Positions 1 to 64,000 of a stretch of 64,000 nt of DNA are shown here, one piece after another. A program made the translations under genes and the position numbers. Source of the DNA: Lachnospiraceae bacterium (lineage in GTDB: Bacteria > Bacillota > Clostridia > Lachnospirales > Lachnospiraceae); assembly GCA_017940415.1 (NCBI GenBank), contig JAGAYR010000016.1, positions 124,001 through 188,000 of the forward strand. The letters run 5' to 3'. The notes below the pieces were generated by a model. The model did not search any database and was not told the DNA's origin. It saw only the letters and a list, made by a program, of their open reading frames with translations. Numbering within the stretch: position 1 is the first letter of the stretch; every line of letters starts with the position of its first letter.

Positions 1-2239
1 CAACAAGGGTAAGAAGCGTGGTGAATCCGTACATACTGACTTTGAGTATCAATGTAACCGTGTTCATTATGGCAAGTGACTGGGTTATGTCAGCACTGTA
101 GTAGTACTCATATTTGCCTTCGGCAAAAAGATCTTCTATATCCTGTTCCACTCTTGCCGCTTCATCCGTTTCAATGCCGAATGACACAACCTGCCTTACA
201 TCCGGGAGCACCTCGGAAGCACTCTTATAATACATGGATTCGGGTACGATCAGCACAAAGCTTTCCTTGGGAACAATCTCAAAGGCGTAATATCCGCTCT
301 CATATGGGATAAGATCGCCAACCTCAATCGCAGGAGGATTTCCCATGGCCTCATCATAAAACAGTGACTGTCCGATGACTCTTTCGTTAAAAACCGGCTT
401 ATCATTTGTCTTATGAAAATAGGAATTGAGCAAAAGTCCATTAAGAGAGCCACCGAAGTATTTATCTTCGTCCAATCCGTTCCTATCCAGTATCTCTCTG
501 AAATCATCGTCATCCACAACCAGGGCAGCCATGGCATCTATATTCAAATCCTTAAAATCGTCAGTTCTGAAGGACGGATCCGTGATCGATGCGTTGGCAA
601 GTACGGTATCTTCGATTTCACCGTCTGCCCTGACCTTAGCTTTAAACCTGAAGGTTATAAAATCACAGATATATATGTCATTAATACCGTCAATCCCGGC
701 CAGGTCTTCCATCAGCATGTCTTTCTCATCATAATAGCATGAGGCACATACCTGATAAGGCGATTCATAATCGTACTTATTTACCTTATCCGCACTTTCG
801 CAGAAATAATCGATGGTAAGAAACAGGATAACCGATACGGTTATGGAAAATGAGATCACTTTGGATTTCATTCCGTTTCTCTTGATATTCTTCAGCGCGA
901 GCTCTCCCTCATATCCGAGAAGCTTACGGACCAACGGATTTGTTCTGAGTTTTCTTGCTTTAACTTTGATTGTATTCACCTGTCTCAAAGCATCCACGGG
1001 CATAACTCTTGATGCTCTTATTGCAGGGGCTAAAAGAGAGATCAAAATGGTAAGGCTTGATACGATGGTCACAGCAAGTATGGCAAGAGGTGAGGTGTAA
1101 AGCGGAATTCCGCCGCTCATATTCTCTGCACCGTTAACCATACCGACTTCAAGCATTTTAGAGCCCAGTACCAGAAGGGTTATCTTGGTTCCCAGGATTC
1201 CCGCAAGTAATCCGAGAGGGATTCCGATAACACCGAGAATAAATCCTTCGAAGTAAACCGAAAATCTCTTCTGCTTTCCGGTCGCACCGACACTTGCCAG
1301 CATTCCCAGATATCTCATCCTCTCCGCAAGTGACATACCGAAAGAATTGACTATCAGGATAACTGAGGTCACAACCACAATGGCAAGCCCGACCAGCATC
1401 ATGGAGAAGAATGCGCCAAAGCCGCCAAAACCGCTTTCAAAAGAAAAACAGGCTATAAAATATTCGTTATTCTTGCTGCAATGCTCGATACCATGCAGCC
1501 TTACTATGTCATTAACCTGTGCGTTTGCGGTATGATCACATTTTTTCAGAGTAAAAATGATCAGTGCATTATCCTGCTCTGGAAAATAGCCTTGATCAAT
1601 ACCGCGCAAAACATCATTTCCTCTGGTGGGATAATTACCATGTAAAACAGCGGTAATTGTACAGGTTACGGTATCAAGAGTATCGAACGACTCCTCGGAT
1701 CTGTAATTTCCTGCCCAATATATCAGCTCACCGTCTGTGTCTACGGAATACCTGTTTCCCTCTTCAAAGGTAAGGGTATCACCAACCGACAGATTTAAAC
1801 CGTTGTCATCCAGAAACTTCTGTTCCACAGCAATTTCCGAAGACGATGTCGGAAGAGTTCCTTCATAATCGGATGTGACTTTAGCGCTTAAATATGCAGC
1901 ATCACCATGCACGACATTTCCGACCCTGAATCTGTCCTCTCCCTCACAGCACAGCCTCACGGCACTTATAGTAGGATCATTATCCAGAAGTCCCACAGAT
2001 TCAATACGGGAATCTTCTTTCAAAGAATTATATTGTTCCTCGGTTACTTTATAGCATACCGCATGGACATTACCGTTTAGGTGAATTTCCACATCGCCGA
2101 AAAATTTGAAAGCCGAAAAACATCCTATAAGTATGGCCGTTATCAATGAAGTAGCCATAACTATTCCGAGGATCGTCACCACGGTTCGTTTCATGTTTTC
2201 TCTGAGATGTCTCAGAGTGAGTCTGGCCATTATGTTCAT
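1..2239 (-). CDS. FtsX-family ABC transporter permease (3' end cut by window edge)
   Basis: This is the membrane subunit of an ABC exporter, and the reading frame stays open to the left edge, so about 746 residues are visible and the C-terminus is missing. One N-terminal membrane helix is followed by a large extracytoplasmic region of about 220 residues. Next come three helices typical of an FtsX domain, including the cytoplasmic stretch MRYLGMLASVGATGKQ. A second copy of the same architecture then begins near LALKNIKRNGMKSK. Duplicated FtsX domains fit the MacB/LolCDE-like or peptide-resistance exporter type. The ATG overlaps the TGA of the ATPase gene (ATGA) and sits 10 nt after GGAGG, so the two are translationally coupled. 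The substrate cannot be read from sequence. The linked two-component system suggests export of, or resistance to, a cell-envelope-active peptide. Confidence 0.9.
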   Translation of the reverse strand, partial: MNIMARLTLRHLRENMKRTVVTILGIVMATSLITAILIGCFSAFKFFGDVEIHLNGNVHAVCYKVTEEQYNSLKEDSRIESVGLLDNDPTISAVRLCCEGEDRFRVGNVVHGDAAYLSAKVTSDYEGTLPTSSSEIAVEQKFLDDNGLNLSVGDTLTFEEGNRYSVDTDGELIYWAGNYRSEESFDTLDTVTCTITAVLHGNYPTRGNDVLRGIDQGYFPEQDNALIIFTLKKCDHTANAQVNDIVRLHGIEHCSKNNEYFIACFSFESGFGGFGAFFSMMLVGLAIVVVTSVILIVNSFGMSLAERMRYLGMLASVGATGKQKRFSVYFEGFILGVIGIPLGLLAGILGTKITLLVLGSKMLEVGMVNGAENMSGGIPLYTSPLAILAVTIVSSLTILISLLAPAIRASRVMPVDALRQVNTIKVKARKLRTNPLVRKLLGYEGELALKNIKRNGMKSKVISFSITVSVILFLTIDYFCESADKVNKYDYESPYQVCASCYYDEKDMLMEDLAGIDGINDIYICDFITFRFKAKVRADGEIEDTVLANASITDPSFRTDDFKDLNIDAMAALVVDDDDFREILDRNGLDEDKYFGGSLNGLLLNSYFHKTNDKPVFNERVIGQSLFYDEAMGNPPAIEVGDLIPYESGYYAFEIVPKESFVLIVPESMYYKSASEVLPDVRQVVSFGIETDEAARVEQDIEDLFAEGKYEYYYSADITQSLAIMNTVTLILKVSMYGFTTLLTLV

Positions 2240-2931
2240 ACAGCGTTCACCTCCACTCTTCCTGAGTCTCTGGTGATACGGCCGTCTTCGATGGTAATTA
2301 TGCGGTCTGCGGAAAGAGCGATTCTTTCGTCATGAGTGATGATGATGACCGTCTGATTGTTTTCTTTGTTGAACTTCCTGAGAAGCGACACTATTTCCTT
2401 ACTGTTTTCACTGTCCAGATTTCCCGTAGGTTCATCTGCAAGGAGAAGTGCAGGATTGTTCATAAGTGCACGTCCTATGGAAACCCTCTGCTGCTGTCCT
2501 CCGGAAAGCTGGTTGGGAAGGTGCTTCAGCCTTTCTTTAAGTCCAAGTTTTTCCAGGAGATCTGCCAAAAGCTTCTTATCAGGTTTCTTGCCGTCAAGAA
2601 GAAGGGGAAGCGTCATATTCTCCTCAACATTAAGGATTGGGATAAGATTATAAAACTGATAGATAAGACCGATCTGTCTTCTTCTGAAGATTGCAAGTTT
2701 GGTTTCATCCAGCTTGCTTATGTCCGTACCGGCGATGTTAACAACTCCGGATGTGGGTGAATCAACACCGCCCAGAATATGAAGCAGTGTGGACTTTCCT
2801 GAACCCGAAGGACCTACAATAGCTACAAACTCTCCCTGTTCCACATCAAAAGAAACATTATCAAGAGCATCAACCTTGGTCTCTCCTTTTCCATAGACCT
2901 TGCAAAGGTTTTTAATCTCAAGTATTTTCAT
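2236..2931 (-). CDS. ABC transporter ATP-binding protein (MacB/LolD-like)
   Basis: This is the cytoplasmic ATPase that powers the neighbouring FtsX permease. All ABC motifs are present: Walker [10 protein letters not shown] at about residues 40-48, Q-loop in [11 protein letters not shown], signature LSGGQQQR, Walker [14 protein letters not shown] and H-loop ITHDE. The 231-residue length and the NLDSENS continuation are typical of the LolD/MacB/BceA group, which pairs with FtsX-type permeases. A GAAAGGAG ribosome site lies before the ATG. The gene follows the histidine kinase gene after a 121-bp gap that carries two response-regulator-type boxes, so the transporter is probably transcribed from its own promoter. 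Assignment to the ABC family is secure; the substrate is unknown. Confidence 0.95.
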
Positions 2932-2994
2932 TCAAAAAACTCCTTTCTCAACACGCAGCTTTTTTCTGCTTGAGAACAGGTTAACAATATCACA

Positions 2995-3008
2995 TTACAA
3001 TCGTGTGA
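2995..3008 (-). promoter_or_regulatory. BceR-type response regulator box A
   Basis: The minus strand reads TCACA-CGAT-TGTAA, which fits the TNACA-N4-TGTAA pattern described for BceR-like regulators of peptide-resistance ABC transporters. It lies 64 nt upstream of the ATPase start codon and overlaps a possible -35 (TTGTCA, with TATTGT 16 bp further on). The match is seen directly; binding is inference. Confidence 0.6.
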
Positions 3009-3017
3009 CAATCATTA

Positions 3018-3031
3018 TTACAATTTTGTAA
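3018..3031 (-). promoter_or_regulatory. BceR-type response regulator box B
   Basis: This second match, TTACA-AAAT-TGTAA, is nearly perfectly palindromic and centred 23 bp (about two helical turns) from box A. Paired boxes with this spacing suggest co-operative binding of the OmpR-type regulator encoded at 4058-4765 and explain how the exporter could be switched on separately from the kinase and regulator genes. Confidence 0.65.
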
Positions 3032-3052
3032 TATTGGGAATTAAAGAAAAGA

Positions 3053-4048
3053 TCAGATTATCGTCTTATACAATCTGAGATAAAACACACTTCCCTCAGA
3101 GCTGCTTTCCACAAGAATATCACCATGCTGGGAAGTCATAATGGTCTTGGCAAGAGCAAGCCCGATACCCACACTGTCCTTGGATGCATTCTTGCCTTTA
3201 TAGAATCTTTCAAAGATATGAGGAAGGTCTTCCTCATCTATTCCGCATCCCGTATCCGATATTTTGATCTGGGTATACAGATTGGTTTCGGAAGTTTCAA
3301 TGCCGAGAACACCGCCTTCCTCCATATGCTCGATACAGTTTTTGATAATATTCTGAACCGCTTCCATAGTCCAGTTTTTATCGCACACCATCTCGATATC
3401 GGAACCCGTGATCTCACATTTCATATTTCTGAGTTCCATCTGAATCTCGAACGCCTTAAGAGAATCCTTGACCAGTGATGAACCGGAGATCTTCTCGGAT
3501 CTGATAAGTGCGGTTCCCGCATCAAGTTTGGATAATTTCAAAAGTGTCTGAATAAGCCAGTTCATTCTGTCGAGCTGGGCTGACTGCGTCTTAAGAAACT
3601 CTTCCCTCTTAGCGGCATCCTCTTCATACATAAGAAGATCGTTCATCACCATCATTGATGTAAGAGGAGTTTTAAGCTGATGTGATATATCAGCTATGGC
3701 ATCCGCAAGCATCTTCTTATCATCTGCAAGAAGTTCTTTCTGGAATTTGAGAGTGGTGGTCGCTTTATAGATATTTGTCTTTAAGATGGAAAGTTCTCCC
3801 TCTTCCTGATCAGTAATATCCGGAACATCATTGCCGGAGAGAACCTTGGAAAGATATGTATTGAGATTGTCTATATCCTTATATCTTTTTCCTGTATATA
3901 GTCCAAAGGCAATACTTAAGACAGAGCCTGCCGCAAAAACAATGCCGCCTGCCGAGGGTCCGGATATGCATAAAGCAATCACCGCAGATATCACGGTGAC
4001 GATGCAGCAGACTACTATCATCTTAAAAAATTCTTTGTTCTTGATCAT
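3053..4048 (-). CDS. Sensor histidine kinase, intramembrane-sensing (BceS-like)
   Basis: This 331-residue membrane kinase has two N-terminal helices (about residues 10-28 and 33-52) joined by only a few residues. It therefore has no extracytoplasmic sensor domain, the architecture of BceS-type intramembrane-sensing kinases that receive their signal through the partner ABC transporter. The H-box is DISHQLKTPLTS with the phospho-accepting His at residue 123. The N-box is NIIKNCIEHM, and the ATP lid motifs DTGCGID and GIGLALAKTIM follow. The ATG has an AAAGG site upstream. The gene starts 9 bp after the response regulator stop and is followed by the ABC transporter genes. The ligand is not predictable; the transporter linkage makes an antimicrobial peptide or envelope stress the likely input. 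Confidence 0.92.
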   Translation of the reverse strand: MIKNKEFFKMIVVCCIVTVISAVIALCISGPSAGGIVFAAGSVLSIAFGLYTGKRYKDIDNLNTYLSKVLSGNDVPDITDQEEGELSILKTNIYKATTTLKFQKELLADDKKMLADAIADISHQLKTPLTSMMVMNDLLMYEEDAAKREEFLKTQSAQLDRMNWLIQTLLKLSKLDAGTALIRSEKISGSSLVKDSLKAFEIQMELRNMKCEITGSDIEMVCDKNWTMEAVQNIIKNCIEHMEEGGVLGIETSETNLYTQIKISDTGCGIDEEDLPHIFERFYKGKNASKDSVGIGLALAKTIMTSQHGDILVESSSEGSVFYLRLYKTII

Positions 4049-4057
4049 GATAAGCCT

Positions 4058-4765
4058 TTACTTCTCGATCATATATCCCATTCCGCGAACCGTTTTGATT
4101 ATCCTTGGATCTGCCGGATCTTCTTCTATCTTGTCCCTGAGTCTTTTGATGTACACGGTGAGAGTGTTGTCGTTAACAAATTCTCCGCTCACGTCCCACA
4201 TATCCTCAAGAAGTTTATTTCTGGACATGACGATCCCTCTGTTTCCCACAAAATCGAGAAGCAGTCTGTATTCAAGTGCGGTGAGTTCTACGTGTTTTTC
4301 TTTTCCGGTTTCTTTGTCCGTCAGATACACCTTGGCTTCGGCGGTGTTGATGATCATATTTTCAATCCTGATCGTATTGTCCGCAGAGGCTGAAAGGTCT
4401 TTTGATCTTCCGCTTCTTCGAAGCACGGTCTTTACCCTGGCCATAAGTTCACCGAGTCTGAAGGGTTTGCAGATATAATCATCCGCTCCCATTTCAAGTC
4501 CCATGACCACATTCACTTCCGCATCGCTTGCGGTCAGGAAGATCACGGGAACATCTTCTTTTTCTTTGATGTATTTACATACATCGTAACCGTTTCCGTC
4601 GGGAAGATTGATGTCGAGGATGCACAGATCATATTCACCTTTTTTCCATGCATTAAGGGCATCCGATTTCGCCTTGTAAAGATCGGCGGAATATCCTTCT
4701 TTTTCGAGAGAATATTTCAGCCCCATTCCTATCGCATCATCATCTTCCAATAAAAAAACTTTCAT
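4058..4765 (-). CDS. OmpR/PhoB-family response regulator (BceR-like)
   Basis: This is the DNA-binding partner of the adjacent kinase. The receiver domain (about 1-115) shows the acidic cluster LEDDDA, the phospho-acceptor Asp51 in CILDINLPDG, the Thr in FLTASD and the Lys in CKPF. The C-terminal winged helix (about 135-232) ends in the usual VRGMGYMIEK. I chose the ATG at 4765 (235 aa), which has GGAG 5 nt upstream and begins with the canonical MKVFLLEDD; the frame extends 7 codons further without support. It is first in the regulator-kinase-ATPase-permease order. The likely targets are the two TNACA-N4-TGTAA boxes between the kinase and ATPase genes. Confidence 0.94.
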   Translation of the reverse strand: MKVFLLEDDDAIGMGLKYSLEKEGYSADLYKAKSDALNAWKKGEYDLCILDINLPDGNGYDVCKYIKEKEDVPVIFLTASDAEVNVVMGLEMGADDYICKPFRLGELMARVKTVLRRSGRSKDLSASADNTIRIENMIINTAEAKVYLTDKETGKEKHVELTALEYRLLLDFVGNRGIVMSRNKLLEDMWDVSGEFVNDNTLTVYIKRLRDKIEEDPADPRIIKTVRGMGYMIEK

Positions 4766-4792
4766 AAACACTCCATTTGATACCAAGCAGGA

Positions 4793-6712
4793 TCAGAACT
4801 TTATAACCTTAAGATCCTTCATGTCTACCTTCTCTGCCTGACGCGCCGGCTTTGCAAGAGGAAGCTCTTTACCGGGTCTGATAAAGACAAGCACTTCATT
4901 CAGCTCAGCTTTTATATACCGGTCTCCTTTTTCAAGAACTTCGGTGTCATAATCATCATAACTTCTGAATCTTACAAGCTTCATGTCCTCAGGCAGGTAT
5001 ACATTTCTTCCGGTCCTGTTCTGCTCATAAACGGGTGCTATCATTATACTGTCGCCCACAAGAAGCTGGTCTTCTATCTCACGGCATCTGTCATCTTCTC
5101 TGTATTCAAAAGAAAGAGGCTTCATGTACATTCCGTTTTCATCCACCGCTTTCATGAACTCGGAATAAATATAAGGGATAAGTGCATATCTTAGTTCGAT
5201 AAGATTCTTGAAATCTCCGGTTCTCTCAAACCTGTACAATTCCTGATCTCTTGTACCCAGTGCGGAATGGTTTCTGAAAAGAGGTGTGAAGATTCCGAAC
5301 GCGATCCATCTCATCATCAGATCTTCCGTTGTATGTCCTCCGAATCCTCCTATGTCCGCTCCGGAGAAAACAAAACCGTTCATGCTGAGTGCAGGCATCA
5401 TCTGAATATTCATCAGAAGATGACTCCACCTTGATGTATTGTCTCCGGTCCAGACTCCGCCGTATCTGTGCATTCCCGTATAAGATGCTCTTGAGAACAT
5501 AAGGATCTTCTTATCCGGAGTGATTCTTTCAAAAGCTTCGGATGCGGATCTTGTCATATAGAATCCGTATAGATTATGTACTCTGTCATGTCTTACTTTT
5601 CTTCCGTTAAAGTCATGATAGAATCTTCTGTAATCCTCCGGGTTATTTGCAATGGATCCCACAACATCCTTAAAATCAAAGAATCCCCAGATATCCAGTT
5701 CTTTCTTTTCAAATTCCTTAACCTGAGCAAATACTTCTTTCAGATGATCTTCGGTATAGAAAATGGCAGGCTCGTTCATGTCATTCCAGAAGCCTTCGAT
5801 ACCCGCATCGGTAAGAACCTTGTACTTATCTCCGAACCACTTGCGGGCTTCATCATTCAGAAAATCGGGGAAGTGAACCTTTCCCGGCCATACTGCAGCA
5901 ACGAGATCTTCTCCGTTCTCTTTTTTACAGAAATACCCTTTTTCCTTACCCTCTTCGTATACATCATAGCCGTCTTCGATCTTTACTCCGGCATCGATTA
6001 TGGGAACAAGGTGAATCCCCTCTTCCTTCATCTCTTTTACAAAATTCTCAAAATCAGGGAATCTTTCCGGATTGACGGTGAAGTCCTTGAAATCCTGCAT
6101 ATAATCTATGTCCATATAGATCATGTCAAGTGGAATGCCAAGTTCCTTATATCTTCTTGCAACTTCCCTGATATCATCCGCAGTCTTATATCCCCATCTG
6201 CTCTGGCCGTATCCAAATGCCCACATGGGAGGAACATAGCTCTTACCCACAAGTGTTCTGAATGAGCGGACTATATCAAGAGGGCTTTTTCCGTTGATCA
6301 GATAAAATGTGGTGTCATTGTACTCGGGATGAATACTCATGACATTCGTGTCGGTATATCCGATATCAAATGTAACGCTTCCGGGATTATCGATAAACAC
6401 ACCGAAGCAATCCTTTCCGCCATCAACGATCAGAAAATTCTGGGAAGCATAAAGTGATGTTTTATTTTCATCATGAACGGGATCATCGGCATTATTGCTG
6501 ATATAGATCCAGCCTCTTTTGTTGATGCCGCGTACGGTTTCACCGAGACCGATAACCATATCCTTTTCGTTAAGACGATACGTAAAGGTTCCGGTCTCCA
6601 TATCGTAGCCGAATCCTTCGGGAATACCGATCATCTTCTCCGCATCGCAAACAACCGCACCTGTTTCATACGGATTTCCGAATTCATATTTTCTGATGTT
6701 ATCTATCTTCAT
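4793..6712 (-). CDS. GH31 family alpha-glucosidase
   Basis: This is a cytoplasmic glycoside hydrolase of about 639 residues with no signal peptide, probably releasing glucose from the non-reducing end of imported maltodextrins or isomalto-oligosaccharides. The GH31 N-terminal beta-sandwich is followed by the barrel. The nucleophile motif WNDMNEP and the acid/base region VWTGDNTS are intact, as are PMWAFGYGQSRWGY and YMDIDYM. The start at 6712 has GAGGAAG 6 nt upstream; a longer frame to 6733 lacks a good site. The gene ends 27 bp before the response regulator start and follows guaA after a terminator-like hairpin, so it is probably transcribed alone or with the regulator. Exact linkage specificity (alpha-1,4 or alpha-1,6) is not readable. 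Confidence 0.93.
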   Translation of the reverse strand: MKIDNIRKYEFGNPYETGAVVCDAEKMIGIPEGFGYDMETGTFTYRLNEKDMVIGLGETVRGINKRGWIYISNNADDPVHDENKTSLYASQNFLIVDGGKDCFGVFIDNPGSVTFDIGYTDTNVMSIHPEYNDTTFYLINGKSPLDIVRSFRTLVGKSYVPPMWAFGYGQSRWGYKTADDIREVARRYKELGIPLDMIYMDIDYMQDFKDFTVNPERFPDFENFVKEMKEEGIHLVPIIDAGVKIEDGYDVYEEGKEKGYFCKKENGEDLVAAVWPGKVHFPDFLNDEARKWFGDKYKVLTDAGIEGFWNDMNEPAIFYTEDHLKEVFAQVKEFEKKELDIWGFFDFKDVVGSIANNPEDYRRFYHDFNGRKVRHDRVHNLYGFYMTRSASEAFERITPDKKILMFSRASYTGMHRYGGVWTGDNTSRWSHLLMNIQMMPALSMNGFVFSGADIGGFGGHTTEDLMMRWIAFGIFTPLFRNHSALGTRDQELYRFERTGDFKNLIELRYALIPYIYSEFMKAVDENGMYMKPLSFEYREDDRCREIEDQLLVGDSIMIAPVYEQNRTGRNVYLPEDMKLVRFRSYDDYDTEVLEKGDRYIKAELNEVLVFIRPGKELPLAKPARQAEKVDMKDLKVIKF

Positions 6713-6736
6713 ATCTGCTTCCTCTGTATGCAAAAC

Positions 6737-6762
6737 GGGAGCCTGTTATATCAGACTCCCGA
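6737..6762 (-). terminator. Hairpin terminator after guaA
   Basis: On the minus strand CGGGAG...CTCCCG with an inner CTG/CAG pairing is followed directly by TTTTG, 17 bp after the guaA stop codon. It separates guaA from the GH31 gene. Confidence 0.6.
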
Positions 6763-6778
6763 AATAATCGACACGATA

Positions 6779-8410
6779 TTATTCAAGTTCCACGGTTCCG
6801 GGAGGCTTACTGGTGAGATCGTAGAGTACTCTGTTTACTCCCTTTACTTCATTGATGATCCTGTTCATGACCTTCATCAGTATGTCATAAGGGATCTGTG
6901 CAGACTCTGCGGTCATGAAGTCAATGGTCTTGACCGCACGGAGTGCAACGGCATGGTCGTAGGTTCTCTCATCACCCATAACGCCTACGGATCTCATATT
7001 GGTAAGAGCCGCAAAATACTGATTGGGCATCCACTCGGGCCAGTAGCTTCTGAGAAGTGCGTGGTCGGGATGTTCTCTGTCAATCTTGACGCCTGCTGCC
7101 TCTGCCGCTTCAAATGCATATTCGTTGGCAGCATTTTCAACTTCTTCTCTGTAGATGAAATCCGCATCCTGCACGATGGATACTTTTTCTGCGGTGATGT
7201 CTCCGATGATACGGATACCGAGTCCGGGTCCGGGGAAAGGCTGTCTAAATACCAGATAATCGGGAATACCGAGTTCAAGACCAACCTTTCTTACTTCATC
7301 CTTGAAGAGATTTCTTAAGGGCTCGATGATCTCCTTGAAATCAACATAATCGGGAAGTCCGCCTACATTGTGGTGGGACTTGATGACTGCGGATTCTCCG
7401 CCCAGTCCGGATTCAACCACGTCGGGATAAATGGTTCCCTGAACGAGGAAATCTACAGTTCCGATCTTCTTGGCCTCTTCTTCGAATACTCTGATGAATT
7501 CCTCACCGATTATCTTACGCTTGCGCTCGGGTTCGGTAACTCCGGCAAGTTTTCCGTAGAATCTGTCCTTGGCATTTACTCTTATAAAGTTAAGATCGTA
7601 ATGTCCCTCAGGTCCGAAGATGGCTTCAACCTGGTCACCTTCATCTTTTCTGAGAAGACCGTGATCTACAAATACGCATGTAAGCTGTTTTCCTACAGCC
7701 TTGGAAAGGAGAACCGCAGCAACGGATGAATCTACTCCGCCGGAAAGAGCACAGAGAACTTTGCCTTCTCCTACCTTCTCGCGGATAAGCTTTATCTGCT
7801 CTTCAGCAAAAGAGCTCATCTTCCAATCGCCCTTGCAATGACATACATTGTAAAGGAAATTTCCCAGCATCTTGGTTCCTTCGGGTGTGTGAAGAACCTC
7901 GGGATGATACTGGAAGCCGTAAAGCTTCTCATCATCATTTGCGATCGCTGCATAGGGACAATTGTCCGTAGTAGCGATTGACTTAAAGCCGGGAGCAATC
8001 TTTGAAATGTAATCATTATGGCTCATCCAGCATGTAGTATTCTCGGTTACGCCTTCGAAAACGGGAGATGTAGTATCAACCTTGAGAGGAGTATGTCCGT
8101 ATTCTCTGACGGGAGCGTGCTCAACATTTCCTCCGAGAAGGAAACTCATCAGCTGTGCTCCGTAGCAAAGTCCGAGAACAGGAACACCCAATTTAAACAG
8201 ATCCTTATCACACGATGCGGCTCCCTCTTCATAGCAGCTTGCGGGTCCGCCGGTAAGAATTATTCCCTTGGGATTCATTGCCTTGATCTGATCAAGGGGA
8301 GTCTTGTAAGAGTAGATCTCACAATAGACATTGTTTTCTCTTACTCTTCTTGCGACCAGCTGATTGTACTGACCGCCGAAATCTATTACCAATACCAGTT
8401 CTTTATCCAT
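6779..8410 (-). CDS. guaA: GMP synthase (glutamine-hydrolysing)
   Basis: The enzyme converts XMP to GMP using glutamine and ATP in purine biosynthesis. The N-terminal class I amidotransferase shows the nucleophile Cys in VLGLCYGAQ and the His/Glu pair in GFQYHPEV. The ATP-pyrophosphatase domain carries the P-loop SGGVDSS. The dimerisation domain ends in the invariant KPPGTVELE. The length of 543 aa is slightly above the usual 510-525. The ATG has GAAAGGAATG upstream. No guanine riboswitch is recognisable in the leader. It appears monocistronic, with a hairpin terminator downstream. Confidence 0.98.
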
Positions 8411-8803
8411 CTTTTCATTCCTTTCAATGCTCTAGATTATATTATAAAAAGGGGTTATTGCATAGTCTTACGAGCAGGATATGAAGGTCTTATTTCTTTA
8501 ATATAAGCTAAATAAACTGTCTGAATAATCCGATATAGATATTAAATAGTCAGAATATTGCAAGGGATGCTTTCCCCGAATGAAAGAATTTCGACAAAAA
8601 AGCCCGAAAATCCTTTATTTTCCTTAAAAAAACATCTTGCAAATTTGACTATCGGGTGATACTTTAATCTTAACTAATAGTCTGATGGTGGCTTATTAGG
8701 TCTATTTCCGATATATGCCACTCTAACAAAAGGAAGGATCCTTTAGTCAGGTTTAAGCCTGCACCGGCTGTCACACATTTCATGGAAGAAAGGGGGCGTG
8801 GCG
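8411..8803. other. Divergent intergenic region between guaA and the FliD-like gene
   Basis: This 393-bp AT-rich gap has no convincing ORF. The guaA side holds the ribosome site and an AT-rich TATAAT-containing stretch near 8435-8450. The other side holds a sigma-28-like promoter (8509-8536), which would give a leader of about 260 nt. That leader contains short inverted repeats near 8731-8746 and 8750-8764 but matches no riboswitch I recognise. A second CCGATAT near 8708 has no TAAA element at the right distance. Confidence 0.6.
8509..8536 (+). promoter_or_regulatory. Sigma-28 (SigD/FliA)-like promoter
   Basis: The sequence TAAA-N16-TCCGATAT matches the flagellar sigma consensus TAAA-N14-16-GCCGATAT except for the first base of the -10. 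It points at the FliD-like gene, a class normally under this sigma factor. The transcript would carry about 260 nt of leader. Confidence 0.5.
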
Positions 8804-10096
8804 ATGAGTGCTGTTAGCAACACAATATTCAATAACTATCTCTCGGCCTTTGGCGCCCCGAAGATATCCAAGTACGACACTCACAAGAAGAGTGAGCTTC
8901 GCAGTACTTATAATTCCATCGTCAAAGCGAATAAAGATGCTCCCTGGTATCTTCCCGTAAAAGATCAGGAGGCTAAGATCGGTGCGATCGGATTAAAAGA
9001 ATCCGCTCGTAATCTTCGTACGTCTCTTGCCGAAGTCGGCGGTCTTGATGAGGAAGGTGCTTTCAACAAAAAGCACGCATCTTCCACCGATCCCGATACC
9101 GTATCGGTAGATTTCATCGGTGATGACAATACCGAATCCGTTCCTTCTTTTGAGATCGAAGTAAAGCAGCTTGCATCTCCTCAGGAGAATATAGGCAACT
9201 ACCTTGCGGACGATCAGGTTTCACTTCCCGAAGACAATTACTCATTCGACGTTAATATCGGTGAGATGAATTATGAATTCCAGTTCCACATTTCGGGCGA
9301 CGAGACCAACAGAAGCATTCAGGAAAGACTGGTAAGACTGGTCAACAACGCAGGAATAGGACTTAATGCATCCCTCGAAACGGAAGGTGATGCTTCAGCC
9401 ATCAGGATCTCATCAGATTCAAGCGGAGTAAGCTCGGGCAAAGAAACCATCTTCTCCATAAGTGATGACAGAACATCCAAAGCATCCGGTTCGGTAGAAT
9501 ATTTCGGACTTGATAAAGTAAACAGCTATCCCACAAATGCCGTATTTGAACTTAACGGTGAAGAAAGAAGCGCTTCTTCGAACCATTTCACCATCGGCAA
9601 GATGTATGAGGTAACGTTAAATGAGTTGAGCCCCGAAGGATCTCCCACCACGATCAGCATTAAAGCCGATATCGAATCGGTTGAGGAAAATGTCGGTCAC
9701 GTTATAGGAAGTTTCAACGAATTCCTTAAGGCAGTCAACTCATACACAGGACAGGGTATCAAAACAAAGCTTCTGGACAATGAGTTAAGCGGCATTACCG
9801 GCGCCTACAAAGAAGCTCTCGGAGACCTGGGAATCAATGTAGAAAGCAACGGATCACTTTCCATCGATCCCGAGAAATTAAGAGAAGTTGCCGAAGGAAG
9901 CGAGGATATCGGGAAGACATTCAGTACCCTCAAAGACTTCTCGAACTCCATGATGAAGAAGAGTTCACAGGTTTCTCTTGACCCCATGCAGTATGTAAAC
10001 CGCAAGGTGGTGGCATATAAGAATCCGGGACATAATCTTTCATCGCCTTACACATCAAGTATATACAGCGGAATGATGTTCAACTACAGCTGCTGA
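8804..10096 (+). CDS. FliD-like flagellar hook-associated (capping) protein
   Basis: This 430-residue protein resembles FliD, the cap at the flagellar tip that folds flagellin. The FliD-N-like signature FEIEVKQLASPQENIGN is near residue 125. The middle has SIQERLVRLVNNAGIGLNAS followed by DASAIRISSDSSG. The C-terminal pattern LGDLGINVESNGSLSIDPEKL is the usual FliD-C ending before the oligomerisation helix. The ATG at 8804 has GGGGG at proper spacing, while the GTG at 8798 does not. The N-terminal 90 residues are Ser/Lys/Ala-rich and unlike canonical FliD. No other flagellar gene is in the window, so it may be an orphan paralogue rather than the main cap. A sigma-28-like promoter upstream and a bidirectional terminator downstream make it a single-gene unit. 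Confidence 0.65.
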   Translation: MSAVSNTIFNNYLSAFGAPKISKYDTHKKSELRSTYNSIVKANKDAPWYLPVKDQEAKIGAIGLKESARNLRTSLAEVGGLDEEGAFNKKHASSTDPDTVSVDFIGDDNTESVPSFEIEVKQLASPQENIGNYLADDQVSLPEDNYSFDVNIGEMNYEFQFHISGDETNRSIQERLVRLVNNAGIGLNASLETEGDASAIRISSDSSGVSSGKETIFSISDDRTSKASGSVEYFGLDKVNSYPTNAVFELNGEERSASSNHFTIGKMYEVTLNELSPEGSPTTISIKADIESVEENVGHVIGSFNEFLKAVNSYTGQGIKTKLLDNELSGITGAYKEALGDLGINVESNGSLSIDPEKLREVAEGSEDIGKTFSTLKDFSNSMMKKSSQVSLDPMQYVNRKVVAYKNPGHNLSSPYTSSIYSGMMFNYSC

Positions 10097-10114
10097 TAAC
10101 CAAACAAAAAAAGA

Positions 10115-10144
10115 AGCCCTGCAGATTATTCTGCAGGGCTTTTA
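10115..10144. terminator. Bidirectional rho-independent terminator
   Basis: An 11-bp perfect stem (AGCCCTGCAGA) with a TTAT loop lies between the convergent FliD-like gene and glf. It is followed by TTTAT on the plus strand and a T-rich run on the minus strand, so it can end both transcripts. Confidence 0.9.
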
Positions 10145-10158
10145 TCATGTATAAACGA

Positions 10159-11280
10159 TCATTTACCGAATTCGGTATCGGCAAGTTCAAGCGCCGATGC
10201 AATGACTTTATCCATATCATAGTACTTGTATACTCCGAGTCTTCCGCCAAATACCACATTTTTTTCGGCATCCGCCATCTCTTTGTATTTACCGTACAAC
10301 TCTGAATTTCTGTCATTGTTAACAGGATAATAGGGTTCATCTCCGGGCTTCCACTCGGAAGGATACTCTCTGGTTATGACAGTTCCGTCACCTTTTCCGA
10401 ATTCAAAATGCTTATGCTCGATGATCCTGGTATAAGGTACATCTGCGGATGTGTAATTAACCGCAGCATTTCCCTGGAAGTTATCTACATCCGGCATATA
10501 CTCTTCTTCAAACCGGAGAGATCTGTATTCCAGATATCCCAGCTTATATCCGAAGTATTCATCAACGGGACCGGTGTAGATCACCTTATCAAATGATTCG
10601 GGCTCGGATGACTCACAGTTTTTCTCAAGAAATTCTCTGTAGGTAATTCCGAGTCTTACCTCGGTTCCCTCCAGCATTTTTGCTACCATTGCGGTATATC
10701 CGCCAATGGGGATTCCCTGATATCTGTCGTTGAAATAATTATTGTCGTAGGTAAATCTTACCGGAAGTCTTTTGATTATGAACGCGGGAAGCTCGGTGCA
10801 ATCCCTGCCCCACTGCTTACGTGTATAACCTTTGATCAGTTTCTCGTAAATATCCCTGCCTACCAGATTAAGCGCCTGCTCTTCAAGGTTTGCGGGTTCT
10901 TCCTTGTAGCAATCGGCTTTCTGCTCATCAATGATCTTCCTTGCTTCATCCGGTGTGGAGATATTCCACATCTTACTGAAGGTGTTCATATTGAAGGGAA
11001 GATTGTAGAGTTCATCTCCGTATTTTGCCACCGGTGAATTTACGAAATTATTGAACTCCGCAAATTCCTGCACATAATCCCACACTCTTTTATCGGAAGT
11101 GTGAAAAATATGCGCACCGTACTTATGAACATGGATGCCATGTTCTTCGCTTGAATAAACATTGCCTGCGATGTGTTCTCTTTTATCGATCACAAGGCAC
11201 TTTTTTCCGGCCTGCTTTGCACGCTGTGCGAAAACAGAACCGAAAAGTCCGGCGCCTACTATCAGATAATCGTATCTCAT
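10159..11280 (-). CDS. glf: UDP-galactopyranose mutase
   Basis: This flavoenzyme interconverts UDP-galactopyranose and UDP-galactofuranose, the donor for galactofuranose in surface glycans. The FAD-binding Rossmann motif [11 protein letters not shown] starts at about residue 8, followed by the family hallmarks [22 protein letters not shown] and GYTRKQWG. The 373-residue length is normal. Its ATG overlaps the metK stop codon (ATGA), so it is translated from the metK transcript and falls under the SAM riboswitch. I know of no pathway reason for that link. A bidirectional terminator follows. Galactofuranose transferases are not evident in the window. Confidence 0.96.
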
Positions 11281-12467
11281 TTGATATATCCCTTTAAAAG
11301 TTCAGCCTTGTCGGTCTTCTCCCAGGGAAGTTCTACATCGGTTCTTCCGAAGTGACCGTAAGCGGATGTAGCCTTATAGATGGGGCGTCTTAAGTCGAGC
11401 ATCTTGATGATGCCTGCGGGACGAAGATCGAAGTTTTCTCTTACGATCTCTACGAGCTTGTCATCTGCAATCTTACCGGTTCCGAAAGTATCAACCATGA
11501 TCGATGTGGGCTGTGCAACGCCGATAGCATATGAAAGCTGGATCTCGCACTTGTCCGCAATACCTGCCGCAACGATGTTCTTGGCAACATATCTTGCAGC
11601 ATATGCAGCGCTTCTGTCTACCTTGGTGCAGTCTTTTCCGGAGAATGCTCCGCCGCCGTGACGTGCATATCCGCCGTAGGTATCAACAATGATCTTTCTT
11701 CCGGTAAGACCTGCGTCTCCGTTGGGTCCGCCGATAACGAATCTTCCGGTGGGATTGATGAAGAACTTGGTATTATCATCGATCATTTCCTTGGGAAGAA
11801 CAGCATCAAATACGTACTTTTTGATATCTTCGTGGATCTGCTCCTGAGTTACTTTGTCATCATGCTGAGTTGAAAGAACAACAGCCTCAAGTCTTACGGG
11901 CTTTCCGTTCTCATCATATTCAACGGATACCTGGCTCTTTCCGTCCGCTCTGAGATAGGGAAGAGTTCCGTTCTTTCTTACTTCGGTAAGCTTTCTGGTA
12001 AGTTTGTGAGCAAGTGAGATGGGATAAGGCATAAGTTCGGGAGTCTCGTTTACCGCAAATCCGAACATCATACCTTGGTCTCCGGCACCGATGGCTTCGA
12101 TCTGCTCGTCGCTCATCTGGTTCTCTCTTGCTTCGAGAGCCTTGTCTACGCCCATTGCTATATCGGGAGACTGCTTGTCGAGTGCTACAAGTACGGCACA
12201 GGTCTTTCCGTCAAATCCCTTTTCGGATGAATCATATCCGATATCGATGATGGTCTTTCTGGCAATGTCCTGAATATCGACATTTGCTTTGGTAGTGATC
12301 TCTCCGGTGATGAGTACAAATCCGGTGCAGGTTGCGGTCTCACACGCAACACGGCTCATGGGATCCTGCTCGATCATCGCATCAAGTATCGCATCCGATA
12401 CCGCATCACAGATTTTATCGGGATGTCCTTCGGTAACGGACTCGGATGTAAATAATATTTTTTCCAT
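11277..12467 (-). CDS. metK: S-adenosylmethionine synthetase
   Basis: The enzyme makes SAM from methionine and ATP. The hallmarks are [15 protein letters not shown] at the N-terminus, [12 protein letters not shown] in the middle and [18 protein letters not shown] in the C-terminal third; 396 aa is the usual length. The ATG at 12467 has AAAGGAAATAT upstream; the frame runs 12 codons further into the leader without a site. Upstream lie a SAM-I riboswitch aptamer and its terminator, giving transcriptional feedback by the product. glf overlaps the 3' end by 4 nt. Confidence 0.99.
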
Positions 12468-12502
12468 ATATTTCCTTTCCGGCCTTACGGCCCAGCAACA
12501 CA

Positions 12503-12533
12503 TAAAAAAACCGCTTCCCTGAACAAGAAGCGG
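12503..12533 (-). terminator. Riboswitch expression-platform terminator of metK
   Basis: On the minus strand CCGCTTC...GAAGCGG is followed by seven T residues, between the SAM aptamer and the metK start. SAM binding would favour this stem and stop transcription early. Confidence 0.9.
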
Positions 12534-12558
12534 ATTTAGTCGTGTAAAAACGTTTCCT

Positions 12559-12653
12559 CTTATTGTTCGAAATATCGCTCAGGTGGGCACCTTCCTGTAA
12601 AGGGGTTGCCGTGGCTTCATCGGTCCTATGTACCTCTGCCAACTCTGAATAAG
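12559..12653 (-). ncRNA. SAM-I (S-box) riboswitch aptamer
   Basis: The minus strand shows the S-box core: P1 closed by CTTATT/AATAAG, a CAGAG start, the conserved GATGAAGCCACGGCAACC block, GGAAGGTGCC and a downstream GAGCGAT segment. It is about 95 nt long and sits directly upstream of metK with a following terminator, the classical arrangement. The match is by eye and differs at a few consensus positions (for example GGTACATAGGACC in P3). Confidence 0.9.
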
Positions 12654-12678
12654 GGGTAATACTTATTAAGTTAAATAA

Positions 12679-12707
12679 AAACTACTATATATAAGGATAT
12701 ATGTCAA
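12679..12707 (-). promoter_or_regulatory. Putative metK promoter
   Basis: A perfect TTGACA at 12702-12707 is followed by 17 bp and a poor -10 TAGTTT. It lies 26 bp before the riboswitch and immediately after murA, so metK-glf probably starts its own transcript here. Confidence 0.45.
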
Positions 12708-12724
12708 TATCCGTATTATCTGCT

Positions 12725-14017
12725 TTAGCTGGTCATCAGTTTGAAATTACGGTAATCGTTATCTCCTCTGACAACGCTCACATCAGCGCCGAGACCCTTG
12801 AGCTTAAGTTCGAAATCCTCATATCCTCTCTGGATATAACGGATGTTGTCTACGATACTTTCTCCCTCAGCCGCAAGAGCTGCAAGCACAAGTGCCGCAC
12901 CGGCTCTTAAGTCGGGAGCTGCAATGCCTGCTCCTGTATATTTGGATACTCCGTCGATGATGGCGGTATTTCCTTCTACCTTGATGTTGGCACCCATTCT
13001 GATGAGTTCGTCAACATACTTAAAGCGGTTCTCGAAGATACTCTCGGTTACGATACTGGTTCCTTCGGAAAGTCCGAGTACTACAGTTATCTGAGGCTGC
13101 ATATCGGTAGGGAATCCGGGATAAGGAAGAGTCTTGATATGTGTATGTCTGAGAGGTCTCGAACATACAACTCTCACCTGGTCTCCCTGCTCCATTACTT
13201 CGCATCCGATCTCCAGAAGCTTTGCGGTAATGGATTCGAGGTGCTTGGGAATTACATTCTTAACGGTTATATCACCCTTGGTTGCCGCAGCAGCCAGCAT
13301 GAAAGTTCCTGCTTCGATCTGGTCGGGAACTATGGTGTAGTCTGTTCCGTGAAGTTTGGGTACTCCTTTGATGCGGATAACATCAGTACCTGCTCCCTTG
13401 ATATTTGCTCCCATGGAGTTAAGGAAATTCGCCACGTCTACTACGTGAGGTTCCTTAGCCGCATTCTCGATGATGGTCTTTCCCTCGGCCATGGTCGCTG
13501 CGAGCATTACATTAATGGTCGCTCCGACACTGACGACGTCCATATAAATATGGCTGCCCGTCAGACGCTGTGCTCTGGTCTTGATCATACCGTGCTCGAG
13601 GATAACTTCGGCTCCGAGAGCTCTGAAGCCTTTGATATGCTGATCGATAGCTCTGCAACCGATGTCACATCCTCCGGGGAGGGTAACTTCGGCGGTCTTA
13701 TATTTTCCGAGCATTGCACCGATCAGATAATAAGACGCTCTGATCTTCTTTATATTATCGTCACAAACCACTGTGCTGCCGATATTGGCTGCGTTGATGG
13801 TAATGCGGTGACGATCTTCTTTGTTTACGATGATACCGATACTTCCCATAGCATCCATGAGCACGTTCGTGTCGCGGACGTCGGGAACATTATCTATATG
13901 GACGGTCTCATCCGTCATAATTGAGGCGGCTAATATAGGAAGAGCTGCGTTTTTCGCACCTCCTATCTCTACCTCCCCCACTAATGAGTTACCGCCGTGA
14001 ATCAGGTACTGTTCCAT
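12725..14017 (-). CDS. murA: UDP-N-acetylglucosamine 1-carboxyvinyltransferase
   Basis: MurA transfers enolpyruvate from PEP to UDP-GlcNAc, the first committed step of peptidoglycan synthesis and the fosfomycin target. The EPSP-synthase fold starts with GGNSLVGEVEIGGAKNAALP. The catalytic loop PGGCDIGCRAIDQH keeps the Cys that fosfomycin alkylates, so the enzyme should be active and in principle sensitive. The C-terminal part has DLRAGAALVLAALAAEG and YIQRGYEDFELKLKGLGA. I chose the ATG at 14017 (430 aa), with AAGGGG upstream; the frame extends 20 codons further without support. It is followed by the metK promoter. Confidence 0.97.
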   Translation of the reverse strand: MEQYLIHGGNSLVGEVEIGGAKNAALPILAASIMTDETVHIDNVPDVRDTNVLMDAMGSIGIIVNKEDRHRITINAANIGSTVVCDDNIKKIRASYYLIGAMLGKYKTAEVTLPGGCDIGCRAIDQHIKGFRALGAEVILEHGMIKTRAQRLTGSHIYMDVVSVGATINVMLAATMAEGKTIIENAAKEPHVVDVANFLNSMGANIKGAGTDVIRIKGVPKLHGTDYTIVPDQIEAGTFMLAAAATKGDITVKNVIPKHLESITAKLLEIGCEVMEQGDQVRVVCSRPLRHTHIKTLPYPGFPTDMQPQITVVLGLSEGTSIVTESIFENRFKYVDELIRMGANIKVEGNTAIIDGVSKYTGAGIAAPDLRAGAALVLAALAAEGESIVDNIRYIQRGYEDFELKLKGLGADVSVVRGDNDYRNFKLMTS

Positions 14018-14169
14018 GAAAAGCCCCTTGATAGTTACGGATTTAAAATACGCAAAGACTTTAACACAAAAACTCACGAATGTCTAGCACAGCGCCCTTT
14101 ATGGAAGCCTTTTCAAGCAGATAGTTTCCGTGTTTTCAGCCAAATTGCGGCACTTTTTAAGGGAACTCT

Positions 14170-14913
14170 TTACTTCAGTTCCCTCTTTACGGAAGAATAG
14201 GTCTCCTGCATGATCGAACCCACGTATCCGCCTATGTTTTTCAGGGTTTCTTTATCCAAAGCAGCGGGATCTATGGGGTCTCCGAACTCAACAACAACCT
14301 TTGTTGCCTTCACAAAGGGAATATGTCTTATAAGGATATTTTCCATTCCCACCATTGTAACCGGCTGGATAAGAGCTCCGCTCTTGGTGGCAATCTTAAA
14401 ACTTCCGTTATGCATGGGAAGGAGTTTATCGGTCTCGTAATCCCTGTTTCTGGTCCCCTCGGGGAAAATAAGGATGGATACGCCCTCCTTGGCAAGCTCG
14501 ATGGCCTTCAGAATGGTCTCGAGGCCCTTTCTGTTATTTTTTCTGTCAAGGAACTGGCACTTAAGGAGCATCATCCAGATGCTGAGAAGAGGGATCATCT
14601 TCGTTGACTTTTTAGCAATTACTCCGGTGGGGCATTTACATAAGGGGTAAGCCACTACAATATCGAAAATACTCCTATGGTTTCCTACATATAAGAGTGC
14701 TCTGTCCTGAGGAACTTTCTCCTTGCCTCTTACTTCGACCTTGATGCCGCAGATAGCCCATACGCACCTGAATCCCCACATTACTACGGAGTTTGCAAGT
14801 CTGTCCGCACCTTTGGGATTGAATTTGCTCATGATCAGGCAAACCAGCATGAGGGGAGTAGTGAAGATCAAAAACAAAGCCACATAAACAAAAGCGATAA
14901 ACAATCTGATCAT
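14170..14913 (-). CDS. plsC: 1-acyl-sn-glycerol-3-phosphate acyltransferase
   Basis: This membrane-bound enzyme adds the second acyl chain to make phosphatidic acid for phospholipids. An N-terminal hydrophobic helix (about 1-28) precedes the acyltransferase domain. The catalytic HX4D block is NHRSIFD near residue 77, and the glycerophosphate-binding block is FPEGTRNR near residue 150. The length of 247 aa is typical. An AAAGGG site lies 7 nt before the ATG. An inverted repeat (AGGGAACT) spans the stop codon region but has no T-run. It is preceded on the same strand by the GH9-like lipoprotein gene, with about 36 bp between them. Confidence 0.93.
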   Translation of the reverse strand: MIRLFIAFVYVALFLIFTTPLMLVCLIMSKFNPKGADRLANSVVMWGFRCVWAICGIKVEVRGKEKVPQDRALLYVGNHRSIFDIVVAYPLCKCPTGVIAKKSTKMIPLLSIWMMLLKCQFLDRKNNRKGLETILKAIELAKEGVSILIFPEGTRNRDYETDKLLPMHNGSFKIATKSGALIQPVTMVGMENILIRHIPFVKATKVVVEFGDPIDPAALDKETLKNIGGYVGSIMQETYSSVKRELK

Positions 14914-14949
14914 TTTAATGCCCTTTTCTACTTATTGACAATCTGTTAA

Positions 14950-16212
14950 TTACAACTTTCCTTCGGATTCAAGCTTTGCCATGCATCCGTATATCAGGCA
15001 ATACACTCCCGCTCCCCCGTCTTCCGGAGTGTATACCGAGGATTCAACATTCAGCCCCGACAGATAGTGAAGCATCATCTGCATGGTCTTGTCATACTCA
15101 TATCCCCTGAGGATATAATTGGCGCTCATGAGGAGCCTTATGTATCCGATCATCTCTTCGGGACTTCCGGTCTGAGATGAAAGAGGATCCGTGATCTCCC
15201 TTCGCCTGTTATTGATGGTCTGAGCGTTTGCCAGAATGGAGTCCACCAGCATATCACAAAGTTCCTTGTCAACGCTCTGCCTGGTCACAATATATGTCAT
15301 AGCTCCGTACATATATCCCTCGTCCGGATAAACATCGGGGTTGGAGAAATAATCCTTATATCCAAGGAGCTCCGTCAGGTAAACACCGTCTCCGGAAGCT
15401 CTGTACAGTTCAGCCAAAGCCCTGAAAGCCGCGGAATCGCTCTTCAACACATTTCCGCTCTGCAAATATATGGATGATGCCTTCTGAAGACATTCCGTTG
15501 CAAGTGAACTGTCATATTCCTTATACAGAAAAGAAAACTTGGCAAGTATTGCCGCATAGATCACAGCATCCGTGGATGCACTCTCGGAATAATCGCTTCC
15601 CGAGATCCAGTCTCTTACGCATATAAGCTCTTCGGGAGCACTTGAGACTATATCATTTTCGGTCCCGGCTTCATCCGATATATTTCCGTACCATTCATAG
15701 GCCTGCAGAAAATCCAGAACCGTGACCGGTGTGGCGGAAAGGTCTCTTAAGCTCTCCATCACACGCATATTGGCCATATCCCATTCCCGGGCATAATGGT
15801 CCGAAGTTATGGTAAAGCTTTCCGAGCATCCGTAGATGTCACATTCCACGCGATAATTCCCGGTTTCGGTAAGAGAGGAAAAATCCGCCTTTTTGATGGC
15901 ATCGTTCCCCTTTACTTCCTCAAACTTTCCTTCGAATACGATCTTGTCCAGATCAAGATTCCTGACAACAAAATACTGAACTTCCTCCTGATCCGGAGCA
16001 AGTCTCAGATAAGCGGTCTTATCGGCATCTGCGGAATATCCGGTCCGATCCGTCATAACAGCCGGAAGTCCCGTGGGCACAACATAGTCAAGAACCGCAA
16101 CGGGTTCCATGCTTCTTCCGCCCGCAATACCGGTGCCGCAGGACGAAAGGCCCAGAATGCAGCACATAAAAAATGAAGCGTATGAAATTGTATGTTTTTT
16201 CATACGCCTCAT
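14950..16212 (-). CDS. Lipoprotein with cellulase N-terminal Ig-like domain, degenerate GH9-like
   Basis: The protein begins with a signal peptide and lipobox (GLSSC), so it is anchored outside the cell. Residues about 30-130 match the Ig-like module found in front of GH9 cellulases, with the typical IKKADFSSLTETGNYRVE and ESFTI. The remaining 280 residues look like alpha-alpha toroid helices such as ALAELYRASGDGVYL. I cannot find the GH9 catalytic motifs (the DAGD nucleophile region and the C-terminal acid Glu), and the toroid is much shorter than the usual 430 residues. It is probably a non-catalytic relative or binding protein. The ATG at 16212 has GGGAGAG close upstream; ATG 16203 is an alternative. 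It follows the calcium-binding protein gene by 62 bp and may share its transcript. Confidence 0.6.
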   Translation of the reverse strand: MRRMKKHTISYASFFMCCILGLSSCGTGIAGGRSMEPVAVLDYVVPTGLPAVMTDRTGYSADADKTAYLRLAPDQEEVQYFVVRNLDLDKIVFEGKFEEVKGNDAIKKADFSSLTETGNYRVECDIYGCSESFTITSDHYAREWDMANMRVMESLRDLSATPVTVLDFLQAYEWYGNISDEAGTENDIVSSAPEELICVRDWISGSDYSESASTDAVIYAAILAKFSFLYKEYDSSLATECLQKASSIYLQSGNVLKSDSAAFRALAELYRASGDGVYLTELLGYKDYFSNPDVYPDEGYMYGAMTYIVTRQSVDKELCDMLVDSILANAQTINNRRREITDPLSSQTGSPEEMIGYIRLLMSANYILRGYEYDKTMQMMLHYLSGLNVESSVYTPEDGGAGVYCLIYGCMAKLESEGKL

Positions 16213-16274
16213 ATTCTCTCCCGCATTACCAAAACACACGGAGATATTTTACCACCAAATCGCGTGACGGTCTA

Positions 16275-17438
16275 TCAGCTGACCATATCCACCTGCTGCA
16301 CCGTGCCCGCTCTTCCGTCTTCATAAAGAAACATTCCTGTGGCTCTGATTACCGCATTAGTTTTATTACGCATATCTTTGAGGGAAAACTCCGTGGGGGA
16401 ATTCATCAAATTGATGGCACCGACTCCTGCTTCCTTAAGAGAAAGCAATTTATCACTTCCGTCACTTTCCCGGATCCATACCTTCAATTTATCAAAAATC
16501 TCATCATCTTCATCGATCCAGCCGTCCTTATCGGAATCAAAACGGGACAGTTCTTCAAATCCGTTACCTGTCTTTGTTCCGAAGAGTTCAGATCCGTCAT
16601 TTATCTTCCCGTCGGAATTGATATCCAGAGCAAGAAATCCGCTTCCCTCAGACAATGCTTTAATCTTATCCTCTTTTCCGTCCGTATCCAGATCAATGAA
16701 TATATCCTGATCCGACACTTCCGTAACCCCGGGTTGAAGATTTATTACAAGAGGATCGATATAATGGGGAGCACTGATCTTCCCTTCTGAATATTCCTCA
16801 AACTCTCTGCTCATATGAACATTAATGTCAAAACCGATCTCGCGTCCGTCCGCGGTGATTGCCTTCCCCTTAGACACAAAGCCTGTATCTTCCATCTCTT
16901 TGCGGTAGTGTCTTTCCGCCATATCAACTTTTATCAGGGAAGGTGAATTCTCACTCATGTCGCTGCAATAGGCAGCCTGATTATTCTGCACTGAGCCGCA
17001 TTCATAACCACCCCTAAGTTCCGCCATCAGATCATCGATCCTCTTTCTGTAATCCTCAAACAGGATTGAGAATATGTACAGAACAGACATCTTGCGGACG
17101 TACAGCGAGGTATCGGATCTTATGGCCTCACTGCTTTCTTCGGGAGTTACTCCCTTAATGCTCATATTTTTCATGATGTCAAATGCGGTAGCTTTCTTGT
17201 CATCCGCCTTCTCGCCTTCTGACGAAGTTTCCACCGCTTCATCCTTACCGGCGGAATCTTCATATTTTCCCAGAAGAGTATCCAGAAACGATGATTCTCC
17301 GCCCCGTGCCCCGAATCCAAGTCCCCCGCTTATCCCCGAACCGGATACCTTGGTAGTACGCAAAATCCTTTCAGAATAATTCACAGCACTGTAGCTGCGT
17401 TCGGACTCCATTCCTGTGACCGAACTTTCGATTCTCAA
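16275..17438 (-). CDS. Acidic EF-hand/RTX-like calcium-binding protein, function unknown
   Basis: No enzyme domain is recognisable. The C-terminal third (about 255-380) carries several Asp-rich calcium loops: DLDTDGKED, DINSDGKINDGSELFG and DSDKDGWIDEDDE. After these comes KVWIRESDGSDKLLSLKEAGVGAINL. This block recurs in hemolysin-type (RTX) calcium proteins. The N-terminal half is Ser/Glu-rich and low in complexity, and no signal peptide is visible, so location is unclear. I chose a TTG at 17438 because AGGAG lies 5 nt upstream; the open frame extends to 17486 without a site. The gene lies upstream of the GH9-like lipoprotein gene on the same strand. Confidence 0.6.
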   Translation of the reverse strand: MRIESSVTGMESERSYSAVNYSERILRTTKVSGSGISGGLGFGARGGESSFLDTLLGKYEDSAGKDEAVETSSEGEKADDKKATAFDIMKNMSIKGVTPEESSEAIRSDTSLYVRKMSVLYIFSILFEDYRKRIDDLMAELRGGYECGSVQNNQAAYCSDMSENSPSLIKVDMAERHYRKEMEDTGFVSKGKAITADGREIGFDINVHMSREFEEYSEGKISAPHYIDPLVINLQPGVTEVSDQDIFIDLDTDGKEDKIKALSEGSGFLALDINSDGKINDGSELFGTKTGNGFEELSRFDSDKDGWIDEDDEIFDKLKVWIRESDGSDKLLSLKEAGVGAINLMNSPTEFSLKDMRNKTNAVIRATGMFLYEDGRAGTVQQVDMVS

Positions 17439-17592
17439 TAATTTCTCCTTTCTTTTTACTCCCCATATCCCGAAAAAAGACAACAAAAATAACGCCTCCG
17501 GGATTCCGGAGTTTTAACTCCTGCCCCATAAAGAGCCGTGAATCCTTTCTGCGTTCGTCATTCCGTGATATGAGATTTTAATGTAAAGCAAA

Positions 17593-17619
17593 AGAACAGA
17601 GGTCTTTTGCCTCTGTTCT
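17593..17619 (-). terminator. Terminator after the SseB-like gene
   Basis: A 10-bp stem (AGAACAGAGG) with a 7-nt loop, followed on the minus strand by TTTT, ends the ileS-glgP-hydratase-sseB direction of transcription. Confidence 0.8.
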
Positions 17620-17646
17620 TTATATCGGATATTTATCCGTAAAATA

Positions 17647-18243
17647 TTAGCCCTTGTTCTCGTCCTTACCGCCGGGAAAAGGAATTACTTTAGGGTCAAC
17701 GCCACCTGATATGATCGATGCAACCTTTCCGGCCTTTTCAAGTCTCTCCCTGGCTTCCTTCTGCTTTTTCATAACAATTGCAGCAACAAGATTCTTGGGG
17801 ATCACAATATTCTCCATAAAGGGATTGATCACGATTCCGTAAGTAGTGTTCTCACTTCCGTCGGGATTGGGAGTAAGAATAAATCTTGCAAGATCGGAGA
17901 ATCTGACAGCCACCGTCTCTTTGACAAATTCTTCGGGGAGTGCCGAAGCGCCTTCCATCTGCTGCGCTTTGGCAACAGTGGCATTATCGGTAAATGCAAC
18001 GAAGAATCTTCTTCCGTCGGAACCTGTCAAAATAGGAAAACGGAACTGTGCTTTTCCGTTGACCAGCTTTTCTCCGTCGGGACCGACTTCAGCCTTGACT
18101 TCGGCAGGAGCAAGAAACTCTGCCTTATCAAGTTCTTCCATAAACATTTCCTGATGTTTGGGATCGGGAGTTTTTCCGTCAGCCTTGATAAGCTGCATTA
18201 CGCCGACCAGCATGGGATTTGAAACTGTTTTATTTAATTCCAT
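17647..18243 (-). CDS. SseB-like N-terminal domain protein
   Basis: This 198-residue soluble protein resembles the SseB family, whose role is poorly defined. Seen here are the family-like segments LMQLIKADGK-type start (GVMQLIKADGK), DKAEFLAPAEV, QFRFPILTGSDGRRFFVAFTDNATV and GIVINPFMENIVIP. A Lys/Glu-rich helix closes the protein. I chose the ATG at 18243, preceded by CAGGAGATAAG; the frame extends 19 codons into the hydratase gene. The start lies 1 nt after the hydratase stop, so the two are coupled, and a terminator follows. I do not know what this protein does for the hydratase. Confidence 0.7.
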   Translation of the reverse strand: MELNKTVSNPMLVGVMQLIKADGKTPDPKHQEMFMEELDKAEFLAPAEVKAEVGPDGEKLVNGKAQFRFPILTGSDGRRFFVAFTDNATVAKAQQMEGASALPEEFVKETVAVRFSDLARFILTPNPDGSENTTYGIVINPFMENIVIPKNLVAAIVMKKQKEARERLEKAGKVASIISGGVDPKVIPFPGGKDENKG

Positions 18244-18244
18244 C

Positions 18245-20539
18245 TTATCTCCTGTTGAAATTGATGAGGCATCCCTTAAGGATGATCTGTCTCTCCTCAT
18301 CGGTCAGACTTCCGAGTGTCATGGTGAATTCTTTAAGCTCACCCGAAGCGGTATCAACCATATATGCTTTTACGCTGTCTGCCTTATCGATAACCGCCTG
18401 CTTAATGCCGGGCACGAAGAGGTAATCAAGGTTCTTGAAAGGAAGCTCGCCTTCGGGAATGATGAAAGGAAGCATTCCCCAGTTGATAAGATTTGATCTG
18501 TATCTCTTGGTAGCGTACTCATTGGCAATGTTAGCCCATCCTCCGAGAACTCTCTGACAGGATGCTGCCTGCTCTCTTGCGGAACCGTCTCCGGGTTTTA
18601 CTGCGAAGATGGTGGATCCGATACCGGTGTTGTCTTCCTTAGCATCAGGGAAGTTCTTATTTACTGCAGCAATAACAGACTTGATCTCATCTGTCATATC
18701 CGCAAATGAGGTACCTGCTTCTCTCTTCTCTTCCTGAGTTCTTACTTCCTTGGCACGTCCCACATATTCGGGATCCTTACGTGAAAGTGCAAACTCTGCA
18801 AGTCCGAGAGGATTTGATCTGTAGCTTGAAGTCTCTCCGGAAGGGATCAGCTCATCGGTAGTGGTAACGGGATCATGAATCTCGGATACGACTTTAAGGA
18901 TGAGATTGTCCTGAAGAGCGGGCATCTTGGGCCAGTCCTTGATGTTGGGTCCGAGAATAAGCTTCTCTTCGGGAGCAGGCTTGTTACCTGAGTTGAATAC
19001 TCTCTTCTGGTAGATACCTGCATCGAAGTGATAGGTATATTTATTGAAGCCTCCTTCGAAGTTCTCGGCACTGGTAAGCACACCGCCGTTTGCTGCGGTT
19101 GCCGCGATACTTCTTGCGTCCATAAGTGCAACGGACGCAACCTGACCGTTCTGAACCTTGGAACCTTCTCTGTTAGGGAAGTTTCTGGTTGAGTGACGGA
19201 TTGAAAATGCGTTATTGGAAGGAGTATCTCCTGCTCCGAAGCAAGGTCCGCAGAACGCAGTCTTAAGGATTGCTCCGGTCTCAAGAATGGTTGCTGCACA
19301 TCCGTTCTTGATGATCTCCATGTATACGGGCATTGATGCGGGATAAACGCTGAGAGTGAATTCCCCGTCTCCGATGGACGCACCCTTGAGGATATCTGCT
19401 GCAGCGCAGATGTTTTCGAATCCGCCGCCCGCACATCCTGCGATGATACCCTGATCTACATAGAACTTGCCGTTTTTGAGTTTGCTCATGAGTTCAAACT
19501 CAACCTTGTCGCCGAAGGAAACCTTAGCTCTCTCCTCAGCCTCATGGATGATATCCTCGGGATTTGCATTGAACTCATCAATGGTAAATGCATTGCTGGG
19601 GTGGAAAGGCATAGCGATCATGGGCTTGATCTCGGAGAGATCTACGATAACCGCTCCGTCATAAAATGCAACGGCTCCGGGATCCATCTTATAATAGTCT
19701 TCTCCGCGTCCGTGAATTTCCAGGAATTCCTTGGTCTTGTCATCGGTAACCCAAATAGATGACAGGCATGTCGTTTCTGTAGTCATTACATCGACGCCGA
19801 TTCTGAAATCTTCGGAAAGATTTGCTACGCCGGGTCCTACGAACTCCATTACCTTATTCTTAACATATCCGTTCTTGAATACTGCGCCGATGATAGCAAT
19901 GGCAACGTCCTGAGGTCCTACTCCCTTTCTGGGTGAACCGGTGAGATAGATTGCAACGATACCGGGCATCGCAACATCATAGGTCTGTCCCAGGAGCTGC
20001 TTAACAAGCTCGGGGCCGCCTTCTCCCATTGCCATTGTTCCGAGTGCACCGTATCTGGTGTGTGAGTCTGAACCGAGGATCATCTTGCCGCATCCTGCCA
20101 TCATCTCACGCTCGAACTGGTGAATAACTGCCTGGTGAGGAGGTACATAGATTCCGCCGTACTTTCTGGCAGCAGAAAGTCCGAATACATGATCGTCCTC
20201 GTTGATGGTTCCGCCTACCGCACAAAGGGAATTGTGACAGTTGGTAAGAACATAGGGGATAGGGAACTTCTCAAGTCCCGATGCTCTTGCAGTCTGGATG
20301 ATTCCGACGAAAGTAATGTCATGGCTTGCTAGGGAATCATACTTGATCTTAAGATTCTCCATATTGCCGGAGGTATTGTGCTTTTCCAGAATGGAATAAG
20401 CCATGGTGGAGCGCTTTGCCGATTCTTTATCGGGAGCGTTTCCGGTAAGTGATGTGATTTTTGCGCTTGCCTCCGCATTATCCTCAACGAGCTCAGTGCC
20501 GTTTACAAGATATGCTCCGCCGTCTGTAAGTCTGATCAT
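18245..20539 (-). CDS. Aconitase-family hydratase (YbhJ-like)
   Basis: This 764-residue protein belongs to the aconitase/3-isopropylmalate dehydratase superfamily but to the divergent group often named hydratase. Visible blocks are [21 protein letters not shown] near the N-terminus, [10 protein letters not shown], and [15 protein letters not shown]. The single Cys of GCAGG and the CxxC of CGPC would supply the three ligands of a [4Fe-4S] cluster. The swivelling C-terminal domain includes [20 protein letters not shown]. The substrate is uncertain; it need not be citrate. The ATG at 20539 has GAGGAGATATTTT upstream. It follows glgP after a hairpin and precedes the SseB-like gene by 1 nt. Confidence 0.85.
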
Positions 20540-20559
20540 AAAATATCTCCTCATAAATC

Positions 20560-20583
20560 GTACCGGAGCCGGAGCTCCGGTAC
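20560..20583. terminator. Perfect 10-bp hairpin between glgP and the hydratase gene
   Basis: GTACCGGAGC pairs with GCTCCGGTAC across a 4-nt loop, 7 bp after the glgP stop. There is no proper T-run on the minus strand, so it may be a weak terminator or a 3'-end stabilising hairpin. Confidence 0.5.
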
Positions 20584-20590
20584 ATTTTAA

Positions 20591-23098
20591 TTACTTATCT
20601 GTCTTAACCTTCCTCTTAAGTACAACTCTGTCAAGCTTCCAGATCTCATCAACATACTGCTGAATGGTTCTGTCGGAAGTGAACTTTCCTGAGCATGCCA
20701 CATTGAGTATCGCACTCTTTGCCCATGCAGCCTGATTCTCGTAGTACTCTACGATCCTTGCTCTCGCGTCGGAATAGGACTTGAAATCCTTGAGGATGAA
20801 ATATGTATCTGCCTTTGAAGTGGACTGAGTATTCAGAAGGCTGTTGTAAAGCGGTCTGAAAAGCTCGGTGTCGGGAGAATAAGTTCCGTTTATCAGCTGC
20901 ATGAGAACACGTCTGATATCGGGATCGTTGTTGAAGATCTGCATGGGATCGTACCCGCCGTTATTCTCGAATCCGATTACTTCATCGGAACTCATACCGA
21001 AGATAAATGCATTCTCTTCGCCGACTTCCTTGACGATCTCTACGTTAGCTCCGTCCATGGTTCCGAGAGTAAGTGCTCCGTTAAGCATGAACTTCATGTT
21101 ACCGGTTCCGGATGCTTCCTTGGATGCGGTAGAGATCTGCTCCGATACATCTGATGCGGCAAAAATAAGTTCCGCATTGGATACGTTATAGTTCTCGATG
21201 AATACGATCTTCATAAGACCCTTAACATCGGGATCGTTGTTGACCACGTCAGCTACTGAGTTGATAAGCTTAATGGTAAGCTTTGCATTTCTGTAACCGG
21301 CTGCAGCCTTTGCTCCGAAGATAAATGTTCTCGGAGTGAATTCCATATCGGGATGATCTTTGAGTTCATTGTACAGATACATGATATGGAGGATGTTCAT
21401 GAGCTGTCTCTTATATTCGTGCAGACGCTTTACCTGAACATCGAATATGGATCTGGGATCCACTTCTATTCCGTTATGCTCGGAGATGTACTTTGCAAGA
21501 CGAACCTTATTACGATACTTGATATTCATGAACTCTTTCTGAGCCTTCTTGTCGTCGGCATAGATGGCAAGTTCGTGAATATGAGGAAGATCGGTGATCC
21601 ACTCATCTCCTATATGTTCGGTAATCCAGTCCGCAAGAAGAGGATTTCCGTGAAGAAGGAATCTTCTCTGGGTGATACCGTTTGTCTTGTTGTTGAACTT
21701 CTCGGGGAACATCTCATAGAAGTCCTTAAGTTCCTGTTTCTTAAGGATCTCTGTATGAAGTTCCGCAACACCGTTTACGGAATATCCTGCTACGATAGCC
21801 ATATGTGCCATCTTGACCTGTCCGTCATAAATGACTGCCATCTTGCGGATCTTCTCGTTAACATCAACACCGGGAACATTCGAATACTTCTCTTTAACCT
21901 GCTCGATGAATCTTCTGTTGATCTCCTCAACGATCTGATAGATTCTGGGGAGAAGACGGCTGAAGAGCTCGATGGGCCACTTCTCGAGAGCTTCGCTCAT
22001 GATGGTGTGATTGGTGTAAGCGCATGTCTTGGTGGTGACATTCCATGCCTCATCCCATGAAAGTCCGTGGTCGTCCATGAGAACTCTCATAAGTTCCGCA
22101 ATGGCAACGGTAGGATGAGTATCATTGAGCTGGAATGTTACTTTCTCATGGAACTTCTTGATATCCTTATGGGCACGCATGTACTTCTCGACCGCTTCCT
22201 GAACGGATGCGGAGATGAAAAAGTACTGCTGCTTAAGTCTGAGTTCCTTACCTGCATAGTGATTGTCGTTGGGATAGAGAACCTCAACGATATTCTTGGC
22301 AAGGTTTGCCTGTTCAACGGATCTCTGATAATCACCCTTATCGAATGCATCGAGCTGGAAGCACTCTATCGGCTCTGCGTCCCATATTCTCAGGGTGTTA
22401 ACGATTCCGTTTCCGTAACCTACGATGGGAATATCGAAAGGAATTGCTCTTACGGACTGGTAGTCCTTCTGAGTGAAGATTCCTCTTCCGTTCTCATCTG
22501 TATGAAAATCAACATATCCGCCGAACTTGATCTCCTTGGCATATTCGGGGCGGCGGAGTTCGAAAGGATTTCCGTTTGCAAGCCAGTTATCGGGAACCTC
22601 TACCTGGTATCCGTCCTCGATCTTCTGCTTGAACATTCCGTAACGATAGCGGATTCCGCATCCGTATGCGGGATATCCGAGGGTTGCAAGTGAATCCAGG
22701 AAACAAGCGGCAAGTCTTCCGAGACCACCGTTTCCGAGAGCAGCATCCGGTTCCTGATCTTCGATCACATTCAGGTCAAGTCCCATTTCCTCACATGCTT
22801 CTTTGACAGGCTTGTAAGCCTCCATGTTAATAAGGCTGTTGCCGAGGGCTCTTCCCATGAGGAATTCCATCGACATGTAGTAAACCATCTTGGGATCTTC
22901 TTTTTCATATGCTTCCTGGGTCTCGATCCACATATCCATGATCTGATCCTTGATGGCATATGATACTGCCTGGAAGATCTGCTGGGGAGTTGCCTCCTCC
23001 ATCGATTTCCTGAAAAGTGTCTTTACATTGTAATTGACGCTTCTCTTGAAAAGTTCCTTATCAAACTTATCTCTCTTTGTAGCACCTGAATTCTTCAA
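20591..23098 (-). CDS. glgP: Glycogen/starch phosphorylase
   Basis: The enzyme releases glucose-1-phosphate from alpha-1,4-glucans by phosphorolysis. The pyridoxal-phosphate Lys region is intact in EASGTGNMKFMLNGALTLGTMDGANVEI. GNGGLGRLAACFLDSLATLGYPAYGCGIRY and QLNDTHPTVAIAELMR mark the GT35 fold. I chose a TTG start at 23098 (835 aa) with AAAGGAG at good spacing. A longer open frame to 23179 would overlap ileS by 49 bp and has no site. It lies 32 bp after ileS and probably shares its transcript. It works with the debranching enzyme at 50139 and Pgi at 48479 in glycogen use. Confidence 0.96.
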   Translation of the reverse strand: MKNSGATKRDKFDKELFKRSVNYNVKTLFRKSMEEATPQQIFQAVSYAIKDQIMDMWIETQEAYEKEDPKMVYYMSMEFLMGRALGNSLINMEAYKPVKEACEEMGLDLNVIEDQEPDAALGNGGLGRLAACFLDSLATLGYPAYGCGIRYRYGMFKQKIEDGYQVEVPDNWLANGNPFELRRPEYAKEIKFGGYVDFHTDENGRGIFTQKDYQSVRAIPFDIPIVGYGNGIVNTLRIWDAEPIECFQLDAFDKGDYQRSVEQANLAKNIVEVLYPNDNHYAGKELRLKQQYFFISASVQEAVEKYMRAHKDIKKFHEKVTFQLNDTHPTVAIAELMRVLMDDHGLSWDEAWNVTTKTCAYTNHTIMSEALEKWPIELFSRLLPRIYQIVEEINRRFIEQVKEKYSNVPGVDVNEKIRKMAVIYDGQVKMAHMAIVAGYSVNGVAELHTEILKKQELKDFYEMFPEKFNNKTNGITQRRFLLHGNPLLADWITEHIGDEWITDLPHIHELAIYADDKKAQKEFMNIKYRNKVRLAKYISEHNGIEVDPRSIFDVQVKRLHEYKRQLMNILHIMYLYNELKDHPDMEFTPRTFIFGAKAAAGYRNAKLTIKLINSVADVVNNDPDVKGLMKIVFIENYNVSNAELIFAASDVSEQISTASKEASGTGNMKFMLNGALTLGTMDGANVEIVKEVGEENAFIFGMSSDEVIGFENNGGYDPMQIFNNDPDIRRVLMQLINGTYSPDTELFRPLYNSLLNTQSTSKADTYFILKDFKSYSDARARIVEYYENQAAWAKSAILNVACSGKFTSDRTIQQYVDEIWKLDRVVLKRKVKTDK

Positions 23099-23130
23099 TA
23101 TCGTATCTCCTTTCAAAGAAATATGATTTG

Positions 23131-26100
23131 TCAGATTTTTTCGAGACTGATGGTAACTTTTTCGCCGTTGATATCCCATTCCTTAGAGAATGCGAAATCT
23201 TTGCCTGATGTAATTTCGTCTGCGAGAAGCTTAGTGGAGATCTGCTCCTCATTCTTTTTAACAATACCGAGAAGTTTCTCGTTTCCGTTCAGCGAGATGC
23301 GGATGTGATCCATGACTTCGAATCCGGAATCCTTACGCATGGTCTGAACCTTGGAAACAATCTCAGCGGCAAATCCCTCTTCAATGAGTTCCTCGGTAAG
23401 GTTAAGGTCGAGGACTACGGTCATGCCGTGATCTTCGGATGCTTCATAGCCTTCCTTCTTGGTCATTTCGATGAGAAGGTCTTCCTTGGTAAGCTCTACC
23501 GCATCGCCGTTAACGTCGAATGAAAGAGCGCCTTTGGATTCGAGCTCATCCATAGCTGCATTTCCGTCGATTTCCTTAAGGTACTTCTGGATTCCTCCGA
23601 GAAGCTTACCGTACTTGGGACCTACGGTCTTAAGCTGAGGCTTGAAGATATATGTGGTGAACTCTCTAACGTCCTCGGCAAAGAGAACTTCCTTGACGTT
23701 GAGTTCTTCTCTGATGATATCGATGTAGAACTCGTCAAGCTTCTCATCACTCTTGATGTACATCTTGGAGATAGGCTGACGGTTCTTGACTGCACCTTCG
23801 TTTCTGCATGCACGTCCGAGAACAACCGCATCGAGAACGGTCTCCATCTTCTCCTCGAGCTCAGTATCGATGAGTTTCTCATCTGCTACGGGATAATCGC
23901 AGAGATGGATACTCTCGGGAGCTGAGGGATCGGAATTTCTTACGATGTTCTGATAAATGCTCTCAGTCATAAAGGGGATCATGGGAGCAGCCACCTTGGA
24001 GATGGTAACAAGTGCGGTGTAAAGGGTCATGTAAGCATTGATCTTGTCCTGCTCCATTCCCTTAGCCCAGAATCTCTCACGGCTGCGGCGTACATACCAG
24101 TTACTCATCTCATCGACGAACTTCTCAAGTGCTGCGCCCGCCTCGGGAATCTTGTACTGGTCAAGGTCGGTGTCGACTTCTTTTACGCAGGTGTTAAGTC
24201 TGGAAAGAAGCCACTTATCCATAACAGGAAGCTTATCGTACTCAAGGCTGTACTTTCCGGCATCGAAACCGTCGATGTTTGCATAGAGTACGAAGAATGC
24301 ATATGTGTTCCAAAGAGTACCGAGGAACTTTCTCTGTCCTTCGATAACCGCTGACTCGGAGAATCTCTTGGGAAGCCAGGGAGCCGCGCTGGTATAGAAA
24401 TACCATCTGATAGCATCCGCACCGAACTTGCCGAGTGCTTCCATGGGATCTACGACATTTCCGAGATGCTTACTCATCTTTCTGCCCTGTTCATCCTGAA
24501 CAAGACCGAGAACGATGACATTCTCATAAGGGGACTTATTGAACAGAAGTGTTCCTTCAGCCATGAGGGAGTAGAACCATCCTCTGGTCTGGTCGACAGC
24601 TTCGGAAATGAATGCTGCGGGGAACTGTTGCTCAAAAAGCTCTTTATTTTCAAAAGGATAATGGTGCTGTGCAAAAGGCATCGCACCTGAGTCAAACCAG
24701 CAGTCGATAACTTCGGGAACTCTCTTCATTGAGCCGCCGCAGTCGGGACACTTGCAGGTTATCTCATCGATATAAGGTCTGTGGAGTTCGACGGTCTTAG
24801 CCTTCTCATCTCCGCTTGCAGCAAAGAGTTCTTCTCTGGATCCGATGCAGATTCTCTTACCGCACTCGCACTCCCAGATGTTAAGCGGAGTACCCCAGTA
24901 ACGGTTTCTGGAAAGAGCCCAGTCCTGAATATTCTCGAGCCAGTTTCCGAATCTTCCGGTTCCGATGGACTCGGGCATCCAGTGAACGGTCTTGTTGTTT
25001 CTTACAAGGTCATCCTTAACTGCGGTAACCTTTACATACCATGACTCACGTGCATAGTAGAGAAGGGGAGTATCGCATCTCCAGCAGAAAGGATAATCGT
25101 GCTCGAACTTGGGAGCATCGAAAAGTTTTCCGTCAGCATCCAGATCTTTGAGCACAAGGGGATCTGCGTCCTTAACGAACTTTCCTTCGTAAGGGGTATC
25201 CGCGGTCATGTTACCCTTGCTGTCTACGAACTGTACAAAGGGAAGGTCATATTCGCGGCCTACACGGGAGTCATCCTCACCGAATGCGGGAGCGATATGA
25301 ACGATACCGGTACCGTCGGTCATTGTTACATAATCGTCTTTAACGATGAAATGTGCTTTCTTGTGCTGCTTGTCAGCTGCCTTTGCCGCACCTTCGAAGA
25401 GAGGCTCGTACTCCATTCTCTCAAGGTCGCTTCCCACATACTTCTCAAGAACTTCGTAAGCAGGTGCATCGTCTGTCTTAAACTTGCCGAGAACGGTATC
25501 GCAAAGCGCCTCTGCAAGGATGTAAGTAAATCCGTCTGCTGCCTTAACCTTTACATAGCTCTCGGAAGGGTTAACGCAGAGTGCAACGTTTGAAGGAAGG
25601 GTCCAGGGGGTTGTGGTCCATGCAAGGAAGTAGAAATCCCCGTCCTTAGCCTTGAAACGAACGATGGCGGAACGCTCCTTTACGGTCTTATAGCCCTGCG
25701 CTACCTCGTGTGAGGAAAGAGGAGTTCCGCATCTGGGGCAGTAAGGAACGATCTTGAAGCCCTTGTAGAGCAGTCCCTTGTCCCAGATAGTCTTAAGAGC
25801 CCACCACTCGGACTCGATGTAATTATCGTCATAGGTGATGTAGGGATTGTCCATATCAGCCCAGAAGCCGATCTTGCCGGAGAAATCTTCCCACATTCCC
25901 TTATATTTCCAAACGGATTCCTTACACTTGTCGATGAAAGGCTCAAGTCCGTAGCTTTCGATCTGTTCCTTGCCGTTGATGCCGAGAAGCTTTTCAACCT
26001 CGAGCTCTACGGGAAGGCCATGAGTATCCCATCCGGCCTTTCTGGGAACCTGATATCCCTTCATGGTACGGTATCTGGGGATCATGTCCTTGATGGTACG

Positions 26101-26283
26101 GGTCTCTACGTGACCGATATGGGGCTTTCCGTTTGCGGTCGGAGGTCCGTCATAGAATGTATAGACCGGTCCTTCCTTGCGGGAATCAATGCTCTTTCTG
26201 AATATGTCATTCTCCGCCCAGAATTTTTCTACTTCTTCCTCTCTCTGAGTAAAAGAGAGATCAGAATTTACCTGCTTATACAT
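23131..26283 (-). CDS. ileS: Isoleucyl-tRNA synthetase, long (IleS2, eukaryote-like) type
   Basis: This class I synthetase charges tRNA-Ile. The HIGH motif is KPHIGHVETRTIKDM, and the KMSKS loop reads GRKMSKHLGNVVDP, with His in place of Ser. The CP1 editing region (about 190-400) includes FLAWTTTPWTLPSNVAL. The length of 1050 aa and the wording GWDTHGLPVELEVEKLLG match the IleS2 branch, which groups with eukaryotic cytosolic enzymes and is often naturally mupirocin-tolerant. That last point is family knowledge, not visible in sequence. The ATG at 26283 has AGGAGG upstream. A strong promoter and a leader hairpin with a T-run lie in front. Confidence 0.97.
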   Translation of the reverse strand: MYKQVNSDLSFTQREEEVEKFWAENDIFRKSIDSRKEGPVYTFYDGPPTANGKPHIGHVETRTIKDMIPRYRTMKGYQVPRKAGWDTHGLPVELEVEKLLGINGKEQIESYGLEPFIDKCKESVWKYKGMWEDFSGKIGFWADMDNPYITYDDNYIESEWWALKTIWDKGLLYKGFKIVPYCPRCGTPLSSHEVAQGYKTVKERSAIVRFKAKDGDFYFLAWTTTPWTLPSNVALCVNPSESYVKVKAADGFTYILAEALCDTVLGKFKTDDAPAYEVLEKYVGSDLERMEYEPLFEGAAKAADKQHKKAHFIVKDDYVTMTDGTGIVHIAPAFGEDDSRVGREYDLPFVQFVDSKGNMTADTPYEGKFVKDADPLVLKDLDADGKLFDAPKFEHDYPFCWRCDTPLLYYARESWYVKVTAVKDDLVRNNKTVHWMPESIGTGRFGNWLENIQDWALSRNRYWGTPLNIWECECGKRICIGSREELFAASGDEKAKTVELHRPYIDEITCKCPDCGGSMKRVPEVIDCWFDSGAMPFAQHHYPFENKELFEQQFPAAFISEAVDQTRGWFYSLMAEGTLLFNKSPYENVIVLGLVQDEQGRKMSKHLGNVVDPMEALGKFGADAIRWYFYTSAAPWLPKRFSESAVIEGQRKFLGTLWNTYAFFVLYANIDGFDAGKYSLEYDKLPVMDKWLLSRLNTCVKEVDTDLDQYKIPEAGAALEKFVDEMSNWYVRRSRERFWAKGMEQDKINAYMTLYTALVTISKVAAPMIPFMTESIYQNIVRNSDPSAPESIHLCDYPVADEKLIDTELEEKMETVLDAVVLGRACRNEGAVKNRQPISKMYIKSDEKLDEFYIDIIREELNVKEVLFAEDVREFTTYIFKPQLKTVGPKYGKLLGGIQKYLKEIDGNAAMDELESKGALSFDVNGDAVELTKEDLLIEMTKKEGYEASEDHGMTVVLDLNLTEELIEEGFAAEIVSKVQTMRKDSGFEVMDHIRISLNGNEKLLGIVKKNEEQISTKLLADEITSGKDFAFSKEWDINGEKVTISLEKI

Positions 26284-26299
26284 AAATTCCTCCTGTAAT

Positions 26300-26331
26300 A
26301 AAAACAAACCTCACCCTGGCAATGAGCGAGG
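26300..26331 (-). terminator. Leader hairpin with T-run in front of ileS (putative attenuator)
   Basis: On the minus strand CCTCGCTC pairs with GGGTGAGG (two G-T wobbles, 7-nt loop) and is followed by TTTGTTTTTA, ending about 17 nt before the ileS start. Since the promoter is at 26371-26399, this lies inside the leader. No T-box specifier or TGGNACCGCG antiterminator is visible. Confidence 0.55.
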
Positions 26332-26370
26332 CGTCTTTGCTTTCTCTACTATAAAAATGTATCAACCGCA

Positions 26371-26399
26371 ATTTTAGTGTAAAATGCCGATATTGTCAA
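26371..26399 (-). promoter_or_regulatory. ileS promoter
   Basis: TTGACA and TAAAAT are separated by exactly 17 bp, a near-consensus housekeeping promoter. Transcription would begin near 26363, giving a leader of about 80 nt. Confidence 0.75.
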
Positions 26400-26418
26400 T
26401 ATTATAGCGGGTTTTGCA

Positions 26419-26447
26419 TTGTTTTTTGATAACGCGAAATATATAAT
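26419..26447 (+). promoter_or_regulatory. Promoter of the diguanylate cyclase gene
   Basis: A perfect -10 TATAAT at 26442-26447 lies 17 bp after a weak -35 TTGTTT. The predicted start near 26454 falls downstream of the most upstream ATG (26450), which argues for a later translation start. Confidence 0.5.
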
Positions 26448-26479
26448 ATATGGGTAGTTATTTTATGAGGATCACAAAA

Positions 26480-28066
26480 GTGGCTGATAAAAAAACTGAG
26501 ACAACAAAAAAGAAAAATAAGCGTGCGAGAAAAGGGTCCATAAGCGGGCAAATGTACACCATCGCCATCCTGCCCGTCATCCTCTTCGCACTTGTTATTA
26601 CATTCGCGGGAATCCCTTTTTTAAGCGGTATTATGCATGACATGGCGGAAAAGGAACTCAGAAACGCCTGCGTAAGCTGCGAGCTTCTCATGAATGCCAC
26701 CTACGCCGGAGATTACAGGCTCACCGGCAGTGATGCCCTGTATTTCTATAAAGGCGACACCAATATAACCATGGATTACTCCGTCATCGATTCCATCAAG
26801 GAATCCACGGACCTTGATATCTCTATTTTCTACAAAGACACCCGTATCCTCACCACCTTAACGGACGAAAACGGATCCAGAATGGTGGGCACGGGCATAG
26901 CTTCCCAGATATACGACACTGTATATACAAACGGACAGGAAGCTTTCTACAACAACACCGTGATCTTCGGAACCCCTTATTACACCTACTATATCCCTCT
27001 GGTATCAAGTCACGGCAATATTCAGGGAATCATAGCCGCCGCCCGTCCTTCGGCCAACGTCAACAAGACCATCAAATCATATATCCTCATACTTGCGGGA
27101 ATAGCCCTTATACTCACCGGACTTATGATCTTCATCGTCGTATCCATCACCAAGCCCATGACGAAAGCCATCGACAGCATCTTCGCATTCGTCAAAGAAG
27201 CTTCCGGCGGAAATGAAACCGTAACTCTGGACGAAAACCTTCTCAGAAGGCAGGACGAACTGGGGGAGATCGGCGAAAGCGTGCTCATGATGCAAAGATC
27301 CATGAGATCCATGATGGAATCGGATCCTCTCACCGGACTTTTCAACCGCCGCTCCGCACACAGAAAACTGGGACCCATCATTGCCAAAGCCAAAAATTCA
27401 CCCGATTCTTTCTGTATATGCATCGGAGATATAGACTTCTTCAAGCATGTCAACGACACCTACGGCCACGATGCCGGAGATGAGGTTCTGATAAAGGTTG
27501 CGGACATCATCAGAGAGCATATGAAAAATTACGGATTCGTCGCAAGATGGGGCGGAGAAGAATTCCTGATGGTATTTGACAGAACAAGCCTCCTCATGGC
27601 GGAAAACAGCCTTTGGGGACTCCTGGACAAGATAAGAGCCGCAGAGATCAGGTATGACAACTATGTGATCAAAGTCACAATGAGCTACGGCGTGAGCGAA
27701 TGGGACAAAAAAGAAAACGTCGACGACCTTATAAGGGACGCCGACGATAAACTGTATTATGCTAAAAACAGCGGAAGAAACAGGGTTGTAAGTAAGATCG
27801 AGTCCGAAAACGAAGGTAATGCCGAAGATAATGAACTGGAGCAGCTCTTAAGATCCATAGGTGCCGCAGCCCCCGGTAACTCTTCCGTTTCCGACGGGTT
27901 CGGACATTTTGAAAACCTTTCGGCTCAGGAGCTTGAGGACATTCTCAGCGGCAAGGCCGATGAAGAAGCCGGAGAAAGCACTTCGGGCGAAGAGTCCGCA
28001 CCCATTACGTTTTCCGAGGATTCATATACGGACAGTGCTCTTCTCGGTTTAAATCCCACAAAATAA
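26480..28066 (+). CDS. Membrane diguanylate cyclase with extracytoplasmic sensor
   Basis: The enzyme makes cyclic di-GMP from two GTP in response to an outside signal. After a Lys-rich start come TM1 (about 25-50), an extracytoplasmic Cache-like region (about 50-195), TM2 (about 200-225) and a HAMP-like linker. The GGDEF domain has DPLTGLFNRRSAHRKLG, GDIDFFKHVNDTYGHDAGD and the active-site signature GGEEF. The position of the inhibitory RxxD site, five residues before GGEEF, reads KNYG, so product inhibition is probably absent. An acidic disordered tail of about 85 residues follows. I prefer the GTG at 26480 (GAGG 9 nt upstream); ATG codons at 26450 and 26465 are alternatives but fit the promoter poorly. 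A strong terminator follows. Confidence 0.92.
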   Translation: MADKKTETTKKKNKRARKGSISGQMYTIAILPVILFALVITFAGIPFLSGIMHDMAEKELRNACVSCELLMNATYAGDYRLTGSDALYFYKGDTNITMDYSVIDSIKESTDLDISIFYKDTRILTTLTDENGSRMVGTGIASQIYDTVYTNGQEAFYNNTVIFGTPYYTYYIPLVSSHGNIQGIIAAARPSANVNKTIKSYILILAGIALILTGLMIFIVVSITKPMTKAIDSIFAFVKEASGGNETVTLDENLLRRQDELGEIGESVLMMQRSMRSMMESDPLTGLFNRRSAHRKLGPIIAKAKNSPDSFCICIGDIDFFKHVNDTYGHDAGDEVLIKVADIIREHMKNYGFVARWGGEEFLMVFDRTSLLMAENSLWGLLDKIRAAEIRYDNYVIKVTMSYGVSEWDKKENVDDLIRDADDKLYYAKNSGRNRVVSKIESENEGNAEDNELEQLLRSIGAAAPGNSSVSDGFGHFENLSAQELEDILSGKADEEAGESTSGEESAPITFSEDSYTDSALLGLNPTK

Positions 28067-28184
28067 AACCTTTTTCCGTATCCGCCCCATTCACCGAAAC
28101 CTTCAGTGATTCGGGACGTAGCTGTCGGATTTCTAAGTTTTATCTTTGATTAGTATATCGGACGCATATGCCGGTAACTTAACA

Positions 28185-28213
28185 GGGCGGGGAATCATCC
28201 CCGCCCTCATTTT
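28185..28213. terminator. Strong GC-rich terminator between convergent genes
   Basis: A perfect 9-bp stem (GGGCGGGGA) with an ATCA loop is followed on the plus strand by TCATTTTATTTTT. It ends the diguanylate cyclase transcript and lies just after the EamA stop on the other strand. Confidence 0.88.
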
Positions 28214-29120
28214 ATTTTTGTTTTCTTTTCCGGCCCGGCACGATCTGTACGATCATGATAGCTGCAAACATCAGTATACTTCCCAGCATTTCCCTTGAAG
28301 TGAGCTTCTGATGAAGTATCAGGAAACCTCCCAGAACGGAAAACAAAGCTTCCGCGCTCATAAGGATCGACGCAACGGAAGGCTCTATCCTCGACTGACA
28401 TATGATCTGTATCGTATAGGCAATACCGCCCGAAAGCACACCGGCATACAGAAGAGGTATCCCGGCAGCCAATATCGATGACATCTTTACATCTTCAAGT
28501 GCGAACATAAAAACCGCGCTGGTTACAGTTACAGTCAAAAACTCGATGCACGCAAGCTTTACGCTGTCATATTCGCCCGCAAACACATCTATGGCCAATA
28601 TCTGAAGGGCAAATACCACGGCACAGCCGATCAGATAGATATCTCCGCTTGTTACGGTCAGGCTTCCGCTCATGGTCAGGAAATACAATCCGCATACCGC
28701 AAGAACTATTCCGATCCAAACATTAATTCCCGGCTTTCTTTTCAGAAAAAGTCCTAGCACCGGAACGATCACTATGTACATGGCGGTTATGAAACCTGCT
28801 TTTCCTACGGAATCGGTCTTCAGGATACCTATCTGTTGCAGATTTGATGCAAGCGATAAAAGTATGCCTATGGTTATCCCGGCTCTCCAAAGCTTTGCGT
28901 TCTTCCAGGAGCAAGCCTTCGGATTCTTACCGGTATTTCCGAACCTGTCATGTACAAAAGAAAACGCGAAGACCACCACTGCCGCCATTGCAAATCTTAC
29001 GGCGGAAAAAGTAAAGGGGCCAACCGTTTCCATTCCCATACTCTGGAAAGCAAACGCAAGTCCCCAGATAAGTGCTCCGAACAGCTGGAGCAGCGCAAAC
29101 CAGAAACTGCTTTTTTTCAT
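28212..29120 (-). CDS. EamA/DMT-family transporter
   Basis: This is a 10-helix inner-membrane carrier of 302 residues made of two EamA repeats, probably a metabolite exporter of unknown substrate. The first repeat opens with GALIWGLAFAFQSMGMETVGPFTF and the second with a GDIYLIGCAVVFALQILAIDVF block. The protein ends in a basic tail (PGRKRKQK). Its ATG overlaps the stop codon of the short Enzyme I gene by one nucleotide (TAATG), so it is translationally coupled and is the last gene of the operon. A bidirectional terminator follows. Confidence 0.9.
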   Translation of the reverse strand: MKKSSFWFALLQLFGALIWGLAFAFQSMGMETVGPFTFSAVRFAMAAVVVFAFSFVHDRFGNTGKNPKACSWKNAKLWRAGITIGILLSLASNLQQIGILKTDSVGKAGFITAMYIVIVPVLGLFLKRKPGINVWIGIVLAVCGLYFLTMSGSLTVTSGDIYLIGCAVVFALQILAIDVFAGEYDSVKLACIEFLTVTVTSAVFMFALEDVKMSSILAAGIPLLYAGVLSGGIAYTIQIICQSRIEPSVASILMSAEALFSVLGGFLILHQKLTSREMLGSILMFAAIMIVQIVPGRKRKQK

Positions 29121-30505
29121 TACGACTTTCTGTCCTTGTAGATTTTGTGAATATAATCCCGGATTTCCTGGTCTACCGGCATCTTAAGAATATCCGATGC
29201 AAGCTTTTCCGAGTCGGCAACGGTCCATTCCGAAAGAGTTCTTCTGACCTCGGTAACAGAAAGAGGATTTACGCTGAATTTTCTGCATCCGAATCCGGCC
29301 AGTATCGGGATGACTTCGGGATCTGACGCTGCTTCACCGCAGACGGAAACTTCTATTCCCGCATTTTGGGCCGAATCGATGATGTGCTTGATCAGACGCA
29401 GTATCGAAGGCTGAGTCAGCGACTGAAGATACGCCACCTTGCTGTTTCCTCTGTCGGCACTCATAACATACTGCACCAGGTCATTGGTTCCTATGGAAAA
29501 GAAATCGCACTCACGTGCAAGCATATCCGCCATGATTGCAGCGGAAGGCGTTTCTATTGTTGCACCGACTTTGATGTCATCGTTAAATTCAAATCCCTCA
29601 TCGCGAAGATCTGTTTTGATCTCATTGATCAGCGATTTGATATTTCTCATCTCTTCAATGCAGGTGACCATGGGGATCATAATTGATAAATTCCCTCCCG
29701 CACTTGCTCTTAAAATGGCACGAAGCTGGGTTGTGAAAATATCCCTGTGACCGAGACTGTACCTGACTCCCCTGTATCCCAGGAAAGGATTGTCTTCTTT
29801 TTCAAGATCAAGGAAAGGTATATTCTTATCGCCGCCGATATCAAGAGTTCTTACGGTAACTTCCTTGCCCTTCATTGCGGATACGATCCTTGAATAGACT
29901 CTCGTCTGCTCTTCCTCATCGGGAATGCGTCCTTCGCCGGACAGCAGATTTTCGGTCCTGAAAAGCCCGATTCCCTCTCCACCTTCGTCCATAACATGCA
30001 TGACGCTTAAGATGTCGGAAGCATTGCAGACAACCGTCGCCTCTGTTCCGTCCGCCATGACGGTTTTAAGATTTCGGTATCCTTTGAGTTCTTCCAGATC
30101 CGCAAGGTATTTTTTTCTTTTTACGGAATAAGAAGCAACTATATCGGAATCAGGTCTTTCGTACACATATCCGCCGGTACCGTCAACTATCACGGTGTCT
30201 CCGGAGGCAATCTCCTCAGTGGCGCGGACAACATCATAGACCGCGGGTATACCCATGGATTTGGCAACAAGCGCAGAATGGGAAGCCATTCCTCCGTTCT
30301 CGCACACAAGTCCCGCGATGCTGTAATCCTTAAGAAGCCCTACCATGTACGGCGTAAGGCGCGATGCCACCAGAACCGCTCCGGGCTTCATATCGGATAT
30401 TGCCGATATGAATTCATCGTTACTCATAACATCACCGGCCGGGGATGTGATAACCTTTGCGATGCCGATTCCTATTCCTTTTGAAACTATCGATCCGTTT
30501 AACAT
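29120..30505 (-). CDS. PTS Enzyme I-like PEP phosphotransferase lacking the HPr-docking domain
   Basis: The protein has the PEP-using half of Enzyme I but is only 461 aa instead of about 570. The first strand (GSIVSKGIGIGIAKV) runs straight into the phosphohistidine swivel domain; the phosphorylatable His76 is in GGMASHSALVAKSMGIPAV. The roughly 110-residue helical bundle that docks HPr is absent without any frameshift. The C-terminal barrel is intact: LFRTENLL, FLGYRGVRYSLG, GATIETPSAA, FFSIGTNDLVQYVMSADRGN and VCGEAASDP with the catalytic Cys. It should therefore autophosphorylate from PEP yet be unable to pass phosphate to HPr in the normal way. The partner is unknown. It lies between a HAD phosphatase gene and EamA. 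A canonical Enzyme I is encoded at 37049-38740. Confidence 0.85.
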   Translation of the reverse strand: MLNGSIVSKGIGIGIAKVITSPAGDVMSNDEFISAISDMKPGAVLVASRLTPYMVGLLKDYSIAGLVCENGGMASHSALVAKSMGIPAVYDVVRATEEIASGDTVIVDGTGGYVYERPDSDIVASYSVKRKKYLADLEELKGYRNLKTVMADGTEATVVCNASDILSVMHVMDEGGEGIGLFRTENLLSGEGRIPDEEEQTRVYSRIVSAMKGKEVTVRTLDIGGDKNIPFLDLEKEDNPFLGYRGVRYSLGHRDIFTTQLRAILRASAGGNLSIMIPMVTCIEEMRNIKSLINEIKTDLRDEGFEFNDDIKVGATIETPSAAIMADMLARECDFFSIGTNDLVQYVMSADRGNSKVAYLQSLTQPSILRLIKHIIDSAQNAGIEVSVCGEAASDPEVIPILAGFGCRKFSVNPLSVTEVRRTLSEWTVADSEKLASDILKMPVDQEIRDYIHKIYKDRKS

Positions 30506-30534
30506 ACGATTAATCCCGCAAACAATCCGTCACT

Positions 30535-31317
30535 TCATATGAGCTTGTAATACTTAAATGCTTTGTAGATTCCGTCTTCGTAGATTGAATCCGTAACATA
30601 GTCCGATGCCATCAACAGTTCGGGATTACCCTGTCCCATTGCAATTCCGTGTGCGGCGGATCTGATCATTTCCATATCATTCATTCCATCGCCCACTGCA
30701 TAAATGTTTTCCTCAGGCACTCCGTAATACTTTCTGACCATTTCCATTCCGGTAGCTTTGGAATGTCCCTTGGGCACGAACTCGACCACAATATTATTAT
30801 GATTTATCTCGTAGAGAAAATCATCAAGTTTCTCGCATACTACGTCAAAATCCGTCTCTTCCGTGATATCCGCACTGAATTTATTGATCGGATCATCCGC
30901 TGTTACCGTATCCAGCTTCCTCGCCCTGTCGCCAAGGGATTCCCAAAGGGTTTTGGCGAATGGATCATCGGGGAAATCTTCCGGATCGAAGAAACAGTTC
31001 CAGCTTCCTTCAAGAACAAGAGGCATATGCTCATTCCGCAGAACCTGAAGGGAAGTCTGCACCTGATCCCATGTGAGGAGCTTCTGATAAAGTATCTCTC
31101 CGCCTATCTCCACGTGACATCCGCATGCCGCAACAACTCCGTCCATTCCCAGTTCATCAAGTTCCTTGTACATCGTGTTGGATCTTGATCGTCCGGTATT
31201 GATGAACACCTTATTGCCCATTACCCTTGCCAGGCGAATGGCATCCTTGGTGCTTTCAGGGATGCGAAGCGTTTCATCCCATATGGTCATATCTATATCA
31301 AGAAAAATCAGATTCAT
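30535..31317 (-). CDS. HAD-superfamily (Cof/IIB type) sugar-phosphate phosphatase
   Basis: This is a cytoplasmic phosphatase of 260 residues. Motif I is DIDMT with the nucleophile Asp, motif II is INTGRS, and motifs III/IV are GHSKATGMEM and VGDGMNDMEMIRSA. The C2B-type cap (about 85-190) is as usual for Cof-like enzymes, which act on sugar phosphates or nucleotides. The ATG overlaps the stop of the DUF6020 gene (ATGA) and has CGGAGAGAAAG upstream. Its place next to an Enzyme I-like phosphotransferase hints at a shared phosphorylated substrate, which is speculation. Confidence 0.92.
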   Translation of the reverse strand: MNLIFLDIDMTIWDETLRIPESTKDAIRLARVMGNKVFINTGRSRSNTMYKELDELGMDGVVAACGCHVEIGGEILYQKLLTWDQVQTSLQVLRNEHMPLVLEGSWNCFFDPEDFPDDPFAKTLWESLGDRARKLDTVTADDPINKFSADITEETDFDVVCEKLDDFLYEINHNNIVVEFVPKGHSKATGMEMVRKYYGVPEENIYAVGDGMNDMEMIRSAAHGIAMGQGNPELLMASDYVTDSIYEDGIYKAFKYYKLI

Positions 31318-33146
31318 TCTTTCTCTCCGTTCATCTTAAGTCCCTCAAACCCGATCATGAACGGCATCGTAAACATTATCGGGAATGCATATCTTGCATG
31401 CTTCATAAAACAGGGTCCTGCCATGCATACCAGAAGAGATATGAGTTGCAAGGCATACAAATGCACACAGCCTTTGCGCCTTCTGATGAGCAGGATCATG
31501 ATCCAGGTCCACAGTCCGGGGCTTTGAAGCATTCCGAAAAACGAGATCCTGTCTATATATCTGTAAGCAAAAATAAGCAGCTCATCCGCGCCTTCGAACA
31601 ATCCCGTTCTGGGGAACAACTCACTGTCACCCTCGTACCTGACGGCTGTATCCGTTTCGGGATCAAACCATCCGTATACGCTGAGGAAAAATGATTCGAA
31701 ATATGTTCCGGGATGCTTGAAGAACATTCCCGTCCATGTCTTCATATATCCCAGGACAACGTCTTTTCCTGCGTTTGTATCATAGTATTGCTTTACGGGA
31801 TCCGAGATGGTGGGATCGTAGCTTTCGATCATATCCCCGTAGTTTCCGAAAAGTGCATTAATGCTTTCAATCTCTTCGGAAGTAAGTTCATCCTCATACC
31901 TTGTCAGATACAGAGCCGTCTGCTGCATGGGAATGGAAAGCATTTCCTTAAGTCCGTCACTTTCCGCATGAGTATAGGCTTTGATTCCCGATGATAATGC
32001 GGTATACATGCCCATGGGAAGTATGATCAGGACAAGTACCTTTTTTACGACCTCTTTGTTTGCACAATTCTTCAGTCCGTACACACACATTACAAGTCCG
32101 TTTACGAACACGATTATGCTTCCGTTATTCCTGCATGCGCATACCAGAAATGCAGCAAAGCATATCTTAAAGAACTTCTTTTTATCCGACAGGAACGCTT
32201 TTTCATCATCATAAAATGATATCGCGAGCAGGAAGTACAATATCACCGCAGCAATAAAGAACACATCTTTGATGGCTGTTGTAACTATGTTCGAATAGAT
32301 CGGTGACAGTACATATATTCCCAGTATAAGAGTAAGCAGGGGCGTCCTTGCCCCTCTTTTTTTCAATTCCTTAAGAGTAAGGGAAAGTGCGGATGCCAGC
32401 GCGATCTCCTGAAGAATGATCCATCCAAACAAACCGAGATCGTAATTTCCGAATACCGCTTTGAAGAGCTTAAACCACACTCCGATCACTGCGGTAAGAA
32501 CTATGGGATGATGCCCCGACCAGGGCATGTCGCCAGTATTCTGCATCATCTGCCCGATGAAATCCGCATTGTAATTTCCCGGGAAATTCAGGATCGTAAC
32601 CGGAAGCCATAATACGAAAAGGATCAAGATCACATTTCGAAACAGGTGCTCATCAAACACTCTGTCCATGATCTTCAATCCGTTATCAAAGGATGATACT
32701 TTCTTTAATCCGGCCTCAAAAAGTGCAAAGATAAGTCTGAAGATAACTCCGAATCCAAGGGAAGCCAGTACCGCTCTCAAAACGCTTGGGAATGTCACGA
32801 ATACACCGGACAGATTTCCGAATTCGGCAGCAGATCTTCCGAATACAACTATGAATCCAAGGATTGAGGGTAAGACGCATCCTTTCAAACACTTACCGAT
32901 CTTTTCACGAACGAAATAGATTGCGGCTCCGCACAGAAGTGAAGCTGCGATCATGTCAAACTGATAATCGCCAAGCATCGTAAAGATCCTGTGCTTAATA
33001 AAATCCTGACTCACTCTTCCGTAAGCCCAAAAGGGTAAACCTTCGGTAAAACGAAATGTAAGGGCAAATCCCGCCAAAAGCGCGGAAATAATAAACTCCA
33101 CCGCATCCCGGGTCTTATTCTTTTGTCCCAAGACATTTTTATTCAA
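31314..33146 (-). CDS. DUF6020-family multi-pass membrane protein (GT-C-like)
   Basis: This large integral membrane protein of about 610 residues has roughly 12 helices. The family-like motif FPGNYNADFIGQMMQNTGDMPWSGHHPIVLTAVIG lies after the central helices and resembles the catalytic-loop area of GT-C glycosyltransferases in DUF6020 proteins. Proteins of this type occur in surface glycan clusters, so a role in modifying an envelope polymer is plausible, but the reaction is unknown. No ATG is available at the N-terminus. The TTG at 33146, with GGGG 8 nt upstream and 4 bp after the previous stop, is the best start. It overlaps the HAD gene. Confidence 0.75.
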   Translation of the reverse strand: MNKNVLGQKNKTRDAVEFIISALLAGFALTFRFTEGLPFWAYGRVSQDFIKHRIFTMLGDYQFDMIAASLLCGAAIYFVREKIGKCLKGCVLPSILGFIVVFGRSAAEFGNLSGVFVTFPSVLRAVLASLGFGVIFRLIFALFEAGLKKVSSFDNGLKIMDRVFDEHLFRNVILILFVLWLPVTILNFPGNYNADFIGQMMQNTGDMPWSGHHPIVLTAVIGVWFKLFKAVFGNYDLGLFGWIILQEIALASALSLTLKELKKRGARTPLLTLILGIYVLSPIYSNIVTTAIKDVFFIAAVILYFLLAISFYDDEKAFLSDKKKFFKICFAAFLVCACRNNGSIIVFVNGLVMCVYGLKNCANKEVVKKVLVLIILPMGMYTALSSGIKAYTHAESDGLKEMLSIPMQQTALYLTRYEDELTSEEIESINALFGNYGDMIESYDPTISDPVKQYYDTNAGKDVVLGYMKTWTGMFFKHPGTYFESFFLSVYGWFDPETDTAVRYEGDSELFPRTGLFEGADELLIFAYRYIDRISFFGMLQSPGLWTWIMILLIRRRKGCVHLYALQLISLLVCMAGPCFMKHARYAFPIMFTMPFMIGFEGLKMNGEKE

Positions 33147-33150
33147 TACA

Positions 33151-34332
33151 TTAACCCCACATCATATATGAGACACCCATGCAGAGTCTTACGAAAAACA
33201 AAAGTCCGCACCAGGTATGATATGCAAGCACTGCTCCGCAGCCTGCCAGATATACTTTCTTAACTATGCTCTTACATGTTTTGAAGGACTTAAGATCATT
33301 TATCCACATGATAAGTGCGATTCCGAATATAAGAATTATCGTAAATGCATAGCCCCAGCTGAAATTCGCATCCATGTTTCTGGATCCTTTCTCGCTGAAC
33401 AGGAAATACTCCATATAACCTGTTCCGGCGCAGAGCCATGCAAAAAGTAAATATCTGTTCTTAAAGATCTCCTTTATGTGGAGAAGAAGCATCATAAGAG
33501 GAAATGCTATGGACAGGAAGCTTACAACGAGCAGATATCCGGTGTGAGCCGACATAGCTTTTCCCGGAGCTATCATGATTCCGTTTCCGCCTGCGCCAGC
33601 CCTGAAGAGCGCATTGTTTTGAAGTACCATTACCGCAAAAGAAGGAACAACTGAGGTGGCAAAAAACACAAGCTTACCGAAAGGTGCCCTCTTAGTGATC
33701 AGATCAACGATCAGAAAGATGAGCATCGCAGGAGTAACTGCCAGAAAGAAATTGGGCTTTGCCGCGGTTGTAAGTGTAAGGATACATGTGAAAAATAAAT
33801 ATGACTTGGTTGTCAGTTTACCTGCTATATCCTTTTCAATCCGCAGGTATACAAGGATAGTCCAAAGTCCCATCCACTTCATCATCAGATACGTAGAATT
33901 ATGCCATATGGATGAAGCATGCATTCCCATGTATCTTCCGTCCGAAAGTCCCCTTATATAACAGGGCATGACAATGTTCAGAAGAAGTGCAAGTAGTATA
34001 GCAACATTCGAATCGATCTTTTTATCGGATACTTCGATCAAAAGCTCCGCCGTAAAGAATACCGAAAGAGCCGCAAACAATCCCAGCAATATGGGAAGAA
34101 GTTCCAGTGTTCCCGCCTTGGAAAGCCCTATTATGATAAATGATATGAGGGAATAAATAAGTCCGTCATCTACCGCCAGACTGATATGAGCGGGGAGATC
34201 CGATTCATAAACAGCTCCTTCCGTCCAGCCCATAAACTTGTAATACAGGAAAACGCAGAGCGCGCAATACGTGACAAGCAGCACAGCAGCGGAGATCTTA
34301 AATACCGGGGGAGTTTTTTTCTTATCAGACAT
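33151..34332 (-). CDS. Multi-pass membrane protein, paralogue of the upstream gene
   Basis: This is a 393-residue integral membrane protein with about ten helices and no named domain that I recognise. It shares an order of motifs with the preceding gene product: an external stretch after TM1, a central LTLTTAAKPNFFLA-type segment, a GIMIAPGKA segment and a C-terminal EKGSRNMDANFSWGY. The two are thus tandem paralogues. The arrangement resembles polyprenyl-phosphate-dependent GT-C enzymes, but I see no clear catalytic Asp signature. The ATG at 34332 overlaps the upstream gene by 8 bp. Confidence 0.65.
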   Translation of the reverse strand: MSDKKKTPPVFKISAAVLLVTYCALCVFLYYKFMGWTEGAVYESDLPAHISLAVDDGLIYSLISFIIIGLSKAGTLELLPILLGLFAALSVFFTAELLIEVSDKKIDSNVAILLALLLNIVMPCYIRGLSDGRYMGMHASSIWHNSTYLMMKWMGLWTILVYLRIEKDIAGKLTTKSYLFFTCILTLTTAAKPNFFLAVTPAMLIFLIVDLITKRAPFGKLVFFATSVVPSFAVMVLQNNALFRAGAGGNGIMIAPGKAMSAHTGYLLVVSFLSIAFPLMMLLLHIKEIFKNRYLLFAWLCAGTGYMEYFLFSEKGSRNMDANFSWGYAFTIILIFGIALIMWINDLKSFKTCKSIVKKVYLAGCGAVLAYHTWCGLLFFVRLCMGVSYMMWG

Positions 34333-35536
34333 AGAAATATCCTCCGCCGTAAAGCATTACAAAAAATGCAAGCCCGCATCCCAAGTGCCATACAAACACA
34401 CCCCATTCAAATGCAAGCATCCAGACAGGCTGTTTTTTCTTAACCGTATTTTCTATAAGGAGCATGAGGCCGGATACAAATACAAAGAATATTCCGTAGA
34501 TATATCCCCATGCGAAATTGCAATGCTGAAGCCTGTCTCCCTTTTCGTAGAGACATAAGAATTCCAGAAATCCCGCCATCATGATTTCCCATGAAAGCAG
34601 GAAGATCTTGTTATCCTTAAATCTCTTGAAATTGAGCAGCATCATAACACCGGGGAATGCATTGGCCAGCATGATGGCAAGTACAATATTGTGCGTATAT
34701 ACTCCCCATGCTTTTCCGATGGCAAATCCGATACCGCCGTCATCACCCGCATGTGAATCCGATCCGAACACTCCGCCGAACTGGATAAGAAGCGTAATAA
34801 AGGTGGGGACGGCAGTTGCAAGAAGACAGAAGAATTCTTTGGTCTTCTTGCCCTTGGATATGATCAGCCTGACTATCATATGTACGGCCGCTGCCGATAC
34901 GATAACCAACGTAAAGCTGGGTTTTGTGAGTGTGGCAAGAAGCAGGAATATTCCGAAAGTCACATATTCTTTGATGTCCACATGATCTTCGTAATAGGTA
35001 AGAATATGTGCAAAGAGGAAAAATGCAACTATCGCAAATCCCCTTGCAGCCAGATATGTCTGGTTATAGTAAGGGTTTGCGCTGTAAACGCCGAGATTTC
35101 TGAGAGTCATTCCCGGCAGGTAAATTCCCTTGGGAGGATAGAGCATCGATACAAAAAACAAAGCGTAAGTCGCCAGAAGGATAAACTCCTCATAAGCCGT
35201 TTTGTTTTTATTCTTATCGGGTACAAGGGGGCTTAAGTATTTGAGCATGAAAAATGAAAGCACCGCAGGCGATACGGAATTAAGAACGGTTGCGGAAAGG
35301 GCCGCCCCCATCTTAACTCCTGCAAACAGAGCAAAGAATTTACCCAGCATGAAATATACGGGATAGGGAAAATCAAATCCGCTGTCGATTCCCTGCATTT
35401 CCAGAAGATAAGCATCCACATCGGATCCGTAGACCAGATACTCGGTATGAAATGCCTGATTTCTGAACAACACAAAGAGAAGGTATGTATATGATGCGAG
35501 AAGAAGAATATATACTATCTTCGTTACTTTTTTCAA
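34325..35536 (-). CDS. Multi-pass membrane protein, paralogue of the downstream gene
   Basis: This 403-residue protein with about ten membrane helices is the first gene of the operon. It shares LATLTKPSFTLV, GIGFAIGKA and YEKGDRLQHCNFAWGY with its neighbour at 33151. I prefer the TTG start at 35536, which lies 9 nt after a GGAGG and gives the usual MKK-start followed by a membrane helix; the open frame continues to 35563 without a site. A TATAAT hexamer 25 bp further upstream may be its -10. The function is unknown; a role in envelope glycan synthesis or transport fits the operon. Confidence 0.65.
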   Translation of the reverse strand: MKKVTKIVYILLLASYTYLLFVLFRNQAFHTEYLVYGSDVDAYLLEMQGIDSGFDFPYPVYFMLGKFFALFAGVKMGAALSATVLNSVSPAVLSFFMLKYLSPLVPDKNKNKTAYEEFILLATYALFFVSMLYPPKGIYLPGMTLRNLGVYSANPYYNQTYLAARGFAIVAFFLFAHILTYYEDHVDIKEYVTFGIFLLLATLTKPSFTLVIVSAAAVHMIVRLIISKGKKTKEFFCLLATAVPTFITLLIQFGGVFGSDSHAGDDGGIGFAIGKAWGVYTHNIVLAIMLANAFPGVMMLLNFKRFKDNKIFLLSWEIMMAGFLEFLCLYEKGDRLQHCNFAWGYIYGIFFVFVSGLMLLIENTVKKKQPVWMLAFEWGVFVWHLGCGLAFFVMLYGGGYFYV

Positions 35537-35589
35537 AGCCTTAATCCTCCAAAAACATATCAAATAATTATACCATACGGGAAATTATT

Positions 35590-35615
35590 AAAAAAGCGAG
35601 GCCGCATGGCCCCGC
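35590..35615 (-). terminator. Terminator after the MATE gene
   Basis: On the minus strand GCGGGGCC pairs with GGCCTCGC (one wobble) across a 4-nt loop and is followed by TTTTTT. It ends the trkA-trkH-fruK-ptsI-MATE operon and separates it from the membrane-protein operon. Confidence 0.88.
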
Positions 35616-35636
35616 CTGATAATTCCGCCTTTTTGG

Positions 35637-37052
35637 TCAGATATATTCGTTTGTTCTTGAATACTCTTCATATTTATCGTCCTGCTCGGTATGTTTGTCT
35701 TCTTTGGGAAGATTTGAGAAGAATTTCATCAAAAACGGAATGGATATAAGCGCAGACAGGATATCGGCGCACATCTGTGAACACTGGATTCCCAAAAATC
35801 CCATAAACAAAGGCAATATAACCAGAAGAGGAATATAGCATAGTCCCGATCTGAGCATCGACAGTATCGATGCCTTCTTAGCCTCTCCTATACTCTGGAA
35901 CAGCATGTTTCCCACTACAGAGATCGGCTGCACCACCACCGCGATGCACATAAATCTCAGTGCGGGTATTCCGTAATAAACGACCATGTCGTCATCTCTG
36001 AACACCCTGATTATGTCCGCAGAGAAAACAAAACCAAGAACCGCAAGGCAGGTCATAAGAATGGTTCCGGCTCTCCAAGTTGCAAAGCAGGCTTCCCTTA
36101 CTCTTTTATACTTTTTGGAACCGTAATTAAACGCGGAAACAGGCTGGAATCCCTGGCCGATACCGATCATGGTACTTCCTATAAACATCAGCACTCTTCC
36201 GTCTATGGTCATTGCGGCGATCGCAGCATCTCCGTAGGGTTTGGAGCATGCGTTGAGCACCATAGTGGACAAGGTTGCACAAAGCTGTCTGAGAAGTGAG
36301 GGAAACCCGGTCTTGATGATCTCAAAGACTCTCACTGCGATCTCTTTTGCAGGAAGCTTCAGATACGCCGGATTTATGGAGCTGATAGCCCTGTGTGACA
36401 GGAACATGTACAGAAGGATGCACAGACTGACTATCTGGGATACCATTGTCGCAATTGCCGCTCCTCTTATTCCCAGTCCGTAATTAAACATAAGTATGGG
36501 ATCCAACGCCATATTGAGTACGCCGCCCGATACCAGCCCGAACATGGCAAAAAACGCTCTGCCCTCATATCTGAGTACATTGTTAAGGACACAGCTTACT
36601 GCCAGAACCGGACCCGATATCAGAATATAAGTCGCATAGATCTTGGCATAGGGGAAAATAGTAGGAGTCGCCATCGAATTAATAAGTGCATCCAGACAGA
36701 TGAATCCCAACAGAGTAAGAAAGATGCCGGATAAAAGCGATGCGGTGATTCCCAAAGTCAGGGTCTTATCCGCTTCATCTTTTTTACCGGCAGCAAGAAG
36801 TCTTGCTATTTTGGAACCGCTCCCCTGACCATACATAAATCCGAAGGCCTGGAAAACGGATTGAACACTCATTACAATTCCGATGGCCGCGCTGGCACTT
36901 GTATTGATCTTACCTACAAAATAAGCATCAACCAGGTTATATACCATGGTGATCAGCATGCTTATGACCGTGGGTACCGCCAGGGTAAATACCAGCTTTC
37001 CCGGCGGCGTAAGTATCATCTTTTTATATTGTTTAGCTTCGTCATCGTTCAC
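35637..37052 (-). CDS. MATE-family multidrug/metabolite efflux transporter
   Basis: This 12-helix cation-coupled antiporter of 471 residues contains two MatE repeats. The first has PTVISMLITMVYNLVDAYFVGKI and the second has GFPSLLRQLCATLSTMVLN. Typical loops include GIRGAAIATMVSQ and GIGQGFQPVSAFNYG. The GTG start at 37052 overlaps the Enzyme I stop (GTGA), so the gene is coupled as the last of the operon. The substrate is unknown. Confidence 0.92.
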   Translation of the reverse strand: MNDDEAKQYKKMILTPPGKLVFTLAVPTVISMLITMVYNLVDAYFVGKINTSASAAIGIVMSVQSVFQAFGFMYGQGSGSKIARLLAAGKKDEADKTLTLGITASLLSGIFLTLLGFICLDALINSMATPTIFPYAKIYATYILISGPVLAVSCVLNNVLRYEGRAFFAMFGLVSGGVLNMALDPILMFNYGLGIRGAAIATMVSQIVSLCILLYMFLSHRAISSINPAYLKLPAKEIAVRVFEIIKTGFPSLLRQLCATLSTMVLNACSKPYGDAAIAAMTIDGRVLMFIGSTMIGIGQGFQPVSAFNYGSKKYKRVREACFATWRAGTILMTCLAVLGFVFSADIIRVFRDDDMVVYYGIPALRFMCIAVVVQPISVVGNMLFQSIGEAKKASILSMLRSGLCYIPLLVILPLFMGFLGIQCSQMCADILSALISIPFLMKFFSNLPKEDKHTEQDDKYEEYSRTNEYI

Positions 37053-38740
37053 TTCAAAATCTCTTTTATCTTCTCCACGGTATCGGCTTCCAGCACAAGA
37101 GATGTTAAACTTCTGCAGCTGGACATGGTCAGGCCGCGAACAGCTCGTTTTATCTCTTCCACTTTGTAAGGAGATACGCTAAGGTTCTTTACTCCAAGCC
37201 CTAAGAATACGGGGAGCATGCAGGTATCTGATGCTGCTTCTCCGCAGACCGTAACAGGTATTCCAACAGAGATGGCCGCATCACATATCTGCTTCACAGC
37301 CCTGATAACCGCAGGCTGATATATGCTCACATAACCTGCCATTGCGGGGTTTCCTCTGTCGGCACACATTATGTACTGGGACAGATCGTTGGTTCCTATC
37401 GAAAAGAAATCGACTTCCCTGGCCAACTCACGGGCACACATAACAGCGGCAGGAGTCTCCATCATGCACCCCAGCTTTATATCCTCGCGATAGGATAAGC
37501 CGTGCTTGCCCAGTTCATATCTGCATCCTTCTATAAGATGCCTTGCTTCGATAACTTCGGAAAGTGAAGTTACCATGGGTATCATGATATCTATCTTTCT
37601 GCCCTTTGATGCTTTAAGGATTGCCCTGGCCTGGATCATAAAACTGTCGGGATCAAGAAGGCTTCTTCTTATACCCCTTAAGCCCAGTGCAGGATTATCC
37701 GTATGACTTTCGCTTTCCAATAGTGCATCCGGCCCCTTGTCGCCGCCCACGTCCATGGTTCTGATAACAACATCCTTGCCGGCAAAAGAATCCGCTATGC
37801 GCGCATATATCTCTTCCTGTTCATTTTCGGGATAATTTAAACCGCCGCTCATAAACAGGAACTCCGTTCTTACAAGACCTGCTCCGTCGGAATATGCTGC
37901 CTCCTCCGGAACGTCCCCGGAACTGATATTGCACAATACTCCTATCTGAGTTCCGTCCTTGGTCTTTACGGGTTCAGAAACAATTCCCTTAGTCTCTTTA
38001 GGCTTCTTTATCACAGGAACAGCCTTGCCGGAATACATGGCTTTTTCCTCGGAAGTGGGATCTATTATAACGATTCCGTTTCTTCCGTCCACAATGCATT
38101 CTTTATTATCCGATACATCTTCGGAAGTGTAAGGAACTCCGAATACCGCAACGATCCCCATGGATCTGAGGATTACGGCAGCATGCGAAGCCCCGCTTCC
38201 CCCGCGCATTACGACAGCTTTTACATTCTCTGCCTTACAGCTTACTATCTGTGCCGCAGAAAGCCTGTCTGCAAATATGACATCTCCGTCAGATTCCGCA
38301 ACATTCTCCTGAGCCCCGGTTACCTCACCGCCCATAAGAGACATAATCCCGTTTTTTACTTCCTCAAGATCTTCGTTTCTGGCAGCAACCGTCTCATCGC
38401 CTGAAGCATTCAGCATATCAGAATATTTCTTACACGCTTCTTCCAGTGCTTCATCGGCAAACATTCCGGAATCGATCAGTTCCAGAACATCATCGGACAA
38501 AACAGGATCTCTGGATATCATGATCTGAGCGGATATGATATCCGAGCCCTCTTTGCTGGAACTTTCGGAAGCCACTTTTTTCATTGAACTTTCGAATTCC
38601 AAAAGAGCATCAAAAAAACGCATCCTCTCGAAGTCCGCGTCAGCCTTCTCCCGCTTTGCTTCGCCGGAGCCTGACGCAAACCTCTCACGGATACGTCCTA
38701 TTACGATTCCATCATTAATGGGTAATCCTTTATACTTCAT
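37049..38740 (-). CDS. ptsI: PTS Enzyme I, full length
   Basis: Enzyme I takes phosphate from PEP and gives it to HPr at the start of the sugar PTS. All parts are present in 563 residues. The helical HPr-docking region spans about 30-140. The phosphohistidine domain has His186 in GGSGASHAAVILRSMGI. The PEP barrel has LVRTEFLF, LGLRGIRRSL, METPAAV, FFSIGTNDLSQYIMCADRGN and VCGEAASD. It overlaps the 3' end of fruK by 11 bp and the MATE start by 4 bp. HPr itself is not in the window. It provides the reference against which the short paralogue at 29120 is clearly reduced. Confidence 0.95.
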   Translation of the reverse strand: MKYKGLPINDGIVIGRIRERFASGSGEAKREKADADFERMRFFDALLEFESSMKKVASESSSKEGSDIISAQIMISRDPVLSDDVLELIDSGMFADEALEEACKKYSDMLNASGDETVAARNEDLEEVKNGIMSLMGGEVTGAQENVAESDGDVIFADRLSAAQIVSCKAENVKAVVMRGGSGASHAAVILRSMGIVAVFGVPYTSEDVSDNKECIVDGRNGIVIIDPTSEEKAMYSGKAVPVIKKPKETKGIVSEPVKTKDGTQIGVLCNISSGDVPEEAAYSDGAGLVRTEFLFMSGGLNYPENEQEEIYARIADSFAGKDVVIRTMDVGGDKGPDALLESESHTDNPALGLRGIRRSLLDPDSFMIQARAILKASKGRKIDIMIPMVTSLSEVIEARHLIEGCRYELGKHGLSYREDIKLGCMMETPAAVMCARELAREVDFFSIGTNDLSQYIMCADRGNPAMAGYVSIYQPAVIRAVKQICDAAISVGIPVTVCGEAASDTCMLPVFLGLGVKNLSVSPYKVEEIKRAVRGLTMSSCRSLTSLVLEADTVEKIKEILK

Positions 38741-39665
38741 CGAATACCTTCATTATCTCTTCATACTCGGGAAGCTTACCTTCGAATACGGCTGCACTTC
38801 CGGCAGCAACACCGAGTTTAAGAGCATATCCCGGATCATGTTCATCGAGGAATCCCTTGATAAATCCGGCGGTCATCGAATCTCCCGCACCGAATGCACC
38901 GAGTGCTTTTCCGGCAGGAGCCTTGCACTTATGAACTTCACCGTTTTTATCAAGAAGGAGCGCGCCGTCCGCCCCCATAGATACTATAACATTCTCCGCG
39001 CCTTCTTTGTGAAGTTTTTCTGCTTCTTTGGTGATATCTTCGATACTCTTAAGTTCTTTTCCGGAAGCCTGGCAAAGTTCTTCGAGATTGGGTTTGATAA
39101 GGAAAGGTTTATACTTCAGGGCTTTCCCCAGCCTGTCACCCGTCATATCTACAACAACCTTAACGCCTTCGGGAACAGCTTTCAGGATTCTCTCCAGAGT
39201 ATCTTCAGGTGACTTGGCAGGCATGCTTCCGGCAATAACAAGAAAATCCTCATCGGTCAGTTTCTCTATTTTCTCGCAGAGTTCGTCAACAGACTCATCC
39301 TCAACAAGAGGTCCTGCCGCATTAAGCTCGGTCTCTTCATATCCGCGCTCTGCTGCATCATCAAAGGGAGTTCTTATCTTAACATTGATACGGCTGATAC
39401 CGTTCTTATAAGGAAGCATAATGAAACCTGTGCGGATTCCGATGCTTCTTAAGGTTCCTTCTATCTCATCTCCCGTTGCTCCGGCAATGAATCCAAGAGC
39501 TCTGGTGGGAACATCCAGATTCTTGAGGACAACGGATACATTGATACCCTTACCGCCCGCACGGAGTTCTTCCCTGTCGGATCTGTTTGTTCCGCCCTTT
39601 TTAAGGTATGCGGAAGGATACATTACATAATCAAGTGACGGGTTCAAAGTAAGAGTATAGACCAT
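38730..39665 (-). CDS. fruK: 1-phosphofructokinase
   Basis: This PfkB-family kinase phosphorylates fructose-1-phosphate to fructose-1,6-bisphosphate after PTS uptake of fructose. The N-terminal VYTLTLNPSLDYVMY and AGGKGINVSVVLKNL are typical for the FruK/LacC group, and the catalytic base lies in GAFGAGDSMTAGF. The length of 311 aa is normal. AAGGAGG precedes the ATG, 1 nt after the trkH stop. A fructose EII is not seen nearby. Tagatose-6-phosphate kinase is the main alternative. Its coupling to Enzyme I supports a PTS role. Confidence 0.9.
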   Translation of the reverse strand: MVYTLTLNPSLDYVMYPSAYLKKGGTNRSDREELRAGGKGINVSVVLKNLDVPTRALGFIAGATGDEIEGTLRSIGIRTGFIMLPYKNGISRINVKIRTPFDDAAERGYEETELNAAGPLVEDESVDELCEKIEKLTDEDFLVIAGSMPAKSPEDTLERILKAVPEGVKVVVDMTGDRLGKALKYKPFLIKPNLEELCQASGKELKSIEDITKEAEKLHKEGAENVIVSMGADGALLLDKNGEVHKCKAPAGKALGAFGAGDSMTAGFIKGFLDEHDPGYALKLGVAAGSAAVFEGKLPEYEEIMKVFDEV

Positions 39666-39666
39666 T

Positions 39667-41112
39667 TTATTTCCTCCTTGGTTTCAACATGCTGAAGAAC
39701 AGAAGCATAGGGAACAGCTCAAGTCTTCCCGCAAGCATGTCGAAGATCAGTATTATCTTGGAATATGCAGAGAAAAATCCGTAGTTACATGTGGGGCCTA
39801 CCAGTGAAAGTCCGGGACCGATATTGTTGATGGTCGCCGCTACCGCGGTAAATCCCGTGGTAAAGTCATAATTCTCAATACTGACGAATAAAAGTGATAT
39901 GAAAAATATCACAAAATAGATCGAGATGAATACATTGGTGGAACGGATAACCGATTCCTTAACAGTATTGCCGTCCATTCTCAGAAGCTTAACTTCCCTG
40001 GGATGTCTTAACACAGAGAGTTCCTTGGCAAACTGCTTCATGAGCAGAACGATCCTGTATACCTTAACACCGCCCGCGGTAGATCCCGAACAGCCGCCTA
40101 TCATCATAAGGATGAGAAGTATCGTTCTGGACAGTTCCGGCCACAAATCGAAATCTGCTGTCGAATATCCGGTGGTTGTCATGATGGAAGCCACCTGGAA
40201 GAAAGCATGACGGAGTGATTCACCGGCACTCTGATAAAGATGGCTGATGTTGATCGCGATGATAACGGTGGAAGTAAATACAATGGCAAGATAGTATTTG
40301 ACTTCCTCGATATGAAAAGCTTCCTTGATCTTGCGGGATATTATAAAGAAATAAAAAGTATAGTTAATTCCGCTGGCTGCCATAAATACGGCAATTATCA
40401 TCTGCTGCGCCGCAGTATATGTTCCGCATGATTCATTAACCAGTCCGAAGCCTCCGGTTCCGACGGTTCCGAAAGTAAGAAGAGCCGACGAATACAGATC
40501 CATTCCGGAAATAAGAAGAGCGATCATCTCGGCAATGGTGATACCGAAATACATGCTGTACATAAGCCTTGCGGTATCACGCACATGAGGAACGATTCTC
40601 TCTACGGAAGGTCCGGTGGACTCCGCTCTCATCAGGTTCATATCGGAAGTTCCCAGCATGGGGAGAACCGCCATCATGAACATGAAGATTCCCATACCGC
40701 CGATCCAGTGCATAAAGCTTCTCCAGAACATTCCGGATCTGCTTAGGGCAGTAACATCGGAAAGAATACTTGCTCCGGTGGTGGTAAAACCTGAAACTGT
40801 TTCAAACAGAGCATCCACATAATTAGGAATGTCACCGCTGAGCATAAGAGGGATGGCTCCGAAAATGGAAAGCACCACCCAGCAAAGGGCTACTATGATA
40901 TATCCTTCTTTAAGAGAAAGATTTTTTCCGGGTTTGATCCTGGCAAGGGGAATTCCGGGGATAAGGCAGATACCGATGGTCAGAAGGTACCACATCCAGT
41001 TACCGTCCCTGTAGATCAGAGAAACAAACATGGGAAGGAGAAGAAATGCCCCTTCAAAGATCAGGAGTATTCCCACAATATAAAGGACTATCGAATTCTT
41101 TTTCATGATCAC
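39667..41112 (-). CDS. trkH: Trk/Ktr potassium uptake channel subunit
   Basis: This is the pore-forming subunit for K+ uptake, 481 residues, built from four M1-P-M2 repeats. Selectivity-filter loops are visible as TVSGFTTTGASIL, TFGTVGTGGFGLV and a later MTTTGYSTADFDLW. A fourth loop reads NNIGPGLSLVG. I keep the GTG at 41112, which overlaps the trkA stop (GTGA) with AAGGAG 8 nt upstream; the ATG at 41106 is an alternative. It works with the TrkA protein encoded just upstream. Confidence 0.95.
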   Translation of the reverse strand: MIMKKNSIVLYIVGILLIFEGAFLLLPMFVSLIYRDGNWMWYLLTIGICLIPGIPLARIKPGKNLSLKEGYIIVALCWVVLSIFGAIPLMLSGDIPNYVDALFETVSGFTTTGASILSDVTALSRSGMFWRSFMHWIGGMGIFMFMMAVLPMLGTSDMNLMRAESTGPSVERIVPHVRDTARLMYSMYFGITIAEMIALLISGMDLYSSALLTFGTVGTGGFGLVNESCGTYTAAQQMIIAVFMAASGINYTFYFFIISRKIKEAFHIEEVKYYLAIVFTSTVIIAINISHLYQSAGESLRHAFFQVASIMTTTGYSTADFDLWPELSRTILLILMMIGGCSGSTAGGVKVYRIVLLMKQFAKELSVLRHPREVKLLRMDGNTVKESVIRSTNVFISIYFVIFFISLLFVSIENYDFTTGFTAVAATINNIGPGLSLVGPTCNYGFFSAYSKIILIFDMLAGRLELFPMLLFFSMLKPRRK

Positions 41113-42464
41113 TCGAGAATCTCCTTGATATTGGCAATCCTTCCGCCGCTCATGACTATGATAACTCTGTCACCCACCATCAGCTGATCCTGACCGGTGG
41201 GGATAATGTTCTTGCCGTTTCTGAAGATGCTGCAGACGAGCGCATCTTTTCTGAGCTTAAGATCTTTGAGCATGACTCCCGTAACAGAGGACTCCTCCTT
41301 GATCTTAAACTCGATTGCTTCAGCCTTTCCGTCCTCCAGTTTGTAAAGCGACTCAACATCGTTGGAAGGATCGGTGCTGAGGGAACGGGCAAATTTAACG
41401 ATATAATCCGCGGTTATGGCCGAGGGATTGATAATGGTATCAAGATTAAGCGCATCTATTACGGAACCGAAATTCAGTCTTCCTATCTTGGTGACAACCT
41501 TCGCCTTGGAATGCTTGCCCGCATAGAGAGACAGAAGTATGTTCTCCTCATCAACTCCGGTGAGAGCGGCAAATCCCTGGAAGGAGGACAGATCTTCCTG
41601 ATCGAGAAGATCCCTGTTAGTTCCGTCTCCGTGTATTATTCTGGCTGCGGGAAGTCCTTCGGACAGTTCCTCGCACCTCTTGTAGTCCATTTCAACAATG
41701 GTGGTCTCGATGCCGGATCTTAAGAGTCTTTCCGCCAAATAGTAGGACAGAGTTCCTCCTCCGACTATCATTGCATTTCTGACTCTTCCTTTAACGACGC
41801 CCAGCTTCTTGAAAAATGCCAAAGCATCTTTTCTCGTGGTGGCAATGCTGACATCATCATCCGCCGCAAAAGAGAAATTACCTTTGGGGATGATAACGTC
41901 CTTACCTCTTCTGATGGTACAGACGATTATTCCTTTTAATATGTCTTCTCTCAAAATGGAGAGAGACTGTCCGCAAATGGACATTTCTTCGGTTACATGG
42001 AAATGGAAAAGCTCCACTCTTCCGCCGGAGAAAGTATCGATCTTAAATACCTGAGGAAACAAAAATACTCGTGATATCTCCATTGCTGCGGTATCTTCGG
42101 GATTGATTACCATCGCAAGGTTAAATTCTCTCTTAAGGAAATCTATCTCATGGGAATAGATGGGATTTCTGACTCTGGCTATGGTCTTGCACCTTCCTGC
42201 CCTGCCGGCTATCAGGCAGGCAAGCAGGTTCTTTTCATCGGAATCCGTGACCGCGATAAAGAGATCGCACTCCTTGATACCCGCATCCAGAAGACTCTGG
42301 TAGCTGACACCGTTTCCGATGACTCCCATGGCATCATAATGATTGGTTACCGCTGCTATGGCTTCGCTGTCTTCATCGACAAGCGTAATATTGTGATCTT
42401 CGCTGGACAGCAGCTTGGTGATAACCATTCCTACCTTGCCGCATCCTACAATGACTATATTCAT
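41109..42464 (-). CDS. trkA: Trk system K+ uptake regulatory NAD-binding protein
   Basis: This cytoplasmic gating subunit binds NAD(H)/nucleotides and controls the TrkH channel. It contains two RCK units in 451 residues. The first Rossmann motif is IVGCGKVGMVITKLL at the N-terminus and the second is IVGGGTLSYYLAERLL near residue 230. Each is followed by a TrkA-C domain. The ATG has CGGAGG 5 nt upstream. It is first in the five-gene operon trkA-trkH-fruK-ptsI-MATE. A 16-bp perfect palindrome lies directly in front of its ribosome site. Confidence 0.96.
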   Translation of the reverse strand: MNIVIVGCGKVGMVITKLLSSEDHNITLVDEDSEAIAAVTNHYDAMGVIGNGVSYQSLLDAGIKECDLFIAVTDSDEKNLLACLIAGRAGRCKTIARVRNPIYSHEIDFLKREFNLAMVINPEDTAAMEISRVFLFPQVFKIDTFSGGRVELFHFHVTEEMSICGQSLSILREDILKGIIVCTIRRGKDVIIPKGNFSFAADDDVSIATTRKDALAFFKKLGVVKGRVRNAMIVGGGTLSYYLAERLLRSGIETTIVEMDYKRCEELSEGLPAARIIHGDGTNRDLLDQEDLSSFQGFAALTGVDEENILLSLYAGKHSKAKVVTKIGRLNFGSVIDALNLDTIINPSAITADYIVKFARSLSTDPSNDVESLYKLEDGKAEAIEFKIKEESSVTGVMLKDLKLRKDALVCSIFRNGKNIIPTGQDQLMVGDRVIIVMSGGRIANIKEILE

Positions 42465-42473
42465 AAAACCTCC

Positions 42474-42489
42474 GTGGCATATATGCCAC
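42474..42489. promoter_or_regulatory. Perfect 16-bp palindrome just upstream of trkA
   Basis: GTGGCATATATGCCAC is fully symmetrical and ends directly beside the CGGAGG ribosome site of trkA. It could be a repressor operator or an RNA hairpin that controls access to the ribosome site. The T-run on its plus-strand side follows no plus-strand gene. Confidence 0.5.
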
Positions 42490-42567
42490 CTTTTTTATAG
42501 CAAAGCACTACATGATGTATAATACTATTTTGAATCGGATATTTCAATCGAAGCCCCTCGTAACCGT

Positions 42568-42596
42568 TTGACCTGCAAACGCCTCTGATATATTAT
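42568..42596 (+). promoter_or_regulatory. Promoter of the DUF6056 gene (leaderless arrangement)
   Basis: TTGACC-N17-TATTAT ends only 6 bp before the ATG at 42603. Transcription would begin at or next to the start codon, and no Shine-Dalgarno sequence is present. Confidence 0.5.
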
Positions 42597-42602
42597 TTTT
42601 TT

Positions 42603-43736
42603 ATGGAAAAATCTCGTAAAAAACTGACTTACATCACTACCTTGATTCTTGCAATAACTGCGGTTATTGTATTCTTCACAAACCGTATCATCCCTTTTAT
42701 GATGGATGATCTCTGGTACTCCACACTCCTGGATTCACCCGAACCCATCACCTCGTTTTCGGATATCATACACGCCCAGGTATGGCACTGGCATAACTGG
42801 GGCGGAAGAAGCCTGGCTCACGGACTTCTCCAGCTGATCATTCTGGGCGGAGAAGGATTTGCGGACGTACTTAACACCCTCTGGCTCTTTGTTTTGTCAT
42901 TTACGGTCATCCTGTGTTCAAAGGTTTCGTCAAAACTCAAAGCAGTTCTCGCACCTCTGACCCTGACCGCAGGTCTTATCATCGGCCTTTCCGCCAATTG
43001 GAAAATGAGCATGTTCTGGGAAGCAGGTGCAGCAAACTATCTGTACATCACCGCATTCCTTCTCTTTTTCATGTTCTGCTACCTGAGAGAAACTGACGGA
43101 GAAGTCAAAGCTCTTCCCGGCATCCCCCTATGGATGATCCCTCTTTCCTTAATCGCAGGCTGGAGCAACGAGAATATGGGACCCACCTGTTTCATCGTCT
43201 CCGTTATCGTTATGTATCTTATGAAAAAGAGTACGCGAAAGATCCCCTTCTGGATGATCGAAGGCAGCATCATCTGTTTTATGGGCTGTATCTTGTGCAT
43301 CGCCGCTCCCGGTAATTTCGTAAGAGCCGCAGAGGCAAATAACGAATACGGACTTCTCTGGAAATTATTCCTCAGATGCTACAGCGAGTGCAAAGCCCTT
43401 TTCTCATTCCAGATGCTGACACTCCTTACACTGGCCGCTGTTTTGATCATCAGCATTCCTGTTCTCGGAATAAAGCTTAAGAAAGCGGAGATCATTCTCC
43501 TCATAAGTGCACTTCTTTCCTGGGGCGCAATGGTCCTCTCTCCCCACTATCCCGACAGAGCTACATTCGGCACGATGTGTCTAATGATAAGCGTGATCAT
43601 ATCCCGCAGCTCTCTTATCATTGAAAAGAAAAAAGAGGCGCTGTGGCCTCTTTATCTCGGTGCTTTATTGATCTGGCTGAAAGGCATGTATGACCTTTTC
43701 GAATTCATCGCGATCTATCTCGGATGGATCAAATGA
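42603..43736 (+). CDS. DUF6056-family multi-pass membrane protein
   Basis: This 377-residue protein with about ten helices resembles DUF6056 proteins, which sit in surface polysaccharide regions and look like GT-C-type enzymes. The first external loop holds MMDDLWYSTLLDSPEPITSF and QVWHWHNWGGRSLAHGLLQ, the Asp-Asp and Trp/His-rich block conserved in the family. AGWSNENMGPT follows later. The function is unknown; transfer of a lipid-linked sugar is the best guess. The only well-placed start is the ATG at 42603, which has no ribosome site. Its stop codon abuts the stop of the convergent Mur ligase gene with no base between. Confidence 0.72.
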   Translation: MEKSRKKLTYITTLILAITAVIVFFTNRIIPFMMDDLWYSTLLDSPEPITSFSDIIHAQVWHWHNWGGRSLAHGLLQLIILGGEGFADVLNTLWLFVLSFTVILCSKVSSKLKAVLAPLTLTAGLIIGLSANWKMSMFWEAGAANYLYITAFLLFFMFCYLRETDGEVKALPGIPLWMIPLSLIAGWSNENMGPTCFIVSVIVMYLMKKSTRKIPFWMIEGSIICFMGCILCIAAPGNFVRAAEANNEYGLLWKLFLRCYSECKALFSFQMLTLLTLAAVLIISIPVLGIKLKKAEIILLISALLSWGAMVLSPHYPDRATFGTMCLMISVIISRSSLIIEKKKEALWPLYLGALLIWLKGMYDLFEFIAIYLGWIK

Positions 43737-45278
43737 TCAGGCTCTCGCCAGATGAGGAGATTCATTGTATTCTTTGATGAACTCCTTGGTATAATCCGCA
43801 TCCGATCTGCAGGGTGCATAGACAGTGCCGTACTTCTGTCTTGTTTCTTCACCTTTTCCCGTTATCAACAATACGGTAGGTTTTCTGACTTCGAGGATTG
43901 CCTTGTGAATGGCTGCTCCTCTGTCTTCTATCTCTTCGTAATCGATTCCCGCTTCGCGTGCATACTTTGCAACCTCCGCAGAGATCTCATCGGCAGGATC
44001 CGGTCCGGGATCTTCGGCGCAGATATATATCTTGTCACCGTATTTGGCAGCTACCTGAGGAAGTTCGTATCTTCTCTGATATGCTTTTCCGCCGGGACAT
44101 CCGAATATTCCCACGATCCTGTATCCGGGGAATTCTTTCTTAACGGATGAATAGAGCGCTTCGAAGCTGAGCTTGTTATGTGCATAGTCTACGAATGCAT
44201 TTACAAGTCCGTCATCGCTCTTAAAAAGTTCCATTCTTCCGGGAGACTTTGCTTTTCTGAGTCCGGCTTTAATGCAATCCACAGGAATACCGTAAATTTC
44301 CGCAGCCGCTATAACTCCCAGTGCATTTTCCACGTTGAAAAGACCGGGCATGGTGAGCTCAAATTCCTCTTCGAATGCAGGAGCCTTCTTTTTGGTCACG
44401 CCGAAGAAAATACTGCTCCCTTCCTTGCGGATGTCATGTGCGTAATAATCCGCTTCGGGATTCTTGCAGCTGACGGTGGTTACATCCCCTGCAGCTTTTG
44501 CTTCTTCAAGAACTCTTTCCACGCAGTCCGTATCAAGGCAGACAACGGCATGCTCGGTAAGAGCGAACATCTTCATTTTGGAAGAAAGATAATCTTCAAA
44601 ATCTTTATGCTCATTGGGGCTTATATGGTCCTCGGATATATTCAGGAAAACAGATACGTTATAATCAATGCCCATTACCCTGTCATACTTAAGAGCCTGA
44701 CTGGATACTTCCATCTCCATGAAATCGATCCCCGAACTCACCGCATTGTAGAAATGTCTGTGAAGTTCAAGAGATTCCGCAGTGGTGATGTGGGACTCTT
44801 CCCTTATAACCCCATCATAATTATCAATGGAAGATAAAACCCCGCTCTCGGGTTTTCCGTTTCTCTCCAGATATTCATCCACAACATACTTCATATAATA
44901 GGTAGATGTGGACTTTCCCTTGGTTCCGCCAAAGCCCGTAAGATTAAGCTTCTTCTGGGGATAATCATAGAAAAGATCTCCCAAAAGCGGCATGGCTTTT
45001 CTGATGTCCGATACTATGATGGCAGGAACGTCGCCGCCTTCTTCGTATTCTTTTTCGGAGATGTATGCACATGCTCCGTCGGTGATTGCAGACTTAAGGT
45101 ATTCCGGTTTAAACGCGGCTCCCTTACAGATAAAAAGAGTACCGTCCTTAACCTCTCTGGAATCGTAAGTCACATAAGAGATCTTGCGGGAGAATTCTCC
45201 TTCGTTAACACAGCCTGTCAAAAGGCCTGCTGCCTTAAGTGCATCTTTATATTGATCGAGTGTTAAAATCTGAACCAT
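43737..45278 (-). CDS. MurE-like Mur ligase (UDP-MurNAc-peptide synthetase)
   Basis: This ATP-dependent ligase of 513 residues adds an amino acid to a UDP-MurNAc peptide or a similar acceptor. The P-loop is GFGGTKGKSTST and the carbamylated-Lys area is SSKMKMFALTEHAV. NVENALGVIAAAEIYGIP and SPGRMELF are the central-domain marks, and VDYAHNKLSFEALYSS is followed by GCPGGKAYQRRYELP. Where MurE carries DNPR (meso-DAP type) this protein has EDPGPDP, and the GTKGK form is closer to Gram-positive Lys-type enzymes. The amino acid added is thus unclear. It lies 9 bp after the racemase gene. A dedicated side-chain or second-pathway ligase is more likely than the housekeeping MurE. Confidence 0.85.
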   Translation of the reverse strand: MVQILTLDQYKDALKAAGLLTGCVNEGEFSRKISYVTYDSREVKDGTLFICKGAAFKPEYLKSAITDGACAYISEKEYEEGGDVPAIIVSDIRKAMPLLGDLFYDYPQKKLNLTGFGGTKGKSTSTYYMKYVVDEYLERNGKPESGVLSSIDNYDGVIREESHITTAESLELHRHFYNAVSSGIDFMEMEVSSQALKYDRVMGIDYNVSVFLNISEDHISPNEHKDFEDYLSSKMKMFALTEHAVVCLDTDCVERVLEEAKAAGDVTTVSCKNPEADYYAHDIRKEGSSIFFGVTKKKAPAFEEEFELTMPGLFNVENALGVIAAAEIYGIPVDCIKAGLRKAKSPGRMELFKSDDGLVNAFVDYAHNKLSFEALYSSVKKEFPGYRIVGIFGCPGGKAYQRRYELPQVAAKYGDKIYICAEDPGPDPADEISAEVAKYAREAGIDYEEIEDRGAAIHKAILEVRKPTVLLITGKGEETRQKYGTVYAPCRSDADYTKEFIKEYNESPHLARA

Positions 45279-45287
45279 TTTTATTCC

Positions 45288-45995
45288 TTACAGTTCCTCG
45301 TACTCCGCACCGCTTCTTATAATGGACTCTCTTACAAGAACGTCGAGAGCATCCACGCAGTGCATGGGAACTTTATGATGTTTCTTATATACGCTGAGTT
45401 CCGTGCAGGCAAGGATTATGACATTGCATCCCTTACTCTGCAGATTGGTGACCGCAGCATGGAATTTATCTTCGTCTCCCAGATTACCGGCTTTGATATC
45501 GTCATAGATAAGAGACATTACTTTCTGCTGGTATTCGGGATCGGGTATCTCCGACTCAAGTCCGAACTTCTCGCAGGCCTTCTGATAAAGCCCGGTCTTA
45601 ACCGCTCCGTCGGTAGCAAGAATTCCCACCTTCTTAACCTTGATCTCACCCTCCGCAATGTATTTGGCGGTTTCTTCGATCATGTTAATGACAGGAACCT
45701 GAGTCATGGCCTGAATCTTATCCAGGAAAAAGTGGGAAGTGTTACAGGGAATGGCGATATTGCCCGCTCCGCACTTTTCCAGCTTTTCGATCTCACCCTT
45801 CATTGCGGCAAGCAGTTCTTCGTGCTCACCTGAATTGATGGCATCGGTTCTGTCGGGCATGGATGCATGGCTTAAGATGACCATATCTATATGGTCCTGA
45901 TCTCTCAAAGCCTTGGTATGTGCAATTACTTCTTCGTAAAAATATGCGGTGGCCTCGGGGCCCATTCCGCCTATTACTCCGAGAATCTTTCTCAT
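45288..45995 (-). CDS. Aspartate/glutamate racemase family protein
   Basis: This PLP-independent racemase of 235 residues interconverts L- and D-forms of an acidic amino acid. Both catalytic Cys residues are present: AIPCNTSHFF (about residue 83) and ILACTELS (about residue 193). The N-terminus IGGMGPEATAYFYEEV and HASMPDRTDAI are typical of the aspartate racemase group rather than MurI. Ribosome site TGGAGAT lies before the ATG. It sits between the ATP-grasp ligase and the Mur ligase, which suggests it supplies a D-amino acid, most likely D-aspartate, to one of them. Confidence 0.92.
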   Translation of the reverse strand: MRKILGVIGGMGPEATAYFYEEVIAHTKALRDQDHIDMVILSHASMPDRTDAINSGEHEELLAAMKGEIEKLEKCGAGNIAIPCNTSHFFLDKIQAMTQVPVINMIEETAKYIAEGEIKVKKVGILATDGAVKTGLYQKACEKFGLESEIPDPEYQQKVMSLIYDDIKAGNLGDEDKFHAAVTNLQSKGCNVIILACTELSVYKKHHKVPMHCVDALDVLVRESIIRSGAEYEEL

Positions 45996-46010
45996 GCGGA
46001 TATCTCCATA

Positions 46011-47231
46011 TCAGATCTTGTAATACTTCTTGAACTTCACGTAATGGCTGAAGTAAGTTCTGATCATCCTGTACATTCTTCCGGGATTGGTATCTCCCTT
46101 CAAAAACACGGGATTAACCACCTTGCCCTCACTCCAGAGCTTCTTCATTCTGCTCTTAAGATCTTCATCCTTGACATATTTAAGAGCAACACCCTTGGGA
46201 ACTACAGTCCAGAGTCTTTCTTCCTCCGCATATTTAAGAGGAAGATCTTTGCCGTAGAAATAATCTTCGGTGATATACTCCGCTACGTTAAATCCGGAAC
46301 CCGTAACATAGAAATTACTTCTTCCCTGTCTGGTGTTGATCTCAAAGAATTTGAACTTTCCGTCACGAGTGTCATATTTGATATCGAAGTTTGAGTATCC
46401 CACATAATGCATTGACTCGAGAAGATTCTTAACTCTCTCCATCAGCTCTTTATTGGGCTCGGTGATTATAAGCGCATGGTTTCCGAGACCGTGAGGAGTA
46501 TGCTCTTCGAGAAGCACATGTCCCAGACACATCATCTTTACTTTTCCGTTATGATCCGAATATGAAGTAAGTACTCTCATGTACTCATCATTTCCGGGGA
46601 TTATGTCCTGAATGATCATCTTATCGGTATATCCCGCATTGTAGATATCATCAAGAACGCTTATCATCTCTTCACGGTCATGAATGGTATAAACCTTCTT
46701 CTGGGTATCAAAGGGATGTTCCCAGTACTGAATACCGTTGGAAGGCTTCATGATAACCGGATATTCGAAATTCATCTCGAAATCCTTGCCCATGGATCTG
46801 TCATAAATGACGGTTCCGGGATAATCGATGCCCCACTTGTCGCAGAGACCGTAGAAAGTCTCCTTCATCTGAAGCGAGTGCATCAGATCATAGTCTATAT
46901 AGGGAGTGATGATGTTCTCCGCAAGTTCAGCTTTATGTTTGGAGCAAAGTGCCACGTATGAATCTCCGCAGCCCACTAATATTATGGTCTTATCCTTGTG
47001 ATCCGCAGCGAATTTATTGATTCTATCAACAAAATACTCATCTGTCTCGATGCGGGGATCGGCTTCGTATTCGATTATCCTGCTGTCGTAGCTGGGACCG
47101 GTGGGATATTTTCCGAAAACATGGCATTTGACATTATATTTTTCGTAAAAAGCTCTGGAGACGGAATATGTATTTATATCGCCTCCGAGCATTACGGGTA
47201 TGAACTCTTTTTCCGTAAAAGATAAGGACAT
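46011..47231 (-). CDS. ATP-grasp carboxylate-amine ligase, D-aspartate ligase-like
   Basis: This cytoplasmic ATP-grasp enzyme of 406 residues resembles the family that includes the Enterococcus faecium D-aspartate ligase Aslfm. Seen are the N-terminal FIPVMLGGDINTYSVSRAFYEKY, the ATP-binding EYPVIMKPSNGIQYW, the hinge IIQDIIPGNDEYMR and the metal-binding FFEINTRQGRSNFYVTG. In the enterococcal case the ligase gene neighbours an aspartate racemase, as here. It is first in the operon with GAGGAACG upstream of the ATG and an extended -10 (TGATATACT) near 47275-47284. Ligation of D-Asp to a peptidoglycan side chain is inference from family and neighbours. Confidence 0.82.
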   Translation of the reverse strand: MSLSFTEKEFIPVMLGGDINTYSVSRAFYEKYNVKCHVFGKYPTGPSYDSRIIEYEADPRIETDEYFVDRINKFAADHKDKTIILVGCGDSYVALCSKHKAELAENIITPYIDYDLMHSLQMKETFYGLCDKWGIDYPGTVIYDRSMGKDFEMNFEYPVIMKPSNGIQYWEHPFDTQKKVYTIHDREEMISVLDDIYNAGYTDKMIIQDIIPGNDEYMRVLTSYSDHNGKVKMMCLGHVLLEEHTPHGLGNHALIITEPNKELMERVKNLLESMHYVGYSNFDIKYDTRDGKFKFFEINTRQGRSNFYVTGSGFNVAEYITEDYFYGKDLPLKYAEEERLWTVVPKGVALKYVKDEDLKSRMKKLWSEGKVVNPVFLKGDTNPGRMYRMIRTYFSHYVKFKKYYKI

Positions 47232-47274
47232 TTTACGTTCCTCTCTGCATTTTCCGAATTTTTAAACAACCTTT

Positions 47275-47284
47275 AGTATATCAC
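47275..47284 (-). promoter_or_regulatory. Extended -10 element for the ligase-racemase-Mur ligase operon
   Basis: The minus strand reads TGNTATACT, an extended -10, about 45 bp before the ligase ATG. The -35 position is poor (GTGGAT). It is the best candidate in this short divergent region. Confidence 0.35.
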
Positions 47285-47337
47285 AAACTGGATTATTATC
47301 CACTTTTGAAGTAAAATGTGAATTCGAGGTAAAAATT

Positions 47338-48420
47338 ATGAGAAATTTCGGATCTACTTTATTAAAAATACTTGCCACTTTGATTGCGGTACTGGCCGTT
47401 GCTTTTATCGTCCTGCTGATCGTAATCTCCGTAAAAGAATACAAACCCGAGGATTGGGAGCAGCTCGAAGTTGCATCATGTGCATCCCCTGAGGAAGTGA
47501 TCTTACCCGGTGATAACCTTAAGATACTCACCTGGAATGTAGGATGCGGAACCCTCGGAGACAACGCGGATTTCTTTATGGACTACGGCAAAATGGTTTA
47601 TACCGCAGATGTTCAGAGAGTCGGAGAAAACATGGGCGGAATCATCGATTCCCTGGATGATATCCAACCCGATATCATGCTCCTTCAGGAAACCGACATC
47701 AATTCATCCAGATCTTATGGCGTGAATGAAAGAGATCTTATCTCCACCGCTTTCCCCGCATACGATAATACTTTTGCTTACAACTTCAACGTAGCATACA
47801 TTCCCTACCCCATTCCGCCCATCGGAAGAGTTCAGAGCGGTCTTACCACCCTTTCCCGCTATCCTATATCTTCCGCAGAGAGGATCCAGCTTCCCTGCCC
47901 CTTCAAATGGCCCGTAAGATGTCTCAATCTCAAGAGATGCCTTTCCGTCAGCAGAATCCCCGTCGAAGGAACCGATAAACAGCTTGTCATCGTAAACCTT
48001 CATCTGGAAGCATATGACGACGGTGTGGGAAAAGCAGCACAGACAAGAATGCTGGCAGACTTCCTTCAGACCGAAGCGGCAGCAGGAAATTATGTTATAG
48101 CCGGAGGAGATTTTAACCAGAGATTTTCTTACACCGATGCTTCGGCATATCCCGAGTACGAAGGCAAATGGCATTGCGGAATTTTGGATGAAGTCGAATT
48201 CGGACAGCATCTGGATTTCTGTCAGGATCCTTCATTCCCCACCTGCAGATCCCTTGATAAGCCCCTTGTCGGTGCAGACCGCGATACATTCCAGTATTAC
48301 GTTATCGACGGATTCATCGTTTCCGACAACATTGAGGTTATATCCGTAGAAACCATAGATAACCAATTTAAATACACCGATCACAATCCCGTGGTCCTTG
48401 AAGTATCATTAAAACCCTGA
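47338..48420 (+). CDS. Membrane-anchored endonuclease/exonuclease/phosphatase-family protein
   Basis: This 360-residue protein has an N-terminal membrane anchor (about 10-32) followed by an external EEP domain, the fold of DNase I, sphingomyelinase and inositol phosphatases. The motifs are intact: ILTWNVGCG, MLLQETD, SGLTTLSRYPI, IVNLHLEAYDDG, AGGDFNQRF and the terminal YTDHNPVVLEV. The catalysis is metal-dependent phosphodiester or phosphoester hydrolysis; the surface position favours a lipid or phosphate-polymer substrate over DNA, but this is not certain. GAGG lies 8 nt before the ATG. A bidirectional terminator follows. Confidence 0.88.
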   Translation: MRNFGSTLLKILATLIAVLAVAFIVLLIVISVKEYKPEDWEQLEVASCASPEEVILPGDNLKILTWNVGCGTLGDNADFFMDYGKMVYTADVQRVGENMGGIIDSLDDIQPDIMLLQETDINSSRSYGVNERDLISTAFPAYDNTFAYNFNVAYIPYPIPPIGRVQSGLTTLSRYPISSAERIQLPCPFKWPVRCLNLKRCLSVSRIPVEGTDKQLVIVNLHLEAYDDGVGKAAQTRMLADFLQTEAAAGNYVIAGGDFNQRFSYTDASAYPEYEGKWHCGILDEVEFGQHLDFCQDPSFPTCRSLDKPLVGADRDTFQYYVIDGFIVSDNIEVISVETIDNQFKYTDHNPVVLEVSLKP

Positions 48421-48439
48421 TCTGTATTCAGACATGCAA

Positions 48440-48468
48440 AAAGGCCTCCCGCTTAGCGGGAGGCCTTT
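48440..48468. terminator. Bidirectional terminator between the EEP gene and pgi
   Basis: A perfect 13-bp stem (AAAGGCCTCCCGC) with a 3-nt loop provides A-rich and T-rich flanks on both strands and lies between two convergent genes. Confidence 0.9.
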
Positions 48469-48478
48469 AATATTCTCA

Positions 48479-50062
48479 TCAGATTTCGAACAGATCGCTG
48501 TAAGCCTTAAGTGCGCCGTCGGTCTCATGTGCGAGAACCTTCTTTGCAAGAACCTTTCCGAGCTGAACACCTTCCTGATCGAAGCTGTTAAGGTTCCATA
48601 CGAATCCCTGGAACATAACCTTGTTCTCGAAGTGAGCAAGGAGTGCGCCGAGTGCTTCGGGAGTGAGCTTCTCTCCGATGATGATGCTTGAAGGTCTGTT
48701 TCCTGCGAAGTTCTTGTTGCTGTTCTCATCAGACTTGCCGCAGGCAAATGCCATGATCTGAGCTGCAACGTTTGCACAGAGCTTCTTCTGGCTGGTTGAA
48801 CCCTGGATATCCACATCAACACCCTGCTGGCTCTCTTTGAAGCCGATGAACTGGAGAGGGATGATGTCGGTTCCCTGGTGAAGGAGCTGATAGAAGGAGT
48901 GCTGTCCGTTGGTTCCGGGCTCTCCGAAGATAACGGGACCGGTTACATAGTCAACGGGCTCACCGAAACGGTTAACGCTCTTTCCGTTTGACTCCATGTC
49001 AAGCTGCTGGAGATGAGCGGGGAATCTGCTCATAGCCTGTGAATAAGGAAGAACTGCGGTTGATCCGTATCCGAGTACATTTCTCTCATATACACCGATA
49101 AGCGCATCGAGAAGATCGGGATTGGAAAGGATATCCTTACCGGTAGCAAGCTTGTCTTCCTCTGCGGCACCGTTTAAGAATCTTGCGAAGATCTCGGGTC
49201 CGAATGCAAGTGAAAGAACTGCTCCGCCTACTGCTGAAGTTGAAGAATATCTTCCGCCGATATAGTCATCCATGAAGAATGCATCGAGGTAATCGCTGTT
49301 TCCCGCAAGGGGTGAAGTCTCGGAAGTAACTGCGATCATGTGCTTAGCGGGATCGAGACCTGCCTTCTTAAGAGCATCCTTAACGAAAGCTTCGTTGGTG
49401 AGGGTCTCAAGAGTGGTTCCCGACTTTGATACGAGAATGAAAATAGAATGAGCAACATCGACATTTGCAAGAACGCCTGCTGCATCATCGGGGTCTACGT
49501 TGGAAATGAACTGAGCCTGCATCTTGAAGAAGCCGCTAACCTTAGCCCAGTTCTCAAGAGCAAGGTACATAGCTCTGGGGCCGAGGTCGGATCCGCCGAT
49601 ACCGATCTGTACAGCGGTGGTGAACTTCTCACCCTTCTCATTAGCGATCTCGCCTGAGTGAACCTTATTTGCGAATGCAGCGATTCTCTCCTGCTGCTCT
49701 ACATAGAAAGCTCTCTTGTCGGTGCCGTCGCACTCAACCTTATTTCCGAGCTGTCCTCTGGTAAGGTGATGAAGAACAAGTCTCTTCTCACCGGTATTGA
49801 TAACTTCGCCGTTGTAAAGTGCCTCGAACTTCTCTGCAAGGCATGCCTCATCGGCAAGCTTCTGAAGATCCTTTAAAATAGCATCATCAACGTTCTTGGC
49901 AGCATAGTTAAATGCCATACCTGCAGCCATCTTTGATGAATACTTGGCAACTCTCTCAGCTCCCTCAGCTCCTGCCATAACCTTGGTAAGGTCTGCGGGG
50001 GTATCGGATGCGAGCTTTGCGGATGCATCCAGTTTGTCATAGTTTATCCACTTAATAGCCAT
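48479..50062 (-). CDS. pgi: Glucose-6-phosphate isomerase
   Basis: The enzyme interconverts glucose-6-phosphate and fructose-6-phosphate. Substrate-binding signatures are visible: GIGGSDLGPRAMYLAL, VSKSGTTLETL, GRYSSTSAVGGAVLSLAFG and GEPGTNGQHSFYQLLHQG with the catalytic Glu/His. The C-terminal catalytic Lys lies in NSFDQEGVQLGKVLAKK. The length of 527 aa is normal. The ATG has AAGGAGG upstream. It connects glycogen-derived glucose-6-phosphate to glycolysis and follows the debranching enzyme gene on the same strand after 76 bp. Confidence 0.98.
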   Translation of the reverse strand: MAIKWINYDKLDASAKLASDTPADLTKVMAGAEGAERVAKYSSKMAAGMAFNYAAKNVDDAILKDLQKLADEACLAEKFEALYNGEVINTGEKRLVLHHLTRGQLGNKVECDGTDKRAFYVEQQERIAAFANKVHSGEIANEKGEKFTTAVQIGIGGSDLGPRAMYLALENWAKVSGFFKMQAQFISNVDPDDAAGVLANVDVAHSIFILVSKSGTTLETLTNEAFVKDALKKAGLDPAKHMIAVTSETSPLAGNSDYLDAFFMDDYIGGRYSSTSAVGGAVLSLAFGPEIFARFLNGAAEEDKLATGKDILSNPDLLDALIGVYERNVLGYGSTAVLPYSQAMSRFPAHLQQLDMESNGKSVNRFGEPVDYVTGPVIFGEPGTNGQHSFYQLLHQGTDIIPLQFIGFKESQQGVDVDIQGSTSQKKLCANVAAQIMAFACGKSDENSNKNFAGNRPSSIIIGEKLTPEALGALLAHFENKVMFQGFVWNLNSFDQEGVQLGKVLAKKVLAHETDGALKAYSDLFEI

Positions 50063-50138
50063 AATGTTGTCCTCCTTGGCCCATTTACTAATCCGCAGAA
50101 TATATTACACATTTAAGGGTGATATTTCAAATATAAAT

Positions 50139-52403
50139 CTAGTCATAGGAAAGGGTAGTTTCGTAGATCCTGACGCTCCTTGCTTTTATCCTGAAAGCCC
50201 CGTGACAACGCTCTCTTTCCGTATCAAACGGCCTCTCCAGATAGGTATCTGCCGCAAGAACCCAGGAATAACCGCATCCTTCGGGTAGTGCCGGGAGCTC
50301 CGCATCCAGGTCCTCCCAATAGGAATTGACCGCTATGAACACCGCCTGAGGGTAGTTTTTGTTGAATTTTCCGGGATATCCCGCAAAACAAACCCCCACA
50401 TAGTGTGAATAATCGCAAAAATCGCTTCTCCAGGCCTTAGTATCGTGGACCGACATTCCGGGAAGCCCGAAAGCATCGTTTCCGCAGTTTTTCCTTATAC
50501 AGTCATGCTCTTTCCTGAATCTGATCAGTGTCTTGAAGAAATCATACAGATCCCTGTTTGCGTCCAGATCCTTCCAATTAAGCCAGGCGATGTAATTATC
50601 CTGACAATATGCGTTATTGTTACCGCCCTGAGAATTTCCGAACTCGTCACCCATGAAAAACATGGGAGTTCCGCGGCTCATCATAAGCACCGCCGCCGCA
50701 TTCCTGATCATCCTGCGCCTTAAGGCATTTACTTCCTTATCAGTGGTCTCGCCCTCTGATCCGCAGTTCCAGCTTCTGTTATCGTCTGCTCCGTCGGTGT
50801 TACCCCAGTTATTTTCCTCATTGTGCTTCTGATTGTAGGTATACAGATCGTGAAGCGTAAATCCATCGTGACATGTGAGGAAATTTACGGAAGCATTATG
50901 CCCTCTTACTTCGGGGATATAAAGATCCGGAGATCCCATCATCCTCTTGGCCGCATCGCAGGCTTTACCGGCATCTCCTTTAAGGAAGGATCTCATATCA
51001 TCCCTGTAGCGTCCGTTCCATTCCGCCCATCTGTTCCATGAAGGGAAAGTTCCTACCTGATACAATCCTCCGGCGTCCCACGCCTCCGCAATGAGCTTGA
51101 CGTTTCCGAGGATGGGGTCATAAGCAAGACTCTGGAGAAGAGGCGGCTTGCTCATTGGAGATCCGTCCTCATTTCTACCTAATATAGAAGCAAGATCGAA
51201 TCTGAATCCGTCGATATGATATGTGGTAACCCAGTATCTGAGACAGTCCAGTATAAAGTTCTGGACTATGGGGTGGTTACAGTTCAGTGTATTTCCACAT
51301 CCGGAGAAATTGTAATAATGCCCGTCCGGGGTGAGCAGATAGTAGATATTATTATCGATTCCCTTAAAAGAAAACACCGGGCCGTGCTCATTTCCCTCAG
51401 CGGTATGGTTGAACACAACATCCAATAAGACATCAATGTCATTTTCATGGCACAGTTTTATGAATTCTTTTAACTCCGTGCCTTCCCTGTTGAACTCCAC
51501 GGCCGAGGTGTAGCTGGTATTCGGCGAGAAGAAAGAGACGGTATTGTAGCCCCAATAATCCATCAGCTCTCTTCCATAGAAATCCCTGTGATCGAGAGTT
51601 TCGTCGAATTCGAATATGGGCATGAGTTCGAGAGCATTTACTCCCAGTTCCTTCAGATAAGGAAGCTTTTCCATGATTCCGGCGAAAGTACCCGCCTTAT
51701 CTCCGGTTCCGGATGACTTGTCCTTGGTAAATCCCCTGACATGCATCTCATAGATGACAAGATCTTCCATGGGCTTATGCTTTCTTGTGAGCCTGCCCCA
51801 GTCGAAATTGTTTTTGACGACTCTTGCTTTATAGATCGAGTCATTATAGGCACCCCACTTGCTCTGGCCCGTTACAGCCTTGGCATAGGGGTCGAGGATT
51901 ATCTTGTTCTTATCGAAAATAAGACCTTTTGCAGGATCGTAGGGTCCGTCGAATCTGTACGCGTATTCGAAATCTTCTATATCTATATCGAATACGATCA
52001 TGGACCACACCTTACCTATCCTGTAACTGTCGGGAAAAGGAAGAACGGCATAAGGAACATTGCTTTCTCTTTTAAACAGGAGAAGCTCGCAATAATATGC
52101 CTGATTTGATGAAATGGTGAAATTTACGCCGGTGGGAATCGCAGTGGCGCCGTTTAACTCATAGATGCCGGGACGCACGCCGTAGCCGGCTATGACATCG
52201 TAAGGCTCCATGTGAATCTCGCCCAGATTGGAGATCGCGGCCCTTACGTCCGAGATCGTGGCGAATTTCTTGACCGCATTTTTTGTCTCGAGAGCTATAG
52301 ACTTTTCCGCATCCGAAGCCACCTTAACGGAAGCCTTGGACGAGGCCTTTTTTGTCCCATTGGAATTCTTTGAACGGGGCTTATTTCCTGTGCTTTCTGC
52401 CAT
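50139..52403 (-). CDS. glgX: Glycogen debranching enzyme / isoamylase (GH13)
   Basis: This 754-residue GH13 enzyme removes alpha-1,6 branches from glycogen or limit dextrins so that the phosphorylase can continue. A CBM48 domain (about 75-190) precedes the barrel. The four GH13 blocks are DVVFNHTAEGNE, GFRFDLASIL (nucleophile Asp), LIAEAWDAGGLY (acid/base Glu) and FLTCHDGFTL. An unusual Lys/Ser/Ala-rich tail of about 60 residues precedes the CBM48 module. The ATG at 52403 has GGGAGGG upstream. It acts with glgP and pgi. Isoamylase and GlgX are hard to separate by eye. Confidence 0.92.
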   Translation of the reverse strand: MAESTGNKPRSKNSNGTKKASSKASVKVASDAEKSIALETKNAVKKFATISDVRAAISNLGEIHMEPYDVIAGYGVRPGIYELNGATAIPTGVNFTISSNQAYYCELLLFKRESNVPYAVLPFPDSYRIGKVWSMIVFDIDIEDFEYAYRFDGPYDPAKGLIFDKNKIILDPYAKAVTGQSKWGAYNDSIYKARVVKNNFDWGRLTRKHKPMEDLVIYEMHVRGFTKDKSSGTGDKAGTFAGIMEKLPYLKELGVNALELMPIFEFDETLDHRDFYGRELMDYWGYNTVSFFSPNTSYTSAVEFNREGTELKEFIKLCHENDIDVLLDVVFNHTAEGNEHGPVFSFKGIDNNIYYLLTPDGHYYNFSGCGNTLNCNHPIVQNFILDCLRYWVTTYHIDGFRFDLASILGRNEDGSPMSKPPLLQSLAYDPILGNVKLIAEAWDAGGLYQVGTFPSWNRWAEWNGRYRDDMRSFLKGDAGKACDAAKRMMGSPDLYIPEVRGHNASVNFLTCHDGFTLHDLYTYNQKHNEENNWGNTDGADDNRSWNCGSEGETTDKEVNALRRRMIRNAAAVLMMSRGTPMFFMGDEFGNSQGGNNNAYCQDNYIAWLNWKDLDANRDLYDFFKTLIRFRKEHDCIRKNCGNDAFGLPGMSVHDTKAWRSDFCDYSHYVGVCFAGYPGKFNKNYPQAVFIAVNSYWEDLDAELPALPEGCGYSWVLAADTYLERPFDTERERCHGAFRIKARSVRIYETTLSYD

Positions 52404-52552
52404 GAAAAATCCCTCCCACTAAGAAACGTCCTACAGACCCTTAAATTATACCATTTTTAGCCTGATTTGCATATATCGGGGCCTTGTGATAGTATCTTTC
52501 GGTGCCTGAAAGCACTGTTTCGGGCAGGTTTTGATTAAGGAGATATGAAAAA

Positions 52553-53071
52553 ATGGAAAAGAAAACAAGAAATCTGCTTATCGGCTTGGGAGCATTTGTA
52601 GCTCTTATTGTCATCGCGCTTATCGTATTCAATATGTATAAGCCTCAGTCTCAGCCCGCAACCGCTGCAGAGACCGAAATCGCAGCAGAGGAGACCGCAA
52701 CCGCTGACGAACAGACTGCAGAAGATGTTGCAGATGACGAGCAGGCAGATGATGATCAGAATGCGGATGATATCAAGAACATCGTTATCGAAGTTAAGGA
52801 TTCCGAAGGAAACGTAACTTCTTACGAAGTAACCACCGATGCCGAGTTCCTCAGACAGGCTATGGACGAGGCAGAAGGTCTTACTTATGACGGATCCGAC
52901 AGCGAATACGGAATGATGGTTGAAGTTGTAAACGGAGAGCAGGCTATCTACTCCGAAGACAATGCTTACTGGGCATTCTATGTTAACGGCGAGTACGGCA
53001 ACTACGGAATCGATTCCCAGCCCGTTACCGACGGTGACACTTATTCAATCGTTTACGAAGCAGCTAACTAA
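52553..53071 (+). CDS. Membrane-anchored DUF4430 protein
   Basis: This is a 172-residue surface protein with an N-terminal anchor (about 8-28), an acidic Ala/Thr/Glu/Asp-rich linker (about 34-82) and a C-terminal DUF4430 domain. The domain shows FLRQAMDEAEGLTYD and the hallmark YWAFYVNGEYGNYGIDSQPVTDGDTYSIVY. DUF4430 resembles the C-terminal domain of transcobalamin-type vitamin binders. The next gene is an ECF S-component, so the protein could be a surface vitamin-capture partner; this is inference. AAGGAG lies 10 nt before the ATG. A small hairpin (GCCTGAAA/TTTCGGGC) sits in the leader, with no cobalamin riboswitch. Confidence 0.82.
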   Translation: MEKKTRNLLIGLGAFVALIVIALIVFNMYKPQSQPATAAETEIAAEETATADEQTAEDVADDEQADDDQNADDIKNIVIEVKDSEGNVTSYEVTTDAEFLRQAMDEAEGLTYDGSDSEYGMMVEVVNGEQAIYSEDNAYWAFYVNGEYGNYGIDSQPVTDGDTYSIVYEAAN

Positions 53072-53078
53072 TCCCCTC

Positions 53079-53105
53079 ACCGGCAGGCTTCATAAGTCTG
53101 CCGGT
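53079..53105 (+). other. Intercistronic hairpin directly before the ECF S-component start
   Basis: ACCGGCAG pairs with CTGCCGGT, and the interior continues with CTT/AAG. It is followed by ATTTTG and then the ATG. It could be a terminator after the DUF4430 gene or a translation-control element, since no ribosome site exists between it and the start codon. Confidence 0.65.
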
Positions 53106-53112
53106 ATTTTGT

Positions 53113-53640
53113 ATGGATAAGAAATTCTCGATAAAAGATATAGCATATATAGGAATGGCCGTCGCGCTCATAGAAACCTGCAAGATGGCACTTGCTTTCC
53201 TTCCGAACATCGAGCTGACATCCCTCTGGCTCGTAATGTTTACCTTGCTCATGGGTTGGAAAGCACTCATCATCGTTCCGATCTTTGTAGCAATAGAGGC
53301 AAGTCTGTACGGTCCCCATGTGTGGGTAATAATGTATCTCTATGTATGGCCCTTACTTATCATTCTGTCTCATACATTCCGCAAGAACACAAATGTTTTA
53401 TTCTGGGCTCTTCTGTCCGGATTCTTCGGGCTTTTCTTCGGAGCTTTATGCACTCCGGCCCAGGTTATATTTTTCACCAAACCCGATACATTCAATGCAG
53501 CGCTAAAAGCAGGATTTGCATGGTGGGTTGCAGGTATACCCTACGATGTAGTCCATGCCATAGGGAACTTCTCCATAATGCTTGTTCTGTATACGCCCAT
53601 ACAGTTTGCGGTGAACAAATTAGAGACTATTTCACATTGA
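53113..53640 (+). CDS. ECF transporter S-component (substrate-binding subunit)
   Basis: This 175-residue membrane protein has about six helices and looks like an energy-coupling-factor S-component, the substrate-specific subunit that captures a vitamin or similar micronutrient and uses the shared EcfA/A'/T module encoded elsewhere. The N-terminal IAYIGMAVALIETCKMAL carries the small-residue helix-1 pattern that docks with EcfT. The substrate is unknown; the DUF4430 neighbour makes a cobalamin-like ligand one option. The ATG lies 8 nt after a strong hairpin and lacks a ribosome site. The tRNA-Ser promoter overlaps its 3' end. Confidence 0.75.
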   Translation: MDKKFSIKDIAYIGMAVALIETCKMALAFLPNIELTSLWLVMFTLLMGWKALIIVPIFVAIEASLYGPHVWVIMYLYVWPLLIILSHTFRKNTNVLFWALLSGFFGLFFGALCTPAQVIFFTKPDTFNAALKAGFAWWVAGIPYDVVHAIGNFSIMLVLYTPIQFAVNKLETISH

Positions 53641-53665
53641 CTAGGCCTCGAAAAAAATATATATT
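53637..53665 (+). promoter_or_regulatory. Promoter of tRNA-Ser
   Basis: TTGACT-N17-TATATT begins in the last codons of the ECF S-component gene and ends 24 bp before the mature tRNA. Confidence 0.65.
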
Positions 53666-53689
53666 ATTGAAGTTGGCAATAAAGGTCAT

Positions 53690-53775
53690 GGAGAAGTATC
53701 GAAGCGGTCATAACGGGGCGCACTCGAAATGCGTTTGCCCTCCGGGGCACGAGGGTTCGAATCCCTCCTTCTCCG
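53690..53775 (+). tRNA. tRNA-Ser(CGA)
   Basis: The acceptor stem GGAGAAG/CTTCTCC, a 5-bp anticodon stem GCGCA/TGCGT with loop CTCGAAA, a long class II variable arm (GCCC-TCCG-GGGC) and the T arm GAGGG-TTCGAAT-CCCTC are all present. The anticodon CGA reads UCG serine codons. CCA is not encoded. A terminator follows 10 bp later. Confidence 0.96.
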
Positions 53776-53784
53776 CTACATGAA

Positions 53785-53813
53785 AAACCTGAGAGCGTTG
53801 CTCTCAGGTTTTT
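53785..53813. terminator. Bidirectional terminator after tRNA-Ser
   Basis: A perfect 12-bp stem (AAACCTGAGAGC) with a 3-nt loop and T-rich 3' side lies between tRNA-Ser and the convergent BlaR1-like gene. Confidence 0.9.
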
Positions 53814-53819
53814 ACTTTA

Positions 53820-56219
53820 TCATTCATCCATTTTGAAATCATGGCAGGATTCGAGGATGATACTTGAATCTTCCTGAACGAATATTTCAATCGTAACCCT
53901 AACCGCATTTTCATAATCGGGAACGGGACTGTACTTATATACATAACCCGTAGGTGCGGACAGGTATACCTTACCGTCTTCAAACTCAATATTGATAATA
54001 TCCGACCAGACTATCTTCTCGAGTTCATTGTGTTTCTCAAAAGGTTTTACGTGTATACCAAACCAGGCGCTTACATAAGCGGGCGTTATCTGGAACACAT
54101 TGAACTCCTGCCTAGCACTGTCCCAGTTGTATCCGATATTTTCATCAAGATAATCGGCAAAATACTGACTGTCATATCTGGTGAGTTTATAGTTACCGCC
54201 GTCATATTCCACAATGCACAGTCCGTACTGACACATACCGGTGCCGGTTCCTTCACATTCTGCGATCAGGTACTCATCCGTGCCATCCCCGTCCGCATCA
54301 AACTTTTCAATCGTCGGACCGTATGCACCCATGGCAATATCCACAGGTATCTCAATATCACCGTCATAGATCACAGACTTCATTGTCTGATAATCCTGTC
54401 TGAGATATACCGATCCGTCCGAGGAATAATAATCATATACATTTCCTTCGGATTTTTCAGGCACTTCATGTGCTATATACGAATCAAACAGCTGAAGATA
54501 ATCACAAGGCTCGTCGCCAAGCAAAAGTCTTATTGCCAGATGTGGACCTGTTGAATTACCGGTAGATCCGATGGTACCGATAACGTCACCTGCACTTACC
54601 ACATCGTTTACATTTACGCTTACTTCTTCAAGATGACAGTATGTAACCGTAATAAGTCCTGCAGACTCTACTATATAATTTCCGTCCTTATCGTCAAATC
54701 CGGTTTCTGTTATTGTACCGTCAGTAGCCGCATATATGGAATCACCGATTTTTCCTGCGATATCGGTTTCGGGATGATAATTGTCCTCGTCTGTACTGAA
54801 CTGTCTGGTTACCAGATCACTATCCGTAGGCCATACAAAGGTCTGGGATTCCACCTCTACGACATCAGCATCTTCAAGATCTCCCAAAGGATTAACTCCG
54901 AGAACAAACTCCTCTCCGTCTGCAAGCTTTACCATATTGAAATTATCGGAACCTTCTGAAACAAAAAGCAGACTATTCTCCGAGATTTTGAATCTGTTTA
55001 CTCTTTCGGTTCCCGTCATCTCTGCATCATCTGTCATGGTAAGGATTCCTTCTTCAATGGAATATGTTCCTGTACCGATGAAACTGCTGATGGGAGATTC
55101 ATACCATGTATAGGTTCCGTCAGGCAGAAACGAAATACTGAAATTTATCAGTTTATCCGAATCCGTACCATTAATGGTATAAGCGTTTAAGCTGTAGTAA
55201 TATACTCTTTCTTCATCAAATACATGGGGCTCATCCAAAACCGGTATTTCGTTTTCCAAAGGTGCTTCACTCACAGACTCATCCTTCTTAGGATTTGTCA
55301 GGAAGCAAACTGCCAGAACCACACATGCAACAAGTGACGCAATTATGATCCAGAAAGCAGGCTTCTTATAATTAAGTACATTCTTTATACGCATCTTTAC
55401 TCCGGTCTCTCCAAAAGCCACAGGACATGCCGCAATCCTTCTTCTTTGAACGCTACAATTAAGCAGTGCCTGAGAATATGCAGCCATATAATCACTGCTC
55501 TTATCACGGATCACCTTTTCATCACATGCCGATTCTATATCCCTGCGCAAAAGAACATATGCAAACCAGCTCAAAGGATTGAACCAATATACGGCCAGAA
55601 GTGCGTATCCCAAAGGCTTCCATACATAATCGCATCTCTTCAAATGTGCCTTTTCATGAGCCAGAACAAGCTCAAGAGTTTCACTGTCCATTCCGGAAGG
55701 CACATATATAACGGGACGAATTATTCCGAGTATGAAGGGAGATTTTACTTCATCACATTCCATTATTCCTTTTTCAAGAAGTGCGGCTTCCCTTACGCTT
55801 CTTTTGATCTTTGCATAGCTGATAAAAGCATACAAAGCCATAGCTAAGATACCGATTACCCAAACAATACATAAAACCGTTACAACAACCTGCATGGGAT
55901 TTACACTGTTTGCCGCAGCCGGCGCAAATGTCTCTTCCATCACAGGATTAACTGCACTGTTAACCACGTTTATCCCTGTTTCGATATGAGGTGCATCGGT
56001 TGCCTGAATATTCGCGGGTACCACTTCTCCGCTGGGAAGAAGACTCAGTGCACTCTCAAGTGAAAAGGGGACCATAAGCCTTATAGCAACCAACGCCCAC
56101 AGCAGGCATGTAACCCATTTAGGTGCTTTTTTCAAAAGAAGTCTTACTGCTATAACAGCCAGAATCAGCCATGATGCGCTGTAAGACAGATTTAATATTT
56201 TCAGGAAAACTGTGCTCAT
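53820..56219 (-). CDS. BlaR1/MecR1-like M56 metalloprotease fused to a degenerate M23 domain
   Basis: This 799-residue membrane sensor-protease presumably cleaves or inactivates the BlaI-like repressor encoded just upstream. Helices at about 12-52, 110-135 and 200-225 surround the gluzincin motif HEKAH (188-192). A further helix at about 290-307 leads outside. Where BlaR1 has a penicillin-binding sensor, this protein has a beta-rich domain (about 325-445) and then an M23-like module (about 465-585). That module keeps HPETD (482-486) but has HLA (559-561) instead of HLH, so one zinc ligand is missing. A C-terminal part contains an FG-GAP-like DADGDGTDEY. The sensed ligand may be cell-wall peptide rather than beta-lactam, which is inference. 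The start overlaps the blaI stop (ATGA). Confidence 0.88.
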   Translation of the reverse strand: MSTVFLKILNLSYSASWLILAVIAVRLLLKKAPKWVTCLLWALVAIRLMVPFSLESALSLLPSGEVVPANIQATDAPHIETGINVVNSAVNPVMEETFAPAAANSVNPMQVVVTVLCIVWVIGILAMALYAFISYAKIKRSVREAALLEKGIMECDEVKSPFILGIIRPVIYVPSGMDSETLELVLAHEKAHLKRCDYVWKPLGYALLAVYWFNPLSWFAYVLLRRDIESACDEKVIRDKSSDYMAAYSQALLNCSVQRRRIAACPVAFGETGVKMRIKNVLNYKKPAFWIIIASLVACVVLAVCFLTNPKKDESVSEAPLENEIPVLDEPHVFDEERVYYYSLNAYTINGTDSDKLINFSISFLPDGTYTWYESPISSFIGTGTYSIEEGILTMTDDAEMTGTERVNRFKISENSLLFVSEGSDNFNMVKLADGEEFVLGVNPLGDLEDADVVEVESQTFVWPTDSDLVTRQFSTDEDNYHPETDIAGKIGDSIYAATDGTITETGFDDKDGNYIVESAGLITVTYCHLEEVSVNVNDVVSAGDVIGTIGSTGNSTGPHLAIRLLLGDEPCDYLQLFDSYIAHEVPEKSEGNVYDYYSSDGSVYLRQDYQTMKSVIYDGDIEIPVDIAMGAYGPTIEKFDADGDGTDEYLIAECEGTGTGMCQYGLCIVEYDGGNYKLTRYDSQYFADYLDENIGYNWDSARQEFNVFQITPAYVSAWFGIHVKPFEKHNELEKIVWSDIINIEFEDGKVYLSAPTGYVYKYSPVPDYENAVRVTIEIFVQEDSSIILESCHDFKMDE

Positions 56220-56587
56220 TTCTTATTTCCCTTCTTGAACTCATCGATCATCTTCTGTATCTCATCCACTTCCGCATTGGATAATTTCTTACGGGAAGTA
56301 AATGCAGCTATAAATGCGGGAAGAGATCCTTCATATGAATCCTCAACTATCTGCTCGCTCTTGGCAGAATAGAAATCTTCTCGTGTCATAAGGGTGGTGA
56401 CCACTCCGTCCTCATTCTGAAGGAGTCCTTTTTCGCAGAGTTTTCTCAGTACCGTATATGTGGTGGGTTTCTTCCAGCCCAGTTCTTTCTCACAAAGCTT
56501 TACAAGTTCTCCGGATCCGAGAGGCTCATTTGCCCATACGATATCGGCAAATCTCTCCTGTACCGCTCCCAGTTCTATATCTTTCAT
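56216..56587 (-). CDS. BlaI/MecI-family transcriptional repressor
   Basis: This 123-residue winged-helix repressor controls its own operon with the downstream M56 protease. Typical are LGAVQERFADIVWANEPLGSGELVKL and the recognition-helix stretch GWKKPTTYTVLRKLCEKGLL. The C-terminal part provides the dimer interface (SLPAFIAAFTSRKKLSNAEVDEIQKMI). The usual cleavage region lies between them. The ATG at 56587 has CGGAGGCG upstream; the frame extends 23 codons into the operator without reason. A nested palindrome overlaps the -10, giving an obvious autorepression layout. Confidence 0.95.
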   Translation of the reverse strand: MKDIELGAVQERFADIVWANEPLGSGELVKLCEKELGWKKPTTYTVLRKLCEKGLLQNEDGVVTTLMTREDFYSAKSEQIVEDSYEGSLPAFIAAFTSRKKLSNAEVDEIQKMIDEFKKGNKK

Positions 56588-56600
56588 AAAACGCCTCCGT

Positions 56601-56642
56601 GGTTTATCCCTATAAACTAAAATTAGTTTATTCCGATAAACC
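56601..56642. promoter_or_regulatory. Nested 42-bp dyad operator in front of blaI
   Basis: Two perfect inverted repeats share one centre (between 56621 and 56622). The inner arms ATAAACTAA/TTAGTTTAT span 56612-56631, and the outer arms GGTTTATC/GATAAACC span 56601-56608 and 56635-56642. The inner dyad covers the -10 of the blaI promoter. Two concentric sites suggest two dimers or one extended complex of BlaI. Confidence 0.8.
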
Positions 56643-56653
56643 ACATTTGTCAA
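56625..56653 (-). promoter_or_regulatory. blaI-blaR1 promoter
   Basis: TTGACA and TAAACT are 17 bp apart on the minus strand. The -10 lies inside the inner operator arm, so a bound repressor would block RNA polymerase. Confidence 0.7.
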
Positions 56654-56659
56654 CATCGA

Positions 56660-56687
56660 AAAACGGCAGGATTTTTCCTGCCGTTTT
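56660..56687. terminator. Terminator after the cellobiose 2-epimerase gene
   Basis: A 12-bp stem (AAAACGGCAGGA) with a TTTT loop lies 28 bp after the epimerase stop and is followed by T residues on the minus strand. It separates the sugar operon from the blaI promoter. Confidence 0.85.
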
Positions 56688-56714
56688 CATAAGTCTTATA
56701 AAGTGTGATCAATT

Positions 56715-57905
56715 CTATGTCGAATAACCCATTCTTCTGATAACTTCTATACACATTCTTCCGTTGTGATACGGACATTTCCATGGTTCAACTATCGGCA
56801 GGCCGTTTATCGGATTGCCATCCCCATCAACTGCCCAAAACCACTCTGAGCCTTCTCTTTTGTCTACAAGATTATCGAATATAAACTCAAGACAGCTCCT
56901 TGACGCATTCAGATATCTCTCATCAGAATTACCGGATTCATTGTATGCATTTAAAAAACCGACAACTGTTTCAGCCTGAACCCACCAGATTCTTTTTTCA
57001 TCCACTTTTCCGGCCTCGCATTCATTCGGAAGTGAATGCCCGTCGAAAGCCGTATCCAGAATATTTTGTGCCAGGTCTTTTGTTATCCTGTGGATTCTTT
57101 CACCCCACATGCGGTCCGCCTCGTCCAGCGTTTCAACAGCTCTGTCCACCAGCCAAGAAGTTTCTATATCATGTCCGTAGCTGTGAAGATCAATGAGCGA
57201 CTTATAATCATCGTCAAAAAACACTTCCTGTCTGTGAAGCGATCCGTTATATACCTTTTCCGCAAAATCATTCAGAATATCCTTCAGTGCATTTTTGACT
57301 TTGTTGTCATTCCATACACTGTAAAGCCCCGTGTATGCTTCAAGTACATGAAGCAATGTATTCATGGTCCTGTCTGCTATTACGCCATTTTCGGAGAGTT
57401 TATCATTATCTATCTTATGAAAGCTTCGATCCGACGCTTCAAGATAGCCTTTTTCATCTTTGCATTTGGTCTCTATCAGATAAAAAAGTTCCTCCGCCTT
57501 TTCCAAAGCTTTCGGATTCCCGCTTGCTTCATAATAGGAGGACAAAGCATATATTGCAAAAGCCTGATTGTATGTATGCTTCGTAGAATCTTTCACTTTC
57601 CCGTCATATGTTGTTGACCAGAATATTCCCCCGTTTTCCTTATCAAGACAGTGCTTTGTCATATAAGCATAGGCATGGTCCGCTTCATGGAGCAAAGATT
57701 CGTCTTTCAATAACAGATAAGCACTAGAAAAAAACCACAAGATCCTGCTGTTTAATATACAGCCTTTCTCAGCTTTTTTATCGAGCTTAAGGTTATAATC
57801 CAGATATCCGTAATACCCGCCGAATTCATCATCTCTGAGCCCCTTCCAAAAAGGGATAATACAATTTTCGAGATGGTCTTTTACTTTGTTCACCATTGTC
57901 TTCAT
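56715..57905 (-). CDS. Cellobiose 2-epimerase (AGE family)
   Basis: The enzyme converts cellobiose to glucosyl-mannose (and mannobiose to mannosyl-glucose), feeding phosphorolytic mannan or glucan use. It is an alpha/alpha-barrel of 396 residues. The sequence closely follows the Ruminococcus albus enzyme as I recall it: GCILNSRILWFFSSAYL, KHTYNQAFAIYALSSYYEASG, DLHSYGHDIETSWLVDRA and PWKCPYHNGRMCIEVI, with the catalytic His residues in the last two blocks. N-acylglucosamine 2-epimerase is the alternative, less likely given these blocks. It is the last gene of the SBP-permease-permease-epimerase operon. No GH130 phosphorylase is in the window. Confidence 0.9.
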   Translation of the reverse strand: MKTMVNKVKDHLENCIIPFWKGLRDDEFGGYYGYLDYNLKLDKKAEKGCILNSRILWFFSSAYLLLKDESLLHEADHAYAYMTKHCLDKENGGIFWSTTYDGKVKDSTKHTYNQAFAIYALSSYYEASGNPKALEKAEELFYLIETKCKDEKGYLEASDRSFHKIDNDKLSENGVIADRTMNTLLHVLEAYTGLYSVWNDNKVKNALKDILNDFAEKVYNGSLHRQEVFFDDDYKSLIDLHSYGHDIETSWLVDRAVETLDEADRMWGERIHRITKDLAQNILDTAFDGHSLPNECEAGKVDEKRIWWVQAETVVGFLNAYNESGNSDERYLNASRSCLEFIFDNLVDKREGSEWFWAVDGDGNPINGLPIVEPWKCPYHNGRMCIEVIRRMGYST

Positions 57906-57910
57906 CTGTT

Positions 57911-58759
57911 TTATCCCTTAACCGCTCCCACCGTTAGTCCGGAATATATCTGTTTCTGACACAGTACAAACACCAAAAATGCCGGAAGAAGCGATATTAT
58001 AACTCCGGCGCATATAAGATTATATTCACTGCCCAAAGGTCCTACGAAGGTATACAAAGACGTGGCGACCGTGGCATATCTGGTCTTATCCTGGAGATAA
58101 AGGCTGGCGCAGTAATACTCATTGTAGGTTCCCACGCCTTTCAAAATACAGCTGGTGACAATAGCCGGTTTTAACAGAGGAAAAAGAATCTTATAAAATA
58201 TGGTGAAATAGCTTGCTCCGTCTATAATGGCTGATTCGTCGAGTGAATAGCTTATATTCTCAAAGAACTGTATATATATGTAGATCGATATAATATCGGT
58301 CCCGCACATCATGATAATGTAACCCATAAGAGAATTTATGAAACCGAGCTTGTACATGATCTCATATACCGCAATCTGCATTGCAACACCCGGAAGCTGG
58401 GAAGCAAAAAGAAACAGCGCTCTGATTATGGTGTTTCCGAAAAATTTAAATCTATTAAGCACATACGCCAGCTGAGTTCCGATCATTACAGAGAAAAATA
58501 AAACACATACCAGGATGATCAACGAGTTTGCAAAAGCTCTAGCCATGCCGGCTTGTTTAAAGGCTCTCACGAAATTATCAAAATAAAGCCAGTTTTTGGG
58601 CATCGTCATTACATTGGTCGTATGATATTCTTCATCTGTTTTAAACGCGGTAATTACACATGAAATAACCGGGAGCACCGCGCAAAAGGAGAAAAAAACC
58701 AATGACAGATATTTTACAATTGTAAAAATCACTCTTCCGATCTTATCCATCACTCCCAT
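57911..58759 (-). CDS. ABC sugar transporter permease (MalG type)
   Basis: This six-helix inner-membrane permease of 282 residues belongs to the CUT1 oligosaccharide importers. The ATPase-coupling EAA loop reads ESAIIDGASYFTIFYKILFPLLKPAI. The C-terminus SGLTVGAVKG is typical of MalG relatives. GGAGG lies 8 nt before the ATG, and the gene starts 1 nt after the malF stop. No ATPase gene is in the cluster, so a shared MsmK-like ATPase elsewhere is likely. The substrate is probably a beta-linked disaccharide because the epimerase gene follows after 5 bp. Confidence 0.95.
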   Translation of the reverse strand: MGVMDKIGRVIFTIVKYLSLVFFSFCAVLPVISCVITAFKTDEEYHTTNVMTMPKNWLYFDNFVRAFKQAGMARAFANSLIILVCVLFFSVMIGTQLAYVLNRFKFFGNTIIRALFLFASQLPGVAMQIAVYEIMYKLGFINSLMGYIIMMCGTDIISIYIYIQFFENISYSLDESAIIDGASYFTIFYKILFPLLKPAIVTSCILKGVGTYNEYYCASLYLQDKTRYATVATSLYTFVGPLGSEYNLICAGVIISLLPAFLVFVLCQKQIYSGLTVGAVKG

Positions 58760-58760
58760 A

Positions 58761-59759
58761 CTACTTTCCTCCCGCAGCGGATAATCTCTGCTGTCTTTTA
58801 ATACTTCGTTTTATCGCTCTCTGTCTTCTGATCTCTGCCCTCGGATCTTCATCCTCGGAATTTTTAAATACATATTTAAAGAACAGCTTTTGGAAAATAG
58901 TCACCACGAAAATAATAAGAAGCAGAATTATTGCCATAGCGGAAGCCAGTCCGACCTTCTGCTGAGTGTGTGCGATCTCATGCATTACCACAAAATATGT
59001 TCCCGTTCCGTTGGCACCGCTCGTAATAACATAAGGAGGTTCAAATGCACTCAGTGAACCGGTGATCGACAGAATAACATTAAGCGTGATTATCGTTTTT
59101 ATACTGGGGACGATGATGTATTTAAACTGCTGAAATCTGTTTGCTCCGTCAAGCATGGCCGCTTCATATAATTCGGAATCAACTGACATGATAGCCCCGA
59201 TAAATAAAACCATGTTCTGGCCAAAGTATCTCCAGACCGAAGTTCCGACCAGAGAAAAATTATTGATCCTCTGATCTTTCAGCCAATAAGGAAGATCCTC
59301 AAGATTAAATCCGCACCACTGAAGAACAGTGTCAAAAACAAATCCCCTTGTGTAAAAGAATTTGAAAATAAAACCTATTGCAATTCCGTTGATAAGAAAC
59401 GGAAAAAACATAAATCCCTTAAAAATATTACCGCCTTTTACCTTAAAGCTAAGTATTGTTGCCAGATACAGAGCAAGCGACAACTGCACGATCGATCCAA
59501 GCATGTAGTACAGGCTCAGTTTTAATGCATCAAAACAATCGTCTCTCTGAAATACTTTTATATAGTTCTTGAGTCCGACAAATTTGCGGTCTCCGATGTA
59601 TTTCATGTTATAAAAACTGAAACTAAACATTTTGCCAAACGGCAAATATGTAAATACAAACAAAAGAAGAAGAGGAACGACCATAAAGGCAAACATAACA
59701 AGCACCTGCTGCCCATCCCTGCTTTTTATCCATTCTTTAAAAGTTCTCTTTTTTTTCAT
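58761..59759 (-). CDS. ABC sugar transporter permease (MalF type)
   Basis: This is the partner permease, about 332 residues with six helices. Its EAA loop reads LYEAAMLDGANRFQQFKYIIVPSIK. A charged N-terminus (KKKRTFKEWIKSRDGQQ) precedes TM1, and the tail is rich in Arg/Lys. I chose the ATG at 59759, which has GGAG 7 nt upstream; ATG codons at 59804 and 59798 are open but would begin inside the region next to the strong intercistronic hairpin and have no site. It sits between the binding-protein and MalG genes. Confidence 0.93.
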   Translation of the reverse strand: MKKKRTFKEWIKSRDGQQVLVMFAFMVVPLLLLFVFTYLPFGKMFSFSFYNMKYIGDRKFVGLKNYIKVFQRDDCFDALKLSLYYMLGSIVQLSLALYLATILSFKVKGGNIFKGFMFFPFLINGIAIGFIFKFFYTRGFVFDTVLQWCGFNLEDLPYWLKDQRINNFSLVGTSVWRYFGQNMVLFIGAIMSVDSELYEAAMLDGANRFQQFKYIIVPSIKTIITLNVILSITGSLSAFEPPYVITSGANGTGTYFVVMHEIAHTQQKVGLASAMAIILLLIIFVVTIFQKLFFKYVFKNSEDEDPRAEIRRQRAIKRSIKRQQRLSAAGGK

Positions 59760-59808
59760 GCCTGTTCTCCATCCAGGTCGCAAAACCGGTCCGCTCATTT
59801 TCATAAAT

Positions 59809-59841
59809 ATAGCCGGAGAGACTTAAGGACTCTCCGGCTAT
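59809..59841 (-). other. Intercistronic hairpin after the binding-protein gene
   Basis: ATAGCCGGAGAG pairs perfectly with CTCTCCGGCTAT across a 9-nt loop, 13 bp after the stop of the substrate-binding protein. There is no T-run, so it probably protects the 3' end of the binding-protein message and allows excess binding protein over permease, as in maltose-type operons. Confidence 0.75.
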
Positions 59842-59854
59842 GAAGGAAGCATAA

Positions 59855-61255
59855 TTAATAATTAACTTCTATTCCCAGTTCTTCCTGAGCTTCCTGCCAC
59901 TTCTCTGTCCAGTCAGCCATGATCTCATCAAAGGTCTCCGATCCTGTAACACCGGCTTCAACAATTCTCTGAACCTTGTCATTTCCGCCTGCATTGAATG
60001 AGAGCTCTGATTCCGAATTCATATCATTGAGAAGAGTCTCCTCACCCGCAACAGAAGGCTGATCGGCAAGAACTTCACATCCGTCAAATGCTGCATACAT
60101 ATCGGGATTCTGTCCGCCTATTACTACCGTATAACCGCCTTCGTTGTAGCACCAGTTTGATCTTTCAACCATCCACTTTACGAATATAAGAGCAGCAGTC
60201 TTATTTTCATCCGATGAATTAATATTGATACCGTAGTTATAGTCGCCGCCTGCATTTACATACTGCTTACCGTTAACTGTCATAGGGAAAGGCATATATC
60301 CGACATTTTCGGGTGTATCACCTGCTTCCTGCATCTGAGCGTAAGCCCATGATCCGAGAACCATAGTAGCAATTTCACCTCTGTTAAGCATGCCCTTGCA
60401 GCTTTCCCAGTCTGTCGTTGTGTAGTCGTCTTCGATAAGATCCTCAGCGCATGCATCATACAGAATCTTGTAAAGATTGTAGATACCGGTTCCGTCACCG
60501 GGATCTTCAAACGGATTTGCGGTATGTACAAATTTCTGATTAAAGAATGTATTATCTCCGTCAGTTACAATTCCGATATATGCATCCCATGCACCCATAG
60601 TCCATCCGGCAGCATAATTTGTATAAAGAGGAATCGCATCCGTCTTTTCTTTGACAAGTTTAAGGTCAGCAATAAACTCATCGGGTGTTGTGGGAAGCTC
60701 GGTAATACCTGCATCAGCGAAAACTTTCTTGTTGTAAAGGACGCCCTGAGCATTTGCCATATAGGGAATGCCGTAGCAGACATTATTAAACTGCCAGTTA
60801 TCTACAAAGTTCAGTTTTGCAGACAGGTTGTCGAGTGTATCGAGCGGCATGAAGTATGTAGGAAGATCCGACTTATCTACAGCGGGAATGAACATAATGT
60901 CTCCCCAATCACCGGTAGAAAGACGAAGAAGTGAATCCTCTGCATAATCGGTTACCGCCTCGGTGGTTACAGTGATGTTAGGAAATTCCTTATTGAATTC
61001 TGCTATCATAGCAGCCATTGTTCCATCAGCCTCACGATCTGTTTTGTGATGGACGAATTTGATCGAAGCAGTAAAATCACTATAATCATCAAGATTAAGT
61101 GTTGTGTAGGACGGCACTTCCCCTCTTGCCGCATCTGCTTCAACCGGTGTCTGTGATGCCGGGGTGTTTACAGTTTCGGATGTCGCCCCGCACCCCATGG
61201 TCGTAACTGCCATAGCTACTGCAGTTAACAGTGACAATACCTTTTTCTTACTCAT
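59855..61255 (-). CDS. ABC sugar transporter substrate-binding lipoprotein
   Basis: This extracellular solute-binding protein (family 1, about 466 residues) captures an oligosaccharide for the neighbouring permeases. A signal peptide with lipobox TMGC is followed by a Thr/Pro/Ala linker. LRLSTGDWGDIMFIPAV, YGIPYMANAQGVLYNKKVFADAGI and MVLGSWAYAQM are typical of the family. The ATG at 61255 has AAGGAGG 7 nt upstream. It is the first gene of the operon; its promoter is flanked by three TTAGCTAA sites, so expression is under the LacI-type regulator encoded at 61458. Confidence 0.95.
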   Translation of the reverse strand: MSKKKVLSLLTAVAMAVTTMGCGATSETVNTPASQTPVEADAARGEVPSYTTLNLDDYSDFTASIKFVHHKTDREADGTMAAMIAEFNKEFPNITVTTEAVTDYAEDSLLRLSTGDWGDIMFIPAVDKSDLPTYFMPLDTLDNLSAKLNFVDNWQFNNVCYGIPYMANAQGVLYNKKVFADAGITELPTTPDEFIADLKLVKEKTDAIPLYTNYAAGWTMGAWDAYIGIVTDGDNTFFNQKFVHTANPFEDPGDGTGIYNLYKILYDACAEDLIEDDYTTTDWESCKGMLNRGEIATMVLGSWAYAQMQEAGDTPENVGYMPFPMTVNGKQYVNAGGDYNYGININSSDENKTAALIFVKWMVERSNWCYNEGGYTVVIGGQNPDMYAAFDGCEVLADQPSVAGEETLLNDMNSESELSFNAGGNDKVQRIVEAGVTGSETFDEIMADWTEKWQEAQEELGIEVNY

Positions 61256-61283
61256 AATATCCTCCTTGGAAATACACCGTTTT

Positions 61284-61310
61284 TTAGCTAACAAATAATT
61301 TTTTAGCTAA
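61284..61310. promoter_or_regulatory. Two LacI-type operators between promoter and binding-protein gene
   Basis: TTAGCTAA occurs at 61284-61291 and 61303-61310, 19 bp apart, both downstream of the -10. Binding here would block transcription. The same octamer recurs before the -35 and before the lacI-type gene. Confidence 0.75.
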
Positions 61311-61315
61311 TAATA

Positions 61316-61343
61316 ATTATATTTTATTATTCTTGTTAGTCAA
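61316..61343 (-). promoter_or_regulatory. Promoter of the sugar ABC-epimerase operon
   Basis: TTGACT-N16-TATAAT on the minus strand, about 60 bp before the binding-protein start, with operator octamers on both sides. Confidence 0.7.
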
Positions 61344-61346
61344 GTA

Positions 61347-61354
61347 TTAGCTAA
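61347..61354. promoter_or_regulatory. Upstream LacI-type operator
   Basis: A third TTAGCTAA lies 3 bp before the -35. Its spacing of 44 bp from the nearest downstream site is compatible with looping by a tetrameric or multi-dimer repressor. Confidence 0.65.
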
Positions 61355-61457
61355 CGTTTTACCTAAATTCTACCTAACAAACAAAAAGAGCATCTTGCAT
61401 TTGGTTATTATTCCCATCGCAAGACGCTCAAGATTTATAAATATATATATATTACTT

Positions 61458-62474
61458 TTAGCGTATTTTTTTCACACTGTCTCTTTCAATAAGTTCGCCT
61501 TCTACTATGCTCAGTCCTCCTCTGTACGGTTCACCCCGCAGCGTATGAATTATTCTTTTTACGGTTCTGCGGACCATTTCATCCATATCAACTTTATAAG
61601 TTGTTATTCCCAAATCCTCTCCGCCCCCCGAATATACAAAATCGTCGTATCCGACAACCGATATATCCTGAGGAACTTTATAACCTTTTTCCTTCAGATA
61701 ATTTATAAAACGAACCGCAGAGATATCGCAGTTACAAACAAATGCCGTGGGCATCTTTTTAGGAAGCTTGACGTATTTTTCCACATCTATGCTGCCCCTG
61801 CCCAGTCCTCTGTCATCCAAAACCCACTCCGGCTTGACCGAAAGACCGTGCTCCATAAGTGCTCTGGTATATCCCAGATATCTGTCCGTGATAGACGGTG
61901 TGGCCAGTACGGTTCCGACATACCCTATATCTTTGTGACCGTTATCAAAAAGATAACTTGTCAGAATATATGCTCCGTAATAGCTTCCGGAAATAACCGA
62001 ATCCTTTTGATACTTTTTGTCCGAAAAATCCATATAGAATGTCGGGGTTAAAAGCTTTTCATCCAGCATCAAAAGATAGTTCTCGTTCAGAGCACCCATT
62101 ATAACCACCGCATCCACATTTCCGTCACCGATCAGTTTGGGATATACAAGATCGTTTTCATCATCATCGCTTAACTCTTCAAGCATTGTAAAACAGCCCG
62201 TTCTGGCAGCCCTGGAAGAAAAAATCTGATACATGCGTCCATAAAAAGAATCTGCACTCTCGAGATATCTTGCGGCTATAAGCACTCCGATCTTAAAGCT
62301 CTCATTTTCTTTGGATTGAAATGACTTTTGATAGCCTCTCTCTTCGGCAATATCCATAATGCGACGGCGCATTTCCTCGCTTACGCCTTTTTGTCCCGAT
62401 AAAGCTTTGGAAACAGTTACCGTACTGATCCCAAGCTCTGCGGCAATATCAGACATTGTGACTTTCTTTGGCAT
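61458..62474 (-). CDS. LacI-family transcriptional regulator
   Basis: This 338-residue sugar-responsive repressor has an N-terminal helix-turn-helix (MSDIAAELGISTVTVSKALSGQKGVSEEMRRRI) with a hinge helix, then a periplasmic-binding-protein-like ligand domain with GYVGTVLATPSITDRYLGYTRAL and VVGYDDFVYSGGGEDLGITT. The ATG at 62474 has GAGGTG upstream; ATG 62495 has none. It is transcribed towards the sugar operon but ends before that operon's promoter. TTAGCTAA also stands in front of its own gene, so it probably represses both. Confidence 0.95.
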   Translation of the reverse strand: MPKKVTMSDIAAELGISTVTVSKALSGQKGVSEEMRRRIMDIAEERGYQKSFQSKENESFKIGVLIAARYLESADSFYGRMYQIFSSRAARTGCFTMLEELSDDDENDLVYPKLIGDGNVDAVVIMGALNENYLLMLDEKLLTPTFYMDFSDKKYQKDSVISGSYYGAYILTSYLFDNGHKDIGYVGTVLATPSITDRYLGYTRALMEHGLSVKPEWVLDDRGLGRGSIDVEKYVKLPKKMPTAFVCNCDISAVRFINYLKEKGYKVPQDISVVGYDDFVYSGGGEDLGITTYKVDMDEMVRRTVKRIIHTLRGEPYRGGLSIVEGELIERDSVKKIR

Positions 62475-62505
62475 GCATCCCACCTCACATCTCATATTAT
62501 AATAT

Positions 62506-62535
62506 TTAGCTTGATTTTACTCGTTTTTTAGCTAA
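62506..62535. promoter_or_regulatory. LacI-type operators in front of the regulator gene
   Basis: A full TTAGCTAA at 62528-62535 and a near match TTAGCTTG at 62506-62513 flank the likely -35 area; a TATAAT lies near 62496-62501. This suggests autoregulation. Confidence 0.6.
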
Positions 62536-62546
62536 GTCGCAACACA

Positions 62547-62570
62547 AACCGGTTCCATACGGAACCGGTT
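62547..62570. terminator. Hairpin after the RCC1-like gene
   Basis: AACCGGTTCC pairs with GGAACCGGTT across ATAC. On the minus strand it follows the RCC1-like gene by 21 bp but is trailed only by a weak T-rich run, so it is a modest terminator or a dyad site. Confidence 0.5.
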
Positions 62571-62591
62571 CGCTTAACTGTCTTATTCCAC

Positions 62592-64000
62592 TCAAAACGT
62601 TATCAGTTCACCGTCATACGTAGATACCAGATGTACTGCATTAGACAGATACATTCCCGATCTGTCGCTGAATTCGCTCACACCTTCTTCGGTTCTCCCT
62701 CCGAATTCGTCATAGAGGGCTATCTTCCCATCGGAACCGAATGTGAAGATCATGCATGAATAAAAAAGCTGTCCCTGCATAGCTCTGGGCGGATAATAAT
62801 ATATCAGATAAGATCTTCCTTCAATTTTCGTAACATAGTAGCTTTTCCACCCCGCACTGGGCAGAGCAAACATACTTCTCCAATATTCTGTTCCGTCAGC
62901 TGCGGTTAAATAAATGTTCCCTATTCCCTGTGTATCATTTACTATAGCGGAATAATCCACGGTCAGAACGTCATCTGTACCGTCTCCGTCAAAATCTCCG
63001 GTATATGTGATAACGTCATCCGCCTTCGCAAAAGATGACATATCAATATCACCATCTCCGAAGCTCAACTCAGTAACAGTCTCCGGTTTGATAATATTAT
63101 CGGAGTTTATGATATCCAGCTCGCTGTCAGTCATATAACATGCCGCAAGCATTGAGCAGGGATATTCATTCCTGTCCATCCATCTGGCTATGCCATCCGT
63201 ACCTGACGATTCCGTATAAAGAAAACGTCCGTCAGCCGTCACGCCGAATATGAAAAACGGAGTAACTTGTAAATATCTGACATTCGTCCAATTCTCGGCA
63301 TCCTCATATTGTGGAGTTTGTTCATATACTTCAACTACTACGGTTCCGTCATCTTTTAACCCTGCGGTAATATATAGCTGTGCCGATATTTGGATAATGT
63401 TATTCCAGTTATTTATATCAGAAGCAAGGTAATATGCGTTCGATACTGTGAGCAGTCTTCCGTCTTCGGTCAGCCCGAAGGGGGCAAGTCCGTCCGCTAT
63501 ATAAGCTACATCTGCCCAGCTTTCCGTCTTGGAATAGAGGTTATTATCATAGGTCTGTTCAACAGGGTTCAGATAAACCTTACCGTCACTGTAAAGTGCA
63601 ATTTCCGGTATTGAATCCGAGTCATTGTACGCTATCTGAACCACCCGCGACCAATCGATCCAATCCAAAGCGTCAGAACAAACCCACTTGCCGTCAGAAC
63701 GTATAGCCCAGCAATCGGGAGATGTAAAATACATGTCCTCTACATGTCCGTTATATTGACTAAGTTCATCGTAGAAAGGTCCGATCACTCCCTCAGAAAG
63801 ATCTACACATTCTCCGCAAAAAACATCAAAAGCACTGACTGTTCCCGAGTCATCAAGCATAAAAATCTGCCACCCGTTTCTGAAGATTGCATTCACATTT
63901 TCAACGCCGGGTAAATATCCGTAATCCACAGCACCCCCGCCATAATTCATCACATAATAAACTCTGTTGTCGGTCGTGATATATGCAACATAACTCTCAC
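62592..64000 (-). CDS. RCC1-like beta-propeller protein (5' end cut by window edge)
   Basis: The frame is open to the right edge, so the start is outside the window and at least 469 residues are visible. Repeated segments such as DDSGTVSAF, RSDGKWV, YSDGKVYL, TEDGRLL, KDDGTVVVEV and TADGRFLY recur about every 45-60 residues, the blade pattern of RCC1-like propellers. A C-terminal domain contains the FG-GAP-like calcium loop DFDGDGTDDV and a beta-rich end. No catalytic motif is seen; it is probably an exported or surface protein, but the signal peptide would lie outside the window. The gene precedes the LacI-type regulator on the same strand, with a hairpin between. Confidence 0.7.
   Translation of the reverse strand, partial: ESYVAYITTDNRVYYVMNYGGGAVDYGYLPGVENVNAIFRNGWQIFMLDDSGTVSAFDVFCGECVDLSEGVIGPFYDELSQYNGHVEDMYFTSPDCWAIRSDGKWVCSDALDWIDWSRVVQIAYNDSDSIPEIALYSDGKVYLNPVEQTYDNNLYSKTESWADVAYIADGLAPFGLTEDGRLLTVSNAYYLASDINNWNNIIQISAQLYITAGLKDDGTVVVEVYEQTPQYEDAENWTNVRYLQVTPFFIFGVTADGRFLYTESSGTDGIARWMDRNEYPCSMLAACYMTDSELDIINSDNIIKPETVTELSFGDGDIDMSSFAKADDVITYTGDFDGDGTDDVLTVDYSAIVNDTQGIGNIYLTAADGTEYWRSMFALPSAGWKSYYVTKIEGRSYLIYYYPPRAMQGQLFYSCMIFTFGSDGKIALYDEFGGRTEEGVSEFSDRSGMYLSNAVHLVSTYDGELITF

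What the first reader, a model, noticed from the sequence alone, without database searches (positions are those of the whole stretch)
29120..30505. Enzyme I paralogue that lacks the HPr-docking domain but keeps all catalytic residues
The protein keeps the phosphohistidine domain (His76 in GGMASHSAL) and the complete PEP barrel including the catalytic Cys, yet about 110 residues forming the HPr-binding helical bundle are missing cleanly from the reading frame. A full Enzyme I is encoded 7 kb away. Established knowledge: that bundle is what recognises HPr. Inference: this protein accepts phosphate from PEP and hands it to a different, undescribed partner, possibly linked to the HAD phosphatase and membrane-protein genes of its operon.
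Basis: partly seen in the sequence, partly recalled or inferred. Interest (0 to 1): 0.75.

Follow-up and report, generated by a model that had tools for sequence, protein, structure and literature searches.

The report
Enzyme I lacking its HPr-docking domain
A group of uncultured Lachnospiraceae-type bacteria carries, beside a full-length sugar-phosphotransferase Enzyme I, a conserved shortened copy that keeps the catalytic residues but lacks the part that docks its usual partner, so it may pass phosphate to something else.

Summary
Window 29120-30505 (-) encodes a 461-aa Enzyme I (EI) paralogue with the phosphohistidine domain and PEP barrel but no PF05524 helical (HPr-docking) subdomain; a ~16-residue linker stands where E. 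coli has ~129 residues. It is not an isolated deletion: 14 of 31 genus genomes searched carry it, as one clade (100/100), each with a full EI gene (broken in G021). By frame length no other short form appeared among the 100 of 166 order-level and 71 of 199 phylum-level genomes with an EI match (own genome counted in both). Catalytic residues are kept in 14 of 14; dN/dS is 0.04-0.09 in 13 nearer pairs and below the full EI in 13 of 15. No stand-alone docking domain above cut-off was found in 16 genomes. The protein matches a laboratory E. coli construct that binds PEP about 12-fold tighter (PMC5537066). Best reading: a PEP-autophosphorylating enzyme uncoupled from HPr docking; its acceptor, if any, is unknown. 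The HAD link is weak; the adjacent EamA transporter gene (12 of 14) is a better candidate.

The parts
29120..30505 (-). Short Enzyme I paralogue (461 aa): phosphohistidine domain + PEP barrel, HPr-docking alpha subdomain absent
30398..30445 (-). Linker (residues 21-36) that replaces the missing helical subdomain; variable in sequence and length among relatives
28212..29120 (-). EamA/DMT-family transporter gene; its start codon overlaps the short EI stop codon (TAATG)
30535..31317 (-). Cof-type HAD-IIB phosphatase-like gene upstream, same strand, 29 bp gap
31314..33146 (-). DUF6020 membrane protein
37049..38740 (-). Full-length Enzyme I (563 aa) with the HPr-docking domain; by position (next to PfkB) the ordinary EI
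38730..39665 (-). PfkB-family hexose kinase (1-PFK-like), neighbour of the full EI

Best explanation
The gene encodes a natural Enzyme I without its EIN-alpha subdomain. Shown from sequence: the domain loss, kept catalytic residues, purifying selection, retention across a clade, and a separate EI with the docking domain in the same genome. Inferred, probable: it dimerises through its barrel, binds PEP and phosphorylates its own His76. Inferred by analogy with a laboratory construct: because the hinge movement that separates the two N-terminal subdomains is no longer needed, it should bind PEP more tightly than a full EI and be closed or phosphorylated at lower PEP. Inferred, less certain: lacking the docking bundle it does not feed HPr but serves a second branch, with a protein other than HPr as phosphate acceptor or target; the co-encoded EamA transporter is the first candidate to test.
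For: Domain content of P0001 and of the 13 short forms scanned; catalytic residues in 14 of 14; one clade of 14, 100/100; dN/dS 0.04-0.09 in the 13 nearer pairs, lower than the full EI in 13 of 15 chosen pairs; mean pairwise identity of the short forms is higher than that of the paired full forms (68.6 v 62.9% phosphohistidine domain, 73.3 v 65.5% barrel; 66 pairs of 12 genomes). The full EI keeps its docking domain about as conserved as its barrel (64.8 v 65.5%) and keeps E39, D82, A103, D129 in 15 of 15 rows, so HPr is presumably already served. PMC5537066 (abstract and parts 1-2 of 4 read, plus passages): the E. coli construct EI(1-21, 146-575), H189A, is listed with a PEP KD of 0.037 against 0.43 micromolar for the parent; its deletion points nearly coincide with the natural ones (1-20 / 150-). 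EamA directly follows the short EI in 12 of 14 genomes.
Against: No acceptor was found, and partner genes were looked for only among neighbours and HPr/EII families. No experiment and no structure model (prediction tool switched off). G024 and G021 show no EamA match beside the short EI and G010 lacks both genes there, so EamA is not an obligate partner. Positions near His189 that are conserved in most other EIs are changed in the short form (S166, T168, T181, I192), so the chemistry may differ. D132 of the docking domain is E in 15 of 15 paired full EIs, so HPr docking by the full EI may also have changed. HPr might still be phosphorylated slowly by collision. dS exceeds 1 in 12 of 15 short-form pairs, so dN/dS is rough.
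Confidence: 0.5

Rival explanations
1. It works on the PTS after all, as a partner of the full EI: mixed dimers in which the short subunit changes the PEP response of the full EI or lends it its active site (helper or decoy).
For: Found together in 14 of 14 carriers. In vitro intragenic complementation of EI, and complementation of the N-domain by the C-domain, are in print (titles seen only in the reference list of PMC5537066). Y474, in the beta6-alpha6 dimer loop, is conserved in 41 of 45 other EIs and lost in both paralogues.
Against: G010 has the same kind of full EI and no short EI was found in it. The short form's dimer loops agree with the consensus of other EIs at 0.64, the paired full EI's at 0.49; F354 is F in 13 of 13 short but A in 15 of 15 full rows, as if the interfaces had drifted apart. 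This is only suggestive: A at 354 also occurs in 8 of 45 other EIs, and of 31 strongly conserved loop columns 4 are lost in the short and 6 in the full form. Same-genome pairs are no more alike at the interface than pairs from different genomes (0.511 v 0.518).
Confidence: 0.2
2. A PEP-binding or PEP-hydrolysing sensor: it closes on PEP and signals by conformation, or slowly hydrolyses the phosphohistidine; there is no phosphate acceptor protein.
For: Predicted tight PEP binding by analogy with the E. coli construct (PMC5537066). No neighbour specific to the short EI is present in all carriers. 31 of 31 genus genomes lack EIIA_2 and EIIA-man matches and 23 of 31 lack an EIIC match.
Against: The histidine and the rest of the phosphotransfer residues are kept in 14 of 14, more than a pure sensor needs. 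No genome-wide search for partners was made.
Confidence: 0.15
3. It phosphorylates HPr directly without the docking bundle, as a low-efficiency second EI.
For: Only one HPr with His15 was found in the window's genome, so HPr is the only classical acceptor seen; HPr with His15 was read in 26 of 26 sequences of that type from the genus.
Against: The HPr-binding subdomain is the part that is missing (its role: PMC5537066, parts read; PMC8295985, passages); an EI with it is present.
Confidence: 0.1
4. A decaying gene copy or an assembly artefact.
For: Not found in G010, whose locus is intact.
Against: 14 separate genome assemblies, complete open frames in 13, and two overlapping contig-end pieces 99% alike in G030; low dN/dS.
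Confidence: 0.03

Closest known systems
Enzyme I of the PTS (PtsI, TIGR01417)
   Same: Phosphohistidine domain, PEP barrel, catalytic residues; scores 448.6 bits against a cut-off of 341.7, more than the genome's full EI (389)
   Different: No PF05524 HPr-docking subdomain; matches the model only from position 146 on
Laboratory construct E. coli EI lacking EIN-alpha, EI(1-21, 146-575) (PMC5537066)
   Same: Same subdomain removed at nearly the same points (natural: 1-20 / 150-)
   Different: Man-made and used as H189A; the parts read do not describe a natural protein of this form
PEP synthase / pyruvate phosphate dikinase
   Same: Swivelling phosphohistidine domain without this helical insert (recalled), plus PEP barrel
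   Different: No ATP-grasp domain found; scores far below those models' cut-offs
DhaM and EI-Ntr (PtsP)
   Same: Specialised EI-type phosphoryl donors
   Different: DhaM keeps the N-terminal part and drops the barrel, PtsP adds a GAF domain (both recalled); neither lacks the docking bundle alone

Membership tests
Enzyme I (PTS) | HPr-docking helical subdomain (PF05524) | tested here: not met
   absent in P0001 and not listed for the 13 short forms scanned
Enzyme I (PTS) | Phosphohistidine domain with active His | tested here: met
   PF00391 and His76
Enzyme I (PTS) | PEP barrel with catalytic residues | tested here: met
   PF02896 and site check, 14 of 14
Enzyme I (PTS) | Phylogenetic place among EI proteins | tested here: met
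   One clade inside EI; sister to the paired full EIs plus 7 of the 8 second-group EIs of the genus, support 90/90
Enzyme I (PTS) | Transfers phosphate to HPr | not testable with these tools
   needs biochemistry
PEP synthase / PPDK | ATP-grasp nucleotide-binding domain | tested here: not met
   no such Pfam domain in P0001
DhaM | EIIA-man and HPr domains | tested here: not met
   no such domains in P0001; no EIIA-man match in 31 of 31 genus genomes
EI-Ntr (PtsP) | N-terminal GAF domain | tested here: not met
   no such domain in P0001

The most novel reading that the evidence does not exclude
The short EI and the translationally coupled EamA carrier form an HPr-free and EII-free PEP-driven system, in which phosphohistidine-76 directly controls the carrier or phosphorylates its substrate: a minimal PTS analogue in bacteria in which few PTS transporter components were found.
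Probability: 0.06. Interest if true: 0.9.

Novelty: new variant of a known kind. Interest (0 to 1): 0.55.

Why it matters
It is a natural EI in which PEP autophosphorylation appears separated from HPr docking, an arrangement that I otherwise met only as a laboratory construct. Sequence pipelines that use TIGR01417 would call it Enzyme I, implying HPr phosphorylation, probably wrongly. If it has its own acceptor, it would be a PEP-powered phosphotransfer branch outside the HPr chain, in bacteria where few PTS transporter components were found, and it predicts a measurable increase in PEP affinity.

Tried and rejected
Bundle supplied in trans: not supported; beside the 16 full EIs, one search lists 14 rows below cut-off (at most 16.7 bits, E 0.012-0.37), one of them the first strand of a short EI itself. 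A special HPr for the short form: the second HPr lacks His15 in 23 of 23 sequences read from all three groups of the genus and in the window's genome, so it is not tied to the short EI; a third HPr-like protein of the window's genome shows no His15 either. Functional tie to the epimerase/IspD-like/alcohol-dehydrogenase cassette: next to the short EI in 7 carriers, absent in 7, and present without the short EI in G010. Foreign origin by composition: GC 0.478 and GC3 0.502 are like the neighbours. Plasmids: the 25 listed of 396 records match from query residue 30 or later, no hint of a short form (371 not seen). Viral contigs: no relative. A 452-aa frame in G037 proved to be cut by the contig end. 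Structure prediction not possible. Literature: eight searches (listings and starts of abstracts, one search returned none) showed no natural EI without the docking subdomain; the library lacks most subscription papers. PMC2405797 on EI evolution: passages only.

Rows dropped or undecided: the residue counts leave out one short row (the G030 fragment) and two cut full rows; dN/dS pairs were 15 chosen of 66 possible among 12 genomes; the listing was cut. G002 (contig ends before the place) and G006 (no EI match; 82% complete) are undecided.

Full report
WHAT IS THERE. The ORF at 29120-30505 on the minus strand encodes 461 residues. Pfam finds the PEP-utilizers mobile (phosphohistidine) domain at 40-112 and the PEP-binding barrel at 140-426, and nothing before residue 40; PF05524, the N-terminal domain of EI, is missing from it and is not listed for any of the 13 short forms scanned. 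Aligned with E. coli EI, residues 1-20 match the first strand of EI and the match resumes at residue 37 = E. coli 150. A linker of about 16 residues stands where E. coli has about 129; it is variable among relatives. The coding frame leaves no room for an overlooked bundle. NCBI's EI model TIGR01417 is matched at 448.6 bits from model position 146 (cut-off 341.7), better than by the genome's own full EI (389 bits).

THE SECOND ENZYME I. The full EI at 37049-38740 carries PF05524. It lies beside a PfkB-type kinase, as the single EI does in 8 of 8 second-group genomes of the genus, so by position it is the ordinary EI and the short form is the extra copy. In the 16 genomes of the window's group (14 carriers, G010, G002) each has exactly one PF05524 hit above the cut-off, at the full EI. 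In G021 the full EI is broken into two frames, which may be real or an assembly error.

DISTRIBUTION. 31 genomes of the genus were searched: 14 have the short form together with a full EI gene; G010 has the full EI only, and its locus is intact there without the short gene; G002 has the full EI only but its contig ends too early; 14 have a single EI of another kind; G006 has none. In G030 the short gene is split over two contig ends, with 99% identity in the 191-residue overlap. Wider samples listed only full-length frames or contig-edge fragments, judged by frame length: 100 of 166 order-level genomes and 71 of 199 phylum-level genomes had a match at 1e-60, the window's own genome counted in both, and a few genomes are in both samples. 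One scan of the named genome collection gave three relatives, all titled as Lachnospiraceae MAGs, one of them from yak rumen; their contig lengths equal those of G027, G007 and G016, so they are the same records and not additional cases.

HISTORY AND SELECTION. In trees of 56 and 76 EI sequences built on the shared part, the 14 short forms are one clade (100/100) and the 16 paired full EIs another (100/99 and 100/100). The short clade is placed as sister to the paired full EIs plus most second-group EIs, with moderate support (95/75 and 90/90), so an old duplication followed by one loss of the subdomain explains the data, but the placement is not firm. The short form changes more slowly than its full-length paralogue: mean identities over 66 genome pairs are 68.6 against 62.9% (phosphohistidine domain) and 73.3 against 65.5% (barrel), and dN/dS was lower in 13 of 15 chosen pairs, 0.04-0.09 in the 13 nearer ones (the exceptions are G000-G007 and G000-G024; dS is above 1 in 12 of 15 short-form pairs and the pairs are not independent, so the ratios are rough). 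This does not look like a decaying gene.

CATALYSIS. The active-site histidine and the PEP-site residues are present in 14 of 14 short forms and in the 42 full forms wherever they have letters. Some positions near the histidine that are conserved in most other EIs are changed in the short form (S166, T168, T181, I192), and also in the paired full EI. The beta3-alpha3 and beta6-alpha6 loops that form the EI dimer interface (PMC5537066) agree with the consensus of other EIs more in the short form (0.64) than in the paired full EI (0.49); other EIs reach 0.72. Of 31 strongly conserved loop columns the short form lost 4 and the full form 6, so the contrast is modest.

A LABORATORY COUNTERPART. Lee, Yun, Kim and Suh (PMC5537066; parts 1 and 2 of 4 read, passages) made E. 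coli EI(1-21, 146-575), which lacks EIN-alpha, in the H189A background. Their Table 1 lists a PEP KD of 0.037 for it against 0.43 for the parent; micromolar is the unit that fits the listed free energies. They explain the difference by the hinge movement, which costs about 1.5 kcal/mol and is not needed without EIN-alpha. The natural gene makes the same cut at almost the same points. By analogy, the short EI should bind PEP more tightly than a full one. That is a prediction, not a result.

SURROUNDINGS. In the group the usual order is TrkA-TrkH-PfkB-full EI-MATE-two membrane proteins-DUF6020-HAD-short EI-EamA, followed by GGDEF and IleS genes; in four carriers (G018, G030, G023, G019) the stretch is spread over two contigs, and single genes differ. 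A cassette of ribulose-phosphate-epimerase-like, IspD-like and alcohol-dehydrogenase genes (members from two genomes named by family search; the others by size and place) lies between HAD and the short EI in seven carriers and not in the other seven, and is kept in G010 without the short EI. So neither HAD nor the cassette follows the short EI. EamA follows directly in 12 of 14, with overlapping stop and start codons in the window and its four closest relatives; no EamA match was found beside the short EI in G024 and G021, and at this place G010 lacks both genes.

THE REST OF THE PTS. The genome has one HPr with His15 and one Crh-like HPr without it, and an ORF that reads as an HPr kinase (the HPrK and Crh readings are recalled, not from a family search). 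No EIIA_2 or EIIA-man match was found in 31 of 31 genus genomes, and EIIC (PF02378) in 8 of 31, of the window's group only in G023. Other EII families were not searched and several assemblies are incomplete; the two nearly complete carriers, G012 and G028, have none of the three. The PTS here may be mainly regulatory; that is an inference.

VERDICT. The most likely reading is a PEP-autophosphorylating EI variant uncoupled from HPr docking.

Noticed in passing
L041 about 5276-7800 (and the same place in six other carriers and in G010, L089 7605-10167): A cassette of ribulose-phosphate epimerase-like, IspD/ribitol-phosphate cytidylyltransferase-like and zinc alcohol dehydrogenase-like genes sits between HAD and the short EI; it is absent in the window. 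It recalls a CDP-ribitol-type pathway (recalled).
   Followed up: partly
window 37049-38740 and orthologues: The paired full EI changes faster than the short form and has altered positions (A at 354 and R at 384 in 15 of 15 rows compared) although its catalytic residues are intact.
   Followed up: partly
G000 C1:67755-68054 (L078) and C47:49426-49593 (L079): A Crh-like HPr without His15, of a type read in 23 further genus sequences, and a third, shorter HPr-like protein.
   Followed up: partly
genus-wide: EI and HPr are kept although few PTS transporter components were found (EIIA_2 and EIIA-man 0 of 31, EIIC 8 of 31).
   Followed up: partly
window 33151-35563: Two neighbouring ORFs (393 and 412 aa), by eye membrane proteins, without any Pfam match; they cross-match each other in relatives at about 24-28% identity.
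   Followed up: no
G000 C41:34195-39057: Two neighbouring large frames (840 and 762 aa) match only the phosphohistidine domain of the short EI; they may be PEP-synthase-like or rifampicin-phosphotransferase-like enzymes.
   Followed up: no
L053 3340-5022: The full EI of G021 is split into two frames (145 and 386 aa); real or assembly error unknown.
   Followed up: no
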